Shown: in pieces, positions 1-64,000 of the stretch
How the letters are laid out: each line of letters starts with the position of its first letter
Position numbering within the stretch: position 1 is the first letter of the stretch
Source: Methanocorpusculum labreanum Z
GTDB taxonomy: Archaea > Halobacteriota > Methanomicrobia > Methanomicrobiales > Methanocorpusculaceae
Direction of reading: 5' to 3'
NCBI RefSeq assembly: GCF_000015765.1
Contig: NC_008942.1
Location: forward strand, 883,921-947,920
Length of the DNA stretch: 64,000 nt
Made by a program: the position numbers and the translations under genes
The notes under the pieces: generated by a model
The model's database searches: none
What the model saw: the letters and a program-made list of their open reading frames with translations, nothing else
What the model was told of the DNA's origin: nothing

Positions 1-597
1 TATTAGATATGATAATCCAACAAAGGGAAGTGTTGGTTCGAGTAAGGTGAATAGGAGAACCACAGATATAATTTGTGCGATAAGGTTGGTATTGTTCACA
101 TGGTTTTTGAGGTCGATACGATTATATGCGAATAATATCACACTGAAATTGCTGCTCCAAGCCCTGATAAGGACAGATATTATCACAAGAGCGAATAACC
201 AGATTACATCAGTTGCAACTGTATCTCCAATATTAAATATTGTTGGAGATAAAAGTGCAAAGATTAGTCCAATGGGGGTTACTATGAGAAGAATCACCAG
301 TGTTCCAATGAGGGAGGTGTTAAAAGTAATTACTGCTTTTTTTCGATCTCCGCGCTGGAGGTCAATGGTGAGATAGCGTGATATTGCTTCATTAACTACA
401 TCTATAAATAGAGTGATAAAACTGGTAAAAGATGTGGCAAGAGGAATCAATCCATAGGCTGATTCACCAAGAGTCTCAAGAAAAAATGGAACTAAGGCAA
501 GACCTATGACCAGATTGATGGTCAAATATGCTAAATTTGAAAGCAGATTTTTTGGTAATTGCTTTTGAAATTGGATATCAAGTGTTTTCTCGGACAT
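1..597 (-). CDS. Wzx-like polysaccharide flippase, N-terminal part (runs off window)
   Basis: The reverse strand is open from an ATG at 597 to the window edge (199 codons), so the C-terminus is missing. The translation begins MSEKTLDIQF and has hydrophobic segments at about residues 20-40, 45-65, 85-120, 130-155 and 170-195. The pattern VPFFLETLGESAYGLIPLA in the first helices is typical of the oligosaccharide flippase/Wzx (PF01943, MOP) family, which moves lipid-linked sugar chains across the membrane. It lies upstream in the same direction as nothing in view but beside glycosyltransferase genes on the same strand, which fits a surface-polysaccharide or glycoprotein locus. The family call rests on the N-terminal pattern only; another MOP exporter is possible. 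Confidence 0.75.
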   Translation of the reverse strand, partial: MSEKTLDIQFQKQLPKNLLSNLAYLTINLVIGLALVPFFLETLGESAYGLIPLATSFTSFITLFIDVVNEAISRYLTIDLQRGDRKKAVITFNTSLIGTLVILLIVTPIGLIFALLSPTIFNIGDTVATDVIWLFALVIISVLIRAWSSNFSVILFAYNRIDLKNHVNNTNLIAQIISVVLLFTLLEPTLPFVGLSYLI

Positions 598-651
598 GCT
601 AAACGTTTCATATTTTCAATATTTCAATGAATTAGGTGGGCAAAACACAAC

Positions 652-2244
652 CTATGATGGGACCAAATAATCAATTACTCCACTTGAACACACAATATTA
701 TAGTTAGAATTATAGATAATTTCTTGCTTATATACTCTCCAAGGAATTAAAGTAACCCAATCCTTATTTGAAACAGATAACTGTGGCAATCCCCAATTAA
801 CAACCATATCCTTATTTACAGGCGTTAAATTTCCCTTTAGCAAAGGAAGAATATCACAATCATCCGTGAAAACACTGTAACTATCTCGTATTAATCCAAT
901 ACGGATTGGATTATTTTTAGTTATAATTGCCAAACCAATTGCACCTGTCGTATACACATCTGAAGAAATAGGTTGTGTTGAATATACATAAGACCACAAT
1001 CCGATTTCAGATATTTGCGGGTATGATTCAAATTTACTTGGTTCATCTAGGTTAGTTACAAATGTAAATGCTATCAACACAACAGTCAAAATAATAAATA
1101 TCGTCGCAAGCACCTGCCCAATTTTTTTGAGCTTTACATCTTGTTTTAATGTGCACACCCTTGCAAAGATGAGGACAGAAGGGGTGATTAGCATCAACAA
1201 AGCACCTAAGTTTACAACTAGAATTATTCGTGTCAAAATAAATATAATGATTCCCAGCAATATTGTTATAAGAATAATATCAATTGAGTCTATTGTCTTA
1301 TTTTTACTTAAATATATTTTTAACAGCCAATGACCATAAATAATAATGACTAAAGCACAGGTAGTAAAACGTAAAATCTGAAGAATAGCGATTTCATATG
1401 TTGATGTGAAGTAATATGGTGCTAATGGAGAAATAGAAGCGGACTCGCTAACTCCAAGAAATTGATAAGCATAGATTAGAAATTTATCAATACTTGAAAT
1501 ACCGAATTCATTCATAGTGCCGATAGCATTATAAAATATATAATAATACGTATTTAACTCGAATATCATAAGGCCTGAAATGATCATGAGGAGGAGTATA
1601 TGTGATTTTGGAATAATATAGCGAATATCCAAATTATAGAATTTCACACGGATGAACTGAATTAGCACTACCGCTGTAAAACAAAATATAAGAGAAAATA
1701 CCATTGCCATATAATTGTATGAGATATAATTTAATGAGAGAAGAACAATTATTAAACAGATGAATATTGAATTTTTATATGAATTTTCCCCTATTTTATT
1801 CTCTAAGTCCATAAATATAAGATAAATTATAAGGAAGTAGAGAATCATACCAATGGTATGGATCCAATACACGTTATAATCTGAAGTTGAAATAGAGCAA
1901 AATAAACATCCCATTAATATTGTTGCTAAAATAATATTTTTGGATATCCTATACAATATAAGACACACAATTGCTGATAATGGGATGATAGATATGGGTA
2001 GAGTTAATAGAGAATCAGGGGAAATCCCAAGAATCAGACAAATCATTGCTCCAAAAGAATGATAACCAATCACAGTTGAAAGAAATCCATTACCATAATA
2101 TACAAAGTCTAGAAAACTAACAATATTTTGTGGAAGAAAAGCATCAGAATTCCCATAGGTGTAGAGGAAGGAGTATACAACTAGAAATAGATATAATATT
2201 ATACCTATTTTGAATTGCTGATTATGACTCAATTTCATCATCAT
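652..2244 (-). CDS. Multi-spanning membrane protein of the polysaccharide locus
   Basis: About 530 residues with ten or more predicted membrane helices across the first 400 residues, then a soluble C-terminal segment of about 130 residues. This layout resembles GT-C glycosyltransferases or polysaccharide polymerases, but I see no diagnostic motif, so the function is unassigned. I place the start at an ATG-ATG-ATG cluster (2244) because GGAGAA lies just upstream at a good spacing. A TTG at 2271 would extend the protein by nine residues and overlap the preceding glycosyltransferase stop by four bases. Codon use is AT-rich compared with the 20-60 kb part of the window, as is common for surface-sugar loci that move between strains. 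Confidence 0.7.
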   Translation of the reverse strand: MMMKLSHNQQFKIGIILYLFLVVYSFLYTYGNSDAFLPQNIVSFLDFVYYGNGFLSTVIGYHSFGAMICLILGISPDSLLTLPISIIPLSAIVCLILYRISKNIILATILMGCLFCSISTSDYNVYWIHTIGMILYFLIIYLIFMDLENKIGENSYKNSIFICLIIVLLSLNYISYNYMAMVFSLIFCFTAVVLIQFIRVKFYNLDIRYIIPKSHILLLMIISGLMIFELNTYYYIFYNAIGTMNEFGISSIDKFLIYAYQFLGVSESASISPLAPYYFTSTYEIAILQILRFTTCALVIIIYGHWLLKIYLSKNKTIDSIDIILITILLGIIIFILTRIILVVNLGALLMLITPSVLIFARVCTLKQDVKLKKIGQVLATIFIILTVVLIAFTFVTNLDEPSKFESYPQISEIGLWSYVYSTQPISSDVYTTGAIGLAIITKNNPIRIGLIRDSYSVFTDDCDILPLLKGNLTPVNKDMVVNWGLPQLSVSNKDWVTLIPWRVYKQEIIYNSNYNIVCSSGVIDYLVPS

Positions 2245-2267
2245 ATTATTTCTCCAGACATAAACAC

Positions 2268-3449
2268 TCAATTTTTCTTAAAGTTTCTATTTAAATTATT
2301 GATTTTATCAATCATATCGGTATATTTTTGAATTCCTCTATTCAAATCAAACATCTGAGCCCGCTCCTTGCATCTTCGTGACATAGATTCGCGCAAATCG
2401 GGATTATACAGAATTTTTTGTATAAAATAGAGCATACTTAGTTCACCTTCATCCAATGGTTCATCTGCAACATGATAAATTCCGGTCATTTTATTTGTAA
2501 CGAATCCACACGAGTTATCAAAGCCTAATATTTCTTCAATTCCCTCTGAGCAGTTCGCCGCTACAACCGGGCATCCAACTGCCATAGCCTCTACAAGGAC
2601 GTTTGGAAGGGCTTCAGATAATGATGACAGAACAAACAAATCCGCCCTTGCAACATATTTATATGGGTTTTTAGACCACCCAAGAAATACAACGTCCTCT
2701 TTAACACCCAAATCTATGGTGAGATTCATAAGATACTCTAATTCAGGCCCCTCTCCACAAAGAACTAGTCTACACTGAATCGTTCTTCTAAGTTCAGCAA
2801 AAACACGAAGAATATGCCACTGGCCTTTGACAGAAGACAGTCTGCCAACAGTGATAATTGTTTTAACTTTGTGGTTGAAGATTTCTGTTTTAACCTCCTC
2901 TAATGATAATTTATTGATTTGAATAACATCAATTGGATTATGTATTACATGAATCTTCTGATAATTCACACCGTATAATATCACCAACTCATTTTTCACC
3001 CCATTTGAAACAGCAATTGCAGATGTATTAGTTATTTTTAGTAAAAAAATCGAAATCTTCTTTAATATTTGTGTAAAAATATGGCAATTTTTGTTTGAAG
3101 GCATACCATGAAAGGAAATTATGGGATGTACACCAGTAATCAGGGATGAAATTATATTAACTACATTATCCTCTGGTAAAATAGATAGAGATACCTTTGG
3201 ATTATATTTTCTCAGTAAAAGTATATAACGTAGAATAACAAGTGGAAATTTGCATAATCTAGCAAGTCCTGAAATCTGTTTTCCAGATAAAAGAATATAA
3301 GGAGAATTTACATTATATTTTATTTTAGACTCATGTATGATCACTAACTCGTTAGATATAGAGGTAGGAAGAGAATTTGCCAAACTTACAGCAACTCTTT
3401 CAGCCCCTCCCCCCTCTATCGATCCTAAAAGAATTAATAGGTCAGTCAT
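2268..3449 (-). CDS. Glycosyltransferase family 4
   Basis: A 393-residue protein with the GT-B layout of family GT4. The N-terminal nucleotide-binding-like start LLILLGSIEGGGAERVAVSLA contains the GGAER signature seen in many GT4 enzymes. The C-terminal donor domain carries IITVGRLSSVKGQ (about residue 200), LCGEGPE, and the E-x7-E region in SSLSEALPNVLVEAMAVGCPVVA. It should transfer a sugar from a nucleotide-sugar donor to a growing lipid-linked chain at the cytoplasmic face. It ends against the start of the multi-TM gene, which suggests co-transcription. Donor and acceptor cannot be told from sequence. Confidence 0.88.
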   Translation of the reverse strand: MTDLLILLGSIEGGGAERVAVSLANSLPTSISNELVIIHESKIKYNVNSPYILLSGKQISGLARLCKFPLVILRYILLLRKYNPKVSLSILPEDNVVNIISSLITGVHPIISFHGMPSNKNCHIFTQILKKISIFLLKITNTSAIAVSNGVKNELVILYGVNYQKIHVIHNPIDVIQINKLSLEEVKTEIFNHKVKTIITVGRLSSVKGQWHILRVFAELRRTIQCRLVLCGEGPELEYLMNLTIDLGVKEDVVFLGWSKNPYKYVARADLFVLSSLSEALPNVLVEAMAVGCPVVAANCSEGIEEILGFDNSCGFVTNKMTGIYHVADEPLDEGELSMLYFIQKILYNPDLRESMSRRCKERAQMFDLNRGIQKYTDMIDKINNLNRNFKKN

Positions 3450-3673
3450 ACTACACCATCAAGATCATATCTACATCAGCAAGATGAAATGGAATTGTAA
3501 TAATATCAATAGAGGTAATCCGTGTCTTCATCGGTGAAATCTCCAACTAATCAACATCGTATCCAATACTATTACCATGTTGAAATAATGCCTCTGTAAA
3601 TGAAAAGCGCATATATCTAACACCAACAACATAGACAGTAATATTTTCGCCTGATTTTTGAACCATGAGATTT

Positions 3674-3682
3674 CCCCCCCCC
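3674..3682. repeat. Nine-base C/G homopolymer
   Basis: Nine consecutive C on the plus strand, read as G9 on the minus strand, followed after seven bases by an ATG (3666) in the direction of the glycosyltransferase gene. Long G/C runs are rare in AT-rich DNA and are classical slipped-strand sites. Here the run lies outside any intact gene, so a regulatory or phase-variation role is only a possibility. Confidence 0.5.
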
Positions 3683-3700
3683 TAATTTTTTGTGTACTAG

Positions 3701-3886
3701 TTATTCTGACTTATAGCCAAAAGAAGATTGTGCTTTGTTATTATCAAGTTTGTCCAATCGATATGTCAACTCGTTGGACAGAGGTTTTTCATAATGACTA
3801 AATCTTCTTGAAATAACATAAATCAACTCATCTCACTTTTGAGAAGGGATCCAGCGGAGATATGTCAAATCAAACTTCTTTGAGAT
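3701..3886 (-). pseudogene. Unidentified coding remnant with internal stop
   Basis: One minus-strand frame reads ISKKFDLTYLRWIPSQK, an in-frame TGA (3835-3833), then DELIYVISRRFSHYEKPLSN and about 20 more codons to a TAA at 3703. The residue pattern looks protein-like on both sides of the stop and stays in the same frame, so I read it as the end of a decayed gene. I cannot name the family. Its position beside the polysaccharide genes suggests former cargo of that locus. Confidence 0.35.
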
Positions 3887-4023
3887 TTAACACTAATTTG
3901 CAAATTGTATATTATCCTTGAGCACTATTTGTTCATGAGACGTCTCACGAACTAAAGTTCGTGAACTTCTGAAATCCATTCTGCAATTGCGCTAACGTCA
4001 ATAATTGAAACGTTATAATATTT

Positions 4024-4334
4024 ATGAAAAATTCTAACGAGCCATTTTTAACAGGAAGTACTTTCTTCCTGTACGTTGAATACTATGTATGGAGACTTCC
4101 AGTAGCTTCAGTCTAAATCGAGCATATCACGAGCTTTATGAATAATCTTGGTGATTACCTCTCCGATGTCAATAAAATTCCAGAGGACGCAACGTTTATT
4201 TATGCAGAACCTAGTGTATGTTCTATTTTTCTTTCAATGTTACAAATATCGAGCTTGGAGATGAAACAGCTGATGAACTTATCCCGTTGAATGAACCTAT
4301 TTTTGAAAATACCTTTGGATTCATCTTGAAATAA
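4024..4334 (+). pseudogene. Unidentified frameshifted coding remnant
   Basis: On the plus strand, protein-like stretches continue across at least two frame changes: ATG at 4024 (NSNEPFLTGSTFFLYVEYY), then NNLGDYLSDVNKIPEDATFI from about 4138, then NVTNIELGDETADELIPLNE ending at a TAA at 4334. The pieces read as one disrupted gene, perhaps the extracytoplasmic tail of a membrane glycosyltransferase given the neighbourhood, but no family is recognised. It ends about 50 bases from the convergent UDP-glucuronate epimerase gene. Confidence 0.35.
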
Positions 4335-4385
4335 TAACACGCCACCCTCAGAAAAATTAGTCTACATATGAAAAAATGGAGAGGT

Positions 4386-5399
4386 TTATTTCGCAGAATA
4401 GACGATTGGGCAGACTTGAGGTATAAAGTATTTCTTATACCACTCCACAAATTTCCCCAGCCCCACCTCGACACTCGTCTCCGGCTTAAATCCAAAATCC
4501 CACACCAAATCATCCACATCAGCATATGTCTGATACACATCACCCGGCTGCATCGGCAAGAACTCTTTCTTCGCTTCTCTCCCGATGCACTTTTCCAGCA
4601 CCTCGATGAAGTACATCAGCTTTTCCGGGTGATTATTACCAATATTATACAACTTGTAGCGATCACCATTTTCATCTGCTGCGGGTGGGTGCTCAAGCAT
4701 ATTTTCTATTCCCTGAACGATATCATCTATATACGTAAAGTCCCGGTACATATCTCCATTATTGAAGATCTGAATGGTCTCACCGGCAAGAATCTTCCTG
4801 GTAAAGCTAAAGTATGCCATATCCGGACGCCCATAAGGACCATATACAGTAAAGAAACGAAGACCGGTTGTCGGGATACCATAAAGATGACTATATGTAT
4901 ATGCCATCAGTTCATTGCTTTTTTTGGTTGCCGCATACAGACTGATTGGCCTGCTTACATCATCATCCGTTGAAAATGGAGTCTTCTCCTGATTTCCATA
5001 CACAGAAGAGCTGGATGCATATATCAGATGCTCAGCCGGGTGGTGACGGCAAGCTTCCAGAATATTGAAAAATCCAATTATGTTACTATCGATATACACC
5101 TGAGGATTGTCGATAGAGTAGCGAACACCTGCCTGTGCAGCCAGATTCACAACAATATCTGGTTTATATTTAGTAAATACATTCTCTACCTCTGATTTAT
5201 CAGCCAAATCGCCCTTTACAAAAATAAAATCAGGATAGTCCTTTAGGATAGCGAGACGTGCATATTTTAAGTTGACATCATAATAGGAGTTGATATTATC
5301 GTAGCCGATAACCTGGATTCCCTGTTCCAGGAGTTTTTTGGATAAATGAAAGCCAATAAACCCGGCAGCCCCGGTAATGAGTATCGTATCTAATGACAT
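4386..5399 (-). CDS. UDP-glucuronate 4-epimerase (SDR family)
   Basis: A 337-residue extended short-chain dehydrogenase. The NAD-binding motif TGAAGFIG lies at residues 9-16, NLAAQAGVRYS at about 87, the catalytic SSSSVYG at about 128, and Y-x3-K in YAATKKSN at about 154. The AQAGVRYSIDNPQVY segment and ALRFFTVYGP-like LRFFTVYGPYGRPDMA region match UDP-glucuronate 4-epimerases of the CapI/GAE type. It would interconvert UDP-glucuronate and UDP-galacturonate. GalU and UDP-glucose dehydrogenase, which make its substrate, are encoded 1.3-3.5 kb away on the other strand. It starts divergently from the methyltransferase gene. Confidence 0.88.
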   Translation of the reverse strand: MSLDTILITGAAGFIGFHLSKKLLEQGIQVIGYDNINSYYDVNLKYARLAILKDYPDFIFVKGDLADKSEVENVFTKYKPDIVVNLAAQAGVRYSIDNPQVYIDSNIIGFFNILEACRHHPAEHLIYASSSSVYGNQEKTPFSTDDDVSRPISLYAATKKSNELMAYTYSHLYGIPTTGLRFFTVYGPYGRPDMAYFSFTRKILAGETIQIFNNGDMYRDFTYIDDIVQGIENMLEHPPAADENGDRYKLYNIGNNHPEKLMYFIEVLEKCIGREAKKEFLPMQPGDVYQTYADVDDLVWDFGFKPETSVEVGLGKFVEWYKKYFIPQVCPIVYSAK

Positions 5400-5479
5400 T
5401 ACATCATATACATTCAGGTTATATACCCATTATTCTTTGGATAAAGATTATCCCTGATAAGAAATATATACTTTGTTCT

Positions 5480-6490
5480 ATGATAAAAAGACGTATAATG
5501 GAAATAACTAGAGATATATCATTTCGCCTTCCTTATGGAGATGTGATAATCAATTGCTTTTTTGGAAAATATTATACTAAACTAATAAAATCTGACGAGA
5601 TGTCAACTGGTGGGAGTTGTGATGCCAGATATTGTTATTCTGTGTGGATGCGCCATCTGATAAACTATTACAATGAATCGGGAAAGATACCAAGTATAGT
5701 GGTTGAATTTGGTCCTGGGGACAGTATAGGTACTGGTATCGCTGCATTGTTAAGTGGGTGCGATCAGTATTATGCCCTTGATTTCATGAAATATTCTGGT
5801 ATGGAAAATGTAATGAATATATATGACCAGATGATAACTCTTTTCAAAAATCATACAGATGTTCCAGATGATAGAGAATATCCTAAAATCAAACCAAAGT
5901 TAGAATCTTATAAATTTCCAGATCACATTATTTCACCAGAAGTAATCGATAAGAATCTTTCTGATGAAAGGCTAGACGCAATTAAAGAATCTCTTAATAA
6001 TCTATCTAACGATCACAATATAATCATTAATAATATGATATCATATCTTGCTCCATGGGAAAATACGATACTCCCGGAAATTAATCCAGAGTTGATTTTC
6101 TCACAAGCAGTACTTGAACACATAGACAATTTAGAAAATGCATACTCTGTAATGGCATCAATATCAGTGAAAGAAACCTATATGTCACATGACATAGATT
6201 TCAAATCTCATGGATGTTCCAAATACTGGAATGGACAATGGTCATATAGTGACTCACTATGGCAAACAATTCGAGGTACCAGACCCTATTTCATTAATCG
6301 TGAGCCACTTTCAACGCATCTGAAATTATTTTCAAAAAATGGATTCAAAATAATAAAATGTATTCAAAATAATGAAGGATTTGGCAGCTCAAGTATCTCT
6401 AGAAAAAAGCTCAGAGGTAAATTTACTAGATTATCGGATGATGACTTTCAAACATCATCAGCATATATTCTTGCAAAATACAATGAGTAA
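5480..6490 (+). CDS. SAM-dependent methyltransferase of the polysaccharide locus
   Basis: A class I methyltransferase-like protein of about 337 residues. Motif I is VVEFGPGDSIGTGIAAL, followed by YALDF where the acidic residue would contact the SAM ribose. A second conserved patch is ELIFSQAVLEHIDNLENAY, typical of family 11/25-type methyltransferases. AT-rich composition matches the surrounding sugar genes, so a sugar or lipid-linked glycan acceptor is the likely substrate. The open frame extends upstream to 5393, overlapping the divergent epimerase start. I prefer the ATG at 5480; 5498 is also possible and no strong ribosome site decides it. Confidence 0.7.
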   Translation: MIKRRIMEITRDISFRLPYGDVIINCFFGKYYTKLIKSDEMSTGGSCDARYCYSVWMRHLINYYNESGKIPSIVVEFGPGDSIGTGIAALLSGCDQYYALDFMKYSGMENVMNIYDQMITLFKNHTDVPDDREYPKIKPKLESYKFPDHIISPEVIDKNLSDERLDAIKESLNNLSNDHNIIINNMISYLAPWENTILPEINPELIFSQAVLEHIDNLENAYSVMASISVKETYMSHDIDFKSHGCSKYWNGQWSYSDSLWQTIRGTRPYFINREPLSTHLKLFSKNGFKIIKCIQNNEGFGSSSISRKKLRGKFTRLSDDDFQTSSAYILAKYNE

Positions 6491-6710
6491 AATTTGATCT
6501 GATGGCTTTGAATAATATGAAAACACTCTTCACACAACTGACTTATACAAAGGACGCAAAAACAGCATTGCACAATGCAGGCGTTTGTCTGAGATGATCG
6601 AATAGTCTGAGTATGCACAATTGAATACTGGGTATGATGCTATGAAAAAAACGTATAATAATCGAAGAGAGACATATTTTAACTATTTTTCATCAGGAGA
6701 GAATCAATTC

Positions 6711-7580
6711 ATGAAACAGGTTCGAAAGGCAGTCATCCCTGCCGCAGGATGGGGGACGCGCTTCTTCCCGATCACAAAAGCGATGCCAAAGGAGATGGTG
6801 CCGGTCGTTGACAAACCGGTCATCCAATATGTTGTCGAAGAAGCGGTTGCATCCGGGTGCGATGACATCCTGATCATCACCGGCAAAAACAAACGCGCTA
6901 TAGAGGATCACTTTGACAATTCCCAGGAGCTTAACGAACATCTGAGAAACAGCGGGGATCTAAAGCTACTTGCCGAAAGTGAAAAACTTGCAGATCTTGC
7001 CGACATCCACTTCATCAGACAAAAAGAGCAGAAGGGTCTTGGAGATGCTATTCTCTGTGCTAAGCAGCATGTGGGTGATGAACCGTTTACTGTTCTTCTT
7101 GGGGACACGATCTGCATACCCGATGCTGAGGCAAAGCCATGCACGGCACAGTTAATCGATATCTACAAAAGATACAAACTCCCGGTCATCGGCGTGGAAA
7201 CCGTTCCTGAACATAAGATCAAAGATTATGGCATCATTGATGGTATACTTCTTGAAGAAAGGCTCTATCAGATCAAAGACATCATAGAAAAACCAACTCC
7301 CGAAGAGGCTCCATCCAATGTCGGAGCAATGGGCAGATATCTGCTCACCCCGGAGATCTTTGCGATTCTTGAGGATACAAAGCCTGGCAGAAAAGGCGAG
7401 ATCCAGCTGACCGATGCACTGAGGCATTATGATGCATCACTTGGATATGTTGCTAAAAATACGAGATATGATATTGGTGATATTCCCGGGTGGATGGTTT
7501 CAAATCTCCAGCTTCTCTTGAAACATCCGCTCTACGGCGATATGATCCGAGATGCGCTGGAAAAAGAACTGAATCAATAA
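6711..7580 (+). CDS. galU: UTP-glucose-1-phosphate uridylyltransferase
   Basis: Makes UDP-glucose from glucose-1-phosphate and UTP. The start VRKAVIPAAGWGTRFFPITK carries the nucleotidyltransferase signature G-x-G-T-R-F/L-P-x-T-K. PKEMVPVVDKPVIQYVVEEA follows, with later ILIITGKNKRAIEDHFD and VLLGD motifs typical of GalU. From the ATG at 6711 the length is 289 residues, normal for the family, and GGAGA lies nine bases upstream; the in-frame ATG at 6621 would add an unlikely 30-residue leader. Together with the UDP-glucose dehydrogenase downstream it supplies UDP-glucuronate for the epimerase. Confidence 0.93.
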   Translation: MKQVRKAVIPAAGWGTRFFPITKAMPKEMVPVVDKPVIQYVVEEAVASGCDDILIITGKNKRAIEDHFDNSQELNEHLRNSGDLKLLAESEKLADLADIHFIRQKEQKGLGDAILCAKQHVGDEPFTVLLGDTICIPDAEAKPCTAQLIDIYKRYKLPVIGVETVPEHKIKDYGIIDGILLEERLYQIKDIIEKPTPEEAPSNVGAMGRYLLTPEIFAILEDTKPGRKGEIQLTDALRHYDASLGYVAKNTRYDIGDIPGWMVSNLQLLLKHPLYGDMIRDALEKELNQ

Positions 7581-7750
7581 TGATACGATCTCAGCCCCAG
7601 GTCTGACTAATCGCGGATTCTGTTCAATACATCCATCTCTCTTTTTCTCTTGTGTCCGTACTCATCCTTTCTTTAACCACTCTGAAGGAGCAACGGCTGA
7701 TCCGACAAAAATCCCAGAGTCTATAACTCTGTAACTGAAATAGTATAGGC

Positions 7751-8944
7751 ATGAAAATTACTGTCGCAGGAGTAGGATATGTCGGTCTTTCCCTAGCTGT
7801 GCTTCTTGCACAGAATCATAGTGTCACCGCAGTGACCACAACACAGAAGAAAGCCGACATGATTAATGCAAAAAAATCTCCGATTGCAGATTGCGAAATC
7901 GAAGAGTATCTCGCAGAAAAACCGCTGGATCTTACCGTCACGACCGATAAAGAAGCAGCATACCGAGATGCTGAGTTCATTGTTATCGCCACCCCGACGA
8001 ATTATGAAACAGCTACACATCACTTTGATACCTCCGCTGTCGAGGATGTCATCGAAATCGCCAAACGCTTGAACCCAAATGCAGTGCTTGTCATCAAATC
8101 AACCGTTCCCGTCGGCTATACTAAAGCGGTCAGTGAAAAATACGGGCTGAATACTATCATCTTCTCCCCGGAATTTTTGCGCGAGGGAAAAGCTCTGTAT
8201 GATAATCTGTATCCGAGCCGGATCATCGTAGGTGCGCCGAAAGATAACGCAAAACTCGTTTCTGCAGCGCAGACCTTCGCGGATTTACTCCTGCAGGGAG
8301 CTGTCAAAAAAGACGTTCCTGTTCTCATCACGGACCCGACAGAAGCAGAAGCCATCAAACTCTTTGCAAACACCTACCTCGCGCTTCGTGTCAGCTTCTT
8401 CAACGAGCTGGACACCTATGCTGAAGCAAAAGGTATGAACACAAAGCAGATCATCGACGGGGTCTGTCTTGACCCGCGTATCGGCGGTCATTATAACAAC
8501 CCGTCCTTTGGCTACGGGGGTTACTGTCTCCCGAAGGATACGAAACAGCTGCTGGCAAATTTTCAGGGTGTCCCAAACAAGGTTGTACGTGCAATCGTTG
8601 AGTCCAACGAAACCAGGATGGATGTTATCGCGGACCGTGTTCTGGAAAAAGCAGGCGGCCTTCCGTGCACGGTCGGCGTGTACAGGCTCACCATGAAGTC
8701 CGGATCGGATAACTTCCGTGCATCGAGCATCCAGGGTGTCATGCAGCGTCTGCAGGCACTGGGAGCCGAAATCATCGTCTATGAGCCGACGCTGACAGAT
8801 GATATGTTTGGTTCCTGGCGTGTGGTGCATTCTCTTGATATGTTCAACAAGGAGGCTGCGGTGATCGTGGCAAATCGGTATGATCCGGAGCTTGAGGGTA
8901 TGATGGAGAAGGTGTATACGCGGGATCTATACTTCAGGGATTGA
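7751..8944 (+). CDS. ugd: UDP-glucose 6-dehydrogenase
   Basis: A 397-residue enzyme of the short (E. coli Ugd-like) type. It oxidises UDP-glucose to UDP-glucuronate with two NAD. The Rossmann start [20 protein letters not shown] has GxGxx[32 protein letters not shown] and the catalytic-cysteine motif [14 protein letters not shown] (about residues 255-268) are all intact. It lies 170 bp after galU in the same direction. The C-terminal UDP-binding domain is complete. Confidence 0.95.
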
Positions 8945-9177
8945 GCGAAAAACACATCATTCCTTGTTGATTATTATAGATTCAGATAGAGAGATGAAAT
9001 GGGTCAAATTATATATGACCCCTCTGTTTGCATGAGGGATCCACCCCCCATTCAAATCACATTATGGTATATCAATGGGGATAGTTCCAAGAGTTGACAT
9101 TTCAATTCTTAGGGGTTATGTACATTATCACAAATCTATTGACTGCACAGAAAAATGAAGTAATTGATGAAATATAA

Positions 9178-10281
9178 TCAAGAGGAGATGAGTTTTGTAA
9201 AAAGCTCATTCGTTTTTTCTACAGTATCACGCCAATCATAGTTCGAAAGAACTTTGGTACGACCATTTTCACCACATTGAGCCATAAATTGTGGATCTGT
9301 TGTCATCTGCTCCAAAGCGTGACAGATAGCAGATGGGTCACGACAGGGTATAATTATACCACACCCCTCGACAATATCCACAAGTTGAGGGAGATCGGTT
9401 GATATCACCGGCAATCCACAAACCATTGCTTCCAGCATAGTTTTGGGAACGCCTTCAGCCAAGCTTGGTGATATAAAAATCATGGATTCCTCATATATTA
9501 TCTGTAATTCATCGTTTGGTATGAAATCCACCATTTTAATCTTTTGATTAAGGGATAATTGATCTATTTTATTACAGATCATATCTTTTCCAGGCCCACG
9601 GCCAATCATTAGCAAAGAATAATCGGGATAATTATGGGAAAAGTCTGCAAATCCTTCTACCAAATATTCAACACCTTTACCAGGTACATATTTTCCTATC
9701 CACAATATTTGTTTCTTTTTATCCACATTTAATGGTATTAAAAACTTTTCGACATTAATTCCATTATGTATTATAATGATTTTAGAAGGGTCGACACCAT
9801 AATCAACCAATAATTTTTTTTCATCAATTGTGTATGTTATGATATAATCAGCAGATTTTAAGACAAAACTCCCAATAGTCATCATGTAGATCTTTTGAAT
9901 CCATAATGGAACTGTTTGGGATACTAAACCATGATTTGTAATAATTAATGGAAATTTTTTTATCCTTTTTCCAATCACACAAAATAAAGTAGAGCAATAT
10001 AACTGTGAGTGAGCATGAACAACATCATAATTTTTAGCGTTTGAAATTAGAGCTGATAATAACTTAAGTGTGATAGAATTCCGGAAGATAGTAAAACCTT
10101 TAAAACGTATTACATCATAGTCACCTCTATCCTCATATAATGGTTCATTTGTCCAAATGGAGGTATATACAGTCACATCATGCCCCATCTTTGATTGCAT
10201 AACTGAAAGTTCATGGACATGAAGAGCAATGCCCCCCACAAATGCCGGATATAGATCGCTTGAAACTCTTAGTATCTTCAT
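9178..10281 (-). CDS. Glycosyltransferase family 4
   Basis: A 367-residue GT-B protein. The start MKILRVSSDLYPAFVGGIALHVHELS is typical of GT4 enzymes (PVGGI/A-x-H motif). The donor domain shows ILWIGKYVPGKGVEYLVEGF (about residue 195), MIGRGPG, and the E-x7-E pair in SPSLAEGVPKTMLEAMVCGLPVI. It probably adds a sugar to a lipid-linked glycan. It starts one base after the stop of the FAD-dependent gene; a 15-base longer ORF from 10296 overlaps that gene and is less likely because GGAG sits about nine bases before 10281. Confidence 0.88.
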   Translation of the reverse strand: MKILRVSSDLYPAFVGGIALHVHELSVMQSKMGHDVTVYTSIWTNEPLYEDRGDYDVIRFKGFTIFRNSITLKLLSALISNAKNYDVVHAHSQLYCSTLFCVIGKRIKKFPLIITNHGLVSQTVPLWIQKIYMMTIGSFVLKSADYIITYTIDEKKLLVDYGVDPSKIIIIHNGINVEKFLIPLNVDKKKQILWIGKYVPGKGVEYLVEGFADFSHNYPDYSLLMIGRGPGKDMICNKIDQLSLNQKIKMVDFIPNDELQIIYEESMIFISPSLAEGVPKTMLEAMVCGLPVISTDLPQLVDIVEGCGIIIPCRDPSAICHALEQMTTDPQFMAQCGENGRTKVLSNYDWRDTVEKTNELFTKLISS

Positions 10282-10282
10282 A

Positions 10283-11680
10283 TTACAATACTCCACATTT
10301 GATTTTTATATTTTTAACAACATCCCATCCCATCTGCATCGCCTTATACTGTCCAATATATGTGAATGACCCGGTCCTCCCAATAACATCAAGATTAGTG
10401 ATACCATCCAGATAACTCATGACCTTCTCCAGATGCTGCCGGTATCCCAACTCATAAGCAGGATATGCATCAGTCTCCCTGTTAATAAAGTAATCAATTA
10501 TATCCTGATTCTGTATTATCGACAAACGCTTCAGCCATTCAACAGTTAAATCATAAAGCTCCTGATCCTTCATGCTCCAAATGCCACCCTCAATCCAGCT
10601 AAAATATTCTATGGCAAGAACCGTCTTACCATCAGAAATCATCATATCAGAATAGTGTTTTTGCTCCATCATTCTGGAAAAGGGAATTTTTGGATCAGCA
10701 AAATAGATACAATGCTCTTTGAGAATACTATCGACAGAGAACACAAGATATACACAAATATGACATCGGCATCGAAGACTCTGACCGGCAGCCTGTACAT
10801 CCTCTGGCGGGAAAGGACGCATAGCACTTAATAAATAAGGCATAGGTATTGAGGAGATGAGATGTTTGGGATATATTGTCTCTACATTACCATCACTACA
10901 GACAACATCAACCGATACAACCGAACCATTCTCCACCAAGATATTACTTGGAGTCGCAGAGAGGAACCAGTCACAAATATTTTTAGCATCGATCTCCTGC
11001 TTGAGTCTGTCACATATCTCCCCAATACCGTGTTTTGGATAGTTAACAGGATCCCCTTTCTTCTGGAGGGAGGCGATCATAGTGCTGAACTGTTTTTTGA
11101 AAACGTCCAGCATCGAGAATTCACCAACTCTCCATGCAACATCCTGTGACATAGCACCACAGGGCACCCCCCACGTTTTCTCCCCAATATTCAATAAAAA
11201 TAACTCTGCTAATGATTGTCCAAGAGATGAAACAAGGCTGGTTTCATAATCATTACTATTTGACTTTTTAGAAGATTTGGCACGCAAATAGTCCCAGCCT
11301 ATATGCATGGATTTTCCAAGCCCAGCGTTTATGAGAGCGTTCATTATGCTTACCGGATATTTATAGCGGACTTGACCCACCTGCATAGATTCGAGATATT
11401 TTCGGTGTTCAGACTCATACTCATAAATATCCTCCTGTAATAGAGCCTTGATAAATGTATACATCTCAGGATTGAAATCATAGACATATTCCCTACTACA
11501 GAGAATATGAGGCCCAATATCCAATAAACAGTCACCGTGCCGCAGAGTTTTGGCAAGTCCACCAACATGCTCCTGTTTATCTACAATGCAAATAGATACA
11601 CCAGCCTCAGCCAATTTATAGCCCGCAGTAAGCCCCGCTGGGCCCGCACCAAGAATCAAAACATCACACTGTTTTGCCAT
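10283..11680 (-). CDS. FAD-dependent oxidoreductase, protoporphyrinogen-oxidase or UDP-galactopyranose-mutase-like
   Basis: A 465-residue flavoprotein. The N-terminal dinucleotide fold is CDVLILGAGPAGLTAGYKL, followed by VDKQEHVGGLAKTLRHGDCL, the pattern of amine-oxidase/UGM-like FAD proteins. The C-terminal IGRTGSFTYIGQYKAMQMGWDV closes the FAD site. Enzymes of this group in glycan loci act on nucleotide sugars or on unknown substrates; I cannot tell which. It sits between a DPM1-like GT2 and a GT4 gene on the same strand, so the three probably form an operon. Confidence 0.75.
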   Translation of the reverse strand: MAKQCDVLILGAGPAGLTAGYKLAEAGVSICIVDKQEHVGGLAKTLRHGDCLLDIGPHILCSREYVYDFNPEMYTFIKALLQEDIYEYESEHRKYLESMQVGQVRYKYPVSIMNALINAGLGKSMHIGWDYLRAKSSKKSNSNDYETSLVSSLGQSLAELFLLNIGEKTWGVPCGAMSQDVAWRVGEFSMLDVFKKQFSTMIASLQKKGDPVNYPKHGIGEICDRLKQEIDAKNICDWFLSATPSNILVENGSVVSVDVVCSDGNVETIYPKHLISSIPMPYLLSAMRPFPPEDVQAAGQSLRCRCHICVYLVFSVDSILKEHCIYFADPKIPFSRMMEQKHYSDMMISDGKTVLAIEYFSWIEGGIWSMKDQELYDLTVEWLKRLSIIQNQDIIDYFINRETDAYPAYELGYRQHLEKVMSYLDGITNLDVIGRTGSFTYIGQYKAMQMGWDVVKNIKIKCGVL

Positions 11681-11732
11681 TTTAGTTCCTTTCCTTCGTA
11701 TTGGTTACTGCTTCGAGAGTGAACATATAGAT

Positions 11733-12692
11733 TCATTCCCTCCCCACCATCTGTATCATCTGCGCCACCGCATACAATATCAGCGCTGTTGTAATCAGCA
11801 GCATCCCCATCATCAAGAGCATCATCGAGACAAGCGTAATCGTTGGGGACCAAAACCCAGTCTTTGCAGAGATATCCAGAGCCTGAAACGCTAGGAAAAC
11901 ACCAATCCCCAAAATTATCACTCCAGGTATCCCGAACGCCGCCACCGGTCGTCGAATCGTGACAAAACGGACCACATTCATCAGAACCGTGAGCCCATGC
12001 CTAAACGGATTCTGGGAACTCGTGCCGTCGATATCATACCGCACTTTAATTGGAATCTCGCCGACCTTCAGACGGTGATCGCTCATCTGCACAAGGATCT
12101 CGGAGCCGGCAGACATTCCTTTTCCCGAAGGATGGATCACCATATACGCACTCTTCGCATATGCCCGGTAGCCGCACTGCGAATCGCTCACACGGATGTT
12201 CCCGGCTGCAATCATCGTCGCACGGTCGAGAACTTTCATCCCAAACTTCCGGTAACCGGGAACCATATCCGCACTTGTCTTCTCCAGGAACCGTGAACCG
12301 ATGACAACATCATACCCCTCCATGATCTTTTCAACGAATCTGGGGACGTCCTTTGGGTCGTGCTGACCGTCGGCGTCGATGATGATCAGGATATCCGGCT
12401 TGTACTTTTGTGCAGTGAGGAATATCGTCCGAAGAGCCCCGCCGTAGCCCTGATTGATCCGGTGACGAATAACAACCGCACCAGCATCTTCGGCTGCTGT
12501 GATTGTATTGTCCTTCGATCCGTCATCCACCACCACGACCACGTCGGCAAACGGCTTGACAGCAGCAACAGTGGCGCCCACACGCTCCTGTTCGTTGTAT
12601 GCCGGCATTGCAACCATCACAGACGGCTTATCTGAGAGCGGCTCTTGTTCGGGTATTGAAAAATGTGAAGTTGTTGTATTGTTGTTGGCCAC
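11733..12692 (-). CDS. Polyprenyl-phosphate glycosyltransferase (GT2, DPM1-like) with C-terminal membrane helices
   Basis: A 319-residue GT-A protein. The catalytic domain begins SVMVAMPAYNEQERV and has VVVVVDDGSKDNT, then IIIDADGQHDPKDV (the D-x-D-type metal site, about residues 108-112), GSRFLEKTSADMVPG and DSQCGYRAY. Two hydrophobic helices follow at about 250-270 and 290-315. The family loads a sugar onto a dolichol/polyprenyl phosphate at the cytoplasmic membrane face, the donor step for N- or S-layer glycosylation. The start is a GTG at 12692. It is the first gene of the minus-strand set that ends at 9178. Confidence 0.88.
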   Translation of the reverse strand: MANNNTTTSHFSIPEQEPLSDKPSVMVAMPAYNEQERVGATVAAVKPFADVVVVVDDGSKDNTITAAEDAGAVVIRHRINQGYGGALRTIFLTAQKYKPDILIIIDADGQHDPKDVPRFVEKIMEGYDVVIGSRFLEKTSADMVPGYRKFGMKVLDRATMIAAGNIRVSDSQCGYRAYAKSAYMVIHPSGKGMSAGSEILVQMSDHRLKVGEIPIKVRYDIDGTSSQNPFRHGLTVLMNVVRFVTIRRPVAAFGIPGVIILGIGVFLAFQALDISAKTGFWSPTITLVSMMLLMMGMLLITTALILYAVAQMIQMVGRE

Positions 12693-13000
12693 ACTACCAC
12701 CATTGTGTATCTATGACTATAGAAATACATAGGTATTTGTGCTCCAATCAGAGTTATATTTCACGGTCGTCAGGCTCTGTTTGGCTCCCTCTGAGGCGAT
12801 GGTTCTATCAGGGTGCTGATCTGTGATGAACATATGTTTGAATGATGATGAGTCGGTTCATCCATAATGATGCATCAGTTTTGACGTCATATTATTGGTG
12901 TGATAGGGGATGCAGATGCACGAGAGAAGCATAACCTCCAAAAACAATATTTACAACATTCACTTATAGATGAACCTCTTTAATTACTCATATAAGCCAT

Positions 13001-13060
13001 AAAAATAGGATATTTCCACCGCGGGACGCTCCGCGCCGAAGTCGCGTCCCCGCACCCCCG
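13001..13060 (+). repeat. Dispersed repeat A, copy 1
   Basis: Reads AAAAATAGGATATTTCCACC then a hairpin with stem GGGACGC / GCGTCCC around a 14-base apex, then CCGCACCCCC. On the minus strand this is a GC-rich stem followed by a T-run, which resembles a transcription terminator. Other copies: 14574, 21368 (inverted), 21541 (interrupted), 40208, 40327 (inverted), 44582. Confidence 0.85.
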
Positions 13061-13740
13061 ATCATGCCTTTTTCCAAATCGCTTTTCGCACAAATGAATA
13101 CAGGCCATTTGGATATATCCTCAATTGACTGTCTCATGCACCCACCCCTCCACCCTGTCCGCGCCCTTTCTCTCTCACCTATTTTCGACACCATAGCCGC
13201 GATGCAGCATCCAACCTTACCACATATCGGAGCACATAAATACCACCCCCCGCTTCGCAACAATGCTTAACCCCCTTCCCACTCACTAACAAAACGCTCT
13301 CCAAAACATGAAGAGGCACTATCGCACCGCACGGTCGGGGCTTTATATCTTCACAATACAAAACACAACAACAAAACAGACAAATCAGCAAAAATAAACG
13401 TAATACGCAAAAAATAGCCATTAAATACCACAAAAACAAACTAAATATAATCAACATTCGATTGATGAAAAAAGACAGGAAGTAGCCCGGAGTACGAGTC
13501 CTGCGGGACGGCAAGCTGCTAAGAGCATGGGATTTCGCCAAAATAACACTAATGTCCCCTCTGCCACGGGTGAACCCTGAAGCCTTTTTTCATTCCCCGA
13601 ATGAACATACCGGCGCGGGAATCGTGCCGGTCAAAGGAAACCACCGAGAGGATACTCTATCCCTCTTTCGACAACAAAAAAGGCATGCCGCTGGGTCAAT
13701 CGGCATGTATCGACGTAGATAACCTGCTGCATGCAGGCCG

Positions 13741-13768
13741 TGTTTTAAAAGAAACACATAACGATACA
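13741..13768 (+). promoter_or_regulatory. Possible promoter of the RHH-like gene
   Basis: GTTTTAAAAG at about 13740-13750 is centred roughly 24 bases upstream of the ATG at 13769. That spacing fits an archaeal TATA box serving a leaderless transcript. No Shine-Dalgarno sequence is seen before the ATG, consistent with that reading. Confidence 0.4.
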
Positions 13769-14053
13769 ATGGCTAATGAAGAAGTACCAACTAGGATCTG
13801 TCTCAAAATGAAACAGGTCATCCTTGAAACGCCCGTCGAATACGATGCCCAGATCACGACAAGGATCCCCAAAACGGAAAAAGCACGCCTCTACCGCCGT
13901 GCAAAAAAGGAAGGTATCAAACCCTCCGAACTCCACCGCAGGATCGTGAGCAGGGAGATGAAAAACTGGAAAGACACAGATCAGGAGGATGAGACCAGAA
14001 CAGAGGATGAAAGCCGGGAACCCGGCTCCTCCCGCCCGTTCGAACGCACATAA
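13769..14053 (+). CDS. Small ribbon-helix-helix-like protein
   Basis: From the ATG at 13769 the protein has 94 residues and contains AQITTRIPKTEKARLYRRAK followed by KEGIKPSELHRRIVSREM. This matches the beta-strand plus two-helix pattern of CopG/Arc ribbon-helix-helix DNA-binding proteins (TTRIP...EGxxxSELxRRxV). The tail of about 35 residues is acidic and probably disordered. The frame is open back to 13601 but that extension is low-complexity and lacks a start signal. RHH proteins of this size are common on plasmids and viruses. It stands alone, bordered by repeat-rich DNA. Confidence 0.55.
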   Translation: MANEEVPTRICLKMKQVILETPVEYDAQITTRIPKTEKARLYRRAKKEGIKPSELHRRIVSREMKNWKDTDQEDETRTEDESREPGSSRPFERT

Positions 14054-14110
14054 CCAAGAGCCGTGCAAAAACCGGGTGCAGAAGTGTCCTGATCATACCT
14101 TTTTTCCAAT

Positions 14111-14265
14111 AGGAATTACGCGGTGTTGGTGTAAACCAAAAAAAAAACTGACGTAATTATGACATGCACTTCGATTTCGCGTACGGGATTCGTTTTGAAA
14201 CAAGAGAAAGAACCAACCGCGAATCGGCGCGAATCCGCCCTTCGGGCGAGATAATCGGATTTGCT
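14111..14265 (+). repeat. Dispersed repeat C, copy 1 (plus)
   Basis: Contains TGACGTAATTATGACATGCA, CTTCGATTTCGCGTACGG and AACCAACCGCGAATCGGCGC, all of which recur at 26440-26670 and, inverted, at 15030-15145. Ends with the small hairpin CGCCC-ttc-GGGCG (CGCCCTTCGGGCG). Confidence 0.75.
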
Positions 14266-14294
14266 ATACCTCACTCTCGCTCGTCGTGTCCCTC

Positions 14295-14311
14295 GCAAAT
14301 CAAAGATTTGC
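14295..14311 (-). repeat. B-type hairpin GCAAATC-AAA-GATTTGC
   Basis: Perfect 7-bp stem with a 3-base loop, flanked on the minus strand by the usual TTAGCCGAG on one side and GA on the other. It lies inside a longer inverted match CGTCGTGTC...GACACGAC. Same stem sequence as 21577-21593, 39232-39248 and 55975-55991. Confidence 0.85.
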
Positions 14312-14328
14312 TCGGCTAAGACACGACA

Positions 14329-14375
14329 GCTCGTCCCTTCATCGGGATCGTTCGGGCAAATCCTGTCGGCGCCCC
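14329..14375 (+). repeat. 47-bp exact inverted repeat, left arm
   Basis: Begins GCTCGTCCCTTCATCGGGAT and ends TCCTGTCGGCGCCCC. The exact reverse complement is at 14935-14981, about 560 bp away. The two arms flank repeat A copy 14574 and part of repeat C copy 14690. Confidence 0.9.
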
Positions 14376-14573
14376 AGCGCCTTCTGCGAGGAAAAATCAG
14401 AGTGCTATCCTTCTTCAAAAAAGATTTTTATAATCGGACTTACGCGGTGGGCTTTCTCATGCTTCCACACCCAACCATATACTTCCCGAATTGTATCCTC
14501 ACAATCATCACATATTTCCTATATGAATCCTTCACTCCAGATGAACTACGTGGAAACGTATCGGAGCCGCAGC

Positions 14574-14629
14574 AAATAGGATATCCCACCGCGGGCCGCT
14601 CCGCGCCGGAGTCGCGGCCCCGCACCCCA
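14574..14629 (+). repeat. Dispersed repeat A, copy 2
   Basis: AAATAGGATATCCCACC, stem GGGCCGC / GCGGCCC, then CCGCACCCC. Compared with copy 1 the A-T pair of the stem is C-G here, so both arms changed together. Confidence 0.85.
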
Positions 14630-14689
14630 GATCAAGAAAAGGGATTGTTCATCTATATTTTGCAGAAAAAACATGTAAGATAAGAAAAA

Positions 14690-14905
14690 TCCGCACGCGG
14701 GTTTTTCCTCAGCATTTTTCCAGAGAGGGTGCGATTCTGCGTAGGCGATCAGCCGAAGCAGAGCAGCCGAACGTAAGGAAAATGCGATTCGCGTTAATTC
14801 GCGGAGATTCGCGGTTAAATATTCTCTTGTGTCCACGCCCAATAATACCCCTCTCAAATTGGATTGGGAATAACACCGCGTAACTCCTATTTAATATAAT
14901 CTCAC
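14690..14905 (-). repeat. Dispersed repeat C, long copy (minus)
   Basis: About 210 bp, very similar to 26715-26945 in the same orientation and to 26500-26665 in inverse orientation. Shared stretches include CTCAGCATTTTTCCAGA, TGCGTAGGCGAT, AAAATGCGATTCGCGTTAAT and AATAACACCGCGTAACTCCT. No protein is encoded convincingly. Confidence 0.8.
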
Positions 14906-14934
14906 TATGAGGGAAATTACCGTTGGGAGGCGCC

Positions 14935-14981
14935 GGGGCGCCGACAGGATTTGCCCGAACGATCCCGATGAAGGGACGAGC
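14935..14981 (-). repeat. 47-bp exact inverted repeat, right arm
   Basis: Reverse complement of 14329-14375, starting GGGGCGCCGACAGGATTTGC. No mismatches seen over 47 bases. Confidence 0.9.
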
Positions 14982-15029
14982 AAGACAGTGAAGCTGGATT
15001 GCGAGAGTGAGGATAAGCAAATCCGATTC

Positions 15030-15145
15030 TGAGAGCAAGCCAATGGCTTGCGGGATTCGCGCTGATTCGCGGTTGGTTCAATCTCAGGTGTCAAAACGGA
15101 TTCCGTACACGAAATCGAAATACATCTCATAAGGACCTCAGTATT
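15030..15145 (-). repeat. Dispersed repeat C fragment with B-type hairpin
   Basis: Contains hairpin GCAAGCC-AAT-GGCTTGC (15035-15051), then GATTCGCGGTTGGTT, and CCGTACACGAAATCGAAATA, the inverse of repeat C copy 1. Shows B and C elements adjoining. Confidence 0.7.
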
Positions 15146-15625
15146 TCTGTTATGCTCACACCGCACAACTTACGTTGCATACCGCTGCACTTTCAAACCA
15201 CCCGTCTCAATTTCCCGCTTCATCCCCCTGACATATGCAGATAAGCGGCAAAACACAACAAATTCACGCAGAATATTCCCAATGCACCACTAAAAAACAC
15301 AGTATAATCCACAAAAACACCCAATAACAGTATGAGGATACAGCCTTAGGAGGGACAACAAAAAACAAAACAGGGATACGTGTCTGCCCGATTCCAACAT
15401 CGAAGCGAAAGAACAGGAACAGACACTCAACTATTGGAGCCTGGAGATAATCAAAAGTACTGCATCATCTCCAAACATCGAACAGTATCTATTGGGATGA
15501 CGTCATCCGTCATCAATCATCCATCACATACAAACCGGAAAAAGAACTGCACTAAAAGATCGAGCCGCACTCTCCTTTGAAGAGGCAGACTGCCGAAACA
15601 CTCTTGTGTTATTTTTCTTTTTCTA

Positions 15626-15638
15626 AAAGTATATATAG
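15626..15638 (+). promoter_or_regulatory. TATA-box candidate for the 15.7-kb operon
   Basis: AAGTATATATAG lies about 80 bases upstream of the first gene of the 15717-16959 operon. With the usual TATA-to-start spacing it would give an mRNA with a leader of roughly 55 bases that includes the 15696-15718 dyad. Confidence 0.5.
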
Positions 15639-15695
15639 TTACTGTCAAGTCTGAAAAAATAAAAAATCAGGGGTCACCCGTCCTAACCATCGAAC

Positions 15696-15718
15696 ATCAC
15701 TGATGGATGATCAGTGAT
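15696..15718. promoter_or_regulatory. Perfect dyad over the start codon, likely operator
   Basis: ATCACTGAT-ggatg-ATCAGTGAT is a perfect 9-bp inverted repeat with a 5-base centre, ending on the ATG (15717) of the ribbon-helix-helix-like gene. Small RHH regulators often repress their own operon by binding such dyads, so autoregulation is the simplest reading. This is inference from position and symmetry. Confidence 0.6.
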
Positions 15719-16211
15719 GGATGACGGCACCCAAAAAATCACATCAATGAGACAAAGCATCTATCTCAACATATCGAACGAGGAGTTCAAGATCCTCGAC
15801 CGCATCGCAGGCGATCTCGGTTATGTCAGCCGGACCGATCTATTTACCTCGTGTGCCCATCTCCTTCTTTACGGAAAAACGGCAGATGGGAGAAGCTCGC
15901 CGGACGAATACACCGCCGATCAGCTTGCAAGACTTCACACGCACAGCGAAAAGATCGTCTGCATGCAGCAGAGCTTCATGGAGATCGTCCGGGAGACGGC
16001 GCTTCCCGTGATCGCCATGAAAGGCATCGCCACCGCTGAACACGCGTTCGGCGGCGACATCAAAGCCCTCATCTACGAACGCTGCGGGATGGTTCCAGAA
16101 GATACCGAGATCCACGACTGGTTCCGGCTCTTCAAGAACCTCCACAGAGCCGAGCTGCTGGAGTATCGAAGCAGACAGTTTGCAGCCGCCCTTGCAGGAG
16201 ATGAAGAATGA
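15717..16211 (+). CDS. Ribbon-helix-helix-like N-terminal protein, first gene of a three-gene cassette
   Basis: A 164-residue protein. Residues 11-45 (MRQSIYLNISNEEFKILDRI and SRTDLFTSCAHLL) fit a CopG/Arc-type DNA-binding module: a short beta strand, a helix, a turn and a second helix. The rest is a mostly helical domain I do not recognise. A GTG at 15714 is the alternative start. It is overlapped by four bases (ATGA) by the next gene and has a dyad over its start codon. The cassette is GC-rich and tightly packed, as in small proviruses or plasmids. Confidence 0.65.
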   Translation: MDDGTQKITSMRQSIYLNISNEEFKILDRIAGDLGYVSRTDLFTSCAHLLLYGKTADGRSSPDEYTADQLARLHTHSEKIVCMQQSFMEIVRETALPVIAMKGIATAEHAFGGDIKALIYERCGMVPEDTEIHDWFRLFKNLHRAELLEYRSRQFAAALAGDEE

Positions 16212-16474
16212 GCGAGCTGATCGGCGATGCACCGGGAGACTTTGCCGCCTGGCACAAACTCATCACCGGCTCTTGGGTCTACAACATCGTCACGGGCGAT
16301 GTCATCAGCATGAATACGGGCAAACCGCTCGTGTTCCGTTCGGAAAGGAGCGGGCCATCTCTCAGAACCTATGTCCACGGACACCGGTTCACGGTCAAAA
16401 AAGACCGGGTGGCCCAAGTCGCGTTCTGGATCGGCAGATGCGAAGGGCATATCCCTCTCAGGAGGGCGCCATGA
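16208..16474 (+). CDS. Small unknown protein, second gene of the cassette
   Basis: 88 residues, overlapping both neighbours by ATGA. The middle reads WVYNIVTGDVISMNTGKPLV then RTYVHGHRFTVKKDRVAQVA, which loosely recalls the NUMOD4 repeat found next to HNH homing endonucleases (V.n..G.v.s...g..l......y......g......v..lva..F). The match is weak and no HNH nuclease domain is present here. Function unknown. Translational coupling to the RHH-like gene is strongly suggested by the overlaps. Confidence 0.6.
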   Translation: MSELIGDAPGDFAAWHKLITGSWVYNIVTGDVISMNTGKPLVFRSERSGPSLRTYVHGHRFTVKKDRVAQVAFWIGRCEGHIPLRRAP

Positions 16475-16959
16475 CGGAAGATCTGACGCCGGCCTCTCTC
16501 GAAGCCCTGCTTCTGGAGTGGCGGCCGGTCCCGGACGAGGCGTTCGCCGCGGCATACCGGTATCAGGAGTTTCTCTACTGCTTCAAAGAGCTCAGGCTGC
16601 TCTTCGAAGAACGCCGTAAGGAGCTGATTGCCCTGATCCAACTTGAGGGCCTCGTCTCGGATGCGTTCGTCCTCGAGATCCCGACGGACAATGTCGTGAA
16701 CACGGATATGCTAAAAGACGAGCTGCCCGACATCTATGATGAGCTGGTTTTCATCCAGCCGTCTGATGCAAAGCGGTTTATCGGACTGAAGGCTCTGTAT
16801 GATCTTTCGGTCGAGACGGCAGGCCGTGATCGGGTGGCAAAAGTCGAGCGGGTGAATCTGCTGGATCTGAAAAAGGCCCTGCCGGCTGACGAAGCCGCAA
16901 GGTACGTGACGTCAGTCCCGCACGAGAGTCTGATAAGGGTCGTGCGGACCGCAGAATGA
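16471..16959 (+). CDS. Unknown acidic protein, third gene of the cassette
   Basis: 162 residues from an ATG at 16471 preceded by CAGGAGGG, a strong ribosome site. The frame is open much further upstream (16180) but the overlap pattern and ribosome site fix the start. Rich in Leu, Glu, Asp and Ala with long amphipathic helices (residues 20-55 FAAAYRYQEFLYCFKELRLL and following). No family recognised. It overlaps the preceding stop by four bases and is followed at once by the hairpin array 16976-17163. Confidence 0.65.
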   Translation: MTEDLTPASLEALLLEWRPVPDEAFAAAYRYQEFLYCFKELRLLFEERRKELIALIQLEGLVSDAFVLEIPTDNVVNTDMLKDELPDIYDELVFIQPSDAKRFIGLKALYDLSVETAGRDRVAKVERVNLLDLKKALPADEAARYVTSVPHESLIRVVRTAE

Positions 16960-16975
16960 TGTGGTTTCAACGGGG

Positions 16976-17163
16976 TGAGCCGATAGGCTCGCTCTTAGTG
17001 GGGGCGGGTCGAATGCGAAGCAGACGACCTCAGCTGAGCAAACCGATGGTTTGCGATCAAATCTTTGATTTGCGACGACGGAGTGAACCAAATGGTTCAC
17101 TCTTAGTTAAGCAAGGTTTTTCCTTGCGACTGCAGACCAGGGATGAAGAGGGGGTTTACCCCC
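16976..17163 (+). repeat. Array of six perfect hairpins (repeat B array)
   Basis: In order: GAGCC-gata-GGCTC (16977-16990); GCAAACC-gat-GGTTTGC (17038-17054); CAAATC-ttt-GATTTG (17058-17072); GAGTGAACC-aaat-GGTTCACTC (17081-17102); GCAAGG-ttttt-CCTTGC (17111-17127); GGGGG-ttta-CCCCC (17150-17163). Between them recur CTTAGT, CAGCTGAG and GCGACGA-type linkers shared with the arrays at 20194, 27229, 39173, 44736 and 55975. The final stem ends one base before the ATG of the next gene (17165). Confidence 0.85.
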
Positions 17164-17164
17164 G

Positions 17165-17365
17165 ATGAAGCACTGGTATGATATTCCTGAATTAAGGGAT
17201 AAGGAGACGCTTCTTTGGATGTTTCGCAAAGGAATGACGCGTCAGGAGATCGCAGAGGTGGTTGGGTGTCCCGTGTCGGCGGTGCGTACAGCAGAACTGC
17301 GGCATACGCTGAAAAAGCCGGTGATCATTATATCCGAGGAGCTTCGGCAAAAGCTGAAGCTCTAA
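17165..17365 (+). CDS. Small helix-turn-helix protein
   Basis: 66 residues. LLWMFRKGMTRQEIAEVVGC followed by PVSAVRTAELRHTL is a clear helix-turn-helix of the sigma-70-region-4/Hin resolvase type (Mx4EIAexxGxxxxxVr). The last 15 residues are a short helical tail. It would bind DNA as a small regulator, common on archaeal viruses and plasmids. The ATG comes one base after a GGGGG/CCCCC hairpin, so the ribosome-binding region is inside a stem-loop, which could control its translation. Confidence 0.65.
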   Translation: MKHWYDIPELRDKETLLWMFRKGMTRQEIAEVVGCPVSAVRTAELRHTLKKPVIIISEELRQKLKL

Positions 17366-17621
17366 TTATCCTATTTTTTGGGATTATCAAAGAAGTCGAT
17401 AAGTTCACTCAAGCAAACAGAAGGGTTGTGAATGAGCTGCAATGGGAAGATACGAGGTGGGTTTTTACGTATCATTTAATTCACAAAGAGAGATGCGCGA
17501 TTATCACAATATGTATCACGCGCGCGTGAGATTTGGGAGTGAATATAATGTACAATAACCAAAAAATACCCACAATAATTTGACCAGCATATTAATATTA
17601 CGTTGCATTATATCGAATAAT

Positions 17622-17816
17622 ATGAAAAAAATCATCGAACAAAACACGAATGTCCGGATCTCAATTGAAGCAACGATCTGGGTCTTTTGTACAATTGTGA
17701 TTATACTCACTTATCTGGCCAAAATTGATTTAGGTATCATTGAAATTTTCTGTTGGTTTGTTTTTATAGGGGGCATTTTTCTTTGCGTCGTCAGATTTGT
17801 CTTAAATAATTTTTAG
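17622..17816 (+). CDS. Small two-helix membrane protein
   Basis: 64 residues from the ATG at 17622: a charged start KKIIEQNTNVRISIEA, then two hydrophobic segments (about 17-37 and 42-60). AT-rich, unlike the GC-rich cassette before it. No family recognised and no clear ribosome site, so it may be a chance frame; the regular membrane topology favours a real gene. Small membrane proteins of this type occur in archaeal mobile elements. Confidence 0.4.
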   Translation: MKKIIEQNTNVRISIEATIWVFCTIVIILTYLAKIDLGIIEIFCWFVFIGGIFLCVVRFVLNNF

Positions 17817-18215
17817 CTTGAAAAGAGTTTTATTCATGGAAACAGGTGCAATTTCCCATTTGGGGGATCATTCTCCATTTAATAACGTTGATTTCACCTT
17901 TTTATTATGCCCATACCGCGGACATCTCGTCATTGTAATCTTACTAGAGATACGATATGGAACATGTATGGTTGTCTCTGAACACAAGAGATAAACAACC
18001 GCGCCGATCAGCGGTTGGTTTTATCTCATCTATTCACGCCTTGTCAACTTTTTTTTCACTTCAAAAATTTGCTGGCTGTCAAATCCATAATATTCCCCAT
18101 ATAAACCCACCTTTTTTGTGAAAAATTCGCAAAAACTTTACCGCTATCCCTACACTCATCCAAGAATATAATCAGAGGTTGGACGGGGCCCCAACCGATC
18201 TCGGGACTGAAAAAC
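17817..18215. other. Intergenic region with palindromes
   Basis: Contains a hairpin at 17988-18027, GAGATAA/TTATCTC and CAACCGC/GCGGTTG around the loop GCCGATCA, made of repeat-C-like arms. A compact palindrome GGTTGG...CCAACC (18177-18196) sits just upstream of the next gene. AGAATATAAT at about 18162-18171 may be its TATA box. No gene seen. Confidence 0.5.
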
Positions 18216-18707
18216 ATGACAGCAGATTTTGTGCAGACAGCAATCTCGAAGTCCGCAAAGAGGACTTTCACTGCAGAGTTTACGAACGCCGCCGCGTTTG
18301 ATGCGATCATCGCAGAAATTACCGGCGTGGATAACCCCCTCGGCCTTGCCAAAGTCGAGCTCGGGAAGCAGACCTACAAGACATATGTCGGCTACTTCGA
18401 CCCGAACACCTCCGAAATGAACGGCAAGGTCCAGGTCACGGCCTACACGCGGGCCGAATACGCTGCCGCGATCACCGCTCTTACCGGCAGTGCGGATCTT
18501 AAGACGGCATTTGGGAACGGCGGCACGGCAGAGACTTCGGAGATCGGTACCGAAGCGACATGGAACGTCCGGATCTCCTGCGTTCTCGGCACGGATTCGT
18601 TCCAGATCAGCCTGAACCGGGATTCGATGACCGTCTCCGGTTATGCCGATGATGCGACCCTTGCAGCGGTCGATGCTTGGGCAGACACCAAGCCGGCCCT
18701 CAACTAA
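18216..18707 (+). CDS. Unknown protein, possible virion or cassette protein
   Basis: 163 residues, acidic, Ala- and Thr-rich, with alternating hydrophobic patterns that suggest mostly beta strands: TYKTYVGYFDPNTSEMNGKV, ATWNVRISCVLGTDSFQISL, then NRDSMTVSGYADDATLAAVD. No signal peptide and no recognised domain. Codon use is GC-rich. It is followed 16 bases later by a 34-residue membrane peptide gene and then a strong terminator, so the two form a short transcription unit. A structural protein of a small element is plausible from composition and setting, but this is inference only. Confidence 0.6.
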   Translation: MTADFVQTAISKSAKRTFTAEFTNAAAFDAIIAEITGVDNPLGLAKVELGKQTYKTYVGYFDPNTSEMNGKVQVTAYTRAEYAAAITALTGSADLKTAFGNGGTAETSEIGTEATWNVRISCVLGTDSFQISLNRDSMTVSGYADDATLAAVDAWADTKPALN

Positions 18708-18722
18708 AGGGGGCAGCGAGGC

Positions 18723-18827
18723 ATGCATATCTCCGGACGCCTTCGGCGGCTCATCCTGATGTTCCTTGGGTTTCTCATCATGCTTTTTGGGAAACTGACC
18801 GGGGAACTGGGATCGACGCAAAAGTAA
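18723..18827 (+). CDS. 34-residue membrane peptide
   Basis: ATG at 18723, TAA at 18825-18827. Sequence pattern: HISGRLRRL (basic), a hydrophobic core ILMFLGFLIMLFGKL, then TGELGSTQK. One membrane helix with a positive N-terminus. It lies 16 bases after the 163-residue gene with GAGG near its start, and a terminator follows directly. Too short for most gene finders, but position and topology support it. Confidence 0.5.
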   Translation: MHISGRLRRLILMFLGFLIMLFGKLTGELGSTQK

Positions 18828-18841
18828 AGCATCCAAACACC

Positions 18842-18868
18842 GCCGGGATTTTCCCGGCACTTTTTTTT
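18842..18868 (+). terminator. Hairpin and T8 terminator
   Basis: Stem GCCGGGA / TCCCGGC with loop TTT, then AC and eight T. Placed 15 bases after the stop of the 34-residue peptide gene, it should end the 18216-18827 unit. Confidence 0.8.
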
Positions 18869-19006
18869 CATCCGGAGTCAAATTCCCTCGCCGGATACTA
18901 CCCATGACCTTGGAAATAGCTATTTGAGGGTATAAAACCAATATATTATAGAACGAAAGCAGCACCTGAATACCTGCATGCTGCCGGATCTTTTTCTGTG
19001 ATCATC

Positions 19007-19993
19007 ATGACTGATACCTTTGAAAAATGCAGATATTATAAAAAACGGATAGACGCATTACGTCCATTTCCTCCGGAAACACTCTCTTCATTAAAGGAAT
19101 ACTTCCGTATAGGTCTCACCTACACCAGCAATGCAATAGAAGGGAACAGTCTTACCGAATCGGAAACAAAGGTCCTCATTGAAGACGGACTCACCGTCAG
19201 CGGCAAGCCTCTGCGTGATATCTATGAAACACTCGGTCATGCCAAAGCATACGGATACATATACGACATCCTTTCAGCCCAAACAATAACCGAAGACCAT
19301 ATCAAAACACTCCACCGGTTATTCTATGACCAGATAGACAAAGGCAACGCAGGCATCTACCGGACAGAGCGTGTTGTTGTCACTGGAAGTCATTACCCCT
19401 TGCCAAAACCGGATCAGATTCCGGATAAAATGAAAAAATATATCGATTGGTTCAATGCCCATGAAAAAACTACTGATCCGGTCAAATTTGCAGCATTGTC
19501 ACACCAGAAATTCGTCTTCATCCACCCCTTCATCGACGGCAACGGACGGGTTGCAAGACTCATCATGAACCTGGTATTATTACGTGCAGGATATCAGATC
19601 TGCATCATTCCGCCAATACTCCGGCATGAATACGTCGAATCCCTCGAACTCGCACATAAAGATACAAAACCTTTCATCGAATTCATTGCAGAACGGATCG
19701 TCGAAACGGAAAAGGACATCCTGAGATTATTTGGAGAGTCAACATCGATGCATGAAGGTGCAAAGCAGATAAATGAAGGTGCAAATCCGAAGGTCAGCCT
19801 GGAAAATGAAGGAGTAAATGCAGTATTGAAACTCATAACATGGCAGCCGGGTCTCAATACCAGAGATTTGTCTGAACTGACAGGTAAAAGCAGATCCAGT
19901 GTTGAAAGGTACATCCGTGTTCTCAAAACCAACGGCATGATCGAGTTCCGGGGTGCTGCAAAAAACGGCGGGTATTACCCGCGGAACGAATGA
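19007..19993 (+). CDS. Fic-domain protein with C-terminal winged helix
   Basis: A 328-residue Fic (filamentation induced by cAMP) protein. The catalytic motif HPFIDGNGR is intact at residues 173-181, so it should transfer AMP or a related group to a target hydroxyl. The N-terminal inhibitory helix motif S-N-A-I-E-G-N (41-47) matches (S/T)xxxE(G/N), so this is a self-inhibited class II protein. The C-terminal region (about 265-328, LITWQPGLNTRDLSELTGKS) looks like a winged helix-turn-helix. Such proteins are often stand-alone stress or toxin-like regulators. A GTG at 18998 is an alternative start. Confidence 0.9.
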   Translation: MTDTFEKCRYYKKRIDALRPFPPETLSSLKEYFRIGLTYTSNAIEGNSLTESETKVLIEDGLTVSGKPLRDIYETLGHAKAYGYIYDILSAQTITEDHIKTLHRLFYDQIDKGNAGIYRTERVVVTGSHYPLPKPDQIPDKMKKYIDWFNAHEKTTDPVKFAALSHQKFVFIHPFIDGNGRVARLIMNLVLLRAGYQICIIPPILRHEYVESLELAHKDTKPFIEFIAERIVETEKDILRLFGESTSMHEGAKQINEGANPKVSLENEGVNAVLKLITWQPGLNTRDLSELTGKSRSSVERYIRVLKTNGMIEFRGAAKNGGYYPRNE

Positions 19994-20340
19994 GTGAAAG
20001 AGAGTTATCAACGGAAATACTCAGTCGCCTTTCCTGCGAAAATATCATATGTGATTATTGCTCAAATGCAAAATATTCACACTTCAAATATAATTTATGT
20101 TTCCAGACCTGAAAAAATCATCTGACAGACATACCCAAATTGGGATGATATACTCTTACGAATCGGGATATTAGTACACAGACACGCCCGCTTGCAAGGC
20201 AAAGCCTTGCTCGGCTAGGGGCGCACTGCGGGCAGCCCGCCTCGGCTAAGGTCGTCCGCTTTCAGCGTCCAACCCGCACCCCAAATAGGAATCCTGATAT
20301 CGTCTTCCCGCCATAAAACACCATACGGAGACATTATCCC
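19994..20340. other. Intergenic region with repeat B/A composite
   Basis: The first half is AT-rich without a recognisable signal. The second half (20188-20290) is an inverted repeat-B composite described separately. No gene. Confidence 0.6.
20188..20290 (-). repeat. Repeat B composite joined to a repeat A end
   Basis: On the minus strand: GGGTGCGGGTTGGACGCTGA, AAGCGGACGACCTTAGCCGAG, hairpin GCGGGC-t-GCCCGC (20228-20240), AGTGCGCCCCTAGCCGAG, hairpin GCAAGGC-ttt-GCCTTGC (20194-20210). The leading GGGGTGCGGG is the outer end of repeat A, so a B unit abuts half of an A unit. Confidence 0.8.
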
Positions 20341-21264
20341 ATGCAGTACCTCATCACCGGCGGCGCCGGCTTCATCGCATCCCACATCGCAGAAGAACTC
20401 ATCCGGAAAAATCATGACGTCACACTCCTCGACGACATGTCTGCAGGCAGCACGAAAAATATCCAGCCCGACGCCGAGTTCATCAAAGGATCGGTCACCG
20501 ACCGCCCCCTCCTCGCTGAAATCTGCAAAACCCACAGCTTCGAAGGGATCTTTCATCTTGCAGCGGTAGCAAGCGTGCAGAAATCGATCGAGGATCCGCT
20601 CCTCGTCCACGAGGTCAACGCGACAGGGACACTCAATATCCTCAACGCCGCAAAAGAACACGGCATTCGAAAGGTCGTCCTTTCTGCATCGGCCGCGGCA
20701 TACGGCGACAACCCGGTGTTCCCAAAAAGAGAGGACATGCTTCCCGAGCCTCTCTCGCCTTATGCGGTCTCGAAGATCACAGCAGAGATGTACTGCAGAA
20801 ACTTTGCCGACCTCTTCGGCGTCGAGACCACAGCTCTTCGATACTTCAACGTCTTCGGTCCGCGTCAGGACCCAAACGCCGAGTATGCGGCAGTCATCCC
20901 GAAGTTCACTGAACGAATTGTCCATGACAAAAAGCCGGTCATCTTCGGTGACGGGAACCAGACCCGCGACTTCGTCTTCGTCAAAGACGTCGTTCTCGCA
21001 AACATGCTCGCGATGAACTCCCATACATGCGGGACATTCAACATCGGGACCGGCATCCAAACCTCCTTAAACGACCTTGCAGGAATGATCATGCGGGCAG
21101 CCGGCATCAGCTGCGATATAATCTATGAAGCGCCAAGACCGGGCGACATCAGATACTCGGTCGCCGACATATCGAAAGCGAAACCGGAACTGGGATACGC
21201 ACCGAAATACTCGATCGAAGACGGAATCAAAGAGACGGTGGAATACTTCAGAGATCTTCTTTGA
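20341..21264 (+). CDS. UDP-sugar C4-epimerase (GalE/WbpP-like SDR)
   Basis: A 307-residue extended SDR. The NAD motif GGAGFIASH lies at residues 7-15, FHLAAVASVQKSIEDP at about 75, the active-site SASAAAYG at about 118, and Y-x3-K in YAVSKITAE at about 141. TALRYFNVFGPRQDPNAEYA is typical of UDP-glucose or UDP-N-acetylglucosamine 4-epimerases. It probably supplies UDP-galactose or an N-acetyl analogue for surface glycans; the exact sugar is not decided by what I see. It stands alone between two repeat-rich spacers. Confidence 0.85.
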   Translation: MQYLITGGAGFIASHIAEELIRKNHDVTLLDDMSAGSTKNIQPDAEFIKGSVTDRPLLAEICKTHSFEGIFHLAAVASVQKSIEDPLLVHEVNATGTLNILNAAKEHGIRKVVLSASAAAYGDNPVFPKREDMLPEPLSPYAVSKITAEMYCRNFADLFGVETTALRYFNVFGPRQDPNAEYAAVIPKFTERIVHDKKPVIFGDGNQTRDFVFVKDVVLANMLAMNSHTCGTFNIGTGIQTSLNDLAGMIMRAAGISCDIIYEAPRPGDIRYSVADISKAKPELGYAPKYSIEDGIKETVEYFRDLL

Positions 21265-21367
21265 AAAATAGACCGGAGAACAGGACACACATATCAAACC
21301 ACATGCGCTGATTTTGTGTGTTTGGGTCCTATTGATTCAAATAAGCAGTATATCTCTCATATATTCT

Positions 21368-21427
21368 TGGGGTGCGGGAGGGCGACTTCGGCGTGGAGCC
21401 CGACGCGGTGAAGTATCCTATTTTTTT
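21368..21427 (-). repeat. Dispersed repeat A, inverted copy
   Basis: GGGGTGCGGGAGGGCGACTT, CGGCGTGGAGCCCGACGCGG, then TATCCTATTTTTTT. As read on the plus strand it is a GC-rich hairpin followed by T7, 100 bases after the epimerase stop, so it could terminate that transcript. Confidence 0.8.
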
Positions 21428-21540
21428 GAGGCACACACTCACCTCAATTCTTTTGTAGCTGAACATTCCTGAACACTCGAATTAAGGGATATTCGATTTA
21501 TAATCGCTATAATACATATTTTAGCCCATGAGATTTTATT

Positions 21541-21648
21541 AGGATATTCCACCGCGGGACGCTCTGCGCCGGATCGCAAATCAAAGATTTGCTCAACTGA
21601 GGGCGTTCGTTTCCAGCGTCCACCCCGTAGTCGCGTCCCCGCACCCCA
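21541..21648 (+). repeat. Repeat A copy interrupted by a B unit
   Basis: Left half AGGATATTCCACCGCGGGAC plus GCTCTGCGCCGGA; right half TAGTCGCGTCCCCGCACCCC. Between them, at the apex of the A hairpin, lie about 54 foreign bases (21574-21627). Their reverse complement starts CGGGGTGGACGCTGGAAACG and ends with the GCAAATC-ttt-GATTTGC hairpin and GA. Confidence 0.85.
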
Positions 21649-21685
21649 AAATACATGAAAGGTATTACTTTTCGCTAATCTCCCC

Positions 21686-23620
21686 TCATGACCCGCCTCT
21701 CAACTCCTTCACCCGATCCCTCAGCTGGATCGCCCGCTCGAAATCCAGCGCCGCCGCCGCCGCATTCATCTCGGCCTCCAGTTCGATGATCAGGTTCGGG
21801 ATCTCCGACTTCGGCAGGTGCCGGATATCCTTGATATCGACCTCCTTCTCCCGCACCGGTTTCTTGATCGTCACCGGCGTGATCCCGTGCTCTGTATTGA
21901 ACGCCATCTGCATCTCGCGGCGGCGTGCCGTCTCGGCAAGAGCCTCACGCATCGAATCCGTCATCTTATCGGCATACAGCACGACATGCGAGTCCGAGTT
22001 CCTGGCCGCCCGGCCGATGATCTGGATAAGACTCCTGGCATCCCGCAGGAACCCCTCCTTATCTGCATCCAGAATACCGATGAACCCGATCTCCGGGATA
22101 TCCAGCCCCTCCCTTAACAGATTGATGCCGACCAGAACATCGAACATCCCAAGCCTGAGCTGACGGATAAGCTCGGTCCGCTCCAGTGTCTGGATCTCCG
22201 AATGCAGATACCGGGTCTTGATCCCCTGCCCCGCAAGATACTCGGTCAGCTCTTCGGCGAGTTTTTTTGTGAGCGTCGTCACAAGAGCACGGTCGCCCCG
22301 CCCGATGACGGCGCTGATCTCTCTCAGCAGATCATCCGTCTGGCCCGTGATCGGCCGGACCTCAACCACCGGATCAACGAGACCAGTCGGGCGGATGATC
22401 TGCTCGATGATCTGTGACGAATACTTCCGCTCGTAATCTCCCGGCGTTGCCGAAACGAAGATCACCTGTTTGAGATACTTCTCGAACTCAACGAACTTCA
22501 GCGGCCGGTTGTCGAACGCACTCGGCAGACGGAACCCGTATTCCACAAGGGACTGCTTGCGGGAATGATCGCCGTTGTACATCCCCCGGACCTGCGGGAG
22601 AGACTGATGGCTCTCGTCGATCACCATCAGAAAATCATCCGGGAAATAATCCAGCAGACAGTACGGCTTCTCTCCCGCGGCACGCCGGTCGAAGTGCCGG
22701 GAATAATTCTCGATCCCTTTACAGGAACCGGTCTCCTCGATCATCTCCAGATCATACTGGGTCCTCTGACGCAGCCGGTGCGCCGCAAGATCGTCCAGAC
22801 GGTTCTCGGCGAGCACCTCTTCCAGCTCTCCCCGGATCGAATCAATAGCTGCCTGCTTTTCCGACTCGGGCGTGACGAAATGGCGGGCCGGATAGATGAA
22901 GAAATACTCCATCCGCTCCTTCTCCTTTCCCGTGGTTTTATCGATCTCACTGATCCTGTCGATCGTGTCGCCGAACAGTTCGATCCTGATGATATTATTG
23001 AAATAACCCGGGATCAGATCCACCGTGTCGCCTTTGACCCGGAACCGACCGGGCATCAACTCGATGTCGTTTCTCTCGAAAAGGATCGAGAGCAGCCGTT
23101 CGAGAAGTTCGCGGCGGGTGATTTTTTGTCCCCTGCGGACCTCGAACCCGAGATTCTGGAAGTTTTCCGGGTTGCCGAGACCGTAAATACAGGAAACCGA
23201 CGCGACCACGATCGTATCCCGGTGCGAGAGGATCGACGCGGTCGCGGCAAGACGCATCATCTCAATTTTCGGATTGATGGAGGCGTCCTTTTCTATATAC
23301 TGATCCTTTTTCGCGATGTAACTCTCCGGCTGATAGTAGTCATAGTAGGAGATGAAGTACTCGACGTGATTGTTCGGAAAAAAATCCTTGAACTCGTTGT
23401 AGAGCTGGGCGGCGAGAGTCTTGTTATGGGCCAGAACGAGAGTCGGGCGCTGAACGTTCTGGATGACGTTTGCGATCGTAAACGTCTTCCCCGAACCGGT
23501 GACCCCGAGAAGCGTCTGAAACTGCTCACCATCGAGAAGGCCTTCGGTCAGTTCTTCGATCGCTTCCGGCTGGGATCCTTTCGGCGAATAGGTGGATTGA
23601 AGCGAGAACTGATCAGGCAT
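21686..23620 (-). CDS. uvrB: Excinuclease ABC subunit B
   Basis: A 644-residue UvrB, the damage-verifying helicase-like subunit of nucleotide excision repair. Walker A GVTGSGKTFT lies at about residues 39-48, the damage-binding beta-hairpin region YYDYYQPESYI at about 92, DESH at about 336, and the helicase motifs VGINLLREGLDIPEIGF and QIIGRAARN in the second half. The C-terminal UVR motif (AAAALDFERAIQLRDRVKEL) that binds UvrC is present. Length is near normal. It is translated two bases after the DUF4013 gene stop. uvrC lies 26 kb away in this window; uvrA is not in view. Confidence 0.97.
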   Translation of the reverse strand: MPDQFSLQSTYSPKGSQPEAIEELTEGLLDGEQFQTLLGVTGSGKTFTIANVIQNVQRPTLVLAHNKTLAAQLYNEFKDFFPNNHVEYFISYYDYYQPESYIAKKDQYIEKDASINPKIEMMRLAATASILSHRDTIVVASVSCIYGLGNPENFQNLGFEVRRGQKITRRELLERLLSILFERNDIELMPGRFRVKGDTVDLIPGYFNNIIRIELFGDTIDRISEIDKTTGKEKERMEYFFIYPARHFVTPESEKQAAIDSIRGELEEVLAENRLDDLAAHRLRQRTQYDLEMIEETGSCKGIENYSRHFDRRAAGEKPYCLLDYFPDDFLMVIDESHQSLPQVRGMYNGDHSRKQSLVEYGFRLPSAFDNRPLKFVEFEKYLKQVIFVSATPGDYERKYSSQIIEQIIRPTGLVDPVVEVRPITGQTDDLLREISAVIGRGDRALVTTLTKKLAEELTEYLAGQGIKTRYLHSEIQTLERTELIRQLRLGMFDVLVGINLLREGLDIPEIGFIGILDADKEGFLRDARSLIQIIGRAARNSDSHVVLYADKMTDSMREALAETARRREMQMAFNTEHGITPVTIKKPVREKEVDIKDIRHLPKSEIPNLIIELEAEMNAAAAALDFERAIQLRDRVKELRGGS

Positions 23621-23622
23621 TT

Positions 23623-24531
23623 TCAGAAATCATCGAAGTCTACGTCGTCCTCTTCGGGGACCCGGAATGCCGTGTCGTAGACCTCGGAGAGGTATCTGAT
23701 GAAAAAGACCATGATCGGGATCATTACAAAGAGATACACGCCGATCAGAATCACGATCGCGACGCCGTTGTAGGCAAATATCTGGGCAAGCAGGATCAGG
23801 ATGAACGTGACTAAAAGGAAGAGGATGCTCATGATCACAAGCGAAAGAATGTAGTCGTACCATCCGATCTTTTTAATGATATCTGCGATCCCGCGTATAT
23901 GGGTCGCTTCTGCAAGCGAGCCGGAGCGTGTCAGATGGACGAGTCCGACAAACGCAAACAGCGAGACCAGAATGATCGTGATGAACTCAACGGCCACATA
24001 TGAGAGAGTGATCAGAACGGTAAACAGACTTTCCAGCGCCAGAACATCGATCGTCGTATAAAATCCTGCCTCGGGAAACAGATAGTAAAAGATCATCGCA
24101 TAAATGAGCGAGATGACGATGATCGGAATCGCGTAATAGAGAATGACGAAGTTGATCCGCCAGCCGCTGAAAAACAGTCCCCAGAGATTCGTATGGTCGG
24201 GCATCTCGGAACTATCGCTTTTTGCGATCCGATAACAGTATCCCTGGATCAGCGGCACGAAGAAGACGCAACACAGGCTCAGAATAACGGCGAAATACTG
24301 CAGGAGTCCCGACAGGCTCGCTGCCGTGAATCCGTAGTTGTCGTTGACAAACACGTTCACAAGTACCGGGAGAACCGCCATCTGGAGGATAAGCGAGGAG
24401 ATTGCAAGACACACAAGGATGGGTAATGCGACATAGAGAAAAAGCACGATCCAGCGTGGAAGCTGTTTCAGGGCGAAAAATGCCTCTTTGGTATAGGTAT
24501 AAGCTCCAGATATAATGTCTGCGTGTTCCAT
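23623..24531 (-). CDS. DUF4013-like integral membrane protein
   Basis: 302 residues with six or more membrane helices and an acidic C-terminal tail (VPEEDDVDFDDF). The start EHADIISGAYTYTKEAFFAL and the arrangement of paired helices resemble DUF4013 proteins, which are widespread in methanogens and of unknown function. Two clearer DUF4013 genes occur at 59917 and 60715. It lies directly upstream of uvrB with two bases between them, so the two are probably co-transcribed, though no functional link is obvious. Confidence 0.65.
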   Translation of the reverse strand: MEHADIISGAYTYTKEAFFALKQLPRWIVLFLYVALPILVCLAISSLILQMAVLPVLVNVFVNDNYGFTAASLSGLLQYFAVILSLCCVFFVPLIQGYCYRIAKSDSSEMPDHTNLWGLFFSGWRINFVILYYAIPIIVISLIYAMIFYYLFPEAGFYTTIDVLALESLFTVLITLSYVAVEFITIILVSLFAFVGLVHLTRSGSLAEATHIRGIADIIKKIGWYDYILSLVIMSILFLLVTFILILLAQIFAYNGVAIVILIGVYLFVMIPIMVFFIRYLSEVYDTAFRVPEEDDVDFDDF

Positions 24532-24597
24532 GGGTGCCTTCCTTACGTAATTACTATTGTTGGACTCCGGTATTAATTGTTGGTTATGGCTCCGTGA

Positions 24598-25539
24598 TTA
24601 TACGGCATGCCACAAGAATTTCTCGGACCGGAGACCTTTTTTCTTCTGCCCGGCGGGTGTTTCGGAAAGATCATCGACGATGCTTCGAAGAAGCGAGCTT
24701 CCGGAATCGGCCTCGTGGACGAGCCAGGCCTCGACAGTGAGGGGGATGACATCGCCGTAGGAACCGTGGTGGGACTGGATGATGTGTCGAAGTTGAAGAA
24801 GCTGCTCGTCTGTGATGAGGTTTTTGTACTCGTCGATGTACATGATCCCCATCGTGATATGTTCGATGAGGTTGTAGGTGTCGTTTGGAACATAGCCGTA
24901 GCCGACTTTGTCGAAACAGAAAATTTTTCCGATGTCATGGAGAACTGCACCTGCAATGACCATATCCCGGTTTATATCGGTCCTTGGCATGATCTCGACA
25001 AGCGAAAGCGCGATCTTGACGGTTTCAAGAGAGTGTTCGCAGAGACCTCCGGTGTATTCGTGGTGACGGCGGATCGCGGCCGGACATCCGTAGAACCGCG
25101 CATCGAGACAGCAGGCAACGAAGAGTTTGAGGTCCGTGTTTCTGATGGTCCCGACGATCTTCTGAATTTCCAGCGCATTGGCGTTGAGATCGGCAGGCGT
25201 GTAGACGAACGCACTTTCCTGACTGGGCAGAAGGTCGATCGGTCCGGCAGCGATATCATTAATGGTTTCGGGCGAGTCGGAGAAGATATGGATTTCGCCG
25301 TTCTGATTCACTCTGCCTTTACCGGATATTTTATAGACGCGGCCGGTCTGGACGATCCTGGGGATTTCCACGGCTTTTTCTCCGTAAAACTTCGCTTCGA
25401 TGAGGCCGGTTTTATCGGCAAGGGTGAGATGGGCGAACTGCTCGCCGCGTTTGCTTCGAAGGTCGGCACGCTTGATCAGGAAGAGTGAGTCGACCGGGGT
25501 CGATTCAACAATATTTTCTACGAATTGGGTTTTTTCCAT
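24598..25539 (-). CDS. OB-fold plus HD-domain phosphohydrolase, YhaM-like
   Basis: 313 residues. The N-terminal OB-fold (about 10-95: FLIKRADLRSKRGEQFAHLT, LADKTGLIEAKFYGE) is a nucleic-acid-binding module. The HD domain carries H in RRHHEYTGGLCEHS, then HDIGK, and a distal HH in IIQSHHGSYG. This layout matches the bacterial 3'-5' exoribonuclease YhaM, so it probably trims RNA or single-stranded DNA. The start is the ATG at 25539 because GAGG lies six bases upstream; the frame is open to 25608 without a start signal. Confidence 0.82.
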   Translation of the reverse strand: MEKTQFVENIVESTPVDSLFLIKRADLRSKRGEQFAHLTLADKTGLIEAKFYGEKAVEIPRIVQTGRVYKISGKGRVNQNGEIHIFSDSPETINDIAAGPIDLLPSQESAFVYTPADLNANALEIQKIVGTIRNTDLKLFVACCLDARFYGCPAAIRRHHEYTGGLCEHSLETVKIALSLVEIMPRTDINRDMVIAGAVLHDIGKIFCFDKVGYGYVPNDTYNLIEHITMGIMYIDEYKNLITDEQLLQLRHIIQSHHGSYGDVIPLTVEAWLVHEADSGSSLLRSIVDDLSETPAGQKKKGLRSEKFLWHAV

Positions 25540-25989
25540 GTTTATCCTCGCATTTTCACCGTTTAGAAGTACAGTTGATAGTATGGGTGTGTCGTTTTGC
25601 CTAATCATGATTCTGTTTTACAGCGTCGAAGATATGATAGATGTTCCGAAACTGCGAGGTATCCGGCGACGGGAATCATTGTGTAGGGATATCATAGACA
25701 GTTTCAATCATGGAGATTTTGTACTGATTTATTGTTACAATGGATCTGGGTGAAAAAAGGAATAAAGACAATAAATGACATATGTGATAGACTTATATTA
25801 GATAAGTGGTAATATTCAATCAAAATAGATTAATACAATGTTTGGAGTTTGTTCCAAATTCCAAAACATAATGATGACCCTGAATAAGGTCTTTTTGATG
25901 ACCTTGTGCAGGGGTGGATTTCCCTTTGCATCAGATCCGCAGATGGATTCCTCTGGATTGACCTGACAAAGTAATTGGATTGAAATATC
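25540..25989. other. Divergent intergenic region
   Basis: About 450 bp between two divergent genes. CTTATATTAG at about 25791 is a TATA-like element on the plus strand, roughly 200 bases before the 25990 gene. No ORF in it looks real and no repeat copy is seen. Confidence 0.5.
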
Positions 25990-26421
25990 ATGGCGTATAG
26001 ATACAAGAGAGACAATCCCAAGAGCAAACGCAATCTGGTGATTGCATTTTTCGTTATTATTGTTCTTATTGCGCTTTTTGTTGCCGTTGTTGCTGGATTT
26101 TTCGGATCGAATTATGTGGTTCAGAAGTCTCTCGAGGATCCTGACGTTGTTCTCCATATGGCGGTTTCCGGAGGGGATATGATTGTGACCGTCTACGATG
26201 GGCGGAGGGTCGATGAACTGCGCATGCTCGTCCTTGAAATCGAAGGCGTATCGCTCCCGACGTCGATGTCGATGATGCCTGCGCCGCAGATGGGAACGGG
26301 GGAGGTCTGTTTTTCTAATACCTGCATGGGCGTAACGGGTGTCAGAAAAGTTGGAGTCCGCGGGATTTTTACCGACGGCAGTTCAAGCCTGCTCAAACTC
26401 AGTACGATTAAGTTTACCTGA
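25990..26421 (+). CDS. Membrane-anchored extracytoplasmic protein
   Basis: 143 residues. A basic start (YRYKRDNPKSKRN) is followed by one long hydrophobic helix LVIAFFVIIVLIALFVAVVA (residues 16-37) and a beta-rich outer domain of about 100 residues with one CFSNTC motif that could form a disulfide. The layout resembles archaeal type IV pilin-like or anchored surface proteins, but no cleavage motif is clear. Function unknown. It stands alone, followed by repeat C. Confidence 0.6.
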   Translation: MAYRYKRDNPKSKRNLVIAFFVIIVLIALFVAVVAGFFGSNYVVQKSLEDPDVVLHMAVSGGDMIVTVYDGRRVDELRMLVLEIEGVSLPTSMSMMPAPQMGTGEVCFSNTCMGVTGVRKVGVRGIFTDGSSSLLKLSTIKFT

Positions 26422-26439
26422 ATAGAACTTGCGCAGTGT

Positions 26440-26670
26440 TGTGATATTGACCGAGAAAGACTGACGTACTTATGAGATGCACCTCGATTTCGTGTACGGC
26501 ATTAGTGTAGACGCAAGAGAAAAACCAACCGCGAATCTCCGCGAATTAACGCGAATCGCATTTTCCTTACGTTCGGGTGCTCTGCTCCGGCTTATCGCCT
26601 ACGCAGGAATCGCGCCCTCTCTTGAAAAATGCTATTGGAAAAACCCGCATGCGGGTTTTTCTGTTGTTTC
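26440..26670 (+). repeat. Dispersed repeat C, long copy (plus)
   Basis: Runs from TGACGTACTTATGAGATGCA through AACCAACCGCGAATCTCCGC and GCGAATCGCATTTTCCTTAC to a terminal hairpin AAAAACCCGC-at-GCGGGTTTTT. The terminal hairpin with its T-run looks like a terminator. Inverse of the copy at 26715. Confidence 0.8.
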
Positions 26671-26714
26671 ATTATTTTTTCGATTACACAAAAAGAGAAG
26701 TTAACAGAGAGAAA

Positions 26715-26945
26715 AACCGGCACGCCGGTTTTTCCTCAGCATTTTTCCAGACGGCGTGCGATTCCTGCGTAGGCGATAAGCCGGAGCAGAGCACGCCGGC
26801 GCAAGAAAAATGCGATTCGCGTTAATTCGCGGAGATTCGCGGTTAAATAATCACTTTTATCCACACCCAGTAATACCCTTCCCGAATTGAGTTGAGAATA
26901 ACACCGCGTAACTCCTACCTGAAATGGAGATACTGATTTGACATA
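26715..26945 (-). repeat. Dispersed repeat C, long copy (minus)
   Basis: Starts with hairpin AAAAACCGGC-ac-GCCGGTTTTT and mirrors 26440-26670; the stem bases differ from the partner copy yet still pair. Same orientation and near-identical over about 200 bp to 14690-14905. Confidence 0.8.
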
Positions 26946-27228
26946 CGCCTCCCAGTAACCATCAGATGAGCGACTCCCATATATAGTTAAGTGGGAAAAA
27001 GGTGTACACATAACACATTATACTGACATAAAAGGTGTATTCCTCAGGTACAGACTCATCACCCGCGGCTCGCAATCAAAACAAGTCTAAAAAATATCTC
27101 CAAGCAAACCGATGATATGGGAACCCTTCTGGAAATCCCGCTCTATCTCATCTGGAACACATCACACTTTTTATGATAAGAGCAGACGAGGGGCATGCAA
27201 TCCTTACATTGACTTCTTGCTCAGCCTT

Positions 27229-27270
27229 GGTGACATTGCATGTCACCAGAAATCACAAATCAAAGATTTG
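27229..27270 (-). repeat. Two B-type hairpins at the end of the BrxD-like operon
   Basis: GGTGACA-ttgca-TGTCACC (27229-27247) and CAAATC-aaa-GATTTG (27256-27270), with CCGAG next to the second on the minus strand. They lie 24-65 bases after the minus-strand stop at 27294, so they would form in the 3' untranslated region. Confidence 0.75.
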
Positions 27271-27293
27271 CTCGGACCTGGCGCTGCTTCGCA

Positions 27294-28586
27294 TCACCAT
27301 GACACTTCCATTACGGCCTTTTCTTCTTCTTTCAGCCCTGCCGCATCCTTCACCGGCTCGAACACATACTTTTCCATCGGCTGATAATTTGGATACAGGG
27401 CGCATTTATCCAGCACATCCACGAACTCGCGCAGGTAAAGCCTCGGCACCACATCGACCCGGCCGCCGAACCGGCTGGTCACCTTGTCGATCATCGTTTT
27501 TATGAACTTCGGCGAGACCCTTGATTTATCCACTTCCTGATATGCCTCGGCATAGATATCCATGACCTTGCCGGCTGCCTCGCCGAGTTTTGCCGCATCG
27601 AACTTGGACAAAACGATCTGGGTCTGCATCGGATTTGAAAACCCGTCGTCGGCGATGATCCCGATCCGATCAAAGAGCGGCGGGAGAGAACGGATGCCCT
27701 TTGAGCTGTCGAAGAATGCCGGCGTCCCGGCAAACAGGAAGAAACAGTTCGGCAGGTCGTTTTTATCGATCATATCGACGATCTGCCGGAGATTGATGTA
27801 GCCTTTTTCGCGCTGGGGACGGGCAAACGCCTGAGCCGTTTCTGCTTCGTCGAAGCTGACCAAAAGACCGGCATACCCCGCCTGGGTCATCACATATACG
27901 AGACCTTTCAGGAACTGAAGGGCGTCGCCTTCGGTGACCCCGCCTTTCAGACCCGCCTGAGCTTTGAAACTTCTCCCGACCGTCGGTTCGCCCGACACCC
28001 AGCCGATCGCCGCCTGGGCGGTTGCAAAATCCCCTTTGTTGTTTGCCTGATAATAAGTCCGAAGGGCCGAGGCGAGACCGGAGTTCATCCCGCTCACCCG
28101 TTCGAGGACCGACTCGATCTCCTTTTCCGTCAGCTCGACGAGACGCGGATCGTCCTCGCCGATCCCCGTGCTGATCAGACGGTCCTCGATCCCGTAGATC
28201 CAGGTGTCGATGATGCTTTTGAGGGCATGATCCTCAGTCCCCGTGGTCAGCCCCGAACAGATCCTTGCATAGATCGCCTGCAGTTTATGCAGCGGCGTGT
28301 CCGGCGAGATAACGACATGCGAGGTGACGAAACGCTGCTTCTGTCCAATCTCGACCGCACGGGAGATCAGAAACGTTTTTCCCGAACCATACTCGCCGCG
28401 AACGAATTTACAGTCCGCATGCCCGGATGCCACGTATTCAAGCTGAGATCTAATTACCTTCTCTTCGGTCGAAAGACCGACCGCGAGACGGGCAAGTCCC
28501 GCCTGAGGCACCGTTCCCCGGCGAAGAGCATTGATTATCCCGATACTTTCCAGTTTTCGGTCAATGTGTCCGTTATGTTCCGACAT
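27294..28586 (-). CDS. BrxD-like P-loop ATPase (DUF2791)
   Basis: 430 residues from the ATG at 28586. The start INALRRGTVPQAGLARLAVG and FVRGEYGSGKTFLISRAVEI (Walker A at about 64-71) are hallmarks of DUF2791, the family of BREX-associated ATPase BrxD. Walker B is GLLVSFDEAET (about 245-255), with sensor-like CFFLFAGTPAFF after it. In bacteria the family occurs in phage-defence clusters (BREX) and with helicases. Here its only close partner is the TPR protein gene upstream, overlapped by 14 bases. No BrxC, PglX or helicase is in view. Confidence 0.85.
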   Translation of the reverse strand: MSEHNGHIDRKLESIGIINALRRGTVPQAGLARLAVGLSTEEKVIRSQLEYVASGHADCKFVRGEYGSGKTFLISRAVEIGQKQRFVTSHVVISPDTPLHKLQAIYARICSGLTTGTEDHALKSIIDTWIYGIEDRLISTGIGEDDPRLVELTEKEIESVLERVSGMNSGLASALRTYYQANNKGDFATAQAAIGWVSGEPTVGRSFKAQAGLKGGVTEGDALQFLKGLVYVMTQAGYAGLLVSFDEAETAQAFARPQREKGYINLRQIVDMIDKNDLPNCFFLFAGTPAFFDSSKGIRSLPPLFDRIGIIADDGFSNPMQTQIVLSKFDAAKLGEAAGKVMDIYAEAYQEVDKSRVSPKFIKTMIDKVTSRFGGRVDVVPRLYLREFVDVLDKCALYPNYQPMEKYVFEPVKDAAGLKEEEKAVMEVSW

Positions 28587-30396
28587 AGCCGTATACCTCG
28601 CCGCGTTCGCCCACACCGCGTTTCTCTATTAAAGAGATCCCGTGTTCGGCAAGTTTCGCCAGCATCGAGTTTACGATCCCGGTGACCCGCCGGGTCTCGA
28701 GAACGGCGCGAAGATCCATTTCCGTTGCTTCGCGGTGCTCTTTTAAGAAAATGAAGACAGTCGACTCGCGTTCATCGAGAAACGAAAGATCGCTGTTTTG
28801 GACATCCGGCTCCTCCTCTTCTTCCTGTGTTTCAACGATGACCGGACGCTCGGCGAGCACCCGGCCTTTCAGACGCGAAAGGACATCCATGAAATCCTCG
28901 ACGCGGATCTTTTCAGGATAGCAGGGAAGGACGTCGATTCCTGCAAGACAGCACCATTTGCAGGTCTCGTAATCCTGCCGCTCCAAAGAATCGACTGCAG
29001 AATACAGATATCCTGCCGAAAGCATCTCGCGGCCGTTCGAAGAGAGCCGATCCGTGACGCTGCCGAGCTTTTTGATGATCATATCCTTGGCTTTGGCAAT
29101 TTTATAGATCTCTTCCCCGCCGTTGAAGACGGCATCGGCGATCGTCTCGATGTCGCGGACTTTAACGGTATTCGCGACCATATACCGGATCGTCGTCTCG
29201 CACTCACGTTCGTCCCCGCTCCGTTTGAGAAAACCGGCATAGGAGATGCCGCCTTTGATGAAGTCCGCACGGTAGGCACGGTAGTACCAGTCGCGTGCCT
29301 GCGAAAGGGAGCCGGCGTCTTCGTATGCTTTGCCGATCCAGGCAAGACATACCGGGGTCGGATACGGCGAGAGGATGACGCTGATGATTCCAGCCACCTC
29401 TTCTTTCGTGCGTACGGTCGAGAGAAATGCGGTGAATTTGGAGATGACCAGTTCCTGAAGAAGTGGATCGGCGTCGTCGGCACTGCAGAGCTGGGTGATC
29501 AAACCCCGGTACACGCTGTTCGCCGCATCGTCGTTTTCAAGACGTGACTCGAGTTCGGCGAAAAGCAGGCGGTATACCGGATCGTTTGCGGTTTTGAGAA
29601 GTTCACCCAGCTCATACCTCGCAGAGGTATAGTTCCCGAGAAGTTTTTCGAGAAGGATGTAGGAGAACCGGATCTGCGAAACGGTTTCGTCTTCGACGCC
29701 TGCCTCTTCGAGACTGTCGAGCGCCGAGCGGTATGCCCGCTCGGCCCCGGCCGGATCGAGTGCGGCAAGCGCCTCGAGACTCTGCCTGAGATAGACCGTG
29801 TCTTTGACGGCGTTCCATGCCCGAAGGGAAAGCTGCATCGCCTTCTGATACTCCTTTTCCGTATACAGTGCATCGATGTACTCGTGACTGAATGTCTCGC
29901 CGCCGAAGTTCTGGATATGGAGAGCAATCGCTTCGCTCGGCTCGCCGACGCGGGTAAGCGTCTGCATAAGTGTTCTGATGTCTTCGGGGCGGTTTTCCAG
30001 CCTGACCAGAGCACGAAGCGAGGGAATGGCGCCACGCAGATCCTCGTTTGCGAGAAGAAGAGACGAATATCTTCGAAGAGCGGTTTTGTTCTCCGGGTCG
30101 AGGATCAGGGCGGTCGCATACTCTTCGGCGGCTTTGATCGTATCCGAATGTTCAAGAACGAGACCGAGATAACTGTGCAGATACGAAGAAGCCGGCATGA
30201 GCCGGATGAGATCTTTCAAAAGGGATCCGGCGGTGTCGTAGAGACCTGTTTCCATGTAGCTTCTGGCAGCTAAAAGAAGGAGAGCGGGGTCGCTCGTGCC
30301 GGATGAAAAGGAGATGACCTCCGAATATTTTCCGGCATTGAAAAGTTCCATGCCGACTGAGAGGTTTTTCGCGGTTGCAACAGGATCGTCGGTCAT
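28573..30396 (-). CDS. TPR-repeat protein with C-terminal winged-helix-like domain
   Basis: 607 residues. The first 470 are built of helical pairs with TPR spacing (for example ALLLLAARSYMETGLYDTAG, SYLHSYLGLVLEHSDTIKAA, ARDWYYRAYRADFIKGGISY). An acidic linker TQEEEEEPDV follows at about 500, then a domain of about 80 residues, STVFIFLKEHREATEMDLRA onwards, which looks like a winged helix with a beta-hairpin end (GERGEVYGYV). It is probably a scaffold or regulator for the overlapping BrxD-like ATPase. No enzymatic motif seen. Confidence 0.72.
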   Translation of the reverse strand: MTDDPVATAKNLSVGMELFNAGKYSEVISFSSGTSDPALLLLAARSYMETGLYDTAGSLLKDLIRLMPASSYLHSYLGLVLEHSDTIKAAEEYATALILDPENKTALRRYSSLLLANEDLRGAIPSLRALVRLENRPEDIRTLMQTLTRVGEPSEAIALHIQNFGGETFSHEYIDALYTEKEYQKAMQLSLRAWNAVKDTVYLRQSLEALAALDPAGAERAYRSALDSLEEAGVEDETVSQIRFSYILLEKLLGNYTSARYELGELLKTANDPVYRLLFAELESRLENDDAANSVYRGLITQLCSADDADPLLQELVISKFTAFLSTVRTKEEVAGIISVILSPYPTPVCLAWIGKAYEDAGSLSQARDWYYRAYRADFIKGGISYAGFLKRSGDERECETTIRYMVANTVKVRDIETIADAVFNGGEEIYKIAKAKDMIIKKLGSVTDRLSSNGREMLSAGYLYSAVDSLERQDYETCKWCCLAGIDVLPCYPEKIRVEDFMDVLSRLKGRVLAERPVIVETQEEEEEPDVQNSDLSFLDERESTVFIFLKEHREATEMDLRAVLETRRVTGIVNSMLAKLAEHGISLIEKRGVGERGEVYGYVGT

Positions 30397-30402
30397 GTTT
30401 TT

Positions 30403-30915
30403 TCAGCGTATTACCGAGAGGATGGCGCGTCCGAACTCCTCGGCATCGAAGGGGGTTTGGGCAGTGACAATGCTGCCGTCAGCGACGACTTTATCCTGCA
30501 CGATCTCTGCTTTGTCAAGCGTGAGGACACGAAGTGTTGCCGGCGTCTGAAGGCAGGTCGCTTTTTTCCCGGCAAGGAGGCCGGCTTCGGCCAGGATCAC
30601 GGGAGCAAGACAGATAGCGGCGGCGAGTTTGCCGGAGACGCCGATTTTATTGGTTATATCGATGAGTTTTTCATTTCTCCAGAGCTCGTCCTGACAGCCG
30701 ATCCCGCCGTCGATGACGATTCCGTCAAAGTCCGCGGGGTTTACTTCGCTGAAAGAGAAGTCCGACTCAACGATCTCTCCGTGCATGCCGTAACAGGTCC
30801 CGTGGATGGTCGATGCGGTCAAACATTCAACACCCTGTTCTTCGAGTATTCTTTTGGGAACGGTATATCCCATATCTATGAAACGGTCTGATGCAATGAC
30901 GAAGAGAATCTTCAT
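30403..30915 (-). CDS. DJ-1/PfpI family protein
   Basis: 170 residues from the ATG at 30915 (KILFVIASDRFIDMGYTVPK). The nucleophile-elbow motif AAICLAPVILAEAGLL contains the conserved cysteine (about residue 101), with the usual early Glu region (GVECLTAS). The family includes glyoxalases, deglycases and proteases; the activity here is not decided. An in-frame ATG at 30954 has GGAAGG before it and would add 13 residues. It ends six bases before the TPR gene and follows the RFC-like gene, so it belongs to the long minus-strand run. Confidence 0.85.
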   Translation of the reverse strand: MKILFVIASDRFIDMGYTVPKRILEEQGVECLTASTIHGTCYGMHGEIVESDFSFSEVNPADFDGIVIDGGIGCQDELWRNEKLIDITNKIGVSGKLAAAICLAPVILAEAGLLAGKKATCLQTPATLRVLTLDKAEIVQDKVVADGSIVTAQTPFDAEEFGRAILSVIR

Positions 30916-30965
30916 ACTATATGGTTGTGCTTCGAGAGGATTTAAGTTGTTCATCCTGCCCTTCC

Positions 30966-31964
30966 TTAGACGGAAGAACCGCTAAGGAGCTCGGTCAGCT
31001 CGGCAGTGAACGCGTTCATCTGGAGATATTCGTTCTGTCCTTCGACAAGCGTGATCTCTGCTTTGGAAAAGAGCAAAGCAAGGTCCGGCGTAATATTTCC
31101 AATAAGGCATCTGCGAAGCGAACGAAGAACATCGCCGGCATTCATGCCGTACTCGATCTGGAGATTTTCAACGATCTGCTGTGCAGCTGCAGAATCGCCT
31201 CTTCCGGCCGCAAGGACCGCTGCGGCCGACAGCTCTCCGGTCTCGGTCGTCATGAGCTCTGAAAGGTCACTGACATCATGGAGAGCCATGAGTTCCAGCC
31301 AGACGAGAGCTTTTCTGAGATCGCCTGCAGACCCGAGGATCAGCATATCCAGATTCTCTTCGGAGATCGAACCAACGCATCCTTCCTGCTCGAGGACATG
31401 CTTCAGATAGTCCCGCATCGTTGCTTCATCGATCGGCAAAAAGTAGAGCGGCACGCACCTTGATCGGATCGGATCGATGATCGAGGCAAGAGAGCTGGTG
31501 ACAAAGATAAACCGGCAGGTCTGACTGTACTGCTCCATGATCCGGCGAAGGGCAGCCTGGGCATCTTTAGTCAGATCGCCGGCTCCATCAAAGATGATCA
31601 GACGAAACGGAGCCGAGAGCGGTTTCAAGGAGGCGTGCCATCTGACGATATACTTGAAGTTGGCGAGAACGGATTTGTTCTTCTGATACAGATGGGCGAA
31701 CCGGTCGTTCTCGGCAAAATAGGTGTGCCCTTGCGAGAACATCACGCTCACGGGCAGAACGGTCGTGTTTTCTGCGGCAGATTCCGTGTAGAACCTGCGG
31801 GAGAAGACCTCAAGAGCGGAGGACTTCCCGCAGCCGCTTCGCCCGATCACCAGCAGGTGCGGGAGGTTGCCGAGAGCTGCGTAGGCAGAGAGCTGCTTTA
31901 CCGGACTGTTTTGTCCGATCACCTCTTCAAACGAGGTCGGGCGGTATTTTTCAATCCAGAGCAT
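30966..31964 (-). CDS. Replication factor C small-subunit paralogue with altered Walker B
   Basis: 332 residues with the RFC/clamp-loader layout: WIEKYRPTSFEEVIGQ start, Walker A GRSGCGKSSA (about 42-51), sensor and arginine-finger motif IIDPIRSRCVPLYF, lid and C-terminal collar helices. Walker B reads LIIFDGAGDL where clamp loaders normally have DEAD/DEAN, so the catalytic Glu is missing (FDGAG). Methanogens such as Methanosarcina are known to carry a second small subunit, and this fits that role: a subunit that may bind but poorly hydrolyse ATP. It overlaps the phosphopantothenate synthetase end by 14 bases. Confidence 0.85.
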   Translation of the reverse strand: MLWIEKYRPTSFEEVIGQNSPVKQLSAYAALGNLPHLLVIGRSGCGKSSALEVFSRRFYTESAAENTTVLPVSVMFSQGHTYFAENDRFAHLYQKNKSVLANFKYIVRWHASLKPLSAPFRLIIFDGAGDLTKDAQAALRRIMEQYSQTCRFIFVTSSLASIIDPIRSRCVPLYFLPIDEATMRDYLKHVLEQEGCVGSISEENLDMLILGSAGDLRKALVWLELMALHDVSDLSELMTTETGELSAAAVLAAGRGDSAAAQQIVENLQIEYGMNAGDVLRSLRRCLIGNITPDLALLFSKAEITLVEGQNEYLQMNAFTAELTELLSGSSV

Positions 31965-32688
31965 GGGAAAGGAATTCCTGAATATCCTTTACAGCCTGGC
32001 TGAGGAAATATCTTGCGTCGATTTCGGGCATCGTAACGGTCTCGCCCGATGCCTTGAGCCGGTCGCATTCCAGAGCGATGTTGGGCAGGGCACGGGTGAC
32101 CTCGTCGATGATCGGCAGGGTGGCTGTTTTGGAGGTGCGGTCGATCGGGTTCAGATCGACGGTGATAACCAGTTTGCCCATCGAAACGAGGGCTTCGCAC
32201 CGGTCGCCGTCTTCAAGAGGGACTAAAACGACGTCGGCCGAACCGATCCCGTCGGGACGGCAGAGACCGCGGGCATGGGGTAGAGGGACGCACCGCTCGA
32301 CAGGGCCTTTGGAGACGATGCATCCAGCCTCTTCGAGAAGGTTTGTGACAAGCGTCATCCTCTCATCGGTCCGGTGGAAGAGGTTCACCTCGACCTCGGC
32401 GCCGCTTGCCTTCTGCAGCTGGGCAATCTCTTTTGCTGCGAGGGCGGCCGTGTTTCCGTTGATGGAAAGGACCGGGTGTTTTGCGGCAAGCAGAACGCGT
32501 GCGCCAAGTTTTTCGGCTTCAAGGGCCGAGGCGGATGTTTTTTCGCCGAACAGATAATCGAAGGCTTCACCGCGTCCGTGGGAGGTCAGACCTTCCATGG
32601 AAACGACGCCGCTTTTTGCGTAACCGGCAAGCTGTTCTCTCGTGATAAGCGATTTGTATCTTGGATGGGATGCTGGAATATCAGACAT
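31951..32688 (-). CDS. 4-phosphopantoate-beta-alanine ligase (phosphopantothenate synthetase)
   Basis: 245 residues from the ATG at 32688, with CGAGG upstream. The family (formerly DUF137) joins 4-phosphopantoate and beta-alanine with ATP, the archaeal replacement for the pantothenate synthetase/kinase order. Typical patches are IPASHPRYKSLITREQL, GLTSHGRGEAFDYLFGE, FHRTDERM and VTVDLNPIDRTSKTA. It overlaps pantoate kinase by eight bases and CoaBC is one gene further up, so three consecutive CoA steps are encoded together. Confidence 0.93.
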   Translation of the reverse strand: MSDIPASHPRYKSLITREQLAGYAKSGVVSMEGLTSHGRGEAFDYLFGEKTSASALEAEKLGARVLLAAKHPVLSINGNTAALAAKEIAQLQKASGAEVEVNLFHRTDERMTLVTNLLEEAGCIVSKGPVERCVPLPHARGLCRPDGIGSADVVLVPLEDGDRCEALVSMGKLVITVDLNPIDRTSKTATLPIIDEVTRALPNIALECDRLKASGETVTMPEIDARYFLSQAVKDIQEFLSHALD

Positions 32689-33517
32689 AATTTTCCTCGA
32701 GAATGACAGGACCTGATCTGCTGACATGCAGTAGAATCGGTTCGCCGAACTGTTTCAAAACATTTTCAGCCGCGGGACCGACGGCAAAGACGCCGTTTCC
32801 AAGCATCGTCATGGATGCGGGAACGCCTGCCGCTTTGCAGGCGGCAAGGACGGGCAGGAGGTCGGGCGGCAGAAGCCCGCTTTTTTCCGTGAAGGAGAGT
32901 GAATTTTCCATAAATTCTGCAAGGGACGCTGGCTCGCGTTCCGGAAATGCGGCGGTGACCTGCTGCATTTTTTCATGCGAGGTGATGACGTCGTGCGTGG
33001 AGATGCCGCCAAACGAGATCGTCCAGAACACTTCATCAGGATAGAAACGGCTCGTCACGCCCGAAATGCCCGGATGCGTTCTGACGACGAGACCCCCGCC
33101 GGTCGCCGCGGCCACATCGCCGAGGCCAGTTCCGTGAGATACCTCGACCTCGTGGGCCGCGGCGGCGATATCTGCCGGCGTCATCCCAAGCTGAAATACG
33201 CAGTTTGCAGCAGAATATGCCGCAAGAAGCCCCGCAGCACTCATCCCGAATCCAGCCCCTATCGGGAGGTCAACCATGACCCGCACCTCGGCAGTCACAT
33301 CGAGAGATGACAGCACCTCCCTGATCAGCCAGTCATCCATACTGCCGTCGCTGATCTCGATTCGGATCTCAGATGCTTCACGCATCTCGACGGTGACGCC
33401 TTTGTCGATCACGATCCCGGCGCCGAGACTCCCGGTCGTCTGGGCAGAGATACCGTCGATCCGCTTAAAGTAGCCTGAGATATGACCCGGAGCAAAAGTT
33501 ATGCAAGAACGTCCCAT
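32681..33517 (-). CDS. Pantoate kinase (GHMP family)
   Basis: About 278 residues. It phosphorylates pantoate with ATP in the archaeal CoA pathway. The start CITFAPGHISGYFKRI and the GHMP motif DLPIGAGFGMSAAGLLAAYS (PxGxGxGxSA) are clear; GLGDVAAATGGGLVVRTHPG is the archaeal-PoK-specific pattern. I take the ATG at 33517; the frame is open to 33550. It overlaps coaBC by about 19 bases and the ligase by eight, indicating an operon. Confidence 0.92.
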   Translation of the reverse strand: MGRSCITFAPGHISGYFKRIDGISAQTTGSLGAGIVIDKGVTVEMREASEIRIEISDGSMDDWLIREVLSSLDVTAEVRVMVDLPIGAGFGMSAAGLLAAYSAANCVFQLGMTPADIAAAAHEVEVSHGTGLGDVAAATGGGLVVRTHPGISGVTSRFYPDEVFWTISFGGISTHDVITSHEKMQQVTAAFPEREPASLAEFMENSLSFTEKSGLLPPDLLPVLAACKAAGVPASMTMLGNGVFAVGPAAENVLKQFGEPILLHVSRSGPVILEENYV

Positions 33518-34632
33518 ACTTTCCCCGCGATCTCGTCTTTTGTTCCACACACCGTTTCTTTCCCGTCTTTTCGTAAAAAGACATACTCGCCGAAGGGAGA
33601 GCCCATAGTCTCGGGTTTGTTTGCAAGAACAAGGACGATATTATCGTATTCGAGAAGATGGAGCCCCTCTTCTTCTGCGTCCCTGCCGAGCTTGAAGCCG
33701 ACGGTTTTCACGCCTTTTGCGGCGATCCTAGTTATCAGTTTTTCAAGCGGTTCAAGCGTCACGGATACAGCCGAGCCGCTTTTGATCTTGCCGTCCACCC
33801 TTTTCGGGGCAAAGTCGGAGATCGCGGCGGCCGAGAGATAATAATCGGCTCCATCTGCCTCGCGAAGGACCGCTTCGTGCATATCGGCCGCGGTGATCAC
33901 CGGGACATTCTTCACACAGGGAACGATGCCGTGCATCGGATTCATCACGAGGGTCACCTCGGCGCCGAGCCGGAAGGCTTCAAGCGCGAGCTCCTTTGCC
34001 ATCGTCCCGCTGGATCGCGTCGTCAGGATCCTGACATCGTCCAGTTCTTCGCGGCAGGACCCGCCGGAGATCAGGACGCGTTTGCCTGCGAGCTTCTTTG
34101 ACGAGACTGCCCGCTCGGCATACAGACAAATCTCGTCGATTCCCGCGATCTTCGCCTTCTCCTCTTCCATTCGCGGGGGAACAACATCGATCCCGAACTC
34201 TTTGAGGGTCTCCAGATTTTTCCTGACTGCCGGGTGGCGGTACATCGATTCATGCATCGCCGGAACGACGACGACCGGTAGACCGCGGCCGATCGCGGTG
34301 GTCGCAAAGGTCGTGATGATGGTGTCGTCGATCCCGCAGGCGATCTTTCCAACGGTGTTCGCGGTGGCGGGAGCTATCAAAAGAAGATCCGCCTCGCCTC
34401 CTTCGCCGCAGTATTTGACATGCTCGACCATGCCGGTGATCTCTGTCAGCGCCGGATTCTGGCACGCATAGGTCAGCGCATCGGGATGGATGATCCCGCA
34501 CCCCGCGGGGCTGATGATGCCGGTCACTCTCGCTCCCCGGCGTCTGAGCTCGTGGGCGAGTTTGATCGTCTCGACAGCGGCGATACTGCCGCATACGCCG
34601 AGAACGATGCGGATATTGTTGAGTCTTTTCAT
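33499..34632 (-). CDS. coaBC: Bifunctional phosphopantothenoylcysteine decarboxylase / phosphopantothenate-cysteine ligase
   Basis: 377 residues. The N-terminal flavodoxin-like CoaC domain shows IVLGVCGSIAAVETIKLAHE, APATANTVGKIACGIDDTII and VPAMHESMYRHPAV (the active-site His and the PAMN-like MH motif). The CoaB domain begins at about 190 with KRVLISGGSCREELDDVRIL and includes TRSSGTMAKELALEAFRLGA and the AAISDF motif. It uses FMN and CTP/ATP to make 4'-phosphopantetheine. The ATG overlaps the preceding stop (ATGA). Confidence 0.95.
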   Translation of the reverse strand: MKRLNNIRIVLGVCGSIAAVETIKLAHELRRRGARVTGIISPAGCGIIHPDALTYACQNPALTEITGMVEHVKYCGEGGEADLLLIAPATANTVGKIACGIDDTIITTFATTAIGRGLPVVVVPAMHESMYRHPAVRKNLETLKEFGIDVVPPRMEEEKAKIAGIDEICLYAERAVSSKKLAGKRVLISGGSCREELDDVRILTTRSSGTMAKELALEAFRLGAEVTLVMNPMHGIVPCVKNVPVITAADMHEAVLREADGADYYLSAAAISDFAPKRVDGKIKSGSAVSVTLEPLEKLITRIAAKGVKTVGFKLGRDAEEEGLHLLEYDNIVLVLANKPETMGSPFGEYVFLRKDGKETVCGTKDEIAGKVWDVLA

Positions 34633-35498
34633 ATGAGGTTCACATCCCAAACCGAGTGCCAGAGGCGCCCCGCATACTTCTTTACTTTATGTTCGCTGAT
34701 AATATACGTAAAACCTGCCCCTTCGAGAGTCTCGGTTATGTCGTTTTTCCGGTCCCCGACCCCGTGAACATGCAGAACGGTGCCCGGCTCCGCGTGATCC
34801 AAAGCGGTTTTTAAAAAGTCGGGAGCTTCGAAATGTCCCATGAGGATCCGGTCGTAGATCCCGAAAAGTCTCTCACGGCAGTCACCGAGCTCTGGGGTGA
34901 CCCTGCCCGCGAGGTCGTTCGCTTCGATATTTTTCTCGAGATAGGCAAAAGAGACCGGATTGATTTCAACCGCATGTACATTGCCGCCGGCAAGCGCCGC
35001 CGAGAGGGTAAAATAGCCGATGCCGGCAAACATGTCGGCGATCCGCTCGCCGGGCTTTACGAGAGAACGGAGCCGGAGTTTTTCGCCCCGGTTTCCTTGC
35101 GAAAACATGACCTTTGAAGGGTCGAGCGTGTAGGTGATGCCCGCTTCCCGAAACGTCACGTCGTGGGGCTGACCAAAGAGAACGGAAGCCTTCGGCGTAC
35201 GCATGACCCCTTCGTGGGTCGCGGCGTGAATCACGCAGGAGGGTTTTTCCCATGCGATGAGAGCGGCGAGCTCGTCGGCTGTCGGAGCATCGCCGTGCAG
35301 AAGAAGGGTGTCTCCCATCCGCTGATATCCGGGACCTGAGTATGGACGTCGGTCGGGGATCTCGCCGTCGAAGGGATAGCCTTCCTTCACCGGAACGAAG
35401 GCATACTCACCTTCGCAGTAGACGCGGCGGGTCGCATCAACCCAGGGTTCACTCGCTGCATTCGGGAGCGATCGCTTCGAAATCTTCCTGATCTTCAT
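34629..35498 (-). CDS. Taw2-like tRNA wybutosine-pathway transferase (Trm5/TYW2 family)
   Basis: About 289 residues of the Met-10+ class I SAM fold. Motif I is ERIADMFAGIGYFTLSAALA, followed by VHAVEINPVSFAYLEKNIEA. The post-IV site reads DRILMGHFEAPDFL rather than the N-L/P-P motif of Trm5 methyltransferases, which points to the TYW2/Taw2 branch that moves an aminocarboxypropyl group to G37-derived tRNA bases. Trm5 remains an alternative. The start is ATG 35498 (or TTG 35507) inside the end of the NMD3 gene, and the stop overlaps coaBC. Confidence 0.8.
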   Translation of the reverse strand: MKIRKISKRSLPNAASEPWVDATRRVYCEGEYAFVPVKEGYPFDGEIPDRRPYSGPGYQRMGDTLLLHGDAPTADELAALIAWEKPSCVIHAATHEGVMRTPKASVLFGQPHDVTFREAGITYTLDPSKVMFSQGNRGEKLRLRSLVKPGERIADMFAGIGYFTLSAALAGGNVHAVEINPVSFAYLEKNIEANDLAGRVTPELGDCRERLFGIYDRILMGHFEAPDFLKTALDHAEPGTVLHVHGVGDRKNDITETLEGAGFTYIISEHKVKKYAGRLWHSVWDVNLI

Positions 35499-36540
35499 CT
35501 CTTCCAACTAACACAAGCGTTTCTCCGTCACGGACAAACAGGATCGTGTCGCCTTCCCTTGTATCGAGCCAGGAACGTTCGGCGATCTCTTCGGTCGTTT
35601 CGGTTTTGAGGTTGAGAAAACCTAAAAGCCCTGCGTCCTTGTAGATGACGACGCCCGTCTCGGGTTCGTGGATGTTTCCAAGAAGCGGATCGTTTTCATC
35701 CTCTCTGAAGGCACGGGACTGACCGGTCGCGAGATCACGGACGAAGAGGGTGTCTTTTGCCTGGCGAAGGATCTGGAAGTATTCTCTGCCGTGTTTGATG
35801 ATGTCCCCGCGGGAGAATCTCGGCAGACGAAGCGAGTAGGTCACCCGGTAGATGTTGATGCCGGCTTTTTGGCCGACGAGTTTCGGGTGGGTGGTAAAGG
35901 AACCGCCGAGCGCTCCGCAGATGTCGTGGGAGATGGCCGCTCCGATCGTCTGCGAGCTGAAGACGATGTCGATCCCGTCTTTGGTCTCGTCGATATCCGA
36001 GACGAAGGAGAGCCGGTCGCCGGCAGTCTGGAGCTGGTCTTCGACCTGATAGGCGATCTCGGCTGCACGGCGCAGTTCGAACTGGGTCGGTTTTCTTCCC
36101 GAGGCTCTGACCTGGATGACGCCTTCGTAGTAGCTTCCGGCGATCCTGCAACACCGGTCGCACTGTTCGCGGGCCCAGACGATCTTGACTTTTGTGGTCT
36201 CTTCGAGAGGGATGCCGTAGAGGTTTCCTGAAACATGGACGGTTGCAAGGGACCGGTTGCTGCTCGTGTCGATGATGCTGATCTCTTTTTGGATGTCTTC
36301 GACGTCTTTGTGGAACACGATGACGCTGTTGACGAGATTTTGACCAAGTTCCTCTTTGTCGACCGCACTGTCGGACCACATTCCAGCGGTTTTTATGGAC
36401 TCGCAGGTAGGGCAGATGATGCATTCTGCACGGGGAGCGATGGTTACCCAGACGGTGTCTTTGACCCGGCATTTGCCGCAGAGTTCGCCGTTTTCCGACG
36501 GAGCACCGCATTTGGGACAGAATCCTTGTGTGAGGCTCAT
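35449..36540 (-). CDS. NMD3 family zinc-finger protein
   Basis: 363 residues. The N-terminus has two zinc-knuckle pairs (GFCPKCGAPSENGELCGKCR and ECIICPTC), then the NMD3 core with the CDRC knuckle (AREQCDRCCRIAGSYYEGVI) and the RASGRKPTQFELRRAAEIAY segment. Eukaryotic NMD3 is the export adaptor and quality-control factor of the large ribosomal subunit; the archaeal form is presumed to act in 50S maturation. The start ATG overlaps the stop of the DUF424 gene by one base. The 120-base upstream extension of the frame lies in DUF424 coding sequence. Confidence 0.92.
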   Translation of the reverse strand: MSLTQGFCPKCGAPSENGELCGKCRVKDTVWVTIAPRAECIICPTCESIKTAGMWSDSAVDKEELGQNLVNSVIVFHKDVEDIQKEISIIDTSSNRSLATVHVSGNLYGIPLEETTKVKIVWAREQCDRCCRIAGSYYEGVIQVRASGRKPTQFELRRAAEIAYQVEDQLQTAGDRLSFVSDIDETKDGIDIVFSSQTIGAAISHDICGALGGSFTTHPKLVGQKAGINIYRVTYSLRLPRFSRGDIIKHGREYFQILRQAKDTLFVRDLATGQSRAFREDENDPLLGNIHEPETGVVIYKDAGLLGFLNLKTETTEEIAERSWLDTREGDTILFVRDGETLVLVGRDEDQEDFEAIAPECSE

Positions 36541-36833
36541 TATACTCCGTAGATCTGGGCGTGGGGTACGCCTTCGATCAGCAGACAGGATTCTATTTCG
36601 AGAAGGCCTGCTTTGATCGCTATATCGCAGACGCGTTTGCCCATCAGATTTGCGCTGCATACGTCGGCGAGAGCTGCCAGAAGTTCCTCTTCGGTCGCTC
36701 TCGTATCGCCGTAGAAGGAGGGGTCTATTTCAACGTCGCATAAAGGACTGGTCAATGTTTTTCCCATGAGTTCAGCATCGCATGCGGCGAGGATGCTTCC
36801 CTGACCAGGGATATTGTGTATCTTGAGGTACAT
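36540..36833 (-). CDS. DUF424 family protein, first gene of the minus-strand run
   Basis: 97 residues from the ATG at 36833 (YLKIHNIPGQGSILAACDAE). The family is archaeal and uncharacterised; ELMGKTL near the start and an N-L-M-G-K-R motif later (CSANLMGKRVCDIAIKAGLL) are typical. It leads a chain of overlapping genes for ribosome biogenesis, tRNA modification and CoA synthesis. An alternative start at 36863 would add ten residues. Confidence 0.85.
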   Translation of the reverse strand: MYLKIHNIPGQGSILAACDAELMGKTLTSPLCDVEIDPSFYGDTRATEEELLAALADVCSANLMGKRVCDIAIKAGLLEIESCLLIEGVPHAQIYGV

Positions 36834-36914
36834 GTTCGAACCTGGTGTACATATTAATCTCACAGATACTTAAACAATATACCCCCCACCCCATAGCCAA
36901 AAATTACTCCAGGT

Positions 36915-39002
36915 TTACTTTTTCATAGCAATGTGTTCCAAACATTTTTGACCAGTATTCATTAAATCAGAAAAAGGTATTACTGGGAATATCATGCCAT
37001 CAAAGTGAGACGGGGAGCCATCGTGAGATACGATGAACAGAGATATGATTTGAGGAGGGGAAGTGTATCCAAAGTATTCCTTTACTTCTTTTTGATGTGA
37101 ACAAAGCCATTTATGACGTCTTTGATGTTTATATGCGGGTGTCTTATTGATCTCTTTTCGTGAAAATTTATAATTCAAATCTTCAATTTTTTTCATTTCA
37201 TGAGGAGATAAATAATTTTTACATTCTATTGAATAGAAAATGGAATTATTTAAATCAGCTAACCCTATATCAATATCCCCAATATCTGCCCGACCTTTTA
37301 TTATCTCCTTTGGCTTAAGTGCCCTTCGAACCACAAATGTTGTGTTCTTCTTAAACCAGTTTTCTACAGCCATCTCAAAAGCTTTACCTTCCAGATTTCT
37401 AAATCTTGATATCCATTTATTCATTCTATCAGACTTAGCATCATAACCTCCATGTTGAATATAAAGAAGGAAATCTGTAACAAACACATTCCAACTCCTT
37501 ATTCCAATGACAAGTTCGTTCTCGCCATTCTCACCTGGGATTCTTAGAATAGGATGTGAGTAATAAGAATATTTGTGGTAATGATCTTCAATTTTAATAA
37601 AATCTTCTATTTTATTACTATCAATTTGATCCCATGCTCCTCTCGGTTGCAGACTGAAGAGATTCAATGCATCAAGCCCTTTTTCTTTTGTCCATCCATA
37701 ATCAGCAATCAGTTTCTGGCACAATTGAGATTCAAAGCAAATGCAAAAACAAAATGGTGGCCTAATAGGTAACGATAAAAGACAGGAATTGAACTGATTA
37801 AATTCATTAAATGTGAGTCCAAATTCATCATAAAAAGCAGTTTCAAACTCATTTTTTTCTTTTTCAGAAATTGATAACTTTGGAGAATAAGCTTTATATT
37901 TTCTATTTCGCATTGTTAAAACATCTTTTGTATGTCCCATACGAAAATCCGTCCATTCTGTTGAAAGAGGATAAGATGATGCAACAATTCCACGTATGGT
38001 AAATTTTATCCCAATATTTTTTGATAAATCATTATGAGATAGAAAATTTATTTGAGACATAATATTTCGAATTGAGGTGAATAACACTGCATTTGCCAAT
38101 AATCTACAATAATCATCAGAGGATATTGGGTGATTACCTGTTGGATTTTCAGCGATAGATATCTCAATTAGATGCTGAATGGAATGTTCCAATTCTGTTT
38201 TCAATTGATCTCTTTGAGTGTAGTGTTCAGTAAATATTGATAATATTGAGGATTTGGTATAATCAAAATCCTCCATCTCATAGTATTCCCGAGTGAAAAG
38301 ATAAGCAATGAGTTCATGTTGAGATACAGTCCATGCCAATATATCTCGTATAGGATATTGTGCTATGAGATTGTGTAGTCGCTGATATGTTGCATCAGTA
38401 GCCCATTTAACGAATTTATTCACATTTTCTAAACCATTAAGAGAAGCCCCTATCTTTAGTTCTGGATTATATTCCTGAATTAAAGAGAGCATTTCTTCCT
38501 TCATTATTCCAATATGAATTGGTAGCAAGTTGGGGAGAGACGATATATTTAGGGATGGTTTTGGGAAAAAAACATCTCTCTCGGATATAATTGGTGGTGA
38601 ATGATCATTTAAAGTGGCGTTTTGTATTACTCTATTATTCCATCCCTTTTTACTAAATAAATACTCTTTGGGGAGATAATATCCTAGAAAACCATATTGA
38701 GATGGTAACAGTCCTGCGTGACCTAACTCTTTCTCTTCATCAACAAGAATAGGCAGTATGTTAATGCCCCTTTTACCTTTTAAAGATTTGAGATAGGGAA
38801 TATTATGATTATATCCCAATGGTAATTCTTGATCATTCCATAGATACTGAGTTACAACGGAAATCAGAACTTCTATCAATATACTACAGGCCATCTTTTT
38901 ATCAATATCACCTACAACATATACTGGAAATTGAGGACTGTAGGCCTCCCAATATTCATTATTTACATAACTTAAGTGAATTGTATATTGATATTCGGTC
39001 AT
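36915..39002 (-). CDS. Large protein with C-terminal PD-(D/E)XK nuclease-like domain
   Basis: 695 residues, AT-rich. Residues 1-530 are of no family I recognise. From about 539 (GKAFEMAVENWF) a restriction-endonuclease-like core appears: Glu 543 in the first helix, D578 in GDIDIGLADL, and E593-x-K595 in FYSIECKNYL, the order E...D...ExK of PD-(D/E)XK nucleases. It probably cuts nucleic acid, perhaps under control of the large N-terminal part. It sits alone between the housekeeping run and the toxin/reverse-transcriptase genes, which suggests defence. AT-rich composition is unlike its left neighbours. Confidence 0.7.
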   Translation of the reverse strand: MTEYQYTIHLSYVNNEYWEAYSPQFPVYVVGDIDKKMACSILIEVLISVVTQYLWNDQELPLGYNHNIPYLKSLKGKRGINILPILVDEEKELGHAGLLPSQYGFLGYYLPKEYLFSKKGWNNRVIQNATLNDHSPPIISERDVFFPKPSLNISSLPNLLPIHIGIMKEEMLSLIQEYNPELKIGASLNGLENVNKFVKWATDATYQRLHNLIAQYPIRDILAWTVSQHELIAYLFTREYYEMEDFDYTKSSILSIFTEHYTQRDQLKTELEHSIQHLIEISIAENPTGNHPISSDDYCRLLANAVLFTSIRNIMSQINFLSHNDLSKNIGIKFTIRGIVASSYPLSTEWTDFRMGHTKDVLTMRNRKYKAYSPKLSISEKEKNEFETAFYDEFGLTFNEFNQFNSCLLSLPIRPPFCFCICFESQLCQKLIADYGWTKEKGLDALNLFSLQPRGAWDQIDSNKIEDFIKIEDHYHKYSYYSHPILRIPGENGENELVIGIRSWNVFVTDFLLYIQHGGYDAKSDRMNKWISRFRNLEGKAFEMAVENWFKKNTTFVVRRALKPKEIIKGRADIGDIDIGLADLNNSIFYSIECKNYLSPHEMKKIEDLNYKFSRKEINKTPAYKHQRRHKWLCSHQKEVKEYFGYTSPPQIISLFIVSHDGSPSHFDGMIFPVIPFSDLMNTGQKCLEHIAMKK

Positions 39003-39379
39003 TTAATACAAATTTACCAGATTTTTCATTAATCACATCTCACAGTTTCTTAGCTTAGACATGAAGCAACAGCATTAATATCGAATTAATACATGCATTA
39101 TCCACACGAATCCTCATTATAGTTAGATAGTTGTGCTGATGAATAAATAAGCGGTTGGAGGTGGCAGGTCGACGGCATTGCCGGCGACCTTAGCTGGGGC
39201 GGGAGGAGCCAATAGGCTCATCCTTAGCTGAGCAAATCTTTGATTTGCGACCAAGTCGAGAGACTTGCGATTAAGCGAGTGAAACGAGTCGGCGAGCAAA
39301 TCTATGATTTGCGAGTGGCGGGCCGACCAAACACCAAAATACGCAAAAAGATCAACATCAAAAAATGGAACATTACTGT
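39003..39379. other. Spacer containing a hairpin array
   Basis: The first 120 bases are AT-rich, presumably carrying the promoter of the 39002 gene. From 39165 to 39325 it is a repeat-B array. No gene. Confidence 0.6.
39173..39312 (+). repeat. Array of five hairpins (repeat B array)
   Basis: CGGC-att-GCCG (39173-39183), GAGCC-aata-GGCTC (39206-39219), GCAAATC-ttt-GATTTGC (39232-39248), CAAGTC-gaga-GACTTG (39252-39267), GCAAATC-tat-GATTTGC (39296-39312). The spacers contain CGACCTTAGCTGGGG, TCCTTAGCTGA and GCGACCAAG, shared with the other arrays. Confidence 0.85.
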
Positions 39380-39657
39380 TAGTCAAGTGCCGTACGAAGG
39401 GCACATCTTTGTGTGTAAAGAGGAGGGCTATCATGTACTGCGAGGTCCCAGACGTATTTGAGATTGACATTTGCATAGGCATGGATCAGACGGTCTCTCA
39501 TACCTGCCATTTTTCTCCAGGGGATATCGGGATATTGTGTGCGGATCTCTTCAGGGATGTGTTTTGCCGCTTAACTCATGCGATTGACAGCAGCCATGAT
39601 GTTTTCAGATTGTTCGCAGATGTCATCTAAATATGTGAGAATATCCGGTGTTTTCAT
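39380..39657 (-). pseudogene. Broken HepT-like HEPN toxin (DUF86)
   Basis: The frame starts KTPDILTYLDDICEQSENIM, runs into an in-frame TAA (39573-39571), and continues AAKHIPEEIRTQYPDIPWRK then MAGMRDRLIHAYANVNLKYV to a TAA at 39382-39380. The second part is the classic DUF86/HepT end with the RxxxxH ribonuclease motif in RDRLIHAY. Compared with the usual length of about 110-120 residues, roughly 25-35 residues are missing at the stop. Its ATG overlaps the MntA stop (ATGA), as in working HepT-MntA pairs. The toxin is therefore probably inactive. Confidence 0.8.
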
Positions 39658-39983
39658 ACGGCAGCTTTTCCTGTACCGCAGAAGATGACGTCTTTTTGTA
39701 TGTTGGAGCGAATACGCGGTTTGAGATATTCAAAGGAGACAAGGTCGACTTTGCGTTCCAGGATCGATTCAAGATACTCAGCGAGAGCAAGATAATTGTC
39801 GAATGTGTCGAATTCCGGTTTGAATGTATACAGGAGGTCAATGTCACTGTAAGGTGTATCTTCCCCGCGTGCGACTGAACCGAAGAGAGCGAGGAACTCA
39901 ATGCCATACGCTGTCTGGAGAGTTGAAAGAGATGCGGACAGTTGTGTAAGAACGCGGTTTTTGATGCTTACATATTCTGACAT
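39654..39983 (-). CDS. MntA-like minimal nucleotidyltransferase antitoxin
   Basis: 109 residues. The motif GSVARGEDTPYSDIDLL (residues 35-51) is the GSxARGxxxxxSDxD signature of minimal nucleotidyltransferases, with a third acidic residue in KVDLVSF. In HepT-MntA systems this protein neutralises the HEPN ribonuclease by adding AMP residues. The gene is intact while its toxin partner downstream is broken. Confidence 0.88.
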   Translation of the reverse strand: MSEYVSIKNRVLTQLSASLSTLQTAYGIEFLALFGSVARGEDTPYSDIDLLYTFKPEFDTFDNYLALAEYLESILERKVDLVSFEYLKPRIRSNIQKDVIFCGTGKAAV

Positions 39984-40035
39984 TGATTAATATCTGAGTA
40001 TTTGTCCTTCGCATGTAATGAGGTTTTGCCTGTTA

Positions 40036-40137
40036 TGGGCGAGGTTGACGCTGAAAGTGGACGGACTCAGCTGAACAAGTTGAAGGATTTTTGATCCGGG
40101 CGTGAAGCGGCTCACGGCGGGGATTCTTTTTTTTGCG
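40036..40137 (+). repeat. Degraded repeat B/A composite
   Basis: GAGGTTGACGCTGAAAGTGG and ACTCAGCTGAACAAG match the B-unit head; the hairpin is degenerate. It is followed by GGCGTGAAGCGGCTCACGGC, then GGGGATTCTTTTTTTT, which is the T-run end of an inverted repeat A. Confidence 0.6.
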
Positions 40138-40207
40138 GGAACGTGTGTCAAATTCATGTATGAAATGAGTGTGGATACATGAGATAAACCAACCGCGAAT
40201 CGGCGCG

Positions 40208-40266
40208 AAAATAGGATGTCACACCGCGAGCCGCTCCGAGCCGGAGTCGCGGCTCCGCACCCAAAA
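40208..40266 (+). repeat. Dispersed repeat A copy
   Basis: AAATAGGATGTCACACCGCG, stem GAGCCGC / GCGGCTC, then CGCACCCAAAAAT. The stem is a third covarying version (compare GGGACGC and GGGCCGC). Confidence 0.85.
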
Positions 40267-40326
40267 ATATATTCATGAAATTCACATCGATTAAAGAAAA
40301 AAACAGCATCTCTTTTTACTTATTTC

Positions 40327-40386
40327 TGGGGGTGCGGGAGAGCGACTCCGGCGTGGAGCCCGACGCGGCGGGGAATCTTCTTTTTT
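40327..40386 (-). repeat. Dispersed repeat A, inverted copy
   Basis: GGGGGTGCGGGAGAGCGACT, CCGGCGTGGAGCCCGACGCG, GCGGGGAATCTTCTTTTTT. Nearly the same as 21368-21427; the stem pairing is weaker here. It faces copy 40208 across 60 bases. Confidence 0.8.
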
Positions 40387-40503
40387 GATTCGAATAAGAT
40401 GATTCATTTTTCAAAGATTTTATTGGGAAGACCTATGCATATCAACACAAAACATAACCAACCTTAAATCCAACAACGTTGTATTTGAATCTAAGTATAA
40501 TTC

Positions 40504-41247
40504 ATGCAATCCAATCAATTATTCTCAATTATCTCGAATATTTTTAAAACATATTCTCATATGCTTATAGTGGACACGGAAACTACCGGTTTAAATCCAA
40601 AAATAGATCGGATAACTGAATTAGCAGCAATCAAATTCGATAAATACGGTAATAAATCAGTGATGGATGAATACATCTCGCTTCCGAATGACATTTGTTA
40701 TCCTGAAAATGTCCAAGAAATGACTGGGATCACACCAGAGATATTAGAACTGAAGGGACATCCCGAAGAAGAAATTGCATGGATGTTTGCTATGATGCTG
40801 AAAAGTCCCGGGCGTGTCCTTTTAGTGACACATAATGCTCAGTTTGATCTCCGTTTTATTCAGGAGATGCTATCTCGACACCGTTATGTATTTCCAAATG
40901 GGTGGGGTGTCATTGATACTTTAACTGTATTTAGGGATAGAAAACCACAACCACACAGACTCTCTGATGCAATTTCATATTATGGTCTTGATGGAGTGAA
41001 AAATAGTCATAGGGCAATTGATGATGTAGTTGCATTATGTGCCGTTTTTGATGCGATGTGTCAGGAACAAAATGATTTAGATGAATATATCAATCTTATC
41101 GGAGTCTATGGTAAATCAGAATTATTTGCATATAAAATTCCCGGATTACAATATTGGGGACAGGAGATAACTGGCAATCCAGAGGGTAAACTCCCGGATC
41201 TAATTAAGAAATATAATCAAGACATTTCCAAAATTGAGAGAGTATGA
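40504..41247 (+). CDS. DnaQ-family DEDDh 3'-5' exonuclease
   Basis: 247 residues. All five active-site residues are visible: D24 and E26 in LIVDTETTGL, D116 in HNAQFDLRF, H170 and D175 in SHRAIDDVVA. The protein is like DNA polymerase III epsilon or Cas2-fused/defence-associated exonucleases and should degrade DNA or RNA 3'-5'. The last 65 residues are not recognised. AT-rich. It ends nine bases from the convergent reverse-transcriptase gene, and it is not next to any polymerase gene, so a role with the defence genes is more likely than in replication. Confidence 0.88.
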   Translation: MQSNQLFSIISNIFKTYSHMLIVDTETTGLNPKIDRITELAAIKFDKYGNKSVMDEYISLPNDICYPENVQEMTGITPEILELKGHPEEEIAWMFAMMLKSPGRVLLVTHNAQFDLRFIQEMLSRHRYVFPNGWGVIDTLTVFRDRKPQPHRLSDAISYYGLDGVKNSHRAIDDVVALCAVFDAMCQEQNDLDEYINLIGVYGKSELFAYKIPGLQYWGQEITGNPEGKLPDLIKKYNQDISKIERV

Positions 41248-41256
41248 TTTTCACTC

Positions 41257-44200
41257 TCACTCAACACTACGTTCAATGACCTTCTTAATATCGAAACCGG
41301 GGGGTAAAGGTTTGAAGCTATTATCTGTCTCATCATATTGATGGGACTGGAATTTACGTAATGCATCAATATCCAAATCACCTGCAAGAAGCGTACAGTT
41401 TGTACCACCTCCGATTTGACCAATATTTCTTTCTTCGTGTTTCTTTGGTTGAATGATCCTAGAACATCCGTATTCAGACGTGTTTGAATAAATCACATAA
41501 CAATGGATATCCCGTACAACGGATTCAAGAATATCCATAAAATAATTCACGTCACGATTCACAGAACAAGCAATCAGGAAGTCTAACTCGGAGCGAAATA
41601 TAGCTCGGTGCTGAATGTCTGCAAGCTCAAAGCAATTATAGATTGTAAACTGATTCCCTCTCCAATTGTAAAGATGATATGTAGAGGTTCCCAAATCCGG
41701 AAGAGAATAACCACACATATTGAGTTCTTTTTCTTCCTGTGGACCGTAATGATTTTTGATTCTAAGGGATACGCAACAGGATTTATATTTATCATTTATC
41801 TGGAATGGAAGGAGAGCGGTTGTCAGATTGAAAGCGATACATTTTTCACTGCCGGTATTGTTCGATGGTGAAGTATCCGGGCTTTTTGTATTATAGATAT
41901 ATTCAAGACCAAATACTAGCCCAATTTGATGTTGTTTTGACCAATGCGTCAATTTTGGTAACCAACGATTTGGAATGGAACATTCTGGGAATATCACCAG
42001 ATCACATTTGTCTTTGACCGCCGAATTTAATGCCTGAGAGATTAACAACCAGCGCTCTAGAGAAATGTTTGGGGGCATTTCCAATGGTTCAAAACTTTGT
42101 CTCAAGTTTTTCTCAGTAATCCGAAGATTTACAAGACCAACCCGAATTTTTTTCAGAGGTTTGTCATCAGAATATATCGTTATTTTTGTTGGATGGACTG
42201 GATTGGGGTTTTCCCCATATTCCATACAGAGATATGGGGTTACCGTAACATGAGAATCATATTGTGAGCCCCAATTATTATACGTCCTTTTGCCAAAAAT
42301 AGAATTTGCTTTCTGCAAATAACAACATAATGGACTATCACTAGTAGAACACGTGCTCTTTGAACACTCAGTAAGATGGTTTTCACTCTTGAGATTTTTC
42401 AAAGCAAAAAATAGTTGATATTCGTAAAGATGAATAAATCGTGGAGTTGTATCCAGCTTTTGATTATCCAATTCTAAAAAGTTTAAAGAATCCGTATTGA
42501 ATACATCAACATCAAATAAATCTCCATCATAATTTTCCAGATAGTTGAGTAGTGGATATATCACATAATGTTGCGGAAAAAGATTCGTGGCACGAAATGA
42601 ATCAATGATATATTTTATAATGAGAGCTTCGGAGAATTCGTTATGAGTTGATTGGAGATATTTTTTCAGAATTGAAGATATTTTCTTCGCAAATTTATCC
42701 CGACTATCCCCGTCAAAGAGGGCGAGAGGTTGAAACATAGAGTATAGAAGATATTTTTGTAAAGTATCCTGAATGTTATTGGACAATTCATCCAAGATCA
42801 TTTTTTCACTTTTATTTATTTCCTCCTTTCCGTCCTTATTCACAGGATTGAAATCACTTGATGGTTTAAGATGGGCAATGTGCTCTAAAAGTTCACCACT
42901 CACGGCAAATAATTCATCCTCCTGCTCTTGTTTTTTGGAAAACAACAAGATACTAAACATCTTTTCCCATACACGCATATAGGTGAGATAGTTATTTCCC
43001 CGCAAATCATTGAACATGTTTTTTGTGAGTGCCCCTATTTTTTCAATCGGTTTGCTGCACAGAGAGATATGTGATATCTGTTTTGAGAGAACAATGGCTA
43101 GTTTCGAATCGTCAATCACTAATTTCTGTAGATTACGCAGTTTGTTTGTTGAACCATCAGAAAACACTAATTGATGCATTCCTGTGTCTTGTGTGTCAAT
43201 AATTGACTCTTCCGGCAAATATTGAAACACACTAACATTTTCTTTAATTTTTTTCTTAAATAATCTCAATATTGCCGTAGAGTGGTTTGGATCTACATGA
43301 TAAAGCATTACTTTGTTATTTTGGACCGCAATGCGTGAATTTGTAAATCTGCTATCATTTAATCTGTATTCTTTATCACCGCTAATTTCAGAAATTTTAT
43401 AATTTAATGTAAGTTGTACATCTCGCGTTTTTGGTTCGGATATAAGTCCGCTATCTACAAGATATTTTTTGATTATTTCCTCTTTTGAAGGTGAATCATT
43501 ATCATTTACTTTATCTTTTGTGTTATATTGCGTTCGGGCAAATACGAAAATACAATCATCAACATATCTCCCGTAATATCTTGGAGAGACATCCTTTATT
43601 ACTGCCTTATCAAATTCTTTGAGATGCCAATTAGCTAAAATTCCCGATGAAAATAGACCTATTGGCAGAAATTTATTTATTTCTCTGTCTTTAATAGTAC
43701 GGTTTGTAACTGAGATATAATTCTTAACTATCTCGAAGTATTTCTCATGAATCCGTAACAGGATGTTAGTTAAAAACAAGTTTGTTTGTAAATTGCCTTT
43801 GAAAGTTGCTTCTTCTGATTTTTTGGTGATATGTGCCTCAATCTCCCCAAAATCACCTTCAATATGATAATAGAATTGCTTGAAATCAAGGGTAAGAATA
43901 TCTACTATTTCATTATTTTCTATAGCTTTATTTGCAAAATCTAATGCCTTATTTTGCCAAAAGGCATATTGTTTGCCATAAATTTTCATCAGATGACTGC
44001 TCGTATCTTTGTTTTTTCTTTCACAAAGATTTTCATGAACACGATTTCCAAAACAACAATCACCTAGTTCCTCATCAAGGTATGCTCCAACCTTCATAAT
44101 CCAGAGGACATCCAGCATATGAAGCGGGATCGGCATGTCAATATAATAATTAAGACCATGCCAGTAATAAATTTCAGAAGAAACTACATTTGAGAGTCCA

Positions 44201-44511
44201 TAAATCTCGGTATTCTCAGCATTCTTTATTGCTTCTTTATTACGATACGGTGAAACTGATTTGGGAAGAACATAAAATGAAATTTGATTTATCCAGTCAT
44301 CAATAACTTTCTTTAATTCATCTGAAATTGAGATTTCAGGTGCTGTTATACATTCGAATATTTTAAGGAGCTTGTCTTTCTCTGCAGAATCATATTCATA
44401 CAAAGCAAGTTTCTTTTTTAAGAAGAGGTCGGAATTATAGTAAACTGCCTGTTTAAGTTTCCTATATACAGTATTATATAGTATATTGTTTAATGTTTCG
44501 GGAGATGTCAC
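41257..44511 (-). CDS. Reverse transcriptase fused to nitrilase-like domain (DRT type 1-like)
   Basis: 1084 residues. Reverse-transcriptase motif A is ILTLDFKQFYYHI (D209), motif B LPIGLFSSGILANWHLKEFD (282-301) and motif C RYVDDCIFVF (Y316-V-D318-D319). A helical middle of about 400 residues follows, with a Cys cluster (C717, C721, C729, C730). The C-terminal domain (about 785-1084) carries the Glu-Lys-Cys nitrilase triad: E843 in VIFPECSIP, K919 in LRIKNHYGP, C960 in IYNCFELADIQHR. RT plus C-terminal nitrilase is the layout of bacterial defence-associated RT type 1 (UG1) and relatives. No group II intron, retron RNA or CRISPR is next to it. Archaeal members are unusual. Confidence 0.88.
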   Translation of the reverse strand: MTSPETLNNILYNTVYRKLKQAVYYNSDLFLKKKLALYEYDSAEKDKLLKIFECITAPEISISDELKKVIDDWINQISFYVLPKSVSPYRNKEAIKNAENTEIYGLSNVVSSEIYYWHGLNYYIDMPIPLHMLDVLWIMKVGAYLDEELGDCCFGNRVHENLCERKNKDTSSHLMKIYGKQYAFWQNKALDFANKAIENNEIVDILTLDFKQFYYHIEGDFGEIEAHITKKSEEATFKGNLQTNLFLTNILLRIHEKYFEIVKNYISVTNRTIKDREINKFLPIGLFSSGILANWHLKEFDKAVIKDVSPRYYGRYVDDCIFVFARTQYNTKDKVNDNDSPSKEEIIKKYLVDSGLISEPKTRDVQLTLNYKISEISGDKEYRLNDSRFTNSRIAVQNNKVMLYHVDPNHSTAILRLFKKKIKENVSVFQYLPEESIIDTQDTGMHQLVFSDGSTNKLRNLQKLVIDDSKLAIVLSKQISHISLCSKPIEKIGALTKNMFNDLRGNNYLTYMRVWEKMFSILLFSKKQEQEDELFAVSGELLEHIAHLKPSSDFNPVNKDGKEEINKSEKMILDELSNNIQDTLQKYLLYSMFQPLALFDGDSRDKFAKKISSILKKYLQSTHNEFSEALIIKYIIDSFRATNLFPQHYVIYPLLNYLENYDGDLFDVDVFNTDSLNFLELDNQKLDTTPRFIHLYEYQLFFALKNLKSENHLTECSKSTCSTSDSPLCCYLQKANSIFGKRTYNNWGSQYDSHVTVTPYLCMEYGENPNPVHPTKITIYSDDKPLKKIRVGLVNLRITEKNLRQSFEPLEMPPNISLERWLLISQALNSAVKDKCDLVIFPECSIPNRWLPKLTHWSKQHQIGLVFGLEYIYNTKSPDTSPSNNTGSEKCIAFNLTTALLPFQINDKYKSCCVSLRIKNHYGPQEEKELNMCGYSLPDLGTSTYHLYNWRGNQFTIYNCFELADIQHRAIFRSELDFLIACSVNRDVNYFMDILESVVRDIHCYVIYSNTSEYGCSRIIQPKKHEERNIGQIGGGTNCTLLAGDLDIDALRKFQSHQYDETDNSFKPLPPGFDIKKVIERSVE

Positions 44512-44581
44512 ATATATTTCATTTGTGCATAAGACGATAAATGTGATTCCACAAAAATGAGATAAAATATCTTCTTAATCC

Positions 44582-44645
44582 AAAAAATAGGATCTCTCCA
44601 CCGCGGGACGCTCCGCGCCGAAGTCGCGTCCCCGCACCCAAAAAT
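44582..44645 (+). repeat. Dispersed repeat A copy
   Basis: AAAAAATAGGATCTCTCCACC, stem GGGACGC / GCGTCCC, then CCGCACCCAAAAAT. Nearly identical to copy 13001. On the minus strand it is a hairpin with a T-run, 70 bases upstream of the RT start. Confidence 0.85.
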
Positions 44646-44699
44646 CAGAAAAGAGATTCTTTTCTCCGCCCCTGTCCCCCCTTTTCGTGAATTTCGTTG

Positions 44700-44752
44700 G
44701 CGGGTTGGACGCTGAAAGCGGCCGACCTCAGCCGAGCAAACCGAAGGTTTGC
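44700..44752 (+). repeat. Repeat B unit
   Basis: GCGGGTTGGACGCTGAAAGC, GGCCGACCTCAGCCGA, hairpin GCAAACC-gaa-GGTTTGC (44736-44752). A clear full unit of head plus hairpin. Confidence 0.85.
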
Positions 44753-44865
44753 GTGTTGGTGGATTTGGTGTGGGGGACGGGGGAGGGTACTACATGGAGT
44801 CCGTCCAATGGATATTTTTCTTTTCGTGTTTTCGTGTGTTTTTCGTGCATTTCGTGTGATGAGCG

Positions 44866-44918
44866 GGGTGGACGCTGAAAGCGGTCGACCTCAGCTGAGC
44901 AAGGCAAATGCCTTGCGA
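44866..44918 (+). repeat. Repeat B unit
   Basis: GGGGTGGACGCTGAAAGCGG, TCGACCTCAGCTGA, hairpin GCAAGGC-aaat-GCCTTGC (44899-44916), then GA. Same head as 44700 with a different but still perfectly pairing stem. Confidence 0.85.
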
Positions 44919-44983
44919 GAATGCGCCCATAAAAAAGAATCCCATACACGAAATCGAAGTACACCCAAAAAACGAAACCTAAC

Positions 44984-45280
44984 TTACCTGCAGTTTATGA
45001 CCTCATCCTCGGTCACGACATAATCCATCCGGGCGTCGTATGCTTCCATCGGGATCAAGTCGACCTCCTGACAGGCATACGCCATCCCAATCCTTGGGAT
45101 AGCCGGATGGCTCGCAAAAAAGCGGTCATAGTATCCCGCACCATATCCCAGCCTGTGACCCTTTCGGTCGAACCCCACCCTCGGGACGACGAAGGTTTTC
45201 CCTTCTTCCAGAAGGCAGTTCACACAATCATCTCTGATCCGCACACCTTCAATCTGATCAACCTGATCATCAAAGGTCGT
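44984..45280 (-). pseudogene. Remnant of 5-formyltetrahydrofolate cyclo-ligase
   Basis: The frame contains CLLEEGKTFVVPRVGFDRKG then HRLGYGAGYYDRFFASHP and ends MDYVVTEDEVINCR. GFDRKGHRLGYGxGYYDRF is the ATP/folate signature of the family. The normal protein has about 180-200 residues; here the N-terminal half is missing and GKTFVVPR joins directly to VGFDRKG, so about 50-60 internal residues are also lost. A GTG at 45244 could start an 86-residue product, but it would lack most of the active site. Confidence 0.65.
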
Positions 45281-45351
45281 TTACTTCGTCGTCAACCCGC
45301 AAATACCATTATCTTATACCAACAAATAATACAGAACACAACGAGTTGAAA

Positions 45352-45711
45352 ATGTCGGATTATCGAGTGACGCTGGAGGCAGGATGGACGGTAAAAGATG
45401 TTGAGTCCGTTCAGGATGCCATTGGAATAGCCGTGAGTGAAGCAGGAAAACGTCTTCACCCGTCAGCAAAATTTGTTGACGTGGATGTGATGAACATGCC
45501 CTGTCCATACTGTGGAAAAGAGATCAATACCGCTCTGGTGATCGCGAGAACGGGCCTCGTTGGTCTTCTTCTTTCCATGAAGGTCTTCAAAGCCGAAAAC
45601 CCGGAGCACGCAGTACACATTGCCAAATCGGTGATAGGCAGAGCACTGCGTGACGTGTCTCTTTCGACCTATTCCGTAGAACTTATCGAAGGTGATGAAA
45701 TTGCCGAGTGA
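45352..45711 (+). CDS. DUF555 (UPF0212) family protein
   Basis: 119 residues, start ATG 45352. The archaeal family is uncharacterised. [20 protein letters not shown] and the zinc-knuckle-like [18 protein letters not shown] are typical. TCTTATACC at about 45312 may be the TATA box. The next gene begins one base after its stop, so it leads an operon with the PfkB kinase, Dph6 and DUF2070 genes. Confidence 0.85.
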
Positions 45712-45712
45712 A

Positions 45713-46591
45713 ATGATCTCGGTCTCCGGGCATCTCTGCGTAGATTACATCATAACGGTGGATGAGTATCCCCCTATCGGCGAATCAAGAAGGGTCTCGG
45801 AACGCAGGATATACTTCGGCGGCGGGGCGGCAAACATCGCAGCAGGCATCGCAAGACTCGGGGGTCAGGCCGAACTCATCTGTGCGGTCGGATGTGACTT
45901 CCCGGGCAGTGAATATGAAAAATATCTGGAAGAACTCGGCGTGAAAACGACGGTGTTTCAAAGTGAAAAAAACAGTTCGACCGCGTTCATGGTGAACAAT
46001 GCCGCCGGAGACCAGGTGACCTACTTCGAATGGGGGGCCGGCGAAGCCTTTGCCCGGGCAACCCCGCCGAAATGCGAGTTTGTCCATATGGCCACCGGAG
46101 ACGCCGCCTTCAATATCAATATCGCAAAACAGGCGGAGTTTGCCTCGCTCGATCCGGGCCAGGACGTAAAATACTATACTGCCGACGATCTCACAACCCT
46201 TCTTGGCGAGATCGACATGCTCATCTGCAACAATTATGAGATAGATATCATAAAAGAGACCCTTTCCTGCAGCGAAAAAGACATTCTCGATTCGGTGCCG
46301 TTTACCATCATCACTCATGGAAAAGCAGGCAGCAGTCTCTACTTCGATGGAAAAACCGAACAGATTCCGGCGGTTTTTGTCGAAGCAAAGGATCCGACCG
46401 GCGCAGGAGATGCATACCGGGCAGGGTTTTTCACCGCATGGAAAAAGGGATATGACCCGGTCACCTGCGCAAAGATCGGCGCAGTCACCTCGTCGTTTGT
46501 CGTGGAAATGATCGGGACGCAGACCAACCTTCCCGACTGGAAACGGATGGCAGAACGCTACAAAACCGCGTTTGGAAAACTGGAGCCGTAA
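45713..46591 (+). CDS. PfkB-family sugar or nucleoside kinase
   Basis: 292 residues. Motifs: GHLCVDYIITVDEYPPIGES start, YFGGGAANIAAGIARLG (substrate site) and the C-terminal signature DPTGAGDAYRAGFFTAW with the catalytic Asp. In archaea, members of this size include nucleoside kinases and ribokinase-like enzymes; the substrate is not certain. The frame extends to a GTG at 45692, but the ATG at 45713 directly after the DUF555 stop gives the usual N-terminus. It overlaps the next gene by one base. Confidence 0.88.
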   Translation: MISVSGHLCVDYIITVDEYPPIGESRRVSERRIYFGGGAANIAAGIARLGGQAELICAVGCDFPGSEYEKYLEELGVKTTVFQSEKNSSTAFMVNNAAGDQVTYFEWGAGEAFARATPPKCEFVHMATGDAAFNINIAKQAEFASLDPGQDVKYYTADDLTTLLGEIDMLICNNYEIDIIKETLSCSEKDILDSVPFTIITHGKAGSSLYFDGKTEQIPAVFVEAKDPTGAGDAYRAGFFTAWKKGYDPVTCAKIGAVTSSFVVEMIGTQTNLPDWKRMAERYKTAFGKLEP

Positions 46592-47247
46592 TGAGCTGGG
46601 CAGCACTGACTTCGGGAGGGAAGGACTCGATCCTTGCGGTACAAAAAGCGATCGACGCCGGCATGCAGGTCACACATCTGGTCACGGTCGTTCCGGAAAA
46701 TACCGAGTCGTACATGTTCCACTCGGCAAATCTCAAGGCGGTCCCCGTAATGGCGGCCCGCTGCGGGGCCGAGTATGTGGAAATACGATCGAAAGGCGTC
46801 AAGGAACAGGAGGTCGAAGACCTTGAAAAGGGTCTTGCGGATCTCGGTGTCGAGGGAATCATCGTCGGGGCTATCGAATCCGAGTATCAGCGGTCGAGAG
46901 TCGCCGCGGTCTGTGACCGGCTTGGTCTGAAGCTTTTTGCTCCGCTCTGGAAAATGGACCCTCTCACTCTTATGCACGAAGTGGCGTCCCGTCTCGATGC
47001 TGTAATCGTCGTCTGCGCCGCTGACGGGCTCGGCGACAACGTGCTCGGGAAAAAGATCGATGAAAAACTGATCGATGTTCTGCTTGCCGTCCATAAATCC
47101 AGACGGATCCATCTCGCCGGAGAGGGCGGGGAGTATGAATCGCTCGTGCTGAATGCACCCTGCTTTTCAGAGCCGATACATTGTTCCGAGATGAAGTTCA
47201 GCTATGAAGGCCTTCGCGGCGAAGTCATGATCGAGAGGTTCTGGTAA
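46591..47247 (+). CDS. Diphthine-ammonia ligase-like ATP pyrophosphatase
   Basis: 218 residues. The PP-loop SGGKDS (8-13), the archaeal-specific GAIESEYQRSRV and the GEGGEYESLVLNAP signature match the Dph6 family, which amidates diphthine on elongation factor 2 in the last step of diphthamide synthesis. It starts inside the kinase stop (TAATG) and ends one base before the DUF2070 ATG, so translation is coupled. Confidence 0.9.
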   Translation: MSWAALTSGGKDSILAVQKAIDAGMQVTHLVTVVPENTESYMFHSANLKAVPVMAARCGAEYVEIRSKGVKEQEVEDLEKGLADLGVEGIIVGAIESEYQRSRVAAVCDRLGLKLFAPLWKMDPLTLMHEVASRLDAVIVVCAADGLGDNVLGKKIDEKLIDVLLAVHKSRRIHLAGEGGEYESLVLNAPCFSEPIHCSEMKFSYEGLRGEVMIERFW

Positions 47248-47248
47248 C

Positions 47249-48979
47249 ATGAAACGCGAAGTAAAAACCGAATCATTGACCAAATATCTCTTCGATGCAC
47301 CGAAATGGGGATTGTCTCTTGGATTGATAATCCTACTCGGCCTAATCGCCGACGGAGTAGGGTTTCTCTTCACCGGCAAGATCTGGTGGTTTGGATTTGC
47401 CTTCTCGATCCCCGGCGTCGCTGCGCTGATCCTCACCAAACCATTCGTAAGCGCGACCGCCCGACAGGAGTTCACATGGAACCGGTCCGGCCTTTTGGCA
47501 CTCGCGTCAGAAGTATTCATGCTTCTGTGGATGATCACCGCTCTGTTCCTTGGCGTAGGCTTTGCCTATGTCTTCGGCGTCGGATTCATCCTCGCGATCA
47601 GGCTCGTGGTTCTCGCCGCCGTAGCGGATTACCGGTTCGGGCGGATGTATGCGCCGGCCGCCATCCAGACATTCGCGGGAGCGATCGTTGGAGTCTGGTA
47701 CTTCGGTCCGGGATTCATCATTCCGGTCGTCGTTTCGATCGTGGTATTCTCAGTAGGTGTCATCGTATTTTTACTACTGTTCGATCTGCCGATGAAACGG
47801 ACGAGCGGGGTCGGTGCGATGCACTTCGTCAATGCATTCCTTGCCCATCTGACGAACGGATCAAACGACATGGAGGAGTATTTCCATCACATCAGCGAGT
47901 ATGTCTCGGTCCCGGAAACGACGTTCTTCTTCAAGCGTGCCGGCAAACCGGATGTCTGGTTCGTCATCCCGAACCTGCACCCGGGTCCGATGGCTGAGAT
48001 CGGCGGCAGTAATTTCCCGAAGATCCTGCACGATGTTTTTGCCGACGATGCGGTCGTACTCGTTTCCCACGGATGCGCAAGTCATGATCTGAACCTGATC
48101 TCCAACCGCGAAACAAAAAGCATAACAAAAGCGATCCGCGAAAGTCTGGATTCGGTCACGTATACGGGACTTGCAAGCCGCCCGGTGCGAACGAGTTTTG
48201 GCACGGTTTCAATCCTTTCGCAGAGATTCGGCGACTCTCTTCTGATGATCACGACACGATCTCCCGAGATGACGGAGGATATGGACTACTCGATCGGCCG
48301 GATCGTCATGGGAGAGAGTAAAGGAAGATACGAAAATATCGGATTCGTTGATGCCCACAACTGTATGACGGCGGTCACCAACATCATTTACCCCTCGACC
48401 AAAACCGGAAACGAGTTCATCTCCGGAGCGGACGAGGCGATGAACAAAATGCTGGATGCCGAGATGCTGCCGTTCTGTGTTGGAGCGGCACAGGTCATCC
48501 CGCCTTTCGGACGAGGCGAAGGATTCGCCGACATGGGAATCATTGCGATGGTGACCGAGGTCGGCGGCGTAAAAACGGCGTATGTCCTGTTTGACGGGAA
48601 CAATGTTCACTTGGGCGTCAGAGAGATCCTGCAGAACGCGGTCCTGGGACTCGGGATTGACGAGGTCGAGATCCTGACCACCGATTCGCATGTGGTGAAC
48701 TCGGTCTCCGGCAGAAACCCGATCGGTGATGCAGTTTCACCAAGCGAAATCATCCCGTATGTCGCAGAAGCGGTCTTAAAGGCGGTCGAAGATCTCTCCA
48801 CGGCATCGGGAGGCGCCGCCACCAACATGTGCGAGGAGGTAGAAGTGTTCGGTCCCTCAAGGATCGTTCAGCTGACTTCGACGGTAAACGCCATCGTGAC
48901 AAACCTGCTCCCCCTCTCGACACTTCTGCTGACCACGGCATTTCTGCTGATCATGGTCGTCTGCATGATCGTGCTGTAA
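47249..48979 (+). CDS. DUF2070 family membrane protein
   Basis: 576 residues: six or more membrane helices in the first 180 residues, a large cytoplasmic or external domain with the conserved VIPNLHPGPMAEIGGSNFPK motif and LVSHGCASHDLNLISN, and a single C-terminal helix (LLPLSTLLLTTAFLLIMVVC). The family is archaeal and uncharacterised; the HPGP and SHGCxSHDLN patches look like metal-binding or catalytic sites. Last gene of the 45352-48979 operon. Confidence 0.88.
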   Translation: MKREVKTESLTKYLFDAPKWGLSLGLIILLGLIADGVGFLFTGKIWWFGFAFSIPGVAALILTKPFVSATARQEFTWNRSGLLALASEVFMLLWMITALFLGVGFAYVFGVGFILAIRLVVLAAVADYRFGRMYAPAAIQTFAGAIVGVWYFGPGFIIPVVVSIVVFSVGVIVFLLLFDLPMKRTSGVGAMHFVNAFLAHLTNGSNDMEEYFHHISEYVSVPETTFFFKRAGKPDVWFVIPNLHPGPMAEIGGSNFPKILHDVFADDAVVLVSHGCASHDLNLISNRETKSITKAIRESLDSVTYTGLASRPVRTSFGTVSILSQRFGDSLLMITTRSPEMTEDMDYSIGRIVMGESKGRYENIGFVDAHNCMTAVTNIIYPSTKTGNEFISGADEAMNKMLDAEMLPFCVGAAQVIPPFGRGEGFADMGIIAMVTEVGGVKTAYVLFDGNNVHLGVREILQNAVLGLGIDEVEILTTDSHVVNSVSGRNPIGDAVSPSEIIPYVAEAVLKAVEDLSTASGGAATNMCEEVEVFGPSRIVQLTSTVNAIVTNLLPLSTLLLTTAFLLIMVVCMIVL

Positions 48980-48996
48980 AGAAAAAAAGAAAAAAA

Positions 48997-49224
48997 TTAT
49001 TTTTCTGCAGGTTCGACATCGATCGCACAGGAACTTCTTCTGATCCTCGGCATCGATGCGAGCTTGTTTTCATATTTATCGCAGGTGAATCCTGATTTCG
49101 GCATGGGATCGGGAAGAACAACACCCAGTTTGCAGGTGATACGATAGTTGTAAAAATCCCGCTCTTTGTCGTAGGTATATTCATGAGAATCCATATGCAG
49201 ACAGGTTAAACAAGGAACAACCAT
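48997..49224 (-). CDS. Small cysteine-containing protein
   Basis: 75 residues from the ATG at 49224. Contains VVPCLTCLHMDSHEYTYDKE, then CKLG and FTCDKYENK, i.e. C-x2-C and two further Cys that could bind zinc or an iron-sulfur cluster. No family recognised. It is convergent with DUF2070 and divergent from uvrC. A run of T/A (48980-49010) follows its stop and could terminate both genes. A longer start at 49293 would overlap uvrC. Confidence 0.55.
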   Translation of the reverse strand: MVVPCLTCLHMDSHEYTYDKERDFYNYRITCKLGVVLPDPMPKSGFTCDKYENKLASMPRIRRSSCAIDVEPAEK

Positions 49225-49267
49225 ATGATTAAAGATACATTCACCCCCATACATTAACCTGCCGAAA

Positions 49268-50830
49268 ATGCCCCCCTTCGATCTTGCCGACATTCCCCAT
49301 TCGCCGGGCTGCTATTTATACAAAAACAGCGAAGGGACGATTATCTACGTCGGCAAAGCAAAAGATCTGCGAAAACGCGTCTCTTCCTATTTTCAGAAAA
49401 AGGATCACGATCCAAAGACCCAAAAACTGGTGGCAGCGATCCGTTCGGTCGAGTATATTATCACGGCGACCGATGAAGAGGCATATCTTCTGGAAAATAC
49501 GCTCATAAAACATCACCTCCCGAAGTACAACATCGACCTCAAGGATGCAAAATCCTACGCGTACATCGAACTCACGAAAGAGCCGTATCCGCGTATCACC
49601 ATTGCGAGAAACACACGCGGGAACGGGCAGTTTTTCGGGCCATTCGTCTCGGCAAAGGAGCGGGACTATGTGCTTTCGGTCGTGAAAAAAACCTTCAGAC
49701 TCAGGTCCTGTAAAAATATGCCGAAGAACCGTCCGTGCCTTCGATATCATATAGGAAACTGCACAGGGCCCTGCGGGGCACACGTCTCCGTCGATGAATA
49801 CGCAAAACAGTGTTCATACGCTGCAGAAGTGCTGAAAGGGAGCACAAAAGAGATCACTGCCAAACTCGAAGAGGAGATGGCTGAGTATTCAAAGGACATG
49901 GAGTTCGAGGCGGCCCTTCTCTGCCGGGACATGATCACCGCGGTCGAAAATCTCTCTTCGCGTCAGTATGTTGCCAGAAAAACCGATCATGACGAGGATG
50001 TCATCGCCTACCGTGTTGTTGACGGAACGGTGTATCTGATGGTTTTCCATGTCTACAAAGGAACGCTCGGCGGCAGGGACGAGTTCATTTTCGATGCCTC
50101 CGACGGATTTTTCGAAGAGTTCGTCGCCAGATATTACACCGATGAAAATCCGGCTCCAAAAGAAATAATCGTCGAGGAGGAGCTGGACGAAGCACTCGCC
50201 GCGTATCTTGGAACTCTTGCAGGACATGTTGTCAAAATCACCGTCCCGAAACAGGGAGCCAAGAAGAAACTGCTCGAACTTGCGGGAAAAAATATCGAGA
50301 CGGTACACTTCGGTGATGAAATAAAGGTCATGGAGCTGCAGGCGGCCCTTCATCTCAAGACCCCGCCGAACGTGATCGAGTGTTTCGATATCTCGCACCT
50401 TTCAGGGACCGATACGGTCGCCTCCATGGTCCAGTTTAGAGCCGGCAGACCGGATAAGAGAAACTACCGGCGGTTCAAAATCAAAACGGTCGACGGGATC
50501 GACGACTTCGCTTCGATGGCCGAGGTCGTCCACCGCAGATACAGCCGCCTGATCGAAGAGGAAAAACCTCTGCCCGATCTTATCGTGATCGACGGAGGGA
50601 AAGGGCAGCTCTCGTCAGCCAAGCGGATCATTGATGAACTGGATGCCGACATCCCGCTCATCTCGCTTGCGAAAGCGGAAGAAGAAGTATTCGTATCGGG
50701 AGTACCTTTCCCGCTGCCGTTCGGCAAAAAAACGAAGGCAAACATGTACCTTCAGGAGATACGGGACGAGGCCCACAGATTTGCTGTTACGTATAACCGG
50801 CTGCTTCGGAAAAAGCGGCTGGTAAAATAA
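49268..50830 (+). CDS. uvrC: Excinuclease ABC subunit C, short form
   Basis: 520 residues. GIY-YIG nuclease domain (SPGCYLYKNSEGTIIYVGKA), UVR domain (about 200-235) that binds UvrB, and the RNase-H-like nuclease (IECFDISHLSGTDTVASMVQ and LPDLIVIDGGKGQLSSAKRI). It stops right after RDEAHRFAVTYNRLLRKKRL, so the C-terminal helix-hairpin-helix pair found in bacterial UvrC (about 600 residues) is missing. The short form is probably normal for this lineage. It makes both incisions around a lesion with UvrB. Confidence 0.95.
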   Translation: MPPFDLADIPHSPGCYLYKNSEGTIIYVGKAKDLRKRVSSYFQKKDHDPKTQKLVAAIRSVEYIITATDEEAYLLENTLIKHHLPKYNIDLKDAKSYAYIELTKEPYPRITIARNTRGNGQFFGPFVSAKERDYVLSVVKKTFRLRSCKNMPKNRPCLRYHIGNCTGPCGAHVSVDEYAKQCSYAAEVLKGSTKEITAKLEEEMAEYSKDMEFEAALLCRDMITAVENLSSRQYVARKTDHDEDVIAYRVVDGTVYLMVFHVYKGTLGGRDEFIFDASDGFFEEFVARYYTDENPAPKEIIVEEELDEALAAYLGTLAGHVVKITVPKQGAKKKLLELAGKNIETVHFGDEIKVMELQAALHLKTPPNVIECFDISHLSGTDTVASMVQFRAGRPDKRNYRRFKIKTVDGIDDFASMAEVVHRRYSRLIEEEKPLPDLIVIDGGKGQLSSAKRIIDELDADIPLISLAKAEEEVFVSGVPFPLPFGKKTKANMYLQEIRDEAHRFAVTYNRLLRKKRLVK

Positions 50831-50833
50831 TAT

Positions 50834-51511
50834 TCACGCCTTTTTTACCCAGGTCAGCAGGACGCCGTCATCGATCCGCTCGATATCTTTGAGCGTGAGA
50901 CGGGTGAAATCGTCAGGATCCGTGAAGCCCTGTCCGTCGGCAAAGGTCGGAGCATCTTTCCCGCCGATGATCAGCGCTCCGATGTATATGCGTATTTCAT
51001 CAAAGAGACCGCTGCTCATAAAGGACCAGAGAAGGGTCGACCCCCCCTCGACCATGAGTTTTTCGACGCCGAGTTTTGAGAGTTCGTCCAAAACGATTTC
51101 CAGATCGACAGAGTCGCGGCCGGCAGAGATCACGGTCGCTTTTTCTCTCAGAGCATCGCACTTTTCCTTTTGCGCCTTTTCAGAGACGAAAATCACCACG
51201 CGGCCAAGTCCTTTTTTGAACATATCGCCGTCAGCGGGCATTTTTGCCGTGCTGTCGATAACGACCCGCATCGGATGCGGATCCTTGCCGTTTGCTTTTC
51301 GCATGCCGGCATGCTCCTCGCTTTTGAGGCGAAGAGAGGGATCGTCGGAGAGGACGGTTCCTATACCCACCATTATCGCGTCCGAATCGGCACGAAGACG
51401 GTCCACCCGCAAAAAGTCATCATGACCGGATATTTTGGTCTGTTTCCTTTCCCGGGTGGCGAGTTTCCCGTCAGCGCTCATGGCTGCGTTGATTATCACA
51501 TACGGACGCAT
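50834..51511 (-). CDS. Archaeal 2,5-diamino-6-ribosylamino-pyrimidinone phosphate reductase
   Basis: 225 residues of the RibD C-terminal/DHFR-like fold. PYVIINAAMSADGKLATRER, GIGTVLSDDPSLRL, MRVVIDSTAKMP and KLMVEGGSTLLWSFM are characteristic. It reduces the ribosylamino side chain in archaeal riboflavin (and hence F420 and FAD) synthesis. GTTTATAAAAAG at about 51585-51596 on its strand is a plausible TATA box, placing it as a separate transcript. It converges on uvrC with three bases between the stops. Confidence 0.9.
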   Translation of the reverse strand: MRPYVIINAAMSADGKLATRERKQTKISGHDDFLRVDRLRADSDAIMVGIGTVLSDDPSLRLKSEEHAGMRKANGKDPHPMRVVIDSTAKMPADGDMFKKGLGRVVIFVSEKAQKEKCDALREKATVISAGRDSVDLEIVLDELSKLGVEKLMVEGGSTLLWSFMSSGLFDEIRIYIGALIIGGKDAPTFADGQGFTDPDDFTRLTLKDIERIDDGVLLTWVKKA

Positions 51512-51574
51512 ACAGTTACCTTACAGACACGCAGACGTAGACGGATCATTGAAAAGAGAATAGATCGTAACGTC

Positions 51575-51907
51575 TTAGATCTTTTTATAAACGTTTACAC
51601 CAACGCGGACATCGGGGTGCTTGCGGTCAATGGGTTTGTTTCCCATGCTTGATCCAATGATAATGGTCTTGCCTGAGGATGAGGGTCCGACTTCCTGGGA
51701 AAGATCGACCGTAATTGTAAGAATATCTCCATCAACTGACGTTTTCACATTTTTCATATCTGATAATGTGCATGATGAAGAGATAAATGTTGTGGGATTT
51801 TTATCGGAAAATTGGTGTTTTTTGGCTGAGTGTACTGAGTGGGGAGGGAAAGCGGAGGATAAAACCCATAAATATAATGATGCGAAAACACCAATGAGTA
51901 TAACCAT
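51575..51907 (-). CDS. Small membrane-anchored protein
   Basis: 110 residues: hydrophobic start VILIGVFASLYLWVLSSAF (one anchor), then a beta-rich outer domain with DILTITVDLSQEVGPSSSGK and HPDVRVGVNVYKK, a pattern I recognise from small archaeal anchored proteins of unknown function. The proposed ATG (51907-51905) overlaps the ATG of the divergent EF-Tu-like gene (51906-51908) in the shared CATG, which is unusual. The start could lie elsewhere, but the internal pattern supports a real gene. Confidence 0.55.
   Translation of the reverse strand: MVILIGVFASLYLWVLSSAFPPHSVHSAKKHQFSDKNPTTFISSSCTLSDMKNVKTSVDGDILTITVDLSQEVGPSSSGKTIIIGSSMGNKPIDRKHPDVRVGVNVYKKI
51866..51878 (+). promoter_or_regulatory. 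TATA box of the EF-Tu-like gene
   Basis: CATAAATATAATG centred about 33 bases before the ATG at 51906. Archaeal TATA boxes lie about 26 bases before the transcript start, so the mRNA would have only a few leader bases or none. Confidence 0.6.
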
Positions 51908-52871
51908 GCCGAACTTAACCGTCGCCGTTCTGGCTCCTAACGGATATGCCCGCGATCTCGGGAAAAAAGGAACCAGTACTGATATCACCTTCTACAATCT
52001 GAAAAAAGGTCACGATACCGTAACATTCCTGGAGCCTACCAGATATCCGGACAGACTCGCTCCGCTGTTCTATGTAGTTTCAATGGCCCATGAGGCGATC
52101 GTCGTTGTCTCGGAGATCACGCCGATGCTTGCCGAGTGGATCCTGATGCTGGACTGCGCAGGTGTCAAAAACGGAACGATCGTTCTCAAAAATTATATCC
52201 AGCCCAATCAGATCGCTCCTTTGACCAAAGGAACGGTGCTTGAATCCTACAAGATCATGGAAGAGGATTTCATCGGACTTTCAGCCGAACTTCTTGAACG
52301 GGCGGCAAACCAGCCCGATATCGAGCCGAAGGAAGGAGCAGTCGGATCGGTCCCGATCGATCACCACTTCAATGTGCGGGGTATTGGAACCGTCATCCTT
52401 GGATGCGTTGCGGACGGATGGATCAAAAAACACGACAAGATGCGGGTCGAGCCGCTGGGCAAAACCGCTCAGATCAGATCGGTCCAGAAGCATGACGACG
52501 ACTTCGCCTGGGCGTATGCCGGCGACCGTGTCGGCTGTGCCTTGAAAGATATCGATGCCGAGGAACTTGACAGAGGCTTCGTTCTTACTACCGACCCGAA
52601 AGTGACCAACTCCACGGCAGTCACCGGTGATGTACGTCTGGTAAAATACTGGCCGTCCGAGATCAAAGAGCAGATGGTCGTATCCGTTGGACACTGGATG
52701 CAGTTCTTATCTGCACGGATCACAAAAGTCGAGAACGGATCGGACTGGCATGCCCCGAAGCTGACGCTCGAGATGGAGACACCGCTTGTCTACAAACCGG
52801 GCGACACCGCAGTGATCCATTATCTGGACGGGGGTAAACTCCGGATCGTCGGGACGATCAAACTGCCCTGA
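51906..52871 (+). CDS. EF-Tu/SelB-like protein without a G1 motif
   Basis: 321 residues starting PNLTVAVLAPNGYARDLGKK. The N-terminal third has the position of a GTPase domain but lacks the GxxxxGKS/T P-loop (it reads APNGYARDLGKKGTSTDITF). Domain 2 (about 160-245, FNVRGIGTVILGCVADGWIK) and domain 3 are of the EF-Tu/SelB/IF-2 type. Methanogens carry a conserved family of such degenerate elongation-factor-like proteins whose role is unknown. It probably binds tRNA or a ribosome rather than hydrolysing GTP. Confidence 0.85.
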   Translation: MPNLTVAVLAPNGYARDLGKKGTSTDITFYNLKKGHDTVTFLEPTRYPDRLAPLFYVVSMAHEAIVVVSEITPMLAEWILMLDCAGVKNGTIVLKNYIQPNQIAPLTKGTVLESYKIMEEDFIGLSAELLERAANQPDIEPKEGAVGSVPIDHHFNVRGIGTVILGCVADGWIKKHDKMRVEPLGKTAQIRSVQKHDDDFAWAYAGDRVGCALKDIDAEELDRGFVLTTDPKVTNSTAVTGDVRLVKYWPSEIKEQMVVSVGHWMQFLSARITKVENGSDWHAPKLTLEMETPLVYKPGDTAVIHYLDGGKLRIVGTIKLP

Positions 52872-52883
52872 ATATTTTCTGAA

Positions 52884-52908
52884 TTTTTTTGAAAAAAATA
52901 ATTTTTTT
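52884..52908. terminator. Bidirectional T/A-run terminator
   Basis: T7, A7 and T7 in a row between two convergent genes, giving U-rich ends to transcripts from both sides. Archaeal termination needs little more than such T-runs. Confidence 0.65.
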
Positions 52909-52917
52909 GAACGCCGT

Positions 52918-53856
52918 TTAGAGAAGCACTGCACGGATACGATCCTCGAGCTTCCTCTTCAGATCCTTTTCATCCTGCCATAAAATGAGATTGTCGCGTT
53001 CCATATCGAAGTAGAGCCGATTTACCCGTTTCCCGTCTTTTTCCTCTTCAAACCACGCCTTTCTGCAGGTTTTGATTACTTCGCGCCCGAGTCCTTTAGC
53101 ATACCCAGCTTCATAATAGACACCGAGAGCATTATTGGTGAAGTCTGCGATAACAAAACGGCTGGTTTTGATGCCGGCAATGATTTTATCCGCAATGTTT
53201 TCCTTGTTTTCTGTTGTATCGACGATAGAGATGGAAAGACCAAACACATCGCACGCGGCCTTGACCCCCTTTTCATACACCGGTTTGAGATCGTCGGTGC
53301 ACTGCATGGCGACAAAGACAGTAGTGGACCGGGTATTGCCCGAAAGAAGAGATTCAGCGTATTTCATTCCCTCGATGGTGATAAAATACCCGCAGTCGTA
53401 TTCGCCGAAACGGGCCTGACGTTCCCGGAGATATCCGATATCGTTCAGCGTGGAGACCATAAGATTGAACTCGGCGGCATCTTCTGCATAGCCGACTGCA
53501 GGGGGATATTTGGCCAGTTTCGAGATATGGTTCTTGAATCCCGATCCCAGATCGTAAATCGACAGAATAAGTTTATCCAGTTTCTGCAGGGGAGTTTTTG
53601 GAATACGGGAATCGGAGAGTATAATGGGGAGGGTACCTGCATTGATCCGTATCGAATGGGATCTGCTGCGGGTTTCAAACAGATATCCGGCAAGAACCAC
53701 CTTATGTTCTTGGGCCAGAGGGATATCCTCATCTGCAAGTTCATAGGCAAAACAGAAATCACATTTGTATGTGGGAACATTACTCCCGGCTCTTGCATGT
53801 ATATAACAATGTTGTCCACATATAGGGCATTTCCCTTCTTCCATGATATTCTCCAT
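52918..53856 (-). CDS. Zinc-ribbon protein with nucleoside-2-deoxyribosyltransferase/TIR-like domain
   Basis: 312 residues. The N-terminal zinc ribbon is C10-P-I-C13 with C32-D-F-C35. A middle helical part has no match. The C-terminal domain (about 178-312) begins TTVFVAMQCTDDLKPVYEKG and continues VDTTENKENIADKIIAGIKT, SRFVIADFTNNALGVYYEAG. This is the fold of nucleoside 2-deoxyribosyltransferase-like and TIR-like proteins; the Glu in VYYEAG matches the catalytic position. Such domains occur in anti-phage NAD-degrading effectors, but also in metabolism. A second possible start is ATG 53844. Confidence 0.72.
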   Translation of the reverse strand: MENIMEEGKCPICGQHCYIHARAGSNVPTYKCDFCFAYELADEDIPLAQEHKVVLAGYLFETRSRSHSIRINAGTLPIILSDSRIPKTPLQKLDKLILSIYDLGSGFKNHISKLAKYPPAVGYAEDAAEFNLMVSTLNDIGYLRERQARFGEYDCGYFITIEGMKYAESLLSGNTRSTTVFVAMQCTDDLKPVYEKGVKAACDVFGLSISIVDTTENKENIADKIIAGIKTSRFVIADFTNNALGVYYEAGYAKGLGREVIKTCRKAWFEEEKDGKRVNRLYFDMERDNLILWQDEKDLKRKLEDRIRAVLL

Positions 53857-54212
53857 TCTATTACCGAAACGTTCGTTCCCGATAATATTTCATCCGAAGA
53901 TATGGGAAATTCATAGTAATATAACCGTTGAATTTGCTCCGATAGGAAAACAACCGATGATAATGTCCGTTTTCCATATAATTCGATAGCAAAACAGTTG
54001 ATTCAGCCGAAGTTTGGGTCTGTTTAACCCTTTTTTCCGGCAATATTCAGATATGACTATCCCTTTGTCAAAATAGGAAATAGAGACGAAATTGAAACAT
54101 TTCTTCCCCGACCTCGCATAATAATTGAGGAACAAACAACACGATTCGGCCATAGTAAATTACTTACAGTAACCAAAAAAGCAGGGGAAAAGATCCCCGT
54201 AAAAAGCAATAT
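53857..54212. other. AT-rich intergenic region
   Basis: No convincing gene; an 80-codon minus-strand frame (53911-54153) has no recognisable features. It should contain the promoter for the zinc-ribbon protein gene and the purH terminator. No repeat copy seen. Confidence 0.5.
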
Positions 54213-55706
54213 TTAATGTCTGAAGTGACGGACGCCGGTGAACACCATCGCGATACCGAGTTCATCGGCCTTTGCAAGCACTTCATCATCACGGATCGAG
54301 CCGCCGGGCTGGATGAGTGCCGTCGCTCCCGCGGCAGCCGCCACTTCCAGCGTGTCTGAAAACGGCAGGAAGGCATCGGAGGCAATCACGGTTCCCTGCA
54401 TCGTTCTGCCGAACTCGGCAGCTTTCTGAATGGCCAGTTTTGCTGAATCGACACGGTTCATCTGACCGACACCGATACCGACCGTCTCGGTTTTGTTCGC
54501 GTAGATGATGGCATTACTCTTTGCGTATTCAACCACCTTCCAGGCGAGTTTGAGTGCCTCGACCTCGTCCGGGGTTGGAGCACGCTTGGAAACGACCTTC
54601 CAGTCCTCGGTGTAGGCAGGGGTTCTCTGGACGAGAATACCGCCGTCGATCGTGCGGATCTCATCGGCAGGCTCAGCTGGCGGGAGAATTAAGAGACGCA
54701 TGTTCTCCTTTTTCTTCATCATCTCGCGTGCCTCGTCGCTGAACGACGGAGCGATCAGGACCTCGACGAAGGTTGAACAGATCTCCTTGGCGATATCGGT
54801 ATCGACAGGCGTGCTCATAGCTACGATGGAACCGTAAGCCGAGACTGGGTCGACATCCCGCGCCTTGATGTATGATTCGAGCTGGTTTTTCCCAAGAGCA
54901 ACCCCGCACGGATTGTTGTGTTTTACGATTACGGTCGCAAAACCCGGGAGTTCTCTGCAGAGACTGACCGCGGCGTGGACATCGAGGTAGTTGTTGTAGG
55001 ACATCTCTTTGCCCTGCAGAGCGACCTGACCGGCGATGCCGGATGTACCGTAGACGGCTGCTTTCTGGTGAGGGTTCTCTCCGTATCTGAGTTTTCTGCC
55101 GTTGCCAAACTGCATGGTGTAGACATCCGGGAACTCCTTGTCGATTCCATTGAGATAATTAGAGATCGCAGCATCGTATGCGGCTGTTCGAGTGAATGCC
55201 TTGGTCGCAAGACGAAGTTTCTGCTCTGAAGTGAAGCCGCCGGTTTTGATCGCTTCGATCGCCATAGGATAATCGGAAGGATCGGTCAAAACAGCAACAT
55301 CCTTGTAGTTCTTGGATGCCGCACGGATCATCGCCGGGCCGCCGATATCGATGAACTCGATGAGCTCCTCTAACGGGAGATTTTTCTTGGACATCTCCTC
55401 GAACGGATACAGATTGACGCAAAGGATGTCGATCGGTTCAATGAAGTGGGCCTTCATAACATCGTCATCGATGCCTCTGCGACCAAGAAGACCGCCGTGG
55501 ACCTTCGGGTGAAGGGTCTTTACACGCCCGTCCATCATCTCGGGAAACTGCGTGTATTCTGAAACGTCTTTTGCAGGAATGCCCGCTTCACGCAGAGCCT
55601 TTGCCGTTCCGCCTGAACTTAGGATTCCAATGTTTTTTGCAACCAGGGCACGGGCGAGATCAAGGATCCCGGTCTTGTCCCAGACTGACAGAAGTGCAAG
55701 AGTCAT
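54213..55706 (-). CDS. purH: Bifunctional AICAR formyltransferase / IMP cyclohydrolase
   Basis: 497 residues, full length. N-terminal IMP cyclohydrolase domain: [54 protein letters not shown]-terminal formyltransferase domain has [15 protein letters not shown] and the catalytic K-H in [12 protein letters not shown], ending [11 protein letters not shown] and [10 protein letters not shown]. Last two steps of purine synthesis, using formyl-tetrahydrofolate. Single gene with its own promoter region. Confidence 0.97.
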
Positions 55707-56036
55707 TATCTATTACTATGGACGCGAGGGTTAATTAAGGGTAGCACTTCCCCCTAAGAATGTGTGATAAACCTATCAAAAAATCAGTGAGAGAACCGGG
55801 GTCGATTCGGAGTATTCGGCCCTTGCAGAGAGCCCCGGTCCGGGGGTGTTTACATGTATATTGTGAGGGCAGGATTTCCGCTTCACGAGGGGAGCGTACG
55901 GGGAAACACTCGCTTCAGATGGAGTGAGGGTTTTTCCTTCTCGGGGCTGTGTGAAGATCCATCCTCACTTGGTCGCAAATCAAAGATTTGCTCCCCGCTT
56001 CGGGTGGAGTGAAGGGGACCTTCACTCAACCCTCGC
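55707..56036. other. Spacer with B-type hairpins after dnaJ
   Basis: Contains hairpins GCAAATC-aaa-GATTTGC (55975-55991) and GAGTGAAGG-gga-CCTTCACTC (56007-56027), the second ending ten bases from the dnaJ stop. Further imperfect GAGTGAGGG/CCCTCGC-like matches surround them. No gene. Confidence 0.6.
55975..56027 (-). repeat. Two B-type hairpins at the dnaJ 3' end
   Basis: The minus strand reads GAGTGAAGG-tcc-CCTTCACTC and GGAGCAAATC...TTGCGACC. The first has the same outer bases GAGTGAA/TTCACTC as the 17081-17102 hairpin but the inner two pairs are GG/CC instead of CC/GG. Confidence 0.8.
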
Positions 56037-57170
56037 TTACTTAAAGATCCCGCGCTTTTTGCTGCGGCCTTCCTTCTCATCATCCTTGGAAGATGAGGAA
56101 GAACCGGCATTTCCTTCGGCCTTGAGAAGCTTTTCATACAGCTCTCTTTCAGCCGAAGAGACCTTCTTTGGCGTGGCGATCACGATTCTGACCAGCAGAT
56201 TTCCATAGTTGCCGCGTCTTCGAACACCTTCGCCGGCGATCCTGAGACGGGTCCCGTAGGCGATTCCTGCCGGGACCTTGAGCATGACCTTCTTTCTGTC
56301 GATCGTCTCGATCTCCACCTCGCATCCGAGAACCGCCTGTGCCGGGGAAATCTCGTACTGCGTGATCAGATTGTCGTCCTCGCGGTCGAACTTCGGATTT
56401 GCCACGACATAGACTTCGATGTACAGATCGCCGTTTCTCGCTCCGTAATCTCCTGCCTCGCCGTATCCTTCCATGCGCAGACGCATGCCGCTGTCGATGC
56501 CTGCCGGAACATTCACCGTCACCTGACGGCGGACTTTGGTTCGTCCCGTTCCGTTGCATTTCTTACACGGCGTCTCGGGAATTTTTCCTCTGCCGCCGCA
56601 GGTCGGACAGGTCGACTGGGTGACCATCTGACCAAAGATGGAATTTTTCACCTGTTTGATCTGACCAGTGCCGCCGCATTTGCTGCATGTGGTGGTCTTT
56701 TTCGTTGCACTGCCGGTACCATCGCAGTCCGGACAGCTCTCCGTATGCATGACTTCGATCTCTTTTTGCGTTCCAAACACTGCCTCTTCGAGCGTGATCT
56801 GGATACGCATCAGCATATCGTCGCCTTCGCGCGGCCCGCTCTGTCTGCGTCCCCCTCCGCCGAAGAAATCGAAGATGTCTCCGAATCCCGAGAAGTCCGC
56901 ATTGAATCCTGCACCTCCTGCACCGGAATAGTTCCCTTTCGATGCATTCGTGAAATTATCATGTCCGAGCTGATCATACTGCCGGCGTTTCGTCTCATCA
57001 GAAAGAACGTCGTAGGCCTCGTTGATCGACTTGAACTTCTCCTCAGCCCCGGGATCCTTGCAGACATCCGGGTGATACTTCTTGGCGAGGTTTCGGTAAG
57101 CTTTTTTAATGTCTGTCTCCGTAGCATTACGGGGCAAACCTAAGACATCATAGTACGATTCCGAACCCAT
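56037..57170 (-). CDS. dnaJ: Chaperone DnaJ (Hsp40)
   Basis: 377 residues. J domain with HPD ([10 protein letters not shown]), a Gly/Phe-rich linker (about 75-110, [20 protein letters not shown]), four CxxCxGxG zinc repeats ([36 protein letters not shown]) and a C-terminal peptide-binding region. It stimulates DnaK ATPase and delivers unfolded proteins. Third gene of grpE-dnaK-dnaJ; 26 bases after dnaK with AAGGAGG-like sequence in the gap. Confidence 0.97.
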
Positions 57171-57196
57171 TTTCTACATTCCCAAAAAAAGGAGGT

Positions 57197-59062
57197 TTAG
57201 TCCTTTTTGACTTCGTAGTCTGCGTCTACGACATTGTCGTCGGTTTTGCAGGAGTCACAGTTGCCTTCACATCCGGAACCGGCCGCATTGCCTGCCGCCT
57301 GCTGTTCTTCCTGGATCTTCTGGTACATCTTGGAGGTCGCGGCGAAGACGACTTCCTGAAGGGCGTCCATCTTCTCTTTGATCTCTTCAGAGGCTGCATC
57401 CTCTTTTGCAAGGACTTCTTTGAGAGCAGCTGCGCCGGAGGAGATCTTTTCCTTGTCTTCGGCGTCGATCTTGTCTGCGGTCTCTTTGTCGTTCACGAGT
57501 TTTTCTGCAGCGTAGACGGCGTTGTCGGCGTTGTTGCGGAGTTCGATCTCTTCGCGGCGTTTCTTGTCCTCTTCCTCGAACTGTTTTGCGTCCTTGACCA
57601 TCTTTTCGATCTCGTCGTCCTTGAGGTCTTTTCTGCCGGTGATGGTCATCGACTGCTCGTGACCGGTTCCAAGATCCTTTGCGGAGACATGAACGATACC
57701 ATTTGCATCGATATCGAAGGTGACTTCGATCTGCGGCATGCCGCGGGGGGCCGACGGAATGCCGGTGAGCTGGAATCTGCCGAGGCTGAAGTTGTCGCGG
57801 GCGAACTGACGCTCTCCCTGGACAACATGGATCTCTACAGAGGTCTGGTTGTCTGCAGCGGTCGAGAAGATCTGACTCTTTCTGGTTGGGATGGTCGTGT
57901 TTCTCTCGATGAGTTTGGTGGCAATACCGCCGAGTGTCTCGATACCGAGAGTTAACGGGGTGACATCAAGAAGGACAACATCCTTTGCTTCGCCGGTGAG
58001 GACGGCTCCCTGAACGGCTGCACCGAGTGCGACACACTCGTCCGGGTTGAGGGTCTTGTCAGGCTCTTTACCGAGGAGGTTTCGAACCGTCTCAATGACG
58101 ACCGGAACACGGGTCGATCCGCCGACAAGGAGGACGTGGTTGATGTCGGAGGCGCTGAGGCCTGCATCCTTTAATGCCTGTTTGACGGGTTCGACGGTCT
58201 TCTGGACAAGGTCGCTGATGAGCTGCTCGAACTTTGCACGGGTCAGGTCGACATCAAGGTGTTTGGGTCCGTCGGAGGTCGCGGTGATGTACGGGAGGTT
58301 GATGTTTGCCTTCTGGAGGGAGGAAAGTTCGATCTTTGCTTTCTCTGCGGCATCCTTCAGTCTCTGGTGGGCTACCGGGTCCTTTCTCAGGTCGACGCCT
58401 TCCTTCTTCTTGAACTCGTCTGCAAGGAAATCGACGATGCGTGCATCGAAGTCGTCGCCGCCGAGACGGTTGTTACCTGCGGTCGATTTAACTTCGAAGA
58501 GTCCGTCGTCAAGGGTAAGGATGGAGACATCGAATGTTCCTCCGCCCAGATCGTATACAAGGACGGTGACTTCGTTTTCTTTGTCGAGACCGTATGCAAG
58601 CGCCGAGGCCGTCGGCTCGTTGATGATACGAAGGACTTCCAGCCCGGCGATCTTTCCTGCATCCTTGGTTGCCTGACGCTGGGCGTCGTTGAAGTAGGCA
58701 GGGACCGTGATGACGGCTTTGTCGACTTTTTCTCCAAGATATGCCTCTGCATCCATCTTGAGTTTCTGCAGGATCATTGCAGAGATCTCCTGAGGAGAGT
58801 ATTTCTTACCGTCGATCTCGGTCGGGTGGTCGGTACCCATGTACCGTTTGATCGAGCTTACAGTTCTCGTGGGGTTGATGATCGCCTGACGTTTTGCAAC
58901 GTTTCCAACAAGTCTTTCGCCTTCTTTGGAGAAGCCGACGACAGACGGGGTTGTTCTGAATCCTTCTGCGTTCGCGATGACGATCGGGCTTCCGCCTTCC
59001 ATAATCGCAAGGCAGGAGTTGGTGGTTCCAAGATCAATTCCGATTACTTTGTTTGATGCCAT
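57197..59062 (-). CDS. dnaK: Chaperone DnaK (Hsp70)
   Basis: 621 residues. Phosphate-binding motifs [33 protein letters not shown] and [12 protein letters not shown]; linker [17 protein letters not shown]; substrate domain and a lid ending in [14 protein letters not shown]. The [10 protein letters not shown] version and overall length are bacterial-like, as expected for a gene transferred into mesophilic archaea. An extra Cys-containing segment CEGNCDSC lies near the C-terminus. Middle gene of the operon. Confidence 0.98.
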
Positions 59063-59077
59063 TTTTAGTACCTTTTA

Positions 59078-59608
59078 TTATTCTTTTTTCTTCGCTACGG
59101 CCACTTTTGCGTGACGAAGCACCTTGTCGCGGATCATGTATCCGGGAACGGCGACGTCGATGATCGCACCCTCGGGAGCGTCTGCGGGGATGCAGGCGAC
59201 CGCTTCATGGAATGCGGGGTCGAATGTTGTTCCCGTGATTTTCATTGGTTCGATGCCGTTTCTCGAAAGGATGGAGAGATACAGTTTGTGGATCTGCTCT
59301 AATCCGTCACGAAGATTTTCGTCATCGCTTTTCAGAGCACGTTCGAAGTTGTCGAGGACGTCGATGATGTCAAGCGCAAACTTCTCGTTTGCATATCTGA
59401 CAGCACTTTCCTGATCGCGTTTGGCACGCTTCTTGTAATTTTCGAATTCGGCTGCGAGACGAAGATGTTTGTCATTGAGTTCATCGTATTTTTTTGTGAG
59501 TTCGTCAACAACAGTGGTTTCAGGAACGGGATTCTCATCCGGGTTTTGGGTTTCTGCCTTCGAAGCGTCAACGTTTTTGACCTCCGCAGGCTCGGTGTGT
59601 TTGTCCAT
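59078..59608 (-). CDS. grpE: Nucleotide exchange factor GrpE
   Basis: 176 residues from the ATG at 59608 (DKHTEPAEVKNVDASKAETQ), preceded by AGGAAAAG. The acidic N-terminal region is followed by the long coiled coil (LTKKYDELNDKHLRLAAEFE, NYKKRAKRDQES) and the C-terminal beta domain (GTTFDPAFHEAV, GYMIRDKVLRHAKVAVAK). It releases ADP from DnaK. Stops 15 bases before dnaK. Confidence 0.95.
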   Translation of the reverse strand: MDKHTEPAEVKNVDASKAETQNPDENPVPETTVVDELTKKYDELNDKHLRLAAEFENYKKRAKRDQESAVRYANEKFALDIIDVLDNFERALKSDDENLRDGLEQIHKLYLSILSRNGIEPMKITGTTFDPAFHEAVACIPADAPEGAIIDVAVPGYMIRDKVLRHAKVAVAKKKE

Positions 59609-59652
59609 GGCTTTTCCTGTTTCGCTTGTTGCACATATTTGTTGTATTGCAG

Positions 59653-59665
59653 TTCTATATATTTG
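59653..59665 (-). promoter_or_regulatory. TATA box of the grpE-dnaK-dnaJ operon
   Basis: Minus strand AAATATATAG, about 50 bases before the grpE ATG. With the usual spacing the transcript begins near 59632, leaving a leader of about 24 bases that holds the AGGAAAAG ribosome site. Confidence 0.65.
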
Positions 59666-59916
59666 TTTTGTTTGCACACCCATATATCAGCAGAAGTACC
59701 CACTATCAGAGAGAATCCCGAAGATTCAAGAGAAAAAGGCGCGTTGAGATGAAAAAATGAACCGGAAATGAAATTATCCGTTTTCCTTCGGATATCGGGG
59801 CCTGAACGGATTAGACTCTTTACAGAGTTCATACCTTTTGGGATACTATAGACTGATAAACTAATTCCAATGGGATTTGTCCGGGAACACAGTTAAAAAA
59901 AGTAGATTTTCTGTTC

Positions 59917-60600
59917 TTACTCGAACAGATTTGCAAGATACTTCGATCCCCAGCAATACAGGAACGGCATGATGAAGATCAGAAGGATCCAGCCGATGAT
60001 CGGGATCATCAAGCAGACGAGAATGATCGCACCAAAGATGAACCAGAAGAGGATGAGCGAAAGGATGTACTTGAGCCAGCCGGCTTTGCTGATCATTCTG
60101 AATATTTCTCCGAACCTGAACGCAGCGCCGAATCCGTTTCGCGCAAAGTTCACCACGGCCGGTTTTGCAAACAGAGCGAACAGGAATGCCACGATGATGC
60201 AGAGTATGATCAGACCGAACATAAGGGCAAAACCCGCACCAGTTGTAACTACTGGCATGACCTGAGACATAGGAGACATTGACGACATCGGCGTTATTGT
60301 AGCAACCGAACTTACGGTAAACATGCCGACTGAGACTAGAACGATCAAAATGATCGGAATGATCATGTAGATGAGACCGATGATCAGTGCAAGAAGTCCG
60401 TCGACGAAGGACTTACCCATATTGTTGAGATCCGGATCACCGCCACGCAGTACTTTGACGTACGCTCCGTAGACGATCCAGTTGACGATCGGGATGATGT
60501 TCAGGATCGAGAGGATCAGCCAGGTCCCGATATTGCCCCCGAGTTTTTCCTTTGTAAACCCGAAAGACGCGGTTAAATTTTCTCCAATTCCTATTGACAT
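59917..60600 (-). CDS. DUF4013 membrane protein
   Basis: 227 residues, six or so helices. The start SIGIGENLTASFGFTKEKLG and the internal GKSFVDGLLALIIGLIYMII, WLKYILSLILFWFIFGAIIL and SKYLANLFE end are DUF4013 patterns. Function unknown. About 45% or more identical by eye to the next gene (60715), with the same start and end, so they are tandem duplicates. T-rich sequence (59893-59902 on its strand) after the stop may terminate it. Confidence 0.85.
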   Translation of the reverse strand: MSIGIGENLTASFGFTKEKLGGNIGTWLILSILNIIPIVNWIVYGAYVKVLRGGDPDLNNMGKSFVDGLLALIIGLIYMIIPIILIVLVSVGMFTVSSVATITPMSSMSPMSQVMPVVTTGAGFALMFGLIILCIIVAFLFALFAKPAVVNFARNGFGAAFRFGEIFRMISKAGWLKYILSLILFWFIFGAIILVCLMIPIIGWILLIFIMPFLYCWGSKYLANLFE

Positions 60601-60639
60601 AATAATTCCCTCTCATGAATGAGATAGATACATGAAGGA

Positions 60640-60656
60640 TGCAGTGATATAAAACA
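60640..60656 (-). promoter_or_regulatory. TATA box of the 60600 DUF4013 gene
   Basis: Minus strand GTTTTATATCA about 45-55 bases before the ATG, with GAGAGGGA as ribosome site close to the start. Each DUF4013 duplicate therefore seems to have its own promoter. Confidence 0.6.
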
Positions 60657-60714
60657 ATTCGCGTCTGGAACTGAGCACGTCACTAATAAAAAAAGAAAAA
60701 AAATGTTTGGTATC

Positions 60715-61344
60715 TTACTCGAACAGGTTTGCCCAGAACTTGCTGCCCCAAACGATAAGGAACGGATAGATGATGATCATGATGATCCAGCCGACGAATG
60801 GAATCGCGCCAAGAAGACCGATGATACCAAAGATAATACCGAGAATGATGATGGATAAGATGTACTTAAGCCAGCCGGCTTTGCCGATCATTGCAAAGAG
60901 CTGACCGAATTTGAAGGCATCACCAAATCCACCGCGGGCAAAGCTGACGATTGCCGGAGTCATAATCAGACCGAACAGGATGTAGAGGATGATGCAGAGA
61001 ATAAGAACGCCGATTCCAAGACCTGCCATAAGAGCCTGAGGTCCGCCTAAACCGGCTGCAAAGATTGCGCCCCCTCCAAGAATCAGTAAGACGATGGTCG
61101 GGATGAGCATGTAGAGGAAAACGATGATGAGGATGAGAAGACCGTCAACAAACGATTTGCCGATGTTTTCTACTTTCGGGTCCTCGCCGCGGTATACCTT
61201 CAGATAGGTACCCATTGCGATGAAGTTGACGATCGGGATAATGGTCAGGATGATCAGAAGGATCCAGTTCCCAATACTCCCAAAGAGTTTATCTTTTGCA
61301 TAACCAAAAGATCCGGATAAATTTTCTCCAATTCCAATTGACAT
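60715..61344 (-). CDS. DUF4013 membrane protein, tandem paralogue
   Basis: 209 residues. Start SIGIGENLSGSFGYAKDKLF, middle GKSFVDGLLILIIVFLYMLI and GWLKYILSIIILGIIFGIIG, end GSKFWANLFE. Shorter central loop than the 59917 copy. Strong ribosome site AAGGAGATGG. Its stop is followed on the minus strand by TTTTTTTTCTTTTTTT (about 60686-60706), a T-run terminator. Confidence 0.85.
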   Translation of the reverse strand: MSIGIGENLSGSFGYAKDKLFGSIGNWILLIILTIIPIVNFIAMGTYLKVYRGEDPKVENIGKSFVDGLLILIIVFLYMLIPTIVLLILGGGAIFAAGLGGPQALMAGLGIGVLILCIILYILFGLIMTPAIVSFARGGFGDAFKFGQLFAMIGKAGWLKYILSIIILGIIFGIIGLLGAIPFVGWIIMIIIYPFLIVWGSKFWANLFE

Positions 61345-61744
61345 AATAATACCATCTCCTTTTTTGAGATAGTTTATAGAAGAACTTTCTACTATATAAA
61401 GTCACTCTTAACGTATCTAAAATGTTAAACAATATGCCTGGATTTTTCAACGTGAAAGGGTAAATTGAGCCCGAAATGAGGGAATTGTACATGAGAATAC
61501 ACTGCGAAACTGGTTAGGTTTACGAACAATGCAGAAAACGCGCTTTGGTATGATCCAAGGATACTGGTAAAAACCTAGCAAAATGCCCGGTTTCTCCCGT
61601 TCACGCGCCAATGAACTGGATTAAGATCATTGAAAATACTTAGGCAGGACGTCGAAACGAAAAACAACATACTGCAAAAAAATGATGCCGGCAGAATGGG
61701 GAAAACACCCCATCTGCTTTATGAAAAGAAAAGGAAAAATTCTC
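61345..61744. other. Intergenic region with promoter of the DUF4013 gene
   Basis: Minus strand CTTTATATAG at about 61394-61404 is a good TATA box for the 61344 gene, about 55 bases upstream. The rest (61420-61740) shows nothing I can assign. Confidence 0.55.
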
Positions 61745-62038
61745 TTAGCTTGTCAGGTGCTTGGCCCAGAGTTCGTTGTTCTCTTTGATTGCCTTATAGG
61801 TCAGATAAAGAGCAACAATCCAGACGATGATCGCAATGATACCGGGGATGATAAGAAATGCTAAAAATGCACAGATGAGCTCTATGATGAAGAGAGCGAT
61901 TCCAAGTCCTACGCGTCCTGCATATGCAAGTCCGATGCCTCCAAGGAAGAACCAGAGGACAATTCCCAGAATCATACTTTTTTCGCCGGTGACAACTTTC
62001 CCGTAGGAGGTGGTCGGCAGTCCGTTTTCGTTAGCCAT
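61745..62038 (-). CDS. TM2-domain-like small membrane protein
   Basis: 97 residues from the ATG at 62038, with AAGGAGTT upstream. After a polar start (ANENGLPTTSYGKVVTGEKS) come hydrophobic helices LGIVLWFFLGGIGLAYAGR and the IALFIIELICAFLAFLIIPG region, the G-x-G-L-x-Y/H-x-F/A-G-R turn of TM2-like proteins, and IVALYLTYKAIKENNELW. Function unknown. On the same strand as the DUF4013 pair but with its own promoter region. Confidence 0.7.
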   Translation of the reverse strand: MANENGLPTTSYGKVVTGEKSMILGIVLWFFLGGIGLAYAGRVGLGIALFIIELICAFLAFLIIPGIIAIIVWIVALYLTYKAIKENNELWAKHLTS

Positions 62039-62353
62039 AATTAGTAACTCCTTGCCGTTCAATCAAAAGGATTGATTTTCAGACAGGCGTATATTACGCA
62101 TACTGGAATATAAATTTATCCGAAATGACCTAAGAAGAAGCGAAATTCCGGCAGTATTTCAACTCATTTTAAACGGATTATGATCTCAAGCTCTATGTTC
62201 CGGCAAAAAATCGCGGCGCAGGGTATAAATTACTGATACACTTATTAATATAGATGCAGGCATCATCCACGACGTATGAGTCTGTACAAAATCATGTGTG
62301 GAGATAAAGTGATAATTTATCATGAGAAATAAGAACAACCTCAGGGGTGCAGC

Positions 62354-62893
62354 GTGAGTAACGTTTTTCCCGCAATACTCGCAGGTGTTGCTGCATTCAT
62401 CATCTATCTGGTACTTTCTGCAGGCTCGGCGACGCCGGGCGACGGGATACTTATCTGGTCATCTGCCGAACTCGTCATTGGACTAATTCTTTCGATTATA
62501 ACCGGGTTGATATGCCGGAAACTCTGGAATGGAAAAAGCTATAGAATGGCAAACCCGCTTCGCTGGCTCCTTTTAATCGTCTATATCATTCCGTTTCTAA
62601 TCGAACTTATTATTGCAAATCTGACTGTGGCTTCCAAGATTATCACCGGCAGAAACATCAGACCCGGGATCGTGAAACTCACGCCCGGTATGAAAACCGA
62701 CGGAGGAGCGCTGCTTCTTTCGGCATCCATCACCTACCAGCCGGGAACGGCCACGGTGGACGTGAACGATGAGACCCGGGAGCTCTATGTTCACTGTCTC
62801 GATGCCGGCGAAGACGCAAAAGGCGTCATGCCTGCAGATAAGATATTTGCAAAGATCAATCTCGCCAAATGGATCAGGAGGATCACCGAATGA
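62354..62893 (+). CDS. Na+/H+ antiporter subunit E (MnhE/MrpE-like)
   Basis: 179 residues, start GTG 62354 with CAGGGGTG before it. Membrane helices in the first 90 residues, then ASKIITGRNIRPGIVKLTPG and the soluble part ALLLSASITYQPGTATVDVN with LYVHCLDA, all typical of MnhE. First gene of a cluster E-F-G-DUF4040-B overlapping by ATGA at each junction. In methanogens such Mrp-type modules couple ion gradients, alone or with hydrogenase-like complexes. Confidence 0.9.
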   Translation: MSNVFPAILAGVAAFIIYLVLSAGSATPGDGILIWSSAELVIGLILSIITGLICRKLWNGKSYRMANPLRWLLLIVYIIPFLIELIIANLTVASKIITGRNIRPGIVKLTPGMKTDGGALLLSASITYQPGTATVDVNDETRELYVHCLDAGEDAKGVMPADKIFAKINLAKWIRRITE

Positions 62894-63150
62894 ACGATAT
62901 ATTCATGGTCGCGGCGATCATCTTCGTACTTCTGATCTTTGCCTGCGGGGTTCGGATCTGGCGCGGCCCGACGAATGCCGACCGTATGCTCGCACTTGAA
63001 GTGATCAACATTCTCGTCGTCACTATCATGATCACCCTCTCGTTGTGGTTCGAGCAGCCGGTGTTCATCGATGTGGCTATCGTCTATGCTCTTCTCTCCT
63101 TTGTTGGAACACTCTACGTCGCAAAACTCATCATGGGGGAACTCAGATGA
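62890..63150 (+). CDS. Antiporter subunit F (MnhF/MrpF-like)
   Basis: 86 residues with three helices. The motif FACGVRIWRGPTNADRMLAL is the MnhF signature (RGPT-x-DR), and VFIDVAIVYALLSFVGTLYV is the third helix. Starts in the MnhE stop (ATGA) and overlaps MnhG by four bases. Confidence 0.92.
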   Translation: MNDIFMVAAIIFVLLIFACGVRIWRGPTNADRMLALEVINILVVTIMITLSLWFEQPVFIDVAIVYALLSFVGTLYVAKLIMGELR

Positions 63151-63521
63151 TCGATATAATCGTAACCGTGTGTGTGGTGATCTCGCTCATATTCTGTATT
63201 CTCGGGGTTATCGGCCTTTTCAGGTTCCCTGACTTTTATACACGCATCCATGCCGCCGGACTGGTCAGCAGTCTCGGTTTCCTCTTCATGGGGGCCGCTG
63301 TCCTTACTTACGCCGTAGGTCTCCTGCTTGCAGGAGATGAAGCCTGGCTCAACTTCAGCACGCATCTCGTTCTGGCATTACTCGTCGTGGTTATCACAGG
63401 AACTACAGCCACCCACGCGATCGCCCGTAGTGCATACAGGTCTGGAAATATGCCGATCGCAAAAACCGATGCCCTCAAAGCGGATGAACCGAAAATGAAA
63501 CGTCGGGAGGAAAGAAAATGA
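63147..63521 (+). CDS. Antiporter subunit G (MnhG/MrpG-like)
   Basis: 124 residues. IGLFRFPDFYTRIHAAGLVS is the MnhG signature, with the last helix LVVVITGTTATHAIARSAYR and a basic tail. Overlaps both neighbours by four bases. Confidence 0.92.
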   Translation: MIDIIVTVCVVISLIFCILGVIGLFRFPDFYTRIHAAGLVSSLGFLFMGAAVLTYAVGLLLAGDEAWLNFSTHLVLALLVVVITGTTATHAIARSAYRSGNMPIAKTDALKADEPKMKRREERK

Positions 63522-63790
63522 TCGAACTGTTTCCGGAAAGCTATGTGGTTTTGCACCTTCTCTTCCTCGCTGCAATCCTCTTCTGCGCAGTGACGGTGTT
63601 TTTCCTGAAGGATCTGATTGCGGCGGCGATCGCCTTTTCAGCATTCAGCTTCCTTCTCGCTCTCGAGTTCTTCCTTCTGCAGGCCCCAGATGTGGCGATC
63701 GCAGAAGCGAGTATCGGGGCTGGAATTTCTACAGCGATCATGATGATCGCCATACGCGGAACGAAACGTAAGGAGGGTGATGAGGAATGA
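63518..63790 (+). CDS. DUF4040/MbhD-like antiporter subunit
   Basis: 90 residues, three helices. LKDLIAAAIAFSAFSFLLAL and APDVAIAEASIGAGISTAIM (PDVA-x-x-EA) mark the DUF4040 family, the small subunit equivalent to the C-terminal part of MrpA or MbhD. Overlaps the next gene by ATGA. Confidence 0.88.
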   Translation: MIELFPESYVVLHLLFLAAILFCAVTVFFLKDLIAAAIAFSAFSFLLALEFFLLQAPDVAIAEASIGAGISTAIMMIAIRGTKRKEGDEE

Positions 63791-64000
63791 AAGACACAGG
63801 CGCAATCTTCCAGCCAAAATTTGCGATCGTTCTGATCGTTCTTGTAACGATCATCTTCCTTCTGCCGGCATTCGGTCTGACCTTCGGCGATCCGGCAGCC
63901 ACGATGACTGATCAGTATTATATCGACAACTCGCAGACGGAGACCGGAGCGAACAACGTTGTCGCCGCGGTCGTCTTCGACTTCCGTGGATTCGATACGC
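63787..64000 (+). CDS. MnhB/MbhE-like antiporter subunit, N-terminal part (runs off window)
   Basis: 71 codons to the window edge. One N-terminal helix (IVLIVLVTIIFLLPAFG) and an outer segment ending TGANNVVAAVVFDFRGFDT, which matches the start of MbhE/MnhB-like subunits (N-V-V-x-A-I/V-x-x-D-F/Y-R-G-x-D-T). The rest of the operon presumably follows. Confidence 0.8.
   Translation, partial: MKDTGAIFQPKFAIVLIVLVTIIFLLPAFGLTFGDPAATMTDQYYIDNSQTETGANNVVAAVVFDFRGFDT

Follow-up and report, generated by a model that had tools for sequence, protein, structure and literature searches.

The window analysed here is a stretch of 64,000 nucleotides, bases 883,921 to 947,920 of the chromosome of Methanocorpusculum labreanum Z (G000), whose genome comprises 1,804,962 bp (PMC3035222, table 3). 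Within the window, an upstream gene without a Pfam family (16471–16959) and a downstream gene with a weak HTH (17165–17365), both on the plus strand, flank an array of stem-loops at 16974–17163. Gene calls come from a simple in-house predictor, so the coordinates of small genes are approximate. A Fic/DOC family protein with a winged HTH is encoded at 18998–19993, beside small genes without Pfam families.

The array consists of seven stem-loops, all described here on the plus strand. A preliminary description of the window had listed six perfect hairpins, all of which are present; it had overlooked a seventh that carries G·A mismatches. Hairpin 1 (16974–16993), GGTGAGCC-GATA-GGCTCGCT, is of the A type defined below and has a perfect core, GAGCC-GATA-GGCTC (16977–16990), with a T.G wobble outside it. 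It is followed by the A-type linker CTTAGT (16994–16999) and by the overlooked hairpin 2, also of A type (17007–17029), GGTCG-AA-TGC-GAA-GCA-GA-CGACC. The linker CCTCAGCTGAG (17028–17038), which belongs to the YTYAGCNRAG type and is itself palindromic, leads to two B-type hairpins, GCAAACC-GAT-GGTTTGC followed by GA (hairpin 3, 17038–17054) and CAAATC-TTT-GATTTG (hairpin 4, 17058–17072). Hairpin 5, GAGTGAACC-AAAT-GGTTCACTC (17081–17102), and the B-type hairpin 6, GCAAGG-TTTTT-CCTTGC (17111–17127), precede hairpin 7, GGGGG-TTTA-CCCCC (17150–17163), at the right end. A chance origin of the array is excluded, because it holds four perfect stems of at least 6 bp in 188 bases where dinucleotide shuffles give a mean of 0.155 (maximum 2, n = 1000); in random genome windows the mean is 0.28 and the maximum 4 (n = 3000). 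Folded as single-stranded DNA, the array has a z-score of -5.9.

An insertion at a gene start

The array has inserted where the downstream gene starts. The site is filled in M. labreanum (G000), in its close congener G023 and in G020, and it is empty in a paralogous gene pair of M. labreanum at 1,222 kb and in the orthologues of M. parvum, UBA424 and UBA425, where the first gene's stop directly adjoins the following start (GGAATGATGTGGTACGAATAT). When filled sites are aligned with empty ones, TGGTA-like copies appear on both sides of the array in all three filled genomes. The direct repeat measures 9 bp in G020 (TGGTATGAG), reads TGGTAT in G023 and has decayed in M. labreanum, with TGGTTT on the left (16962–16967, plus strand) and TGGTAT on the right (17174–17179, plus strand). 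The stop codon of the upstream gene adjoins the insertion, and the present start codon of the downstream gene lies within it: the insertion supplied this codon, and the protein begins MKHWYDIPEL... in the window as against MWYEYPEL... at empty sites. The ends of the insertion are conserved in the three species, among them the hairpin at the right end (GGGGGTTTACCCCC) and the start codon acquired by the downstream gene, whereas the inner hairpins differ among them. A clean direct repeat is convincing at the window locus only, with up to 9 bp as compared with 0–3 bp at other clean insertions.

Oriented hairpin cassettes in intergenic spacers

The survey took in the entire M. labreanum chromosome, 800 kb of G023 and stretches of 8 kb from M. 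parvum, UBA424, UBA425 and further genomes. The M. labreanum chromosome contains at least 54 arrays with two or more module seeds, situated in spacers, and arrays of the same kind are present in several congeners: G000, G005, G009, G010, G020 and G023 are rich in arrays, and G004, G007, G008 and G024 are poor in them. In each array, hairpin cassettes of three or more types follow one another head to tail in a fixed orientation. A-type cassettes have the form GCGG-hairpin-YTYAGCNRA, with heads such as GGACC-TTTA-GGTCC, GTTGGACGCTGAAAGCGGCCGACC, GGTGAGCC-GATA-GGCTCGCC and GCCGGTCC-ATA-GGACCGGGC, and the B type the form GA-GCAA-NNN-loop-NNN-TTGC-GA. The N type, CAAGYGAG...CGGAGAGCAA-hairpin-GCGAA, sits nested inside other units, as at 882,375 of the M. 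labreanum chromosome (within GAGCCGA/CAGGCTC) and in the M. parvum stretch L194 (within a CCCG/CGGG hairpin). These single cases are clear. Insertion into hairpin loops as a general rule was rejected, as the flanks of 22 N units had a mean complementarity of 3.1, not significantly above the 2.8 of shuffles.

In the window, B-type copies lie on the minus strand at 14280–14310 (CTCGCAAATCAAAGATTTGCTCGGCTAAG) and 20185–20215 (GCAAGGCAAAGCCTTGC), and a second multi-hairpin array with the same linkers lies on the plus strand at 39160–39320. Two A+B pairs, likewise on the plus strand, are found at 44700–44755 (GGTTGGACGCTGAAAGCGGCCGACCTCAGCCGAGCAAACCGAAGGTTTGCG) and at 44865–44920 (with GCAAGGC-AAAT-GCCTTGC as the B module). 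All positions at which the preliminary description had placed recurrences of the constant frames do hold them, with two minor corrections: the copy at 15035 is embedded in other repeat sequence (GATTCTGAGA...GCGGGATTCGCGC), and at 27256 the frame is CAAA...TTTG, its outer pair being degenerate. Ordinary duplication also enlarges arrays, since a 132-bp multi-hairpin unit at 69,607–70,191 of the M. labreanum chromosome occurs in about four tandem copies.

Exchange of whole hairpins

The concerted change of both arms had previously been read as covariation, the mark of something that preserves pairing but not sequence. Pairing is indeed kept while stems vary: in the frame GCAA-NNN-loop-NNN-TTGCGA with a 3-base loop, the variable triplet is fully paired in 62 of 68 intergenic copies. 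Across the genus, 343 copies of the 7-bp stem are perfect and 65 carry a single mismatch. The perfect copies represent just 12 distinct stems, six of which account for nearly all copies, and each stem is tied to few loops (ATC and GGC to TTT; ACC, ACA and ACT to GAA; GTC to GATA). The variants of the B frame are therefore discrete, ready-made cassettes, and the objection anticipated against covariation, that the few variants might all be copies of one another, is partly borne out.

Comparison of close relatives revealed how the cassettes change. In 22 orthologous array pairs (those with G023 covering 800 kb of that genome), 14 modules were identical, 22 similar and 36 replaced or without a partner of the same length. 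Where the flanks of relatives are 91–99% identical, a hairpin is as a rule retained, missing or substituted in its entirety, its two arms and its loop together. Cassettes are likewise gained as units. In L255 (M. parvum) and L262 (UBA425), whose flanks are 99.7% and 98.7% identical, two A modules and one B module stand against one other A module. At 873,122 of the M. labreanum chromosome, the first and last modules are conserved in the M. parvum contig L276 (flanks 97.3% and 97.7% identical), with five inner modules in the former and one unrelated module in the latter; at 779,762, the linkers are conserved in G023 and the hairpin heads exchanged. L276 (strain XII, LMVO01000024.1, 9 kb) was matched against 873–880 kb of M. 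labreanum, and its flanks are 97–99.7% identical to that species, far beyond the usual similarity of the two, which reflects either a recent transfer or an assembly mixture.

Unambiguous point changes at orthologous hairpins mostly affect one side only, from T-A to T.G or A.C or within loops; examples are T-A versus T.G at 1,193,150, states with mismatches at 724,021 and loop changes at 878,980. A single paired point change was seen, TGC/GCA in the window array versus CGC/GCG in G020. Pairing is thus preserved mainly through the exchange of whole hairpins, and the covariation claim was partly right in its outcome and mostly wrong in its mechanism. Apparent covariation among dispersed repeats can stem from hairpin swapping without selection on single base pairs, which is a caution for covariation-based RNA discovery.

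Strand polarity of the hairpins

Among distinct oriented hairpins, 42 loops are GNA or GNNA and two are the reverse complements (TNC or TNNC), and A modules carry 16 T.G mismatches versus two A.C plus C.A. The corresponding imbalance in B modules is weak, at 16 G.T/T.G against 10 A.C/C.A. Copies are related by descent, so none of these counts is independent. The strand polarity of the loops suggests that what matters is one folded strand of defined polarity. Among the tetraloops GATA, GTTA and GACA predominate, and only one is of the GNRA type. GNRA loops are favoured in RNA, and GNA, GTTA and TTTA loops are stable in DNA; this tilts the balance towards single-stranded DNA as the folded strand.

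Resemblance to known repeat systems

The arrays share with REP/BIME elements, and with REPINs and their RAYT transposases, the organisation of extragenic palindromes with unpaired tags into mosaic tandem arrays (PMC2817692, PMC3116915, PMC3733652). Preserved pairing and variation between strains are common to both, and the REP literature speaks of "selection for complementary mutations" (PMC2817692). The REP tag is defined as GTAG or CGTC at one end (PMC3733652); neither is present here, where the tags are AGCNGA (5') and GA (3'). PMC3116915 also cites small dispersed repeats (SDRs) under that name. The Methanocorpusculum arrays differ further from REP/BIME in their archaeal host and in the absence of a Y1/RAYT gene from all 25 genomes of the genus searched; their modules run head to tail, whereas BIME modules alternate, and a single constant frame accommodates many unrelated stems.

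Cyanobacterial SDRs, reportedly described by Elhai et al. in 2008, are said to be minute hairpins whose stems differ by compensatory changes and among which nested insertions occur; no enzyme is known to move them. Compared by description, the arrays show the same tiny hairpins, paired stem differences and nested copies, and they differ in being larger, multi-hairpin, joined by shared linkers and archaeal. Fungal mitochondrial DNA contains double-hairpin elements, which are paired, dispersed, variable in their stems and thought to be mobile; the likeness, again by description, lies in these traits and the difference in the eukaryotic organelle. A literature search for the tag sequence returned no relevant paper. 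The preliminary description knew of no named repeat family with this design. No known RNA family in Rfam matches the arrays. They work like a BIME or SDR system, although they fail RAYT-based membership.

We consider it probable (roughly 0.6) that the arrays are mosaics of hairpin cassettes that behave as BIMEs, REPs or SDRs do and are moved by a putative machinery. A putative enzyme or replication-linked process would recognise the folded single strand in its fixed polarity; this would maintain the pairing, the type of loop and the short tags left unpaired, and leave the stem sequence free. The shared linkers may let arrays recombine, and part of the array change could be plain recombination without transposition. 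Most likely the arrays are DNA that is either selfish or neutral and has a side effect now and then. They give archaea a mosaic hairpin system that is dense, changes fast and lacks the transposase by which such repeats are explained in bacteria, so near-identical strains let the question of the mover be asked.

Similar elements in Clostridia

A pattern of AGCCGAGC and GCGAACGCC separated by 8–24 bases occurs in 49 copies in six Clostridia/Bacillota genomes (reversed control: 0), which were picked by a tag-like pattern, the similarity of the tags being partly selected for. Matches labelled Burkholderiaceae, Bacilli, Cloacimonadota or Clostridia INTA look like misbinned Methanocorpusculum contigs and were left out of the counts. 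Thirty-five copies are perfect hairpins (19 of the 30 distinct ones) with freely differing stems, and the loops of the 19 include 13 GN(N)A and one TNC. These repeats, found in metagenome-assembled genomes (MAGs) and for which we found no name, have in common with the archaeal B module the 5' tag AGCNGAGC, the 3' tag GCGA, free stems and GNA loops on the same strand; they differ in continuing as GCGAACGCC(ACGAAG), and their stems vary more freely. Their distinct perfect hairpins, at least 19 across the six genomes, show that it can be structure, not sequence, that is conserved. Descent of the Clostridial and archaeal elements from a common element is possible; if they are related, the class spans two domains.

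It is conceivable, if rather doubtful, that the elements of Methanocorpusculum and gut Clostridia form an unnamed class of tiny mobile hairpins, of which only the structure and short tags (AGCNGA-hairpin-GA) would be recognised and the stems left free, and which some enzyme that is not Y1/RAYT would move in the form of one folded strand. Viral carriage was rejected: at least 120 matches to the Clostridial tag pattern in viral contigs (IMG/VR) included no perfect hairpin and are put down to chance, thus serving as a chance control, and phage records held none.

The pattern is also carried by contigs L208, L249, L252, L274, L301, L291 and L299, labelled Burkholderiaceae, Clostridia, Bacilli, Acholeplasmataceae or Cloacimonadota. 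Those examined resemble Methanocorpusculum spacers and are probably misbinned MAG contigs. In the Clostridia MAG contig L241, at about 850–960, a hairpin element seems to split the T loop of a sequence resembling tRNA-Arg(CCT), adjoining further copies of that tRNA-like sequence.

Alternative explanations

The arrays might instead encode structured RNA under selection (leaders, 3' ends, attenuators or processing sites), in which folding of the transcript forces compensatory changes. We regard this as improbable. The strong pairing, the polar loops, the T.G wobbles of A modules and the position of the window array between co-directional genes would suit a transcript; however, arrays as a whole have no consistent orientation relative to genes (28, 20, 17 and 15 in the four oriented gene contexts), are missing at orthologous genes, have their content wholly replaced between close relatives and favour tetraloops other than GNRA. 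In the window, Rfam 15 gave no match above the gathering score, the best for the array being 15.4 bits against 35.

True REP/BIME or MITE elements, moved in trans by a transposase unrecognised so far or since lost, are to our mind no likelier. Mosaic palindromes with short unpaired tags, the empty sites and the direct repeats at the window insertion are what such elements would leave, and the strand polarity fits single-strand transposition; against them stand the missing GTAG or CGTC tag, stems that lack one conserved sequence, and the Y1 transposase (PF01797), found in none of 25 Methanocorpusculum genomes by a search that was positive in five control genomes. As only three of the six Clostridial genomes were positive too, RAYT/Y1 was rejected as the mover. 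A reverse transcriptase was ruled out as a common motor, being absent from the array carriers G000, G009, G010 and G023 and patchy elsewhere.

Replication template switching that copies arm onto arm, perfecting palindromes without selection or mobility, would account for perfect arms in neutral-looking spacers and for point changes in pair, wobble and mismatch states, but it is very unlikely, leaving unexplained the dispersed cassettes with constant linkers, the clean insertions and the switch of both arms and the loop at once to a cassette that already exists; changes between orthologues mostly lead to cassettes present elsewhere. Intrinsic terminators were dismissed as the stems are not followed by a run of T and point in no consistent direction relative to genes, and CRISPR as the hairpins differ and the linkers are short and recurrent, in place of identical repeats with unique spacers.

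Other repeats in the genome

A second family, ...GATTCGCGCCGATTCGCGGTTGG, is dispersed genome-wide, with 87 copies of GATTCGCGGT; it often lies near AGCAAATCCGATTC and GCAAGCC-hairpins, for example at 15035 of the window. Further abundant spacer palindromes across the whole genome are GAAAAACCCGC...GCGGGTTTTTC and GAAAAACCGGC...GCCGGTTTTTC, with 10-mers in up to 90 copies; they are terminator-like, and their inner pairs are variable too.

What the first reader, a model, noticed from the sequence alone, without database searches (positions are those of the whole stretch)
40504..44511. DEDDh exonuclease paired tail-to-tail with the RT-nitrilase gene
The exonuclease (active residues D24, E26, D116, H170, D175) ends nine bases from the RT gene stop, and both are AT-rich. 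An exonuclease beside a defence RT could process its cDNA or remove it in uninfected cells. I know of no described DRT1 system with a convergent DnaQ partner, so this could be a new two-component variant.
Basis: inference. Interest (0 to 1): 0.75.

Follow-up and report, generated by a model that had tools for sequence, protein, structure and literature searches.

The report
Archaeal defence RT with exonuclease partner
A methanogenic archaeon carries an antiviral DNA-making enzyme side by side with a DNA-trimming enzyme, and the same pairing turns up again in related archaea in different gene orders, which suggests that the two work together, perhaps with the trimmer holding the DNA-maker in check.

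Summary
A DEDDh 3'-5' exonuclease (40504-41247, +) ends nine bases from the stop of a UG5-nitrilase reverse transcriptase (41257-44511, -). The RT is closer to UG5-nitrilase than to DRT1, though both are class 3 defence RTs.

The pair recurs. Of 6 RT-bearing genomes among 232 in the order, 4 have a DEDDh gene immediately beside the RT. Three arrangements are seen: convergent (2), exo upstream (1), exo downstream (1). The fourth genome (Methanolinea) uses a different DEDDh subfamily. The RT-linked exonucleases of Methanocorpusculum form one clade, apart from virus-like relatives, and are under purifying selection. A close relative has this chromosomal site without the pair and carries its own diverged pair elsewhere. 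The exonuclease is not obligatory: one Methanocorpusculum RT lacks it, and none of 77 other relatives examined, nearly all bacterial, has it adjacent.

Best mechanism (inferred): the exonuclease trims the RT's protein-linked ssDNA from its free 3' end, a linked counterpart of host ExoI, which restrains DRT9 in E. coli. Novelty: a new two-gene variant of a known kind. No activity was tested.

The parts
40504..41247 (+). DEDDh (DnaQ-fold) 3'-5' exonuclease gene, 247 aa; catalytic D24, E26, D115, H169, D174
   Evidence: Pfam RNase_T 1.9e-24, PADLOC DEDDh, invariant residues, model pLDDT 88.9 matching DnaQ, TREX2 and ExoI
41257..44511 (-). UG5-nitrilase (class 3) defence reverse transcriptase gene, 1084 aa
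   Evidence: PADLOC RT_UG5-nitrilase 2.9e-212; profile match to DRT1 structure 9yfd 3.8e-29; model pLDDT 81.2
43555..43566 (-). RT catalytic motif YVDD (residues 316-319; D318/D319 align with D324/D325 of DRT1)
41281..42162 (-). Nitrilase-fold effector half (residues 784-1077) with E843, K919, E926, C960 and the C-terminal K1067...PPGF stretch that aligns with the DRT1 lid
   Evidence: structure matches Z 20.9-22.9; residues at least 90% conserved in 42 sequences; alignment to 9yfd
41248..41256 (.). nine bases between the two convergent stop codons
40222..40268 (+). left copy of a 47-nt dispersed repeat that brackets the pair
   Evidence: 87% identical to the right copy; 11 places in the genome
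44599..44645 (+). right copy of the same repeat

Best explanation
A two-gene variant of a class 3 (UG5-nitrilase) defence reverse transcriptase. Most likely working: the RT adds short untemplated ssDNA to itself, which sets the oligomeric state of its nitrilase effector. The linked DEDDh exonuclease digests that DNA from its only free end, the 3' end, and so sets adduct length and holds the system below its firing threshold in uninfected cells. A virus that inhibits, out-competes or diverts the exonuclease changes the adduct and releases the nitrilase, giving abortive infection. Shown here: the domains, the conserved catalytic residues, the recurrent linkage, and purifying selection on both genes. 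Inferred: substrate, direction of control, trigger and the defence phenotype.
For: Adjacent DEDDh gene in 4 of 6 RT-bearing genomes among 232 of the order, in three gene orders and from two DEDDh subfamilies. The RT-linked family-A exonucleases form one clade, 95/89. Exonuclease dN/dS 0.22 and 0.11, RT 0.34 and 0.22, in two close pairs. The pair sits at different places in close relatives. Fold like ssDNA 3'-5' exonucleases, including ExoI with dA16. Purified class 3 RTs make protein-linked, template-free DNA (PMC13275509). Host ExoI restrains DRT9 and RecBCD restrains DRT3 (PMC12483538; PMC13174585). No ExoI match in 9 of 9 archaeal RT hosts searched.
Against: G018 has the RT without any linked exonuclease, and 77 of 80 other loci have none adjacent; 23 of 31 bacterial RT hosts tested also lack ExoI, so absence of ExoI does not predict linkage. 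In DRT1 the DNA adduct imposes dormancy (PMC13275509), so removing it might activate rather than restrain. The convergent order gives no shared transcript. Substrate and activity are unknown. The exonuclease tree does not resolve the inner order.
Confidence: 0.5

Rival explanations
1. The exonuclease is needed for firing rather than restraint: it removes the dormancy-imposing adduct from the RT filament, or matures the adduct to a working length, when infection starts.
For: In DRT1 the adducts drive a quiescent filament and the ssDNA in vivo is shorter than in vitro (PMC13275509). The linkage data fit equally well.
Against: The linked nuclease is missing in G018 and in the 77 other loci, so firing cannot depend on it in general. 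The measured precedents, ExoI and RecBCD, are restraining.
Confidence: 0.2
2. The exonuclease is an independent gene (DNA repair or a separate nuclease defence) that shares a defence island or travels with the RT by chance.
For: The island is AT-rich and variable, and holds other defence-type genes. RT and exonuclease are separately dispensable in some genomes. A dispersed repeat brackets the pair.
Against: The partner is immediately adjacent in four genomes, in three orders, from two subfamilies; no other genome of the 232 apart from G146 (viral-like contig) has family A above 200 bits. The pair lies in different surroundings in each genome.
Confidence: 0.22
3. The exonuclease is a captured viral counter-defence or replication gene that blunts the RT; the chromosomal copy is a remnant or a decoy.
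For: Its nearest relatives without an RT are virus-like: 49 viral-contig loci, best about 43% identity; phage matches annotated as exonuclease or DNA polymerase III subunit; PHROG 192; copies among virus-like genes in G019 and G146.
Against: No RT lies in any of the 49 viral loci. The RT-linked copies keep all catalytic residues and are under purifying selection in RT-bearing chromosomes.
Confidence: 0.08

Closest known systems
DRT1 (UG1), class 3 RT-nitrilase (PMC13275509; PDB 9yfd)
   Same: RT plus C-terminal nitrilase; YVDD, catalytic cysteine and C-terminal lid lysine align.
   Different: Best HMM is UG5-nitrilase. The paper says its priming serine S402 is not conserved in other class 3 RTs. 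Its reported partner, in about 18% of cases, is the membrane protein gene drt1b, not an exonuclease.
UG5-nitrilase RT (PADLOC DRT set)
   Same: Family of this RT (2.9e-212); 466 relatives confirmed in one scan.
   Different: The 77 relatives examined outside the paired ones have no adjacent DEDDh gene.
DRT9 with host ExoI (PMC12483538) and DRT3 with host RecBCD (PMC13174585)
   Same: Proposed logic: a nuclease removes RT-made DNA in uninfected cells.
   Different: There the nuclease is an unlinked host gene and the RT belongs to other classes; here the nuclease is linked and its effect is not shown.
UG9 RT with PRK14975 neighbour (94% co-occurrence in PMC8934634, passage read)
   Same: A UG-type RT with a recurrent neighbour; PRK14975 is, from memory, a bifunctional 3'-5' exonuclease/DNA polymerase.
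   Different: Other RT class and other partner; near-universal there, lineage-restricted here.

Membership tests
UG5-nitrilase (class 3) defence RT | RT domain with YVDD and best match to the UG5-nitrilase model | tested here: met
   PADLOC 2.9e-212; Y316-D319 conserved
UG5-nitrilase (class 3) defence RT | C-terminal nitrilase fold with Glu/Lys/Glu/Cys | tested here: met
   Z 20.9-22.9 to nitrilase-superfamily structures; E843, K919, E926, C960 at least 90% conserved; their assignment as the tetrad follows family knowledge and, for C960, the 9yfd alignment
[quoted passage not shown]
   needs expression and assay; known for DRT1, and DNA synthesis also for DRT5S/L (PMC13275509)
DRT1 (UG1) in the strict sense | best match to DRT1 rather than to another class 3 family | tested here: not met
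   Drt1a 1.3e-21 against UG5-nitrilase 2.9e-212
DRT1 (UG1) in the strict sense | priming serine equivalent to S402 | tested here: inconclusive
   the alignment to 9yfd stops before that residue; the paper says it is not conserved in other class 3 RTs
DEDDh exonuclease | five acidic/histidine catalytic residues and DnaQ-like fold | tested here: met
DEDDh exonuclease | 3'-5' exonuclease activity and substrate (ssDNA or other) | not testable with these tools
   needs in vitro assay
ExoI (SbcB) | match to the ExoI model over its length | tested here: not met
   39 bits over residues 18-126 against a cut-off of 260; 247 aa against a 477-position model
Nuclease-guarded DRT (DRT9/ExoI logic) | exonuclease degrades the RT product and its loss makes the RT toxic | not testable with these tools
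   only linkage, conservation and precedent are in hand

The most novel reading that the evidence does not exclude
Archaeal class 3 defence RTs carry their own linked nuclease in place of the unlinked host guards known in E. coli (ExoI for DRT9, RecBCD for DRT3). A virus-type DEDDh exonuclease (family A), a second DEDDh subfamily, or a RecB-like UvrD-PDDEXK helicase-nuclease was recruited independently next to the RT, as a linked antitoxin and infection sensor of protein-primed DNA synthesis.
Probability: 0.3. Interest if true: 0.8.

Novelty: new variant of a known kind. Interest (0 to 1): 0.62.

Why it matters
How RT-made DNA is kept harmless before infection is an open question for defence RTs. 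Published work points to unlinked housekeeping nucleases (ExoI, RecBCD). A linked nuclease would make that control part of the system, extend it to class 3 RTs and to archaea, and offer a two-gene set that can be tested with one catalytic mutant of each gene.

Tried and rejected
Label 'DRT1': rejected in the strict sense, as UG5-nitrilase scores far better.

Strictly convergent unit: rejected; other orders exist.

Family-A exonuclease (over 200 bits) was found in 3 of the 25 genomes of the genus, all three RT-bearing; an extra copy in G019 lies elsewhere. A fourth congener (G002) has only a distant DEDDh gene (about 50 bits).

Absence of ExoI as a full explanation: weakened, since 23 of 31 bacterial hosts tested lack it without a linked exonuclease (I gave it 40 genomes: 6 genome handles and 34 of the 80 loci).

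Shared branching order of RT and exonuclease as proof of co-inheritance: not upheld. The RT tree rejects the order expected from the flanking genes (AU p 0.001), and also one clade of all exo-bearing RTs without G018 (p 0.003; both tests were named after a first tree had been seen). The exonuclease tree is unresolved inside the clade (91/84, 48/15 for the opposite order).

Repeats as a mobile-element boundary: weak, since the bracketing repeat has 11 places in the genome.

Wider search in the phylum: only the four already known paired genomes among 392 sampled; G018 and G208 are not among its matches, perhaps because they were not sampled.

Plasmid searches: RT 7 records, all under 60% identity and none with one place covering 80% of the query; exonuclease 120 records, all under 60% identity. 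I did not look at the neighbours of these places. The viral scan with the RT gave 80 of 119 loci, mostly short RT-motif matches; I did not follow them.

DRT1 structure 9yfd is not in the listed fold-search matches (library to April 2026), so a fold comparison with it was not made; only the sequence profile.

Literature: no linked exonuclease with an RT-nitrilase was found in searches (search listings, and passages of four papers: PMC13275509, PMC13174585, PMC12483538, PMC8934634). The survey by Mestre and others (recalled, tried as 10.1093/nar/gkac467) is not held, so the pairing may be described there. Searches (Methanocorpusculum with RT; retron processing) gave nothing used.
Full report
WHAT IS THERE. 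The window lies in a single-contig genome of 1,804,962 bases; from memory this is the size of Methanocorpusculum labreanum Z. The exonuclease is at 40504-41247 (+) and the RT at 41257-44511 (-), with nine bases between the stop codons. Both are AT-rich against their flanks. The exonuclease is an RNase_T/DEDDh protein. Its model (pLDDT 88.9) matches a DnaQ domain (Z 20.1, rmsd 2.1, 169 residues), TREX2 (Z 18.8, rmsd 2.7, 186 residues) and E. coli ExoI bound to dA16 (Z 18.6, rmsd 4.0, 209 residues). The RT is best matched by UG5-nitrilase (2.9e-212) and only weakly by Drt1a. Its family profile finds DRT1 structure 9yfd at 3.8e-29; YVDD, the catalytic cysteine (C960) and the lid lysine (K1067) align. 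The nitrilase half matches solved nitrilase-superfamily enzymes (Z 20.9-22.9), and the RT half weakly matches DRT9 and retron RTs.

DOES THE PAIR RECUR. In the order, 6 of 232 genomes hold the RT. An immediately adjacent DEDDh gene is present in 4 of the 6. The window and G019 are convergent, with 9 and 117 bases between the genes. In G012 the exonuclease precedes the RT on the same strand (56 bases). G208 has a UvrD-PDDEXK helicase-nuclease gene overlapping the RT start by 20 bases. Two short contigs labelled Bacteroidales (L017) and Bacilli (L023) also carry the pair. L017 is 89% (RT part) and 94% (exonuclease) identical to the window and continues into the same flanking gene; the L023 exonuclease is 90% identical to that of G012. 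I take both as mis-binned Methanocorpusculum DNA and do not count them as independent.

WHERE IT DOES NOT RECUR. The genome-contig scan confirmed 466 relatives and kept 80. With a family model and a broader DEDDh model, an adjacent DEDDh gene appears in 3 of the 80 (L017, L019, L023) and in none of the other 77. L072 and L080 have DEDDh-containing genes several kb away. Of the 83 RT loci scanned (the 80 plus L013-L015), 65 have at least 700 bases on both sides, so a few neighbours could be missed. In a neighbour clustering over 83 loci (two duplicates removed, L262 and L263 added) the commonest neighbours were genes that I recognise by eye as type I restriction subunits (14, 11 and 10 loci for three clusters), and UvrD-like helicases in 6 (helicases confirmed).

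HISTORY. The five RT-linked family-A exonucleases form one clade (95/89) against 39 relatives without an RT neighbour. In the RT tree the Methanocorpusculum RTs form one clade with Methanolinea as nearest; G018, without an exonuclease, is nested inside. This suggests loss in G018, or separate gains. The flanking DNA of the window is 86-87% identical to G012, yet G012 lacks the pair at this site; between the flanks it has about 1.5 kb with an intact HEPN-MNT pair. Its own pair sits on another contig and is only 51% (exonuclease) and 47% (RT) identical. So the pair does not follow the host chromosome. The pair in the window is bracketed by 47-nt direct repeats, but that element is dispersed (11 places). 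dN/dS is 0.22 (exonuclease) and 0.34 (RT part) between the window and L017, and 0.11 and 0.22 between G012 and L023.

ORIGIN OF THE EXONUCLEASE. Its nearest relatives without an RT are virus-like: 49 viral-contig loci, phage records such as Faecalibacterium phage FP_Lagaffe (43%), PHROG 192, and copies among virus-like genes in G019 and G146 ('virus-like' is my reading of the neighbours). None of the 49 viral loci contains the RT. Capture from a virus-type replication module is likely, but the tree is not rooted.

MECHANISM. From PMC13275509 (abstract, passages and sections 5, 8, 9, 10 and 18 read): class 3 DRTs make protein-linked, template-free DNA. In DRT1 the adducts (about 17-30 nt, native or after ExoI treatment) promote a dormant filament, and RT and nitrilase activity are both needed for defence. 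From PMC12483538 (section 7 and passages read): ExoI degrades DRT9 poly-dA, its gene is needed for viability with DRT9, and a phage 3'-end binder triggers the system. From PMC13174585 (section 9 and passages read): RecBCD restrains DRT3. Protein-linked DNA has only its 3' end free, which is the end that a DEDDh enzyme attacks (family knowledge). I therefore prefer a linked guard exonuclease (0.5) over an activator or maturation role (0.2), independence (0.22) and captured counter-defence (0.08). The archaeal hosts examined lack ExoI (0 of 9 have a match), but so do 23 of 31 bacterial ones, so this is context, not proof.

WIDER PATTERN, EXPLORATORY. Of the nine archaeal RT loci read, six have a nuclease of DEDDh or UvrD-PDDEXK type next to the RT: window, G019, G012 and G222 (DEDDh), G208 and L062 (UvrD-PDDEXK); G018, L071 and L074 do not. 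I did not survey all nuclease kinds beside the bacterial RTs, so no rate is compared. This is the basis of the novel case and nothing more.

VERDICT. It is a new two-gene variant of a known class, lineage-restricted and untested in the laboratory. In the literature searched I found no description of it; the main survey of UG/Abi RTs was not available.

Noticed in passing
window 36915-39002 (-): AT-rich 695-aa ORF in the same island with no Pfam, PADLOC or NCBIfam match; by eye its C-terminal part reads like a PD-(D/E)XK nuclease.
   Followed up: partly
window 39383-39983 (-): A minimal nucleotidyltransferase (PADLOC PDC-S09) whose HEPN-type partner is broken in the window by a stop and a deletion, while an intact copy exists at the same site in G012 (L311).
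   Followed up: partly
L263:7673-13787; L062:4412-14555: In two other archaea the UG5-nitrilase RT is flanked by a UvrD-PDDEXK helicase-nuclease gene (overlapping by 20 bases in L263); in L062 a second UvrD gene follows 18 bases downstream.
   Followed up: partly
L262:6803-11574: Methanolinea three-gene set RT, DEDDh exonuclease, PD-(D/E)XK nuclease on one strand, facing an AddA-like helicase gene.
   Followed up: partly
L016:8804-9583; L264:2854-3549: Family-A exonucleases without an RT, among genes that look viral, in G019 and G146.
   Followed up: partly
L022, L024, L031, L036, L040, L045, L072, L090, L096 among others: Many bacterial UG5-nitrilase RT genes sit inside or beside what look like type I restriction-modification operons (HsdS-like gene in 14 of 83 loci; names by eye).
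   Followed up: partly
L069:9551-13248: RT followed by an OLD-TOPRIM gene and a UvrD gene, which from memory resembles the Gabija system.
   Followed up: no
window 13037, 14607, 21626, 40242, 44619: A dispersed G+C-rich intergenic repeat, 11 places in the genome and 5 core matches in the window.
   Followed up: partly
L017 and L023 (whole): Short contigs filed under Bacteroidales and Bacilli MAGs that look like mis-binned Methanocorpusculum DNA.
   Followed up: partly
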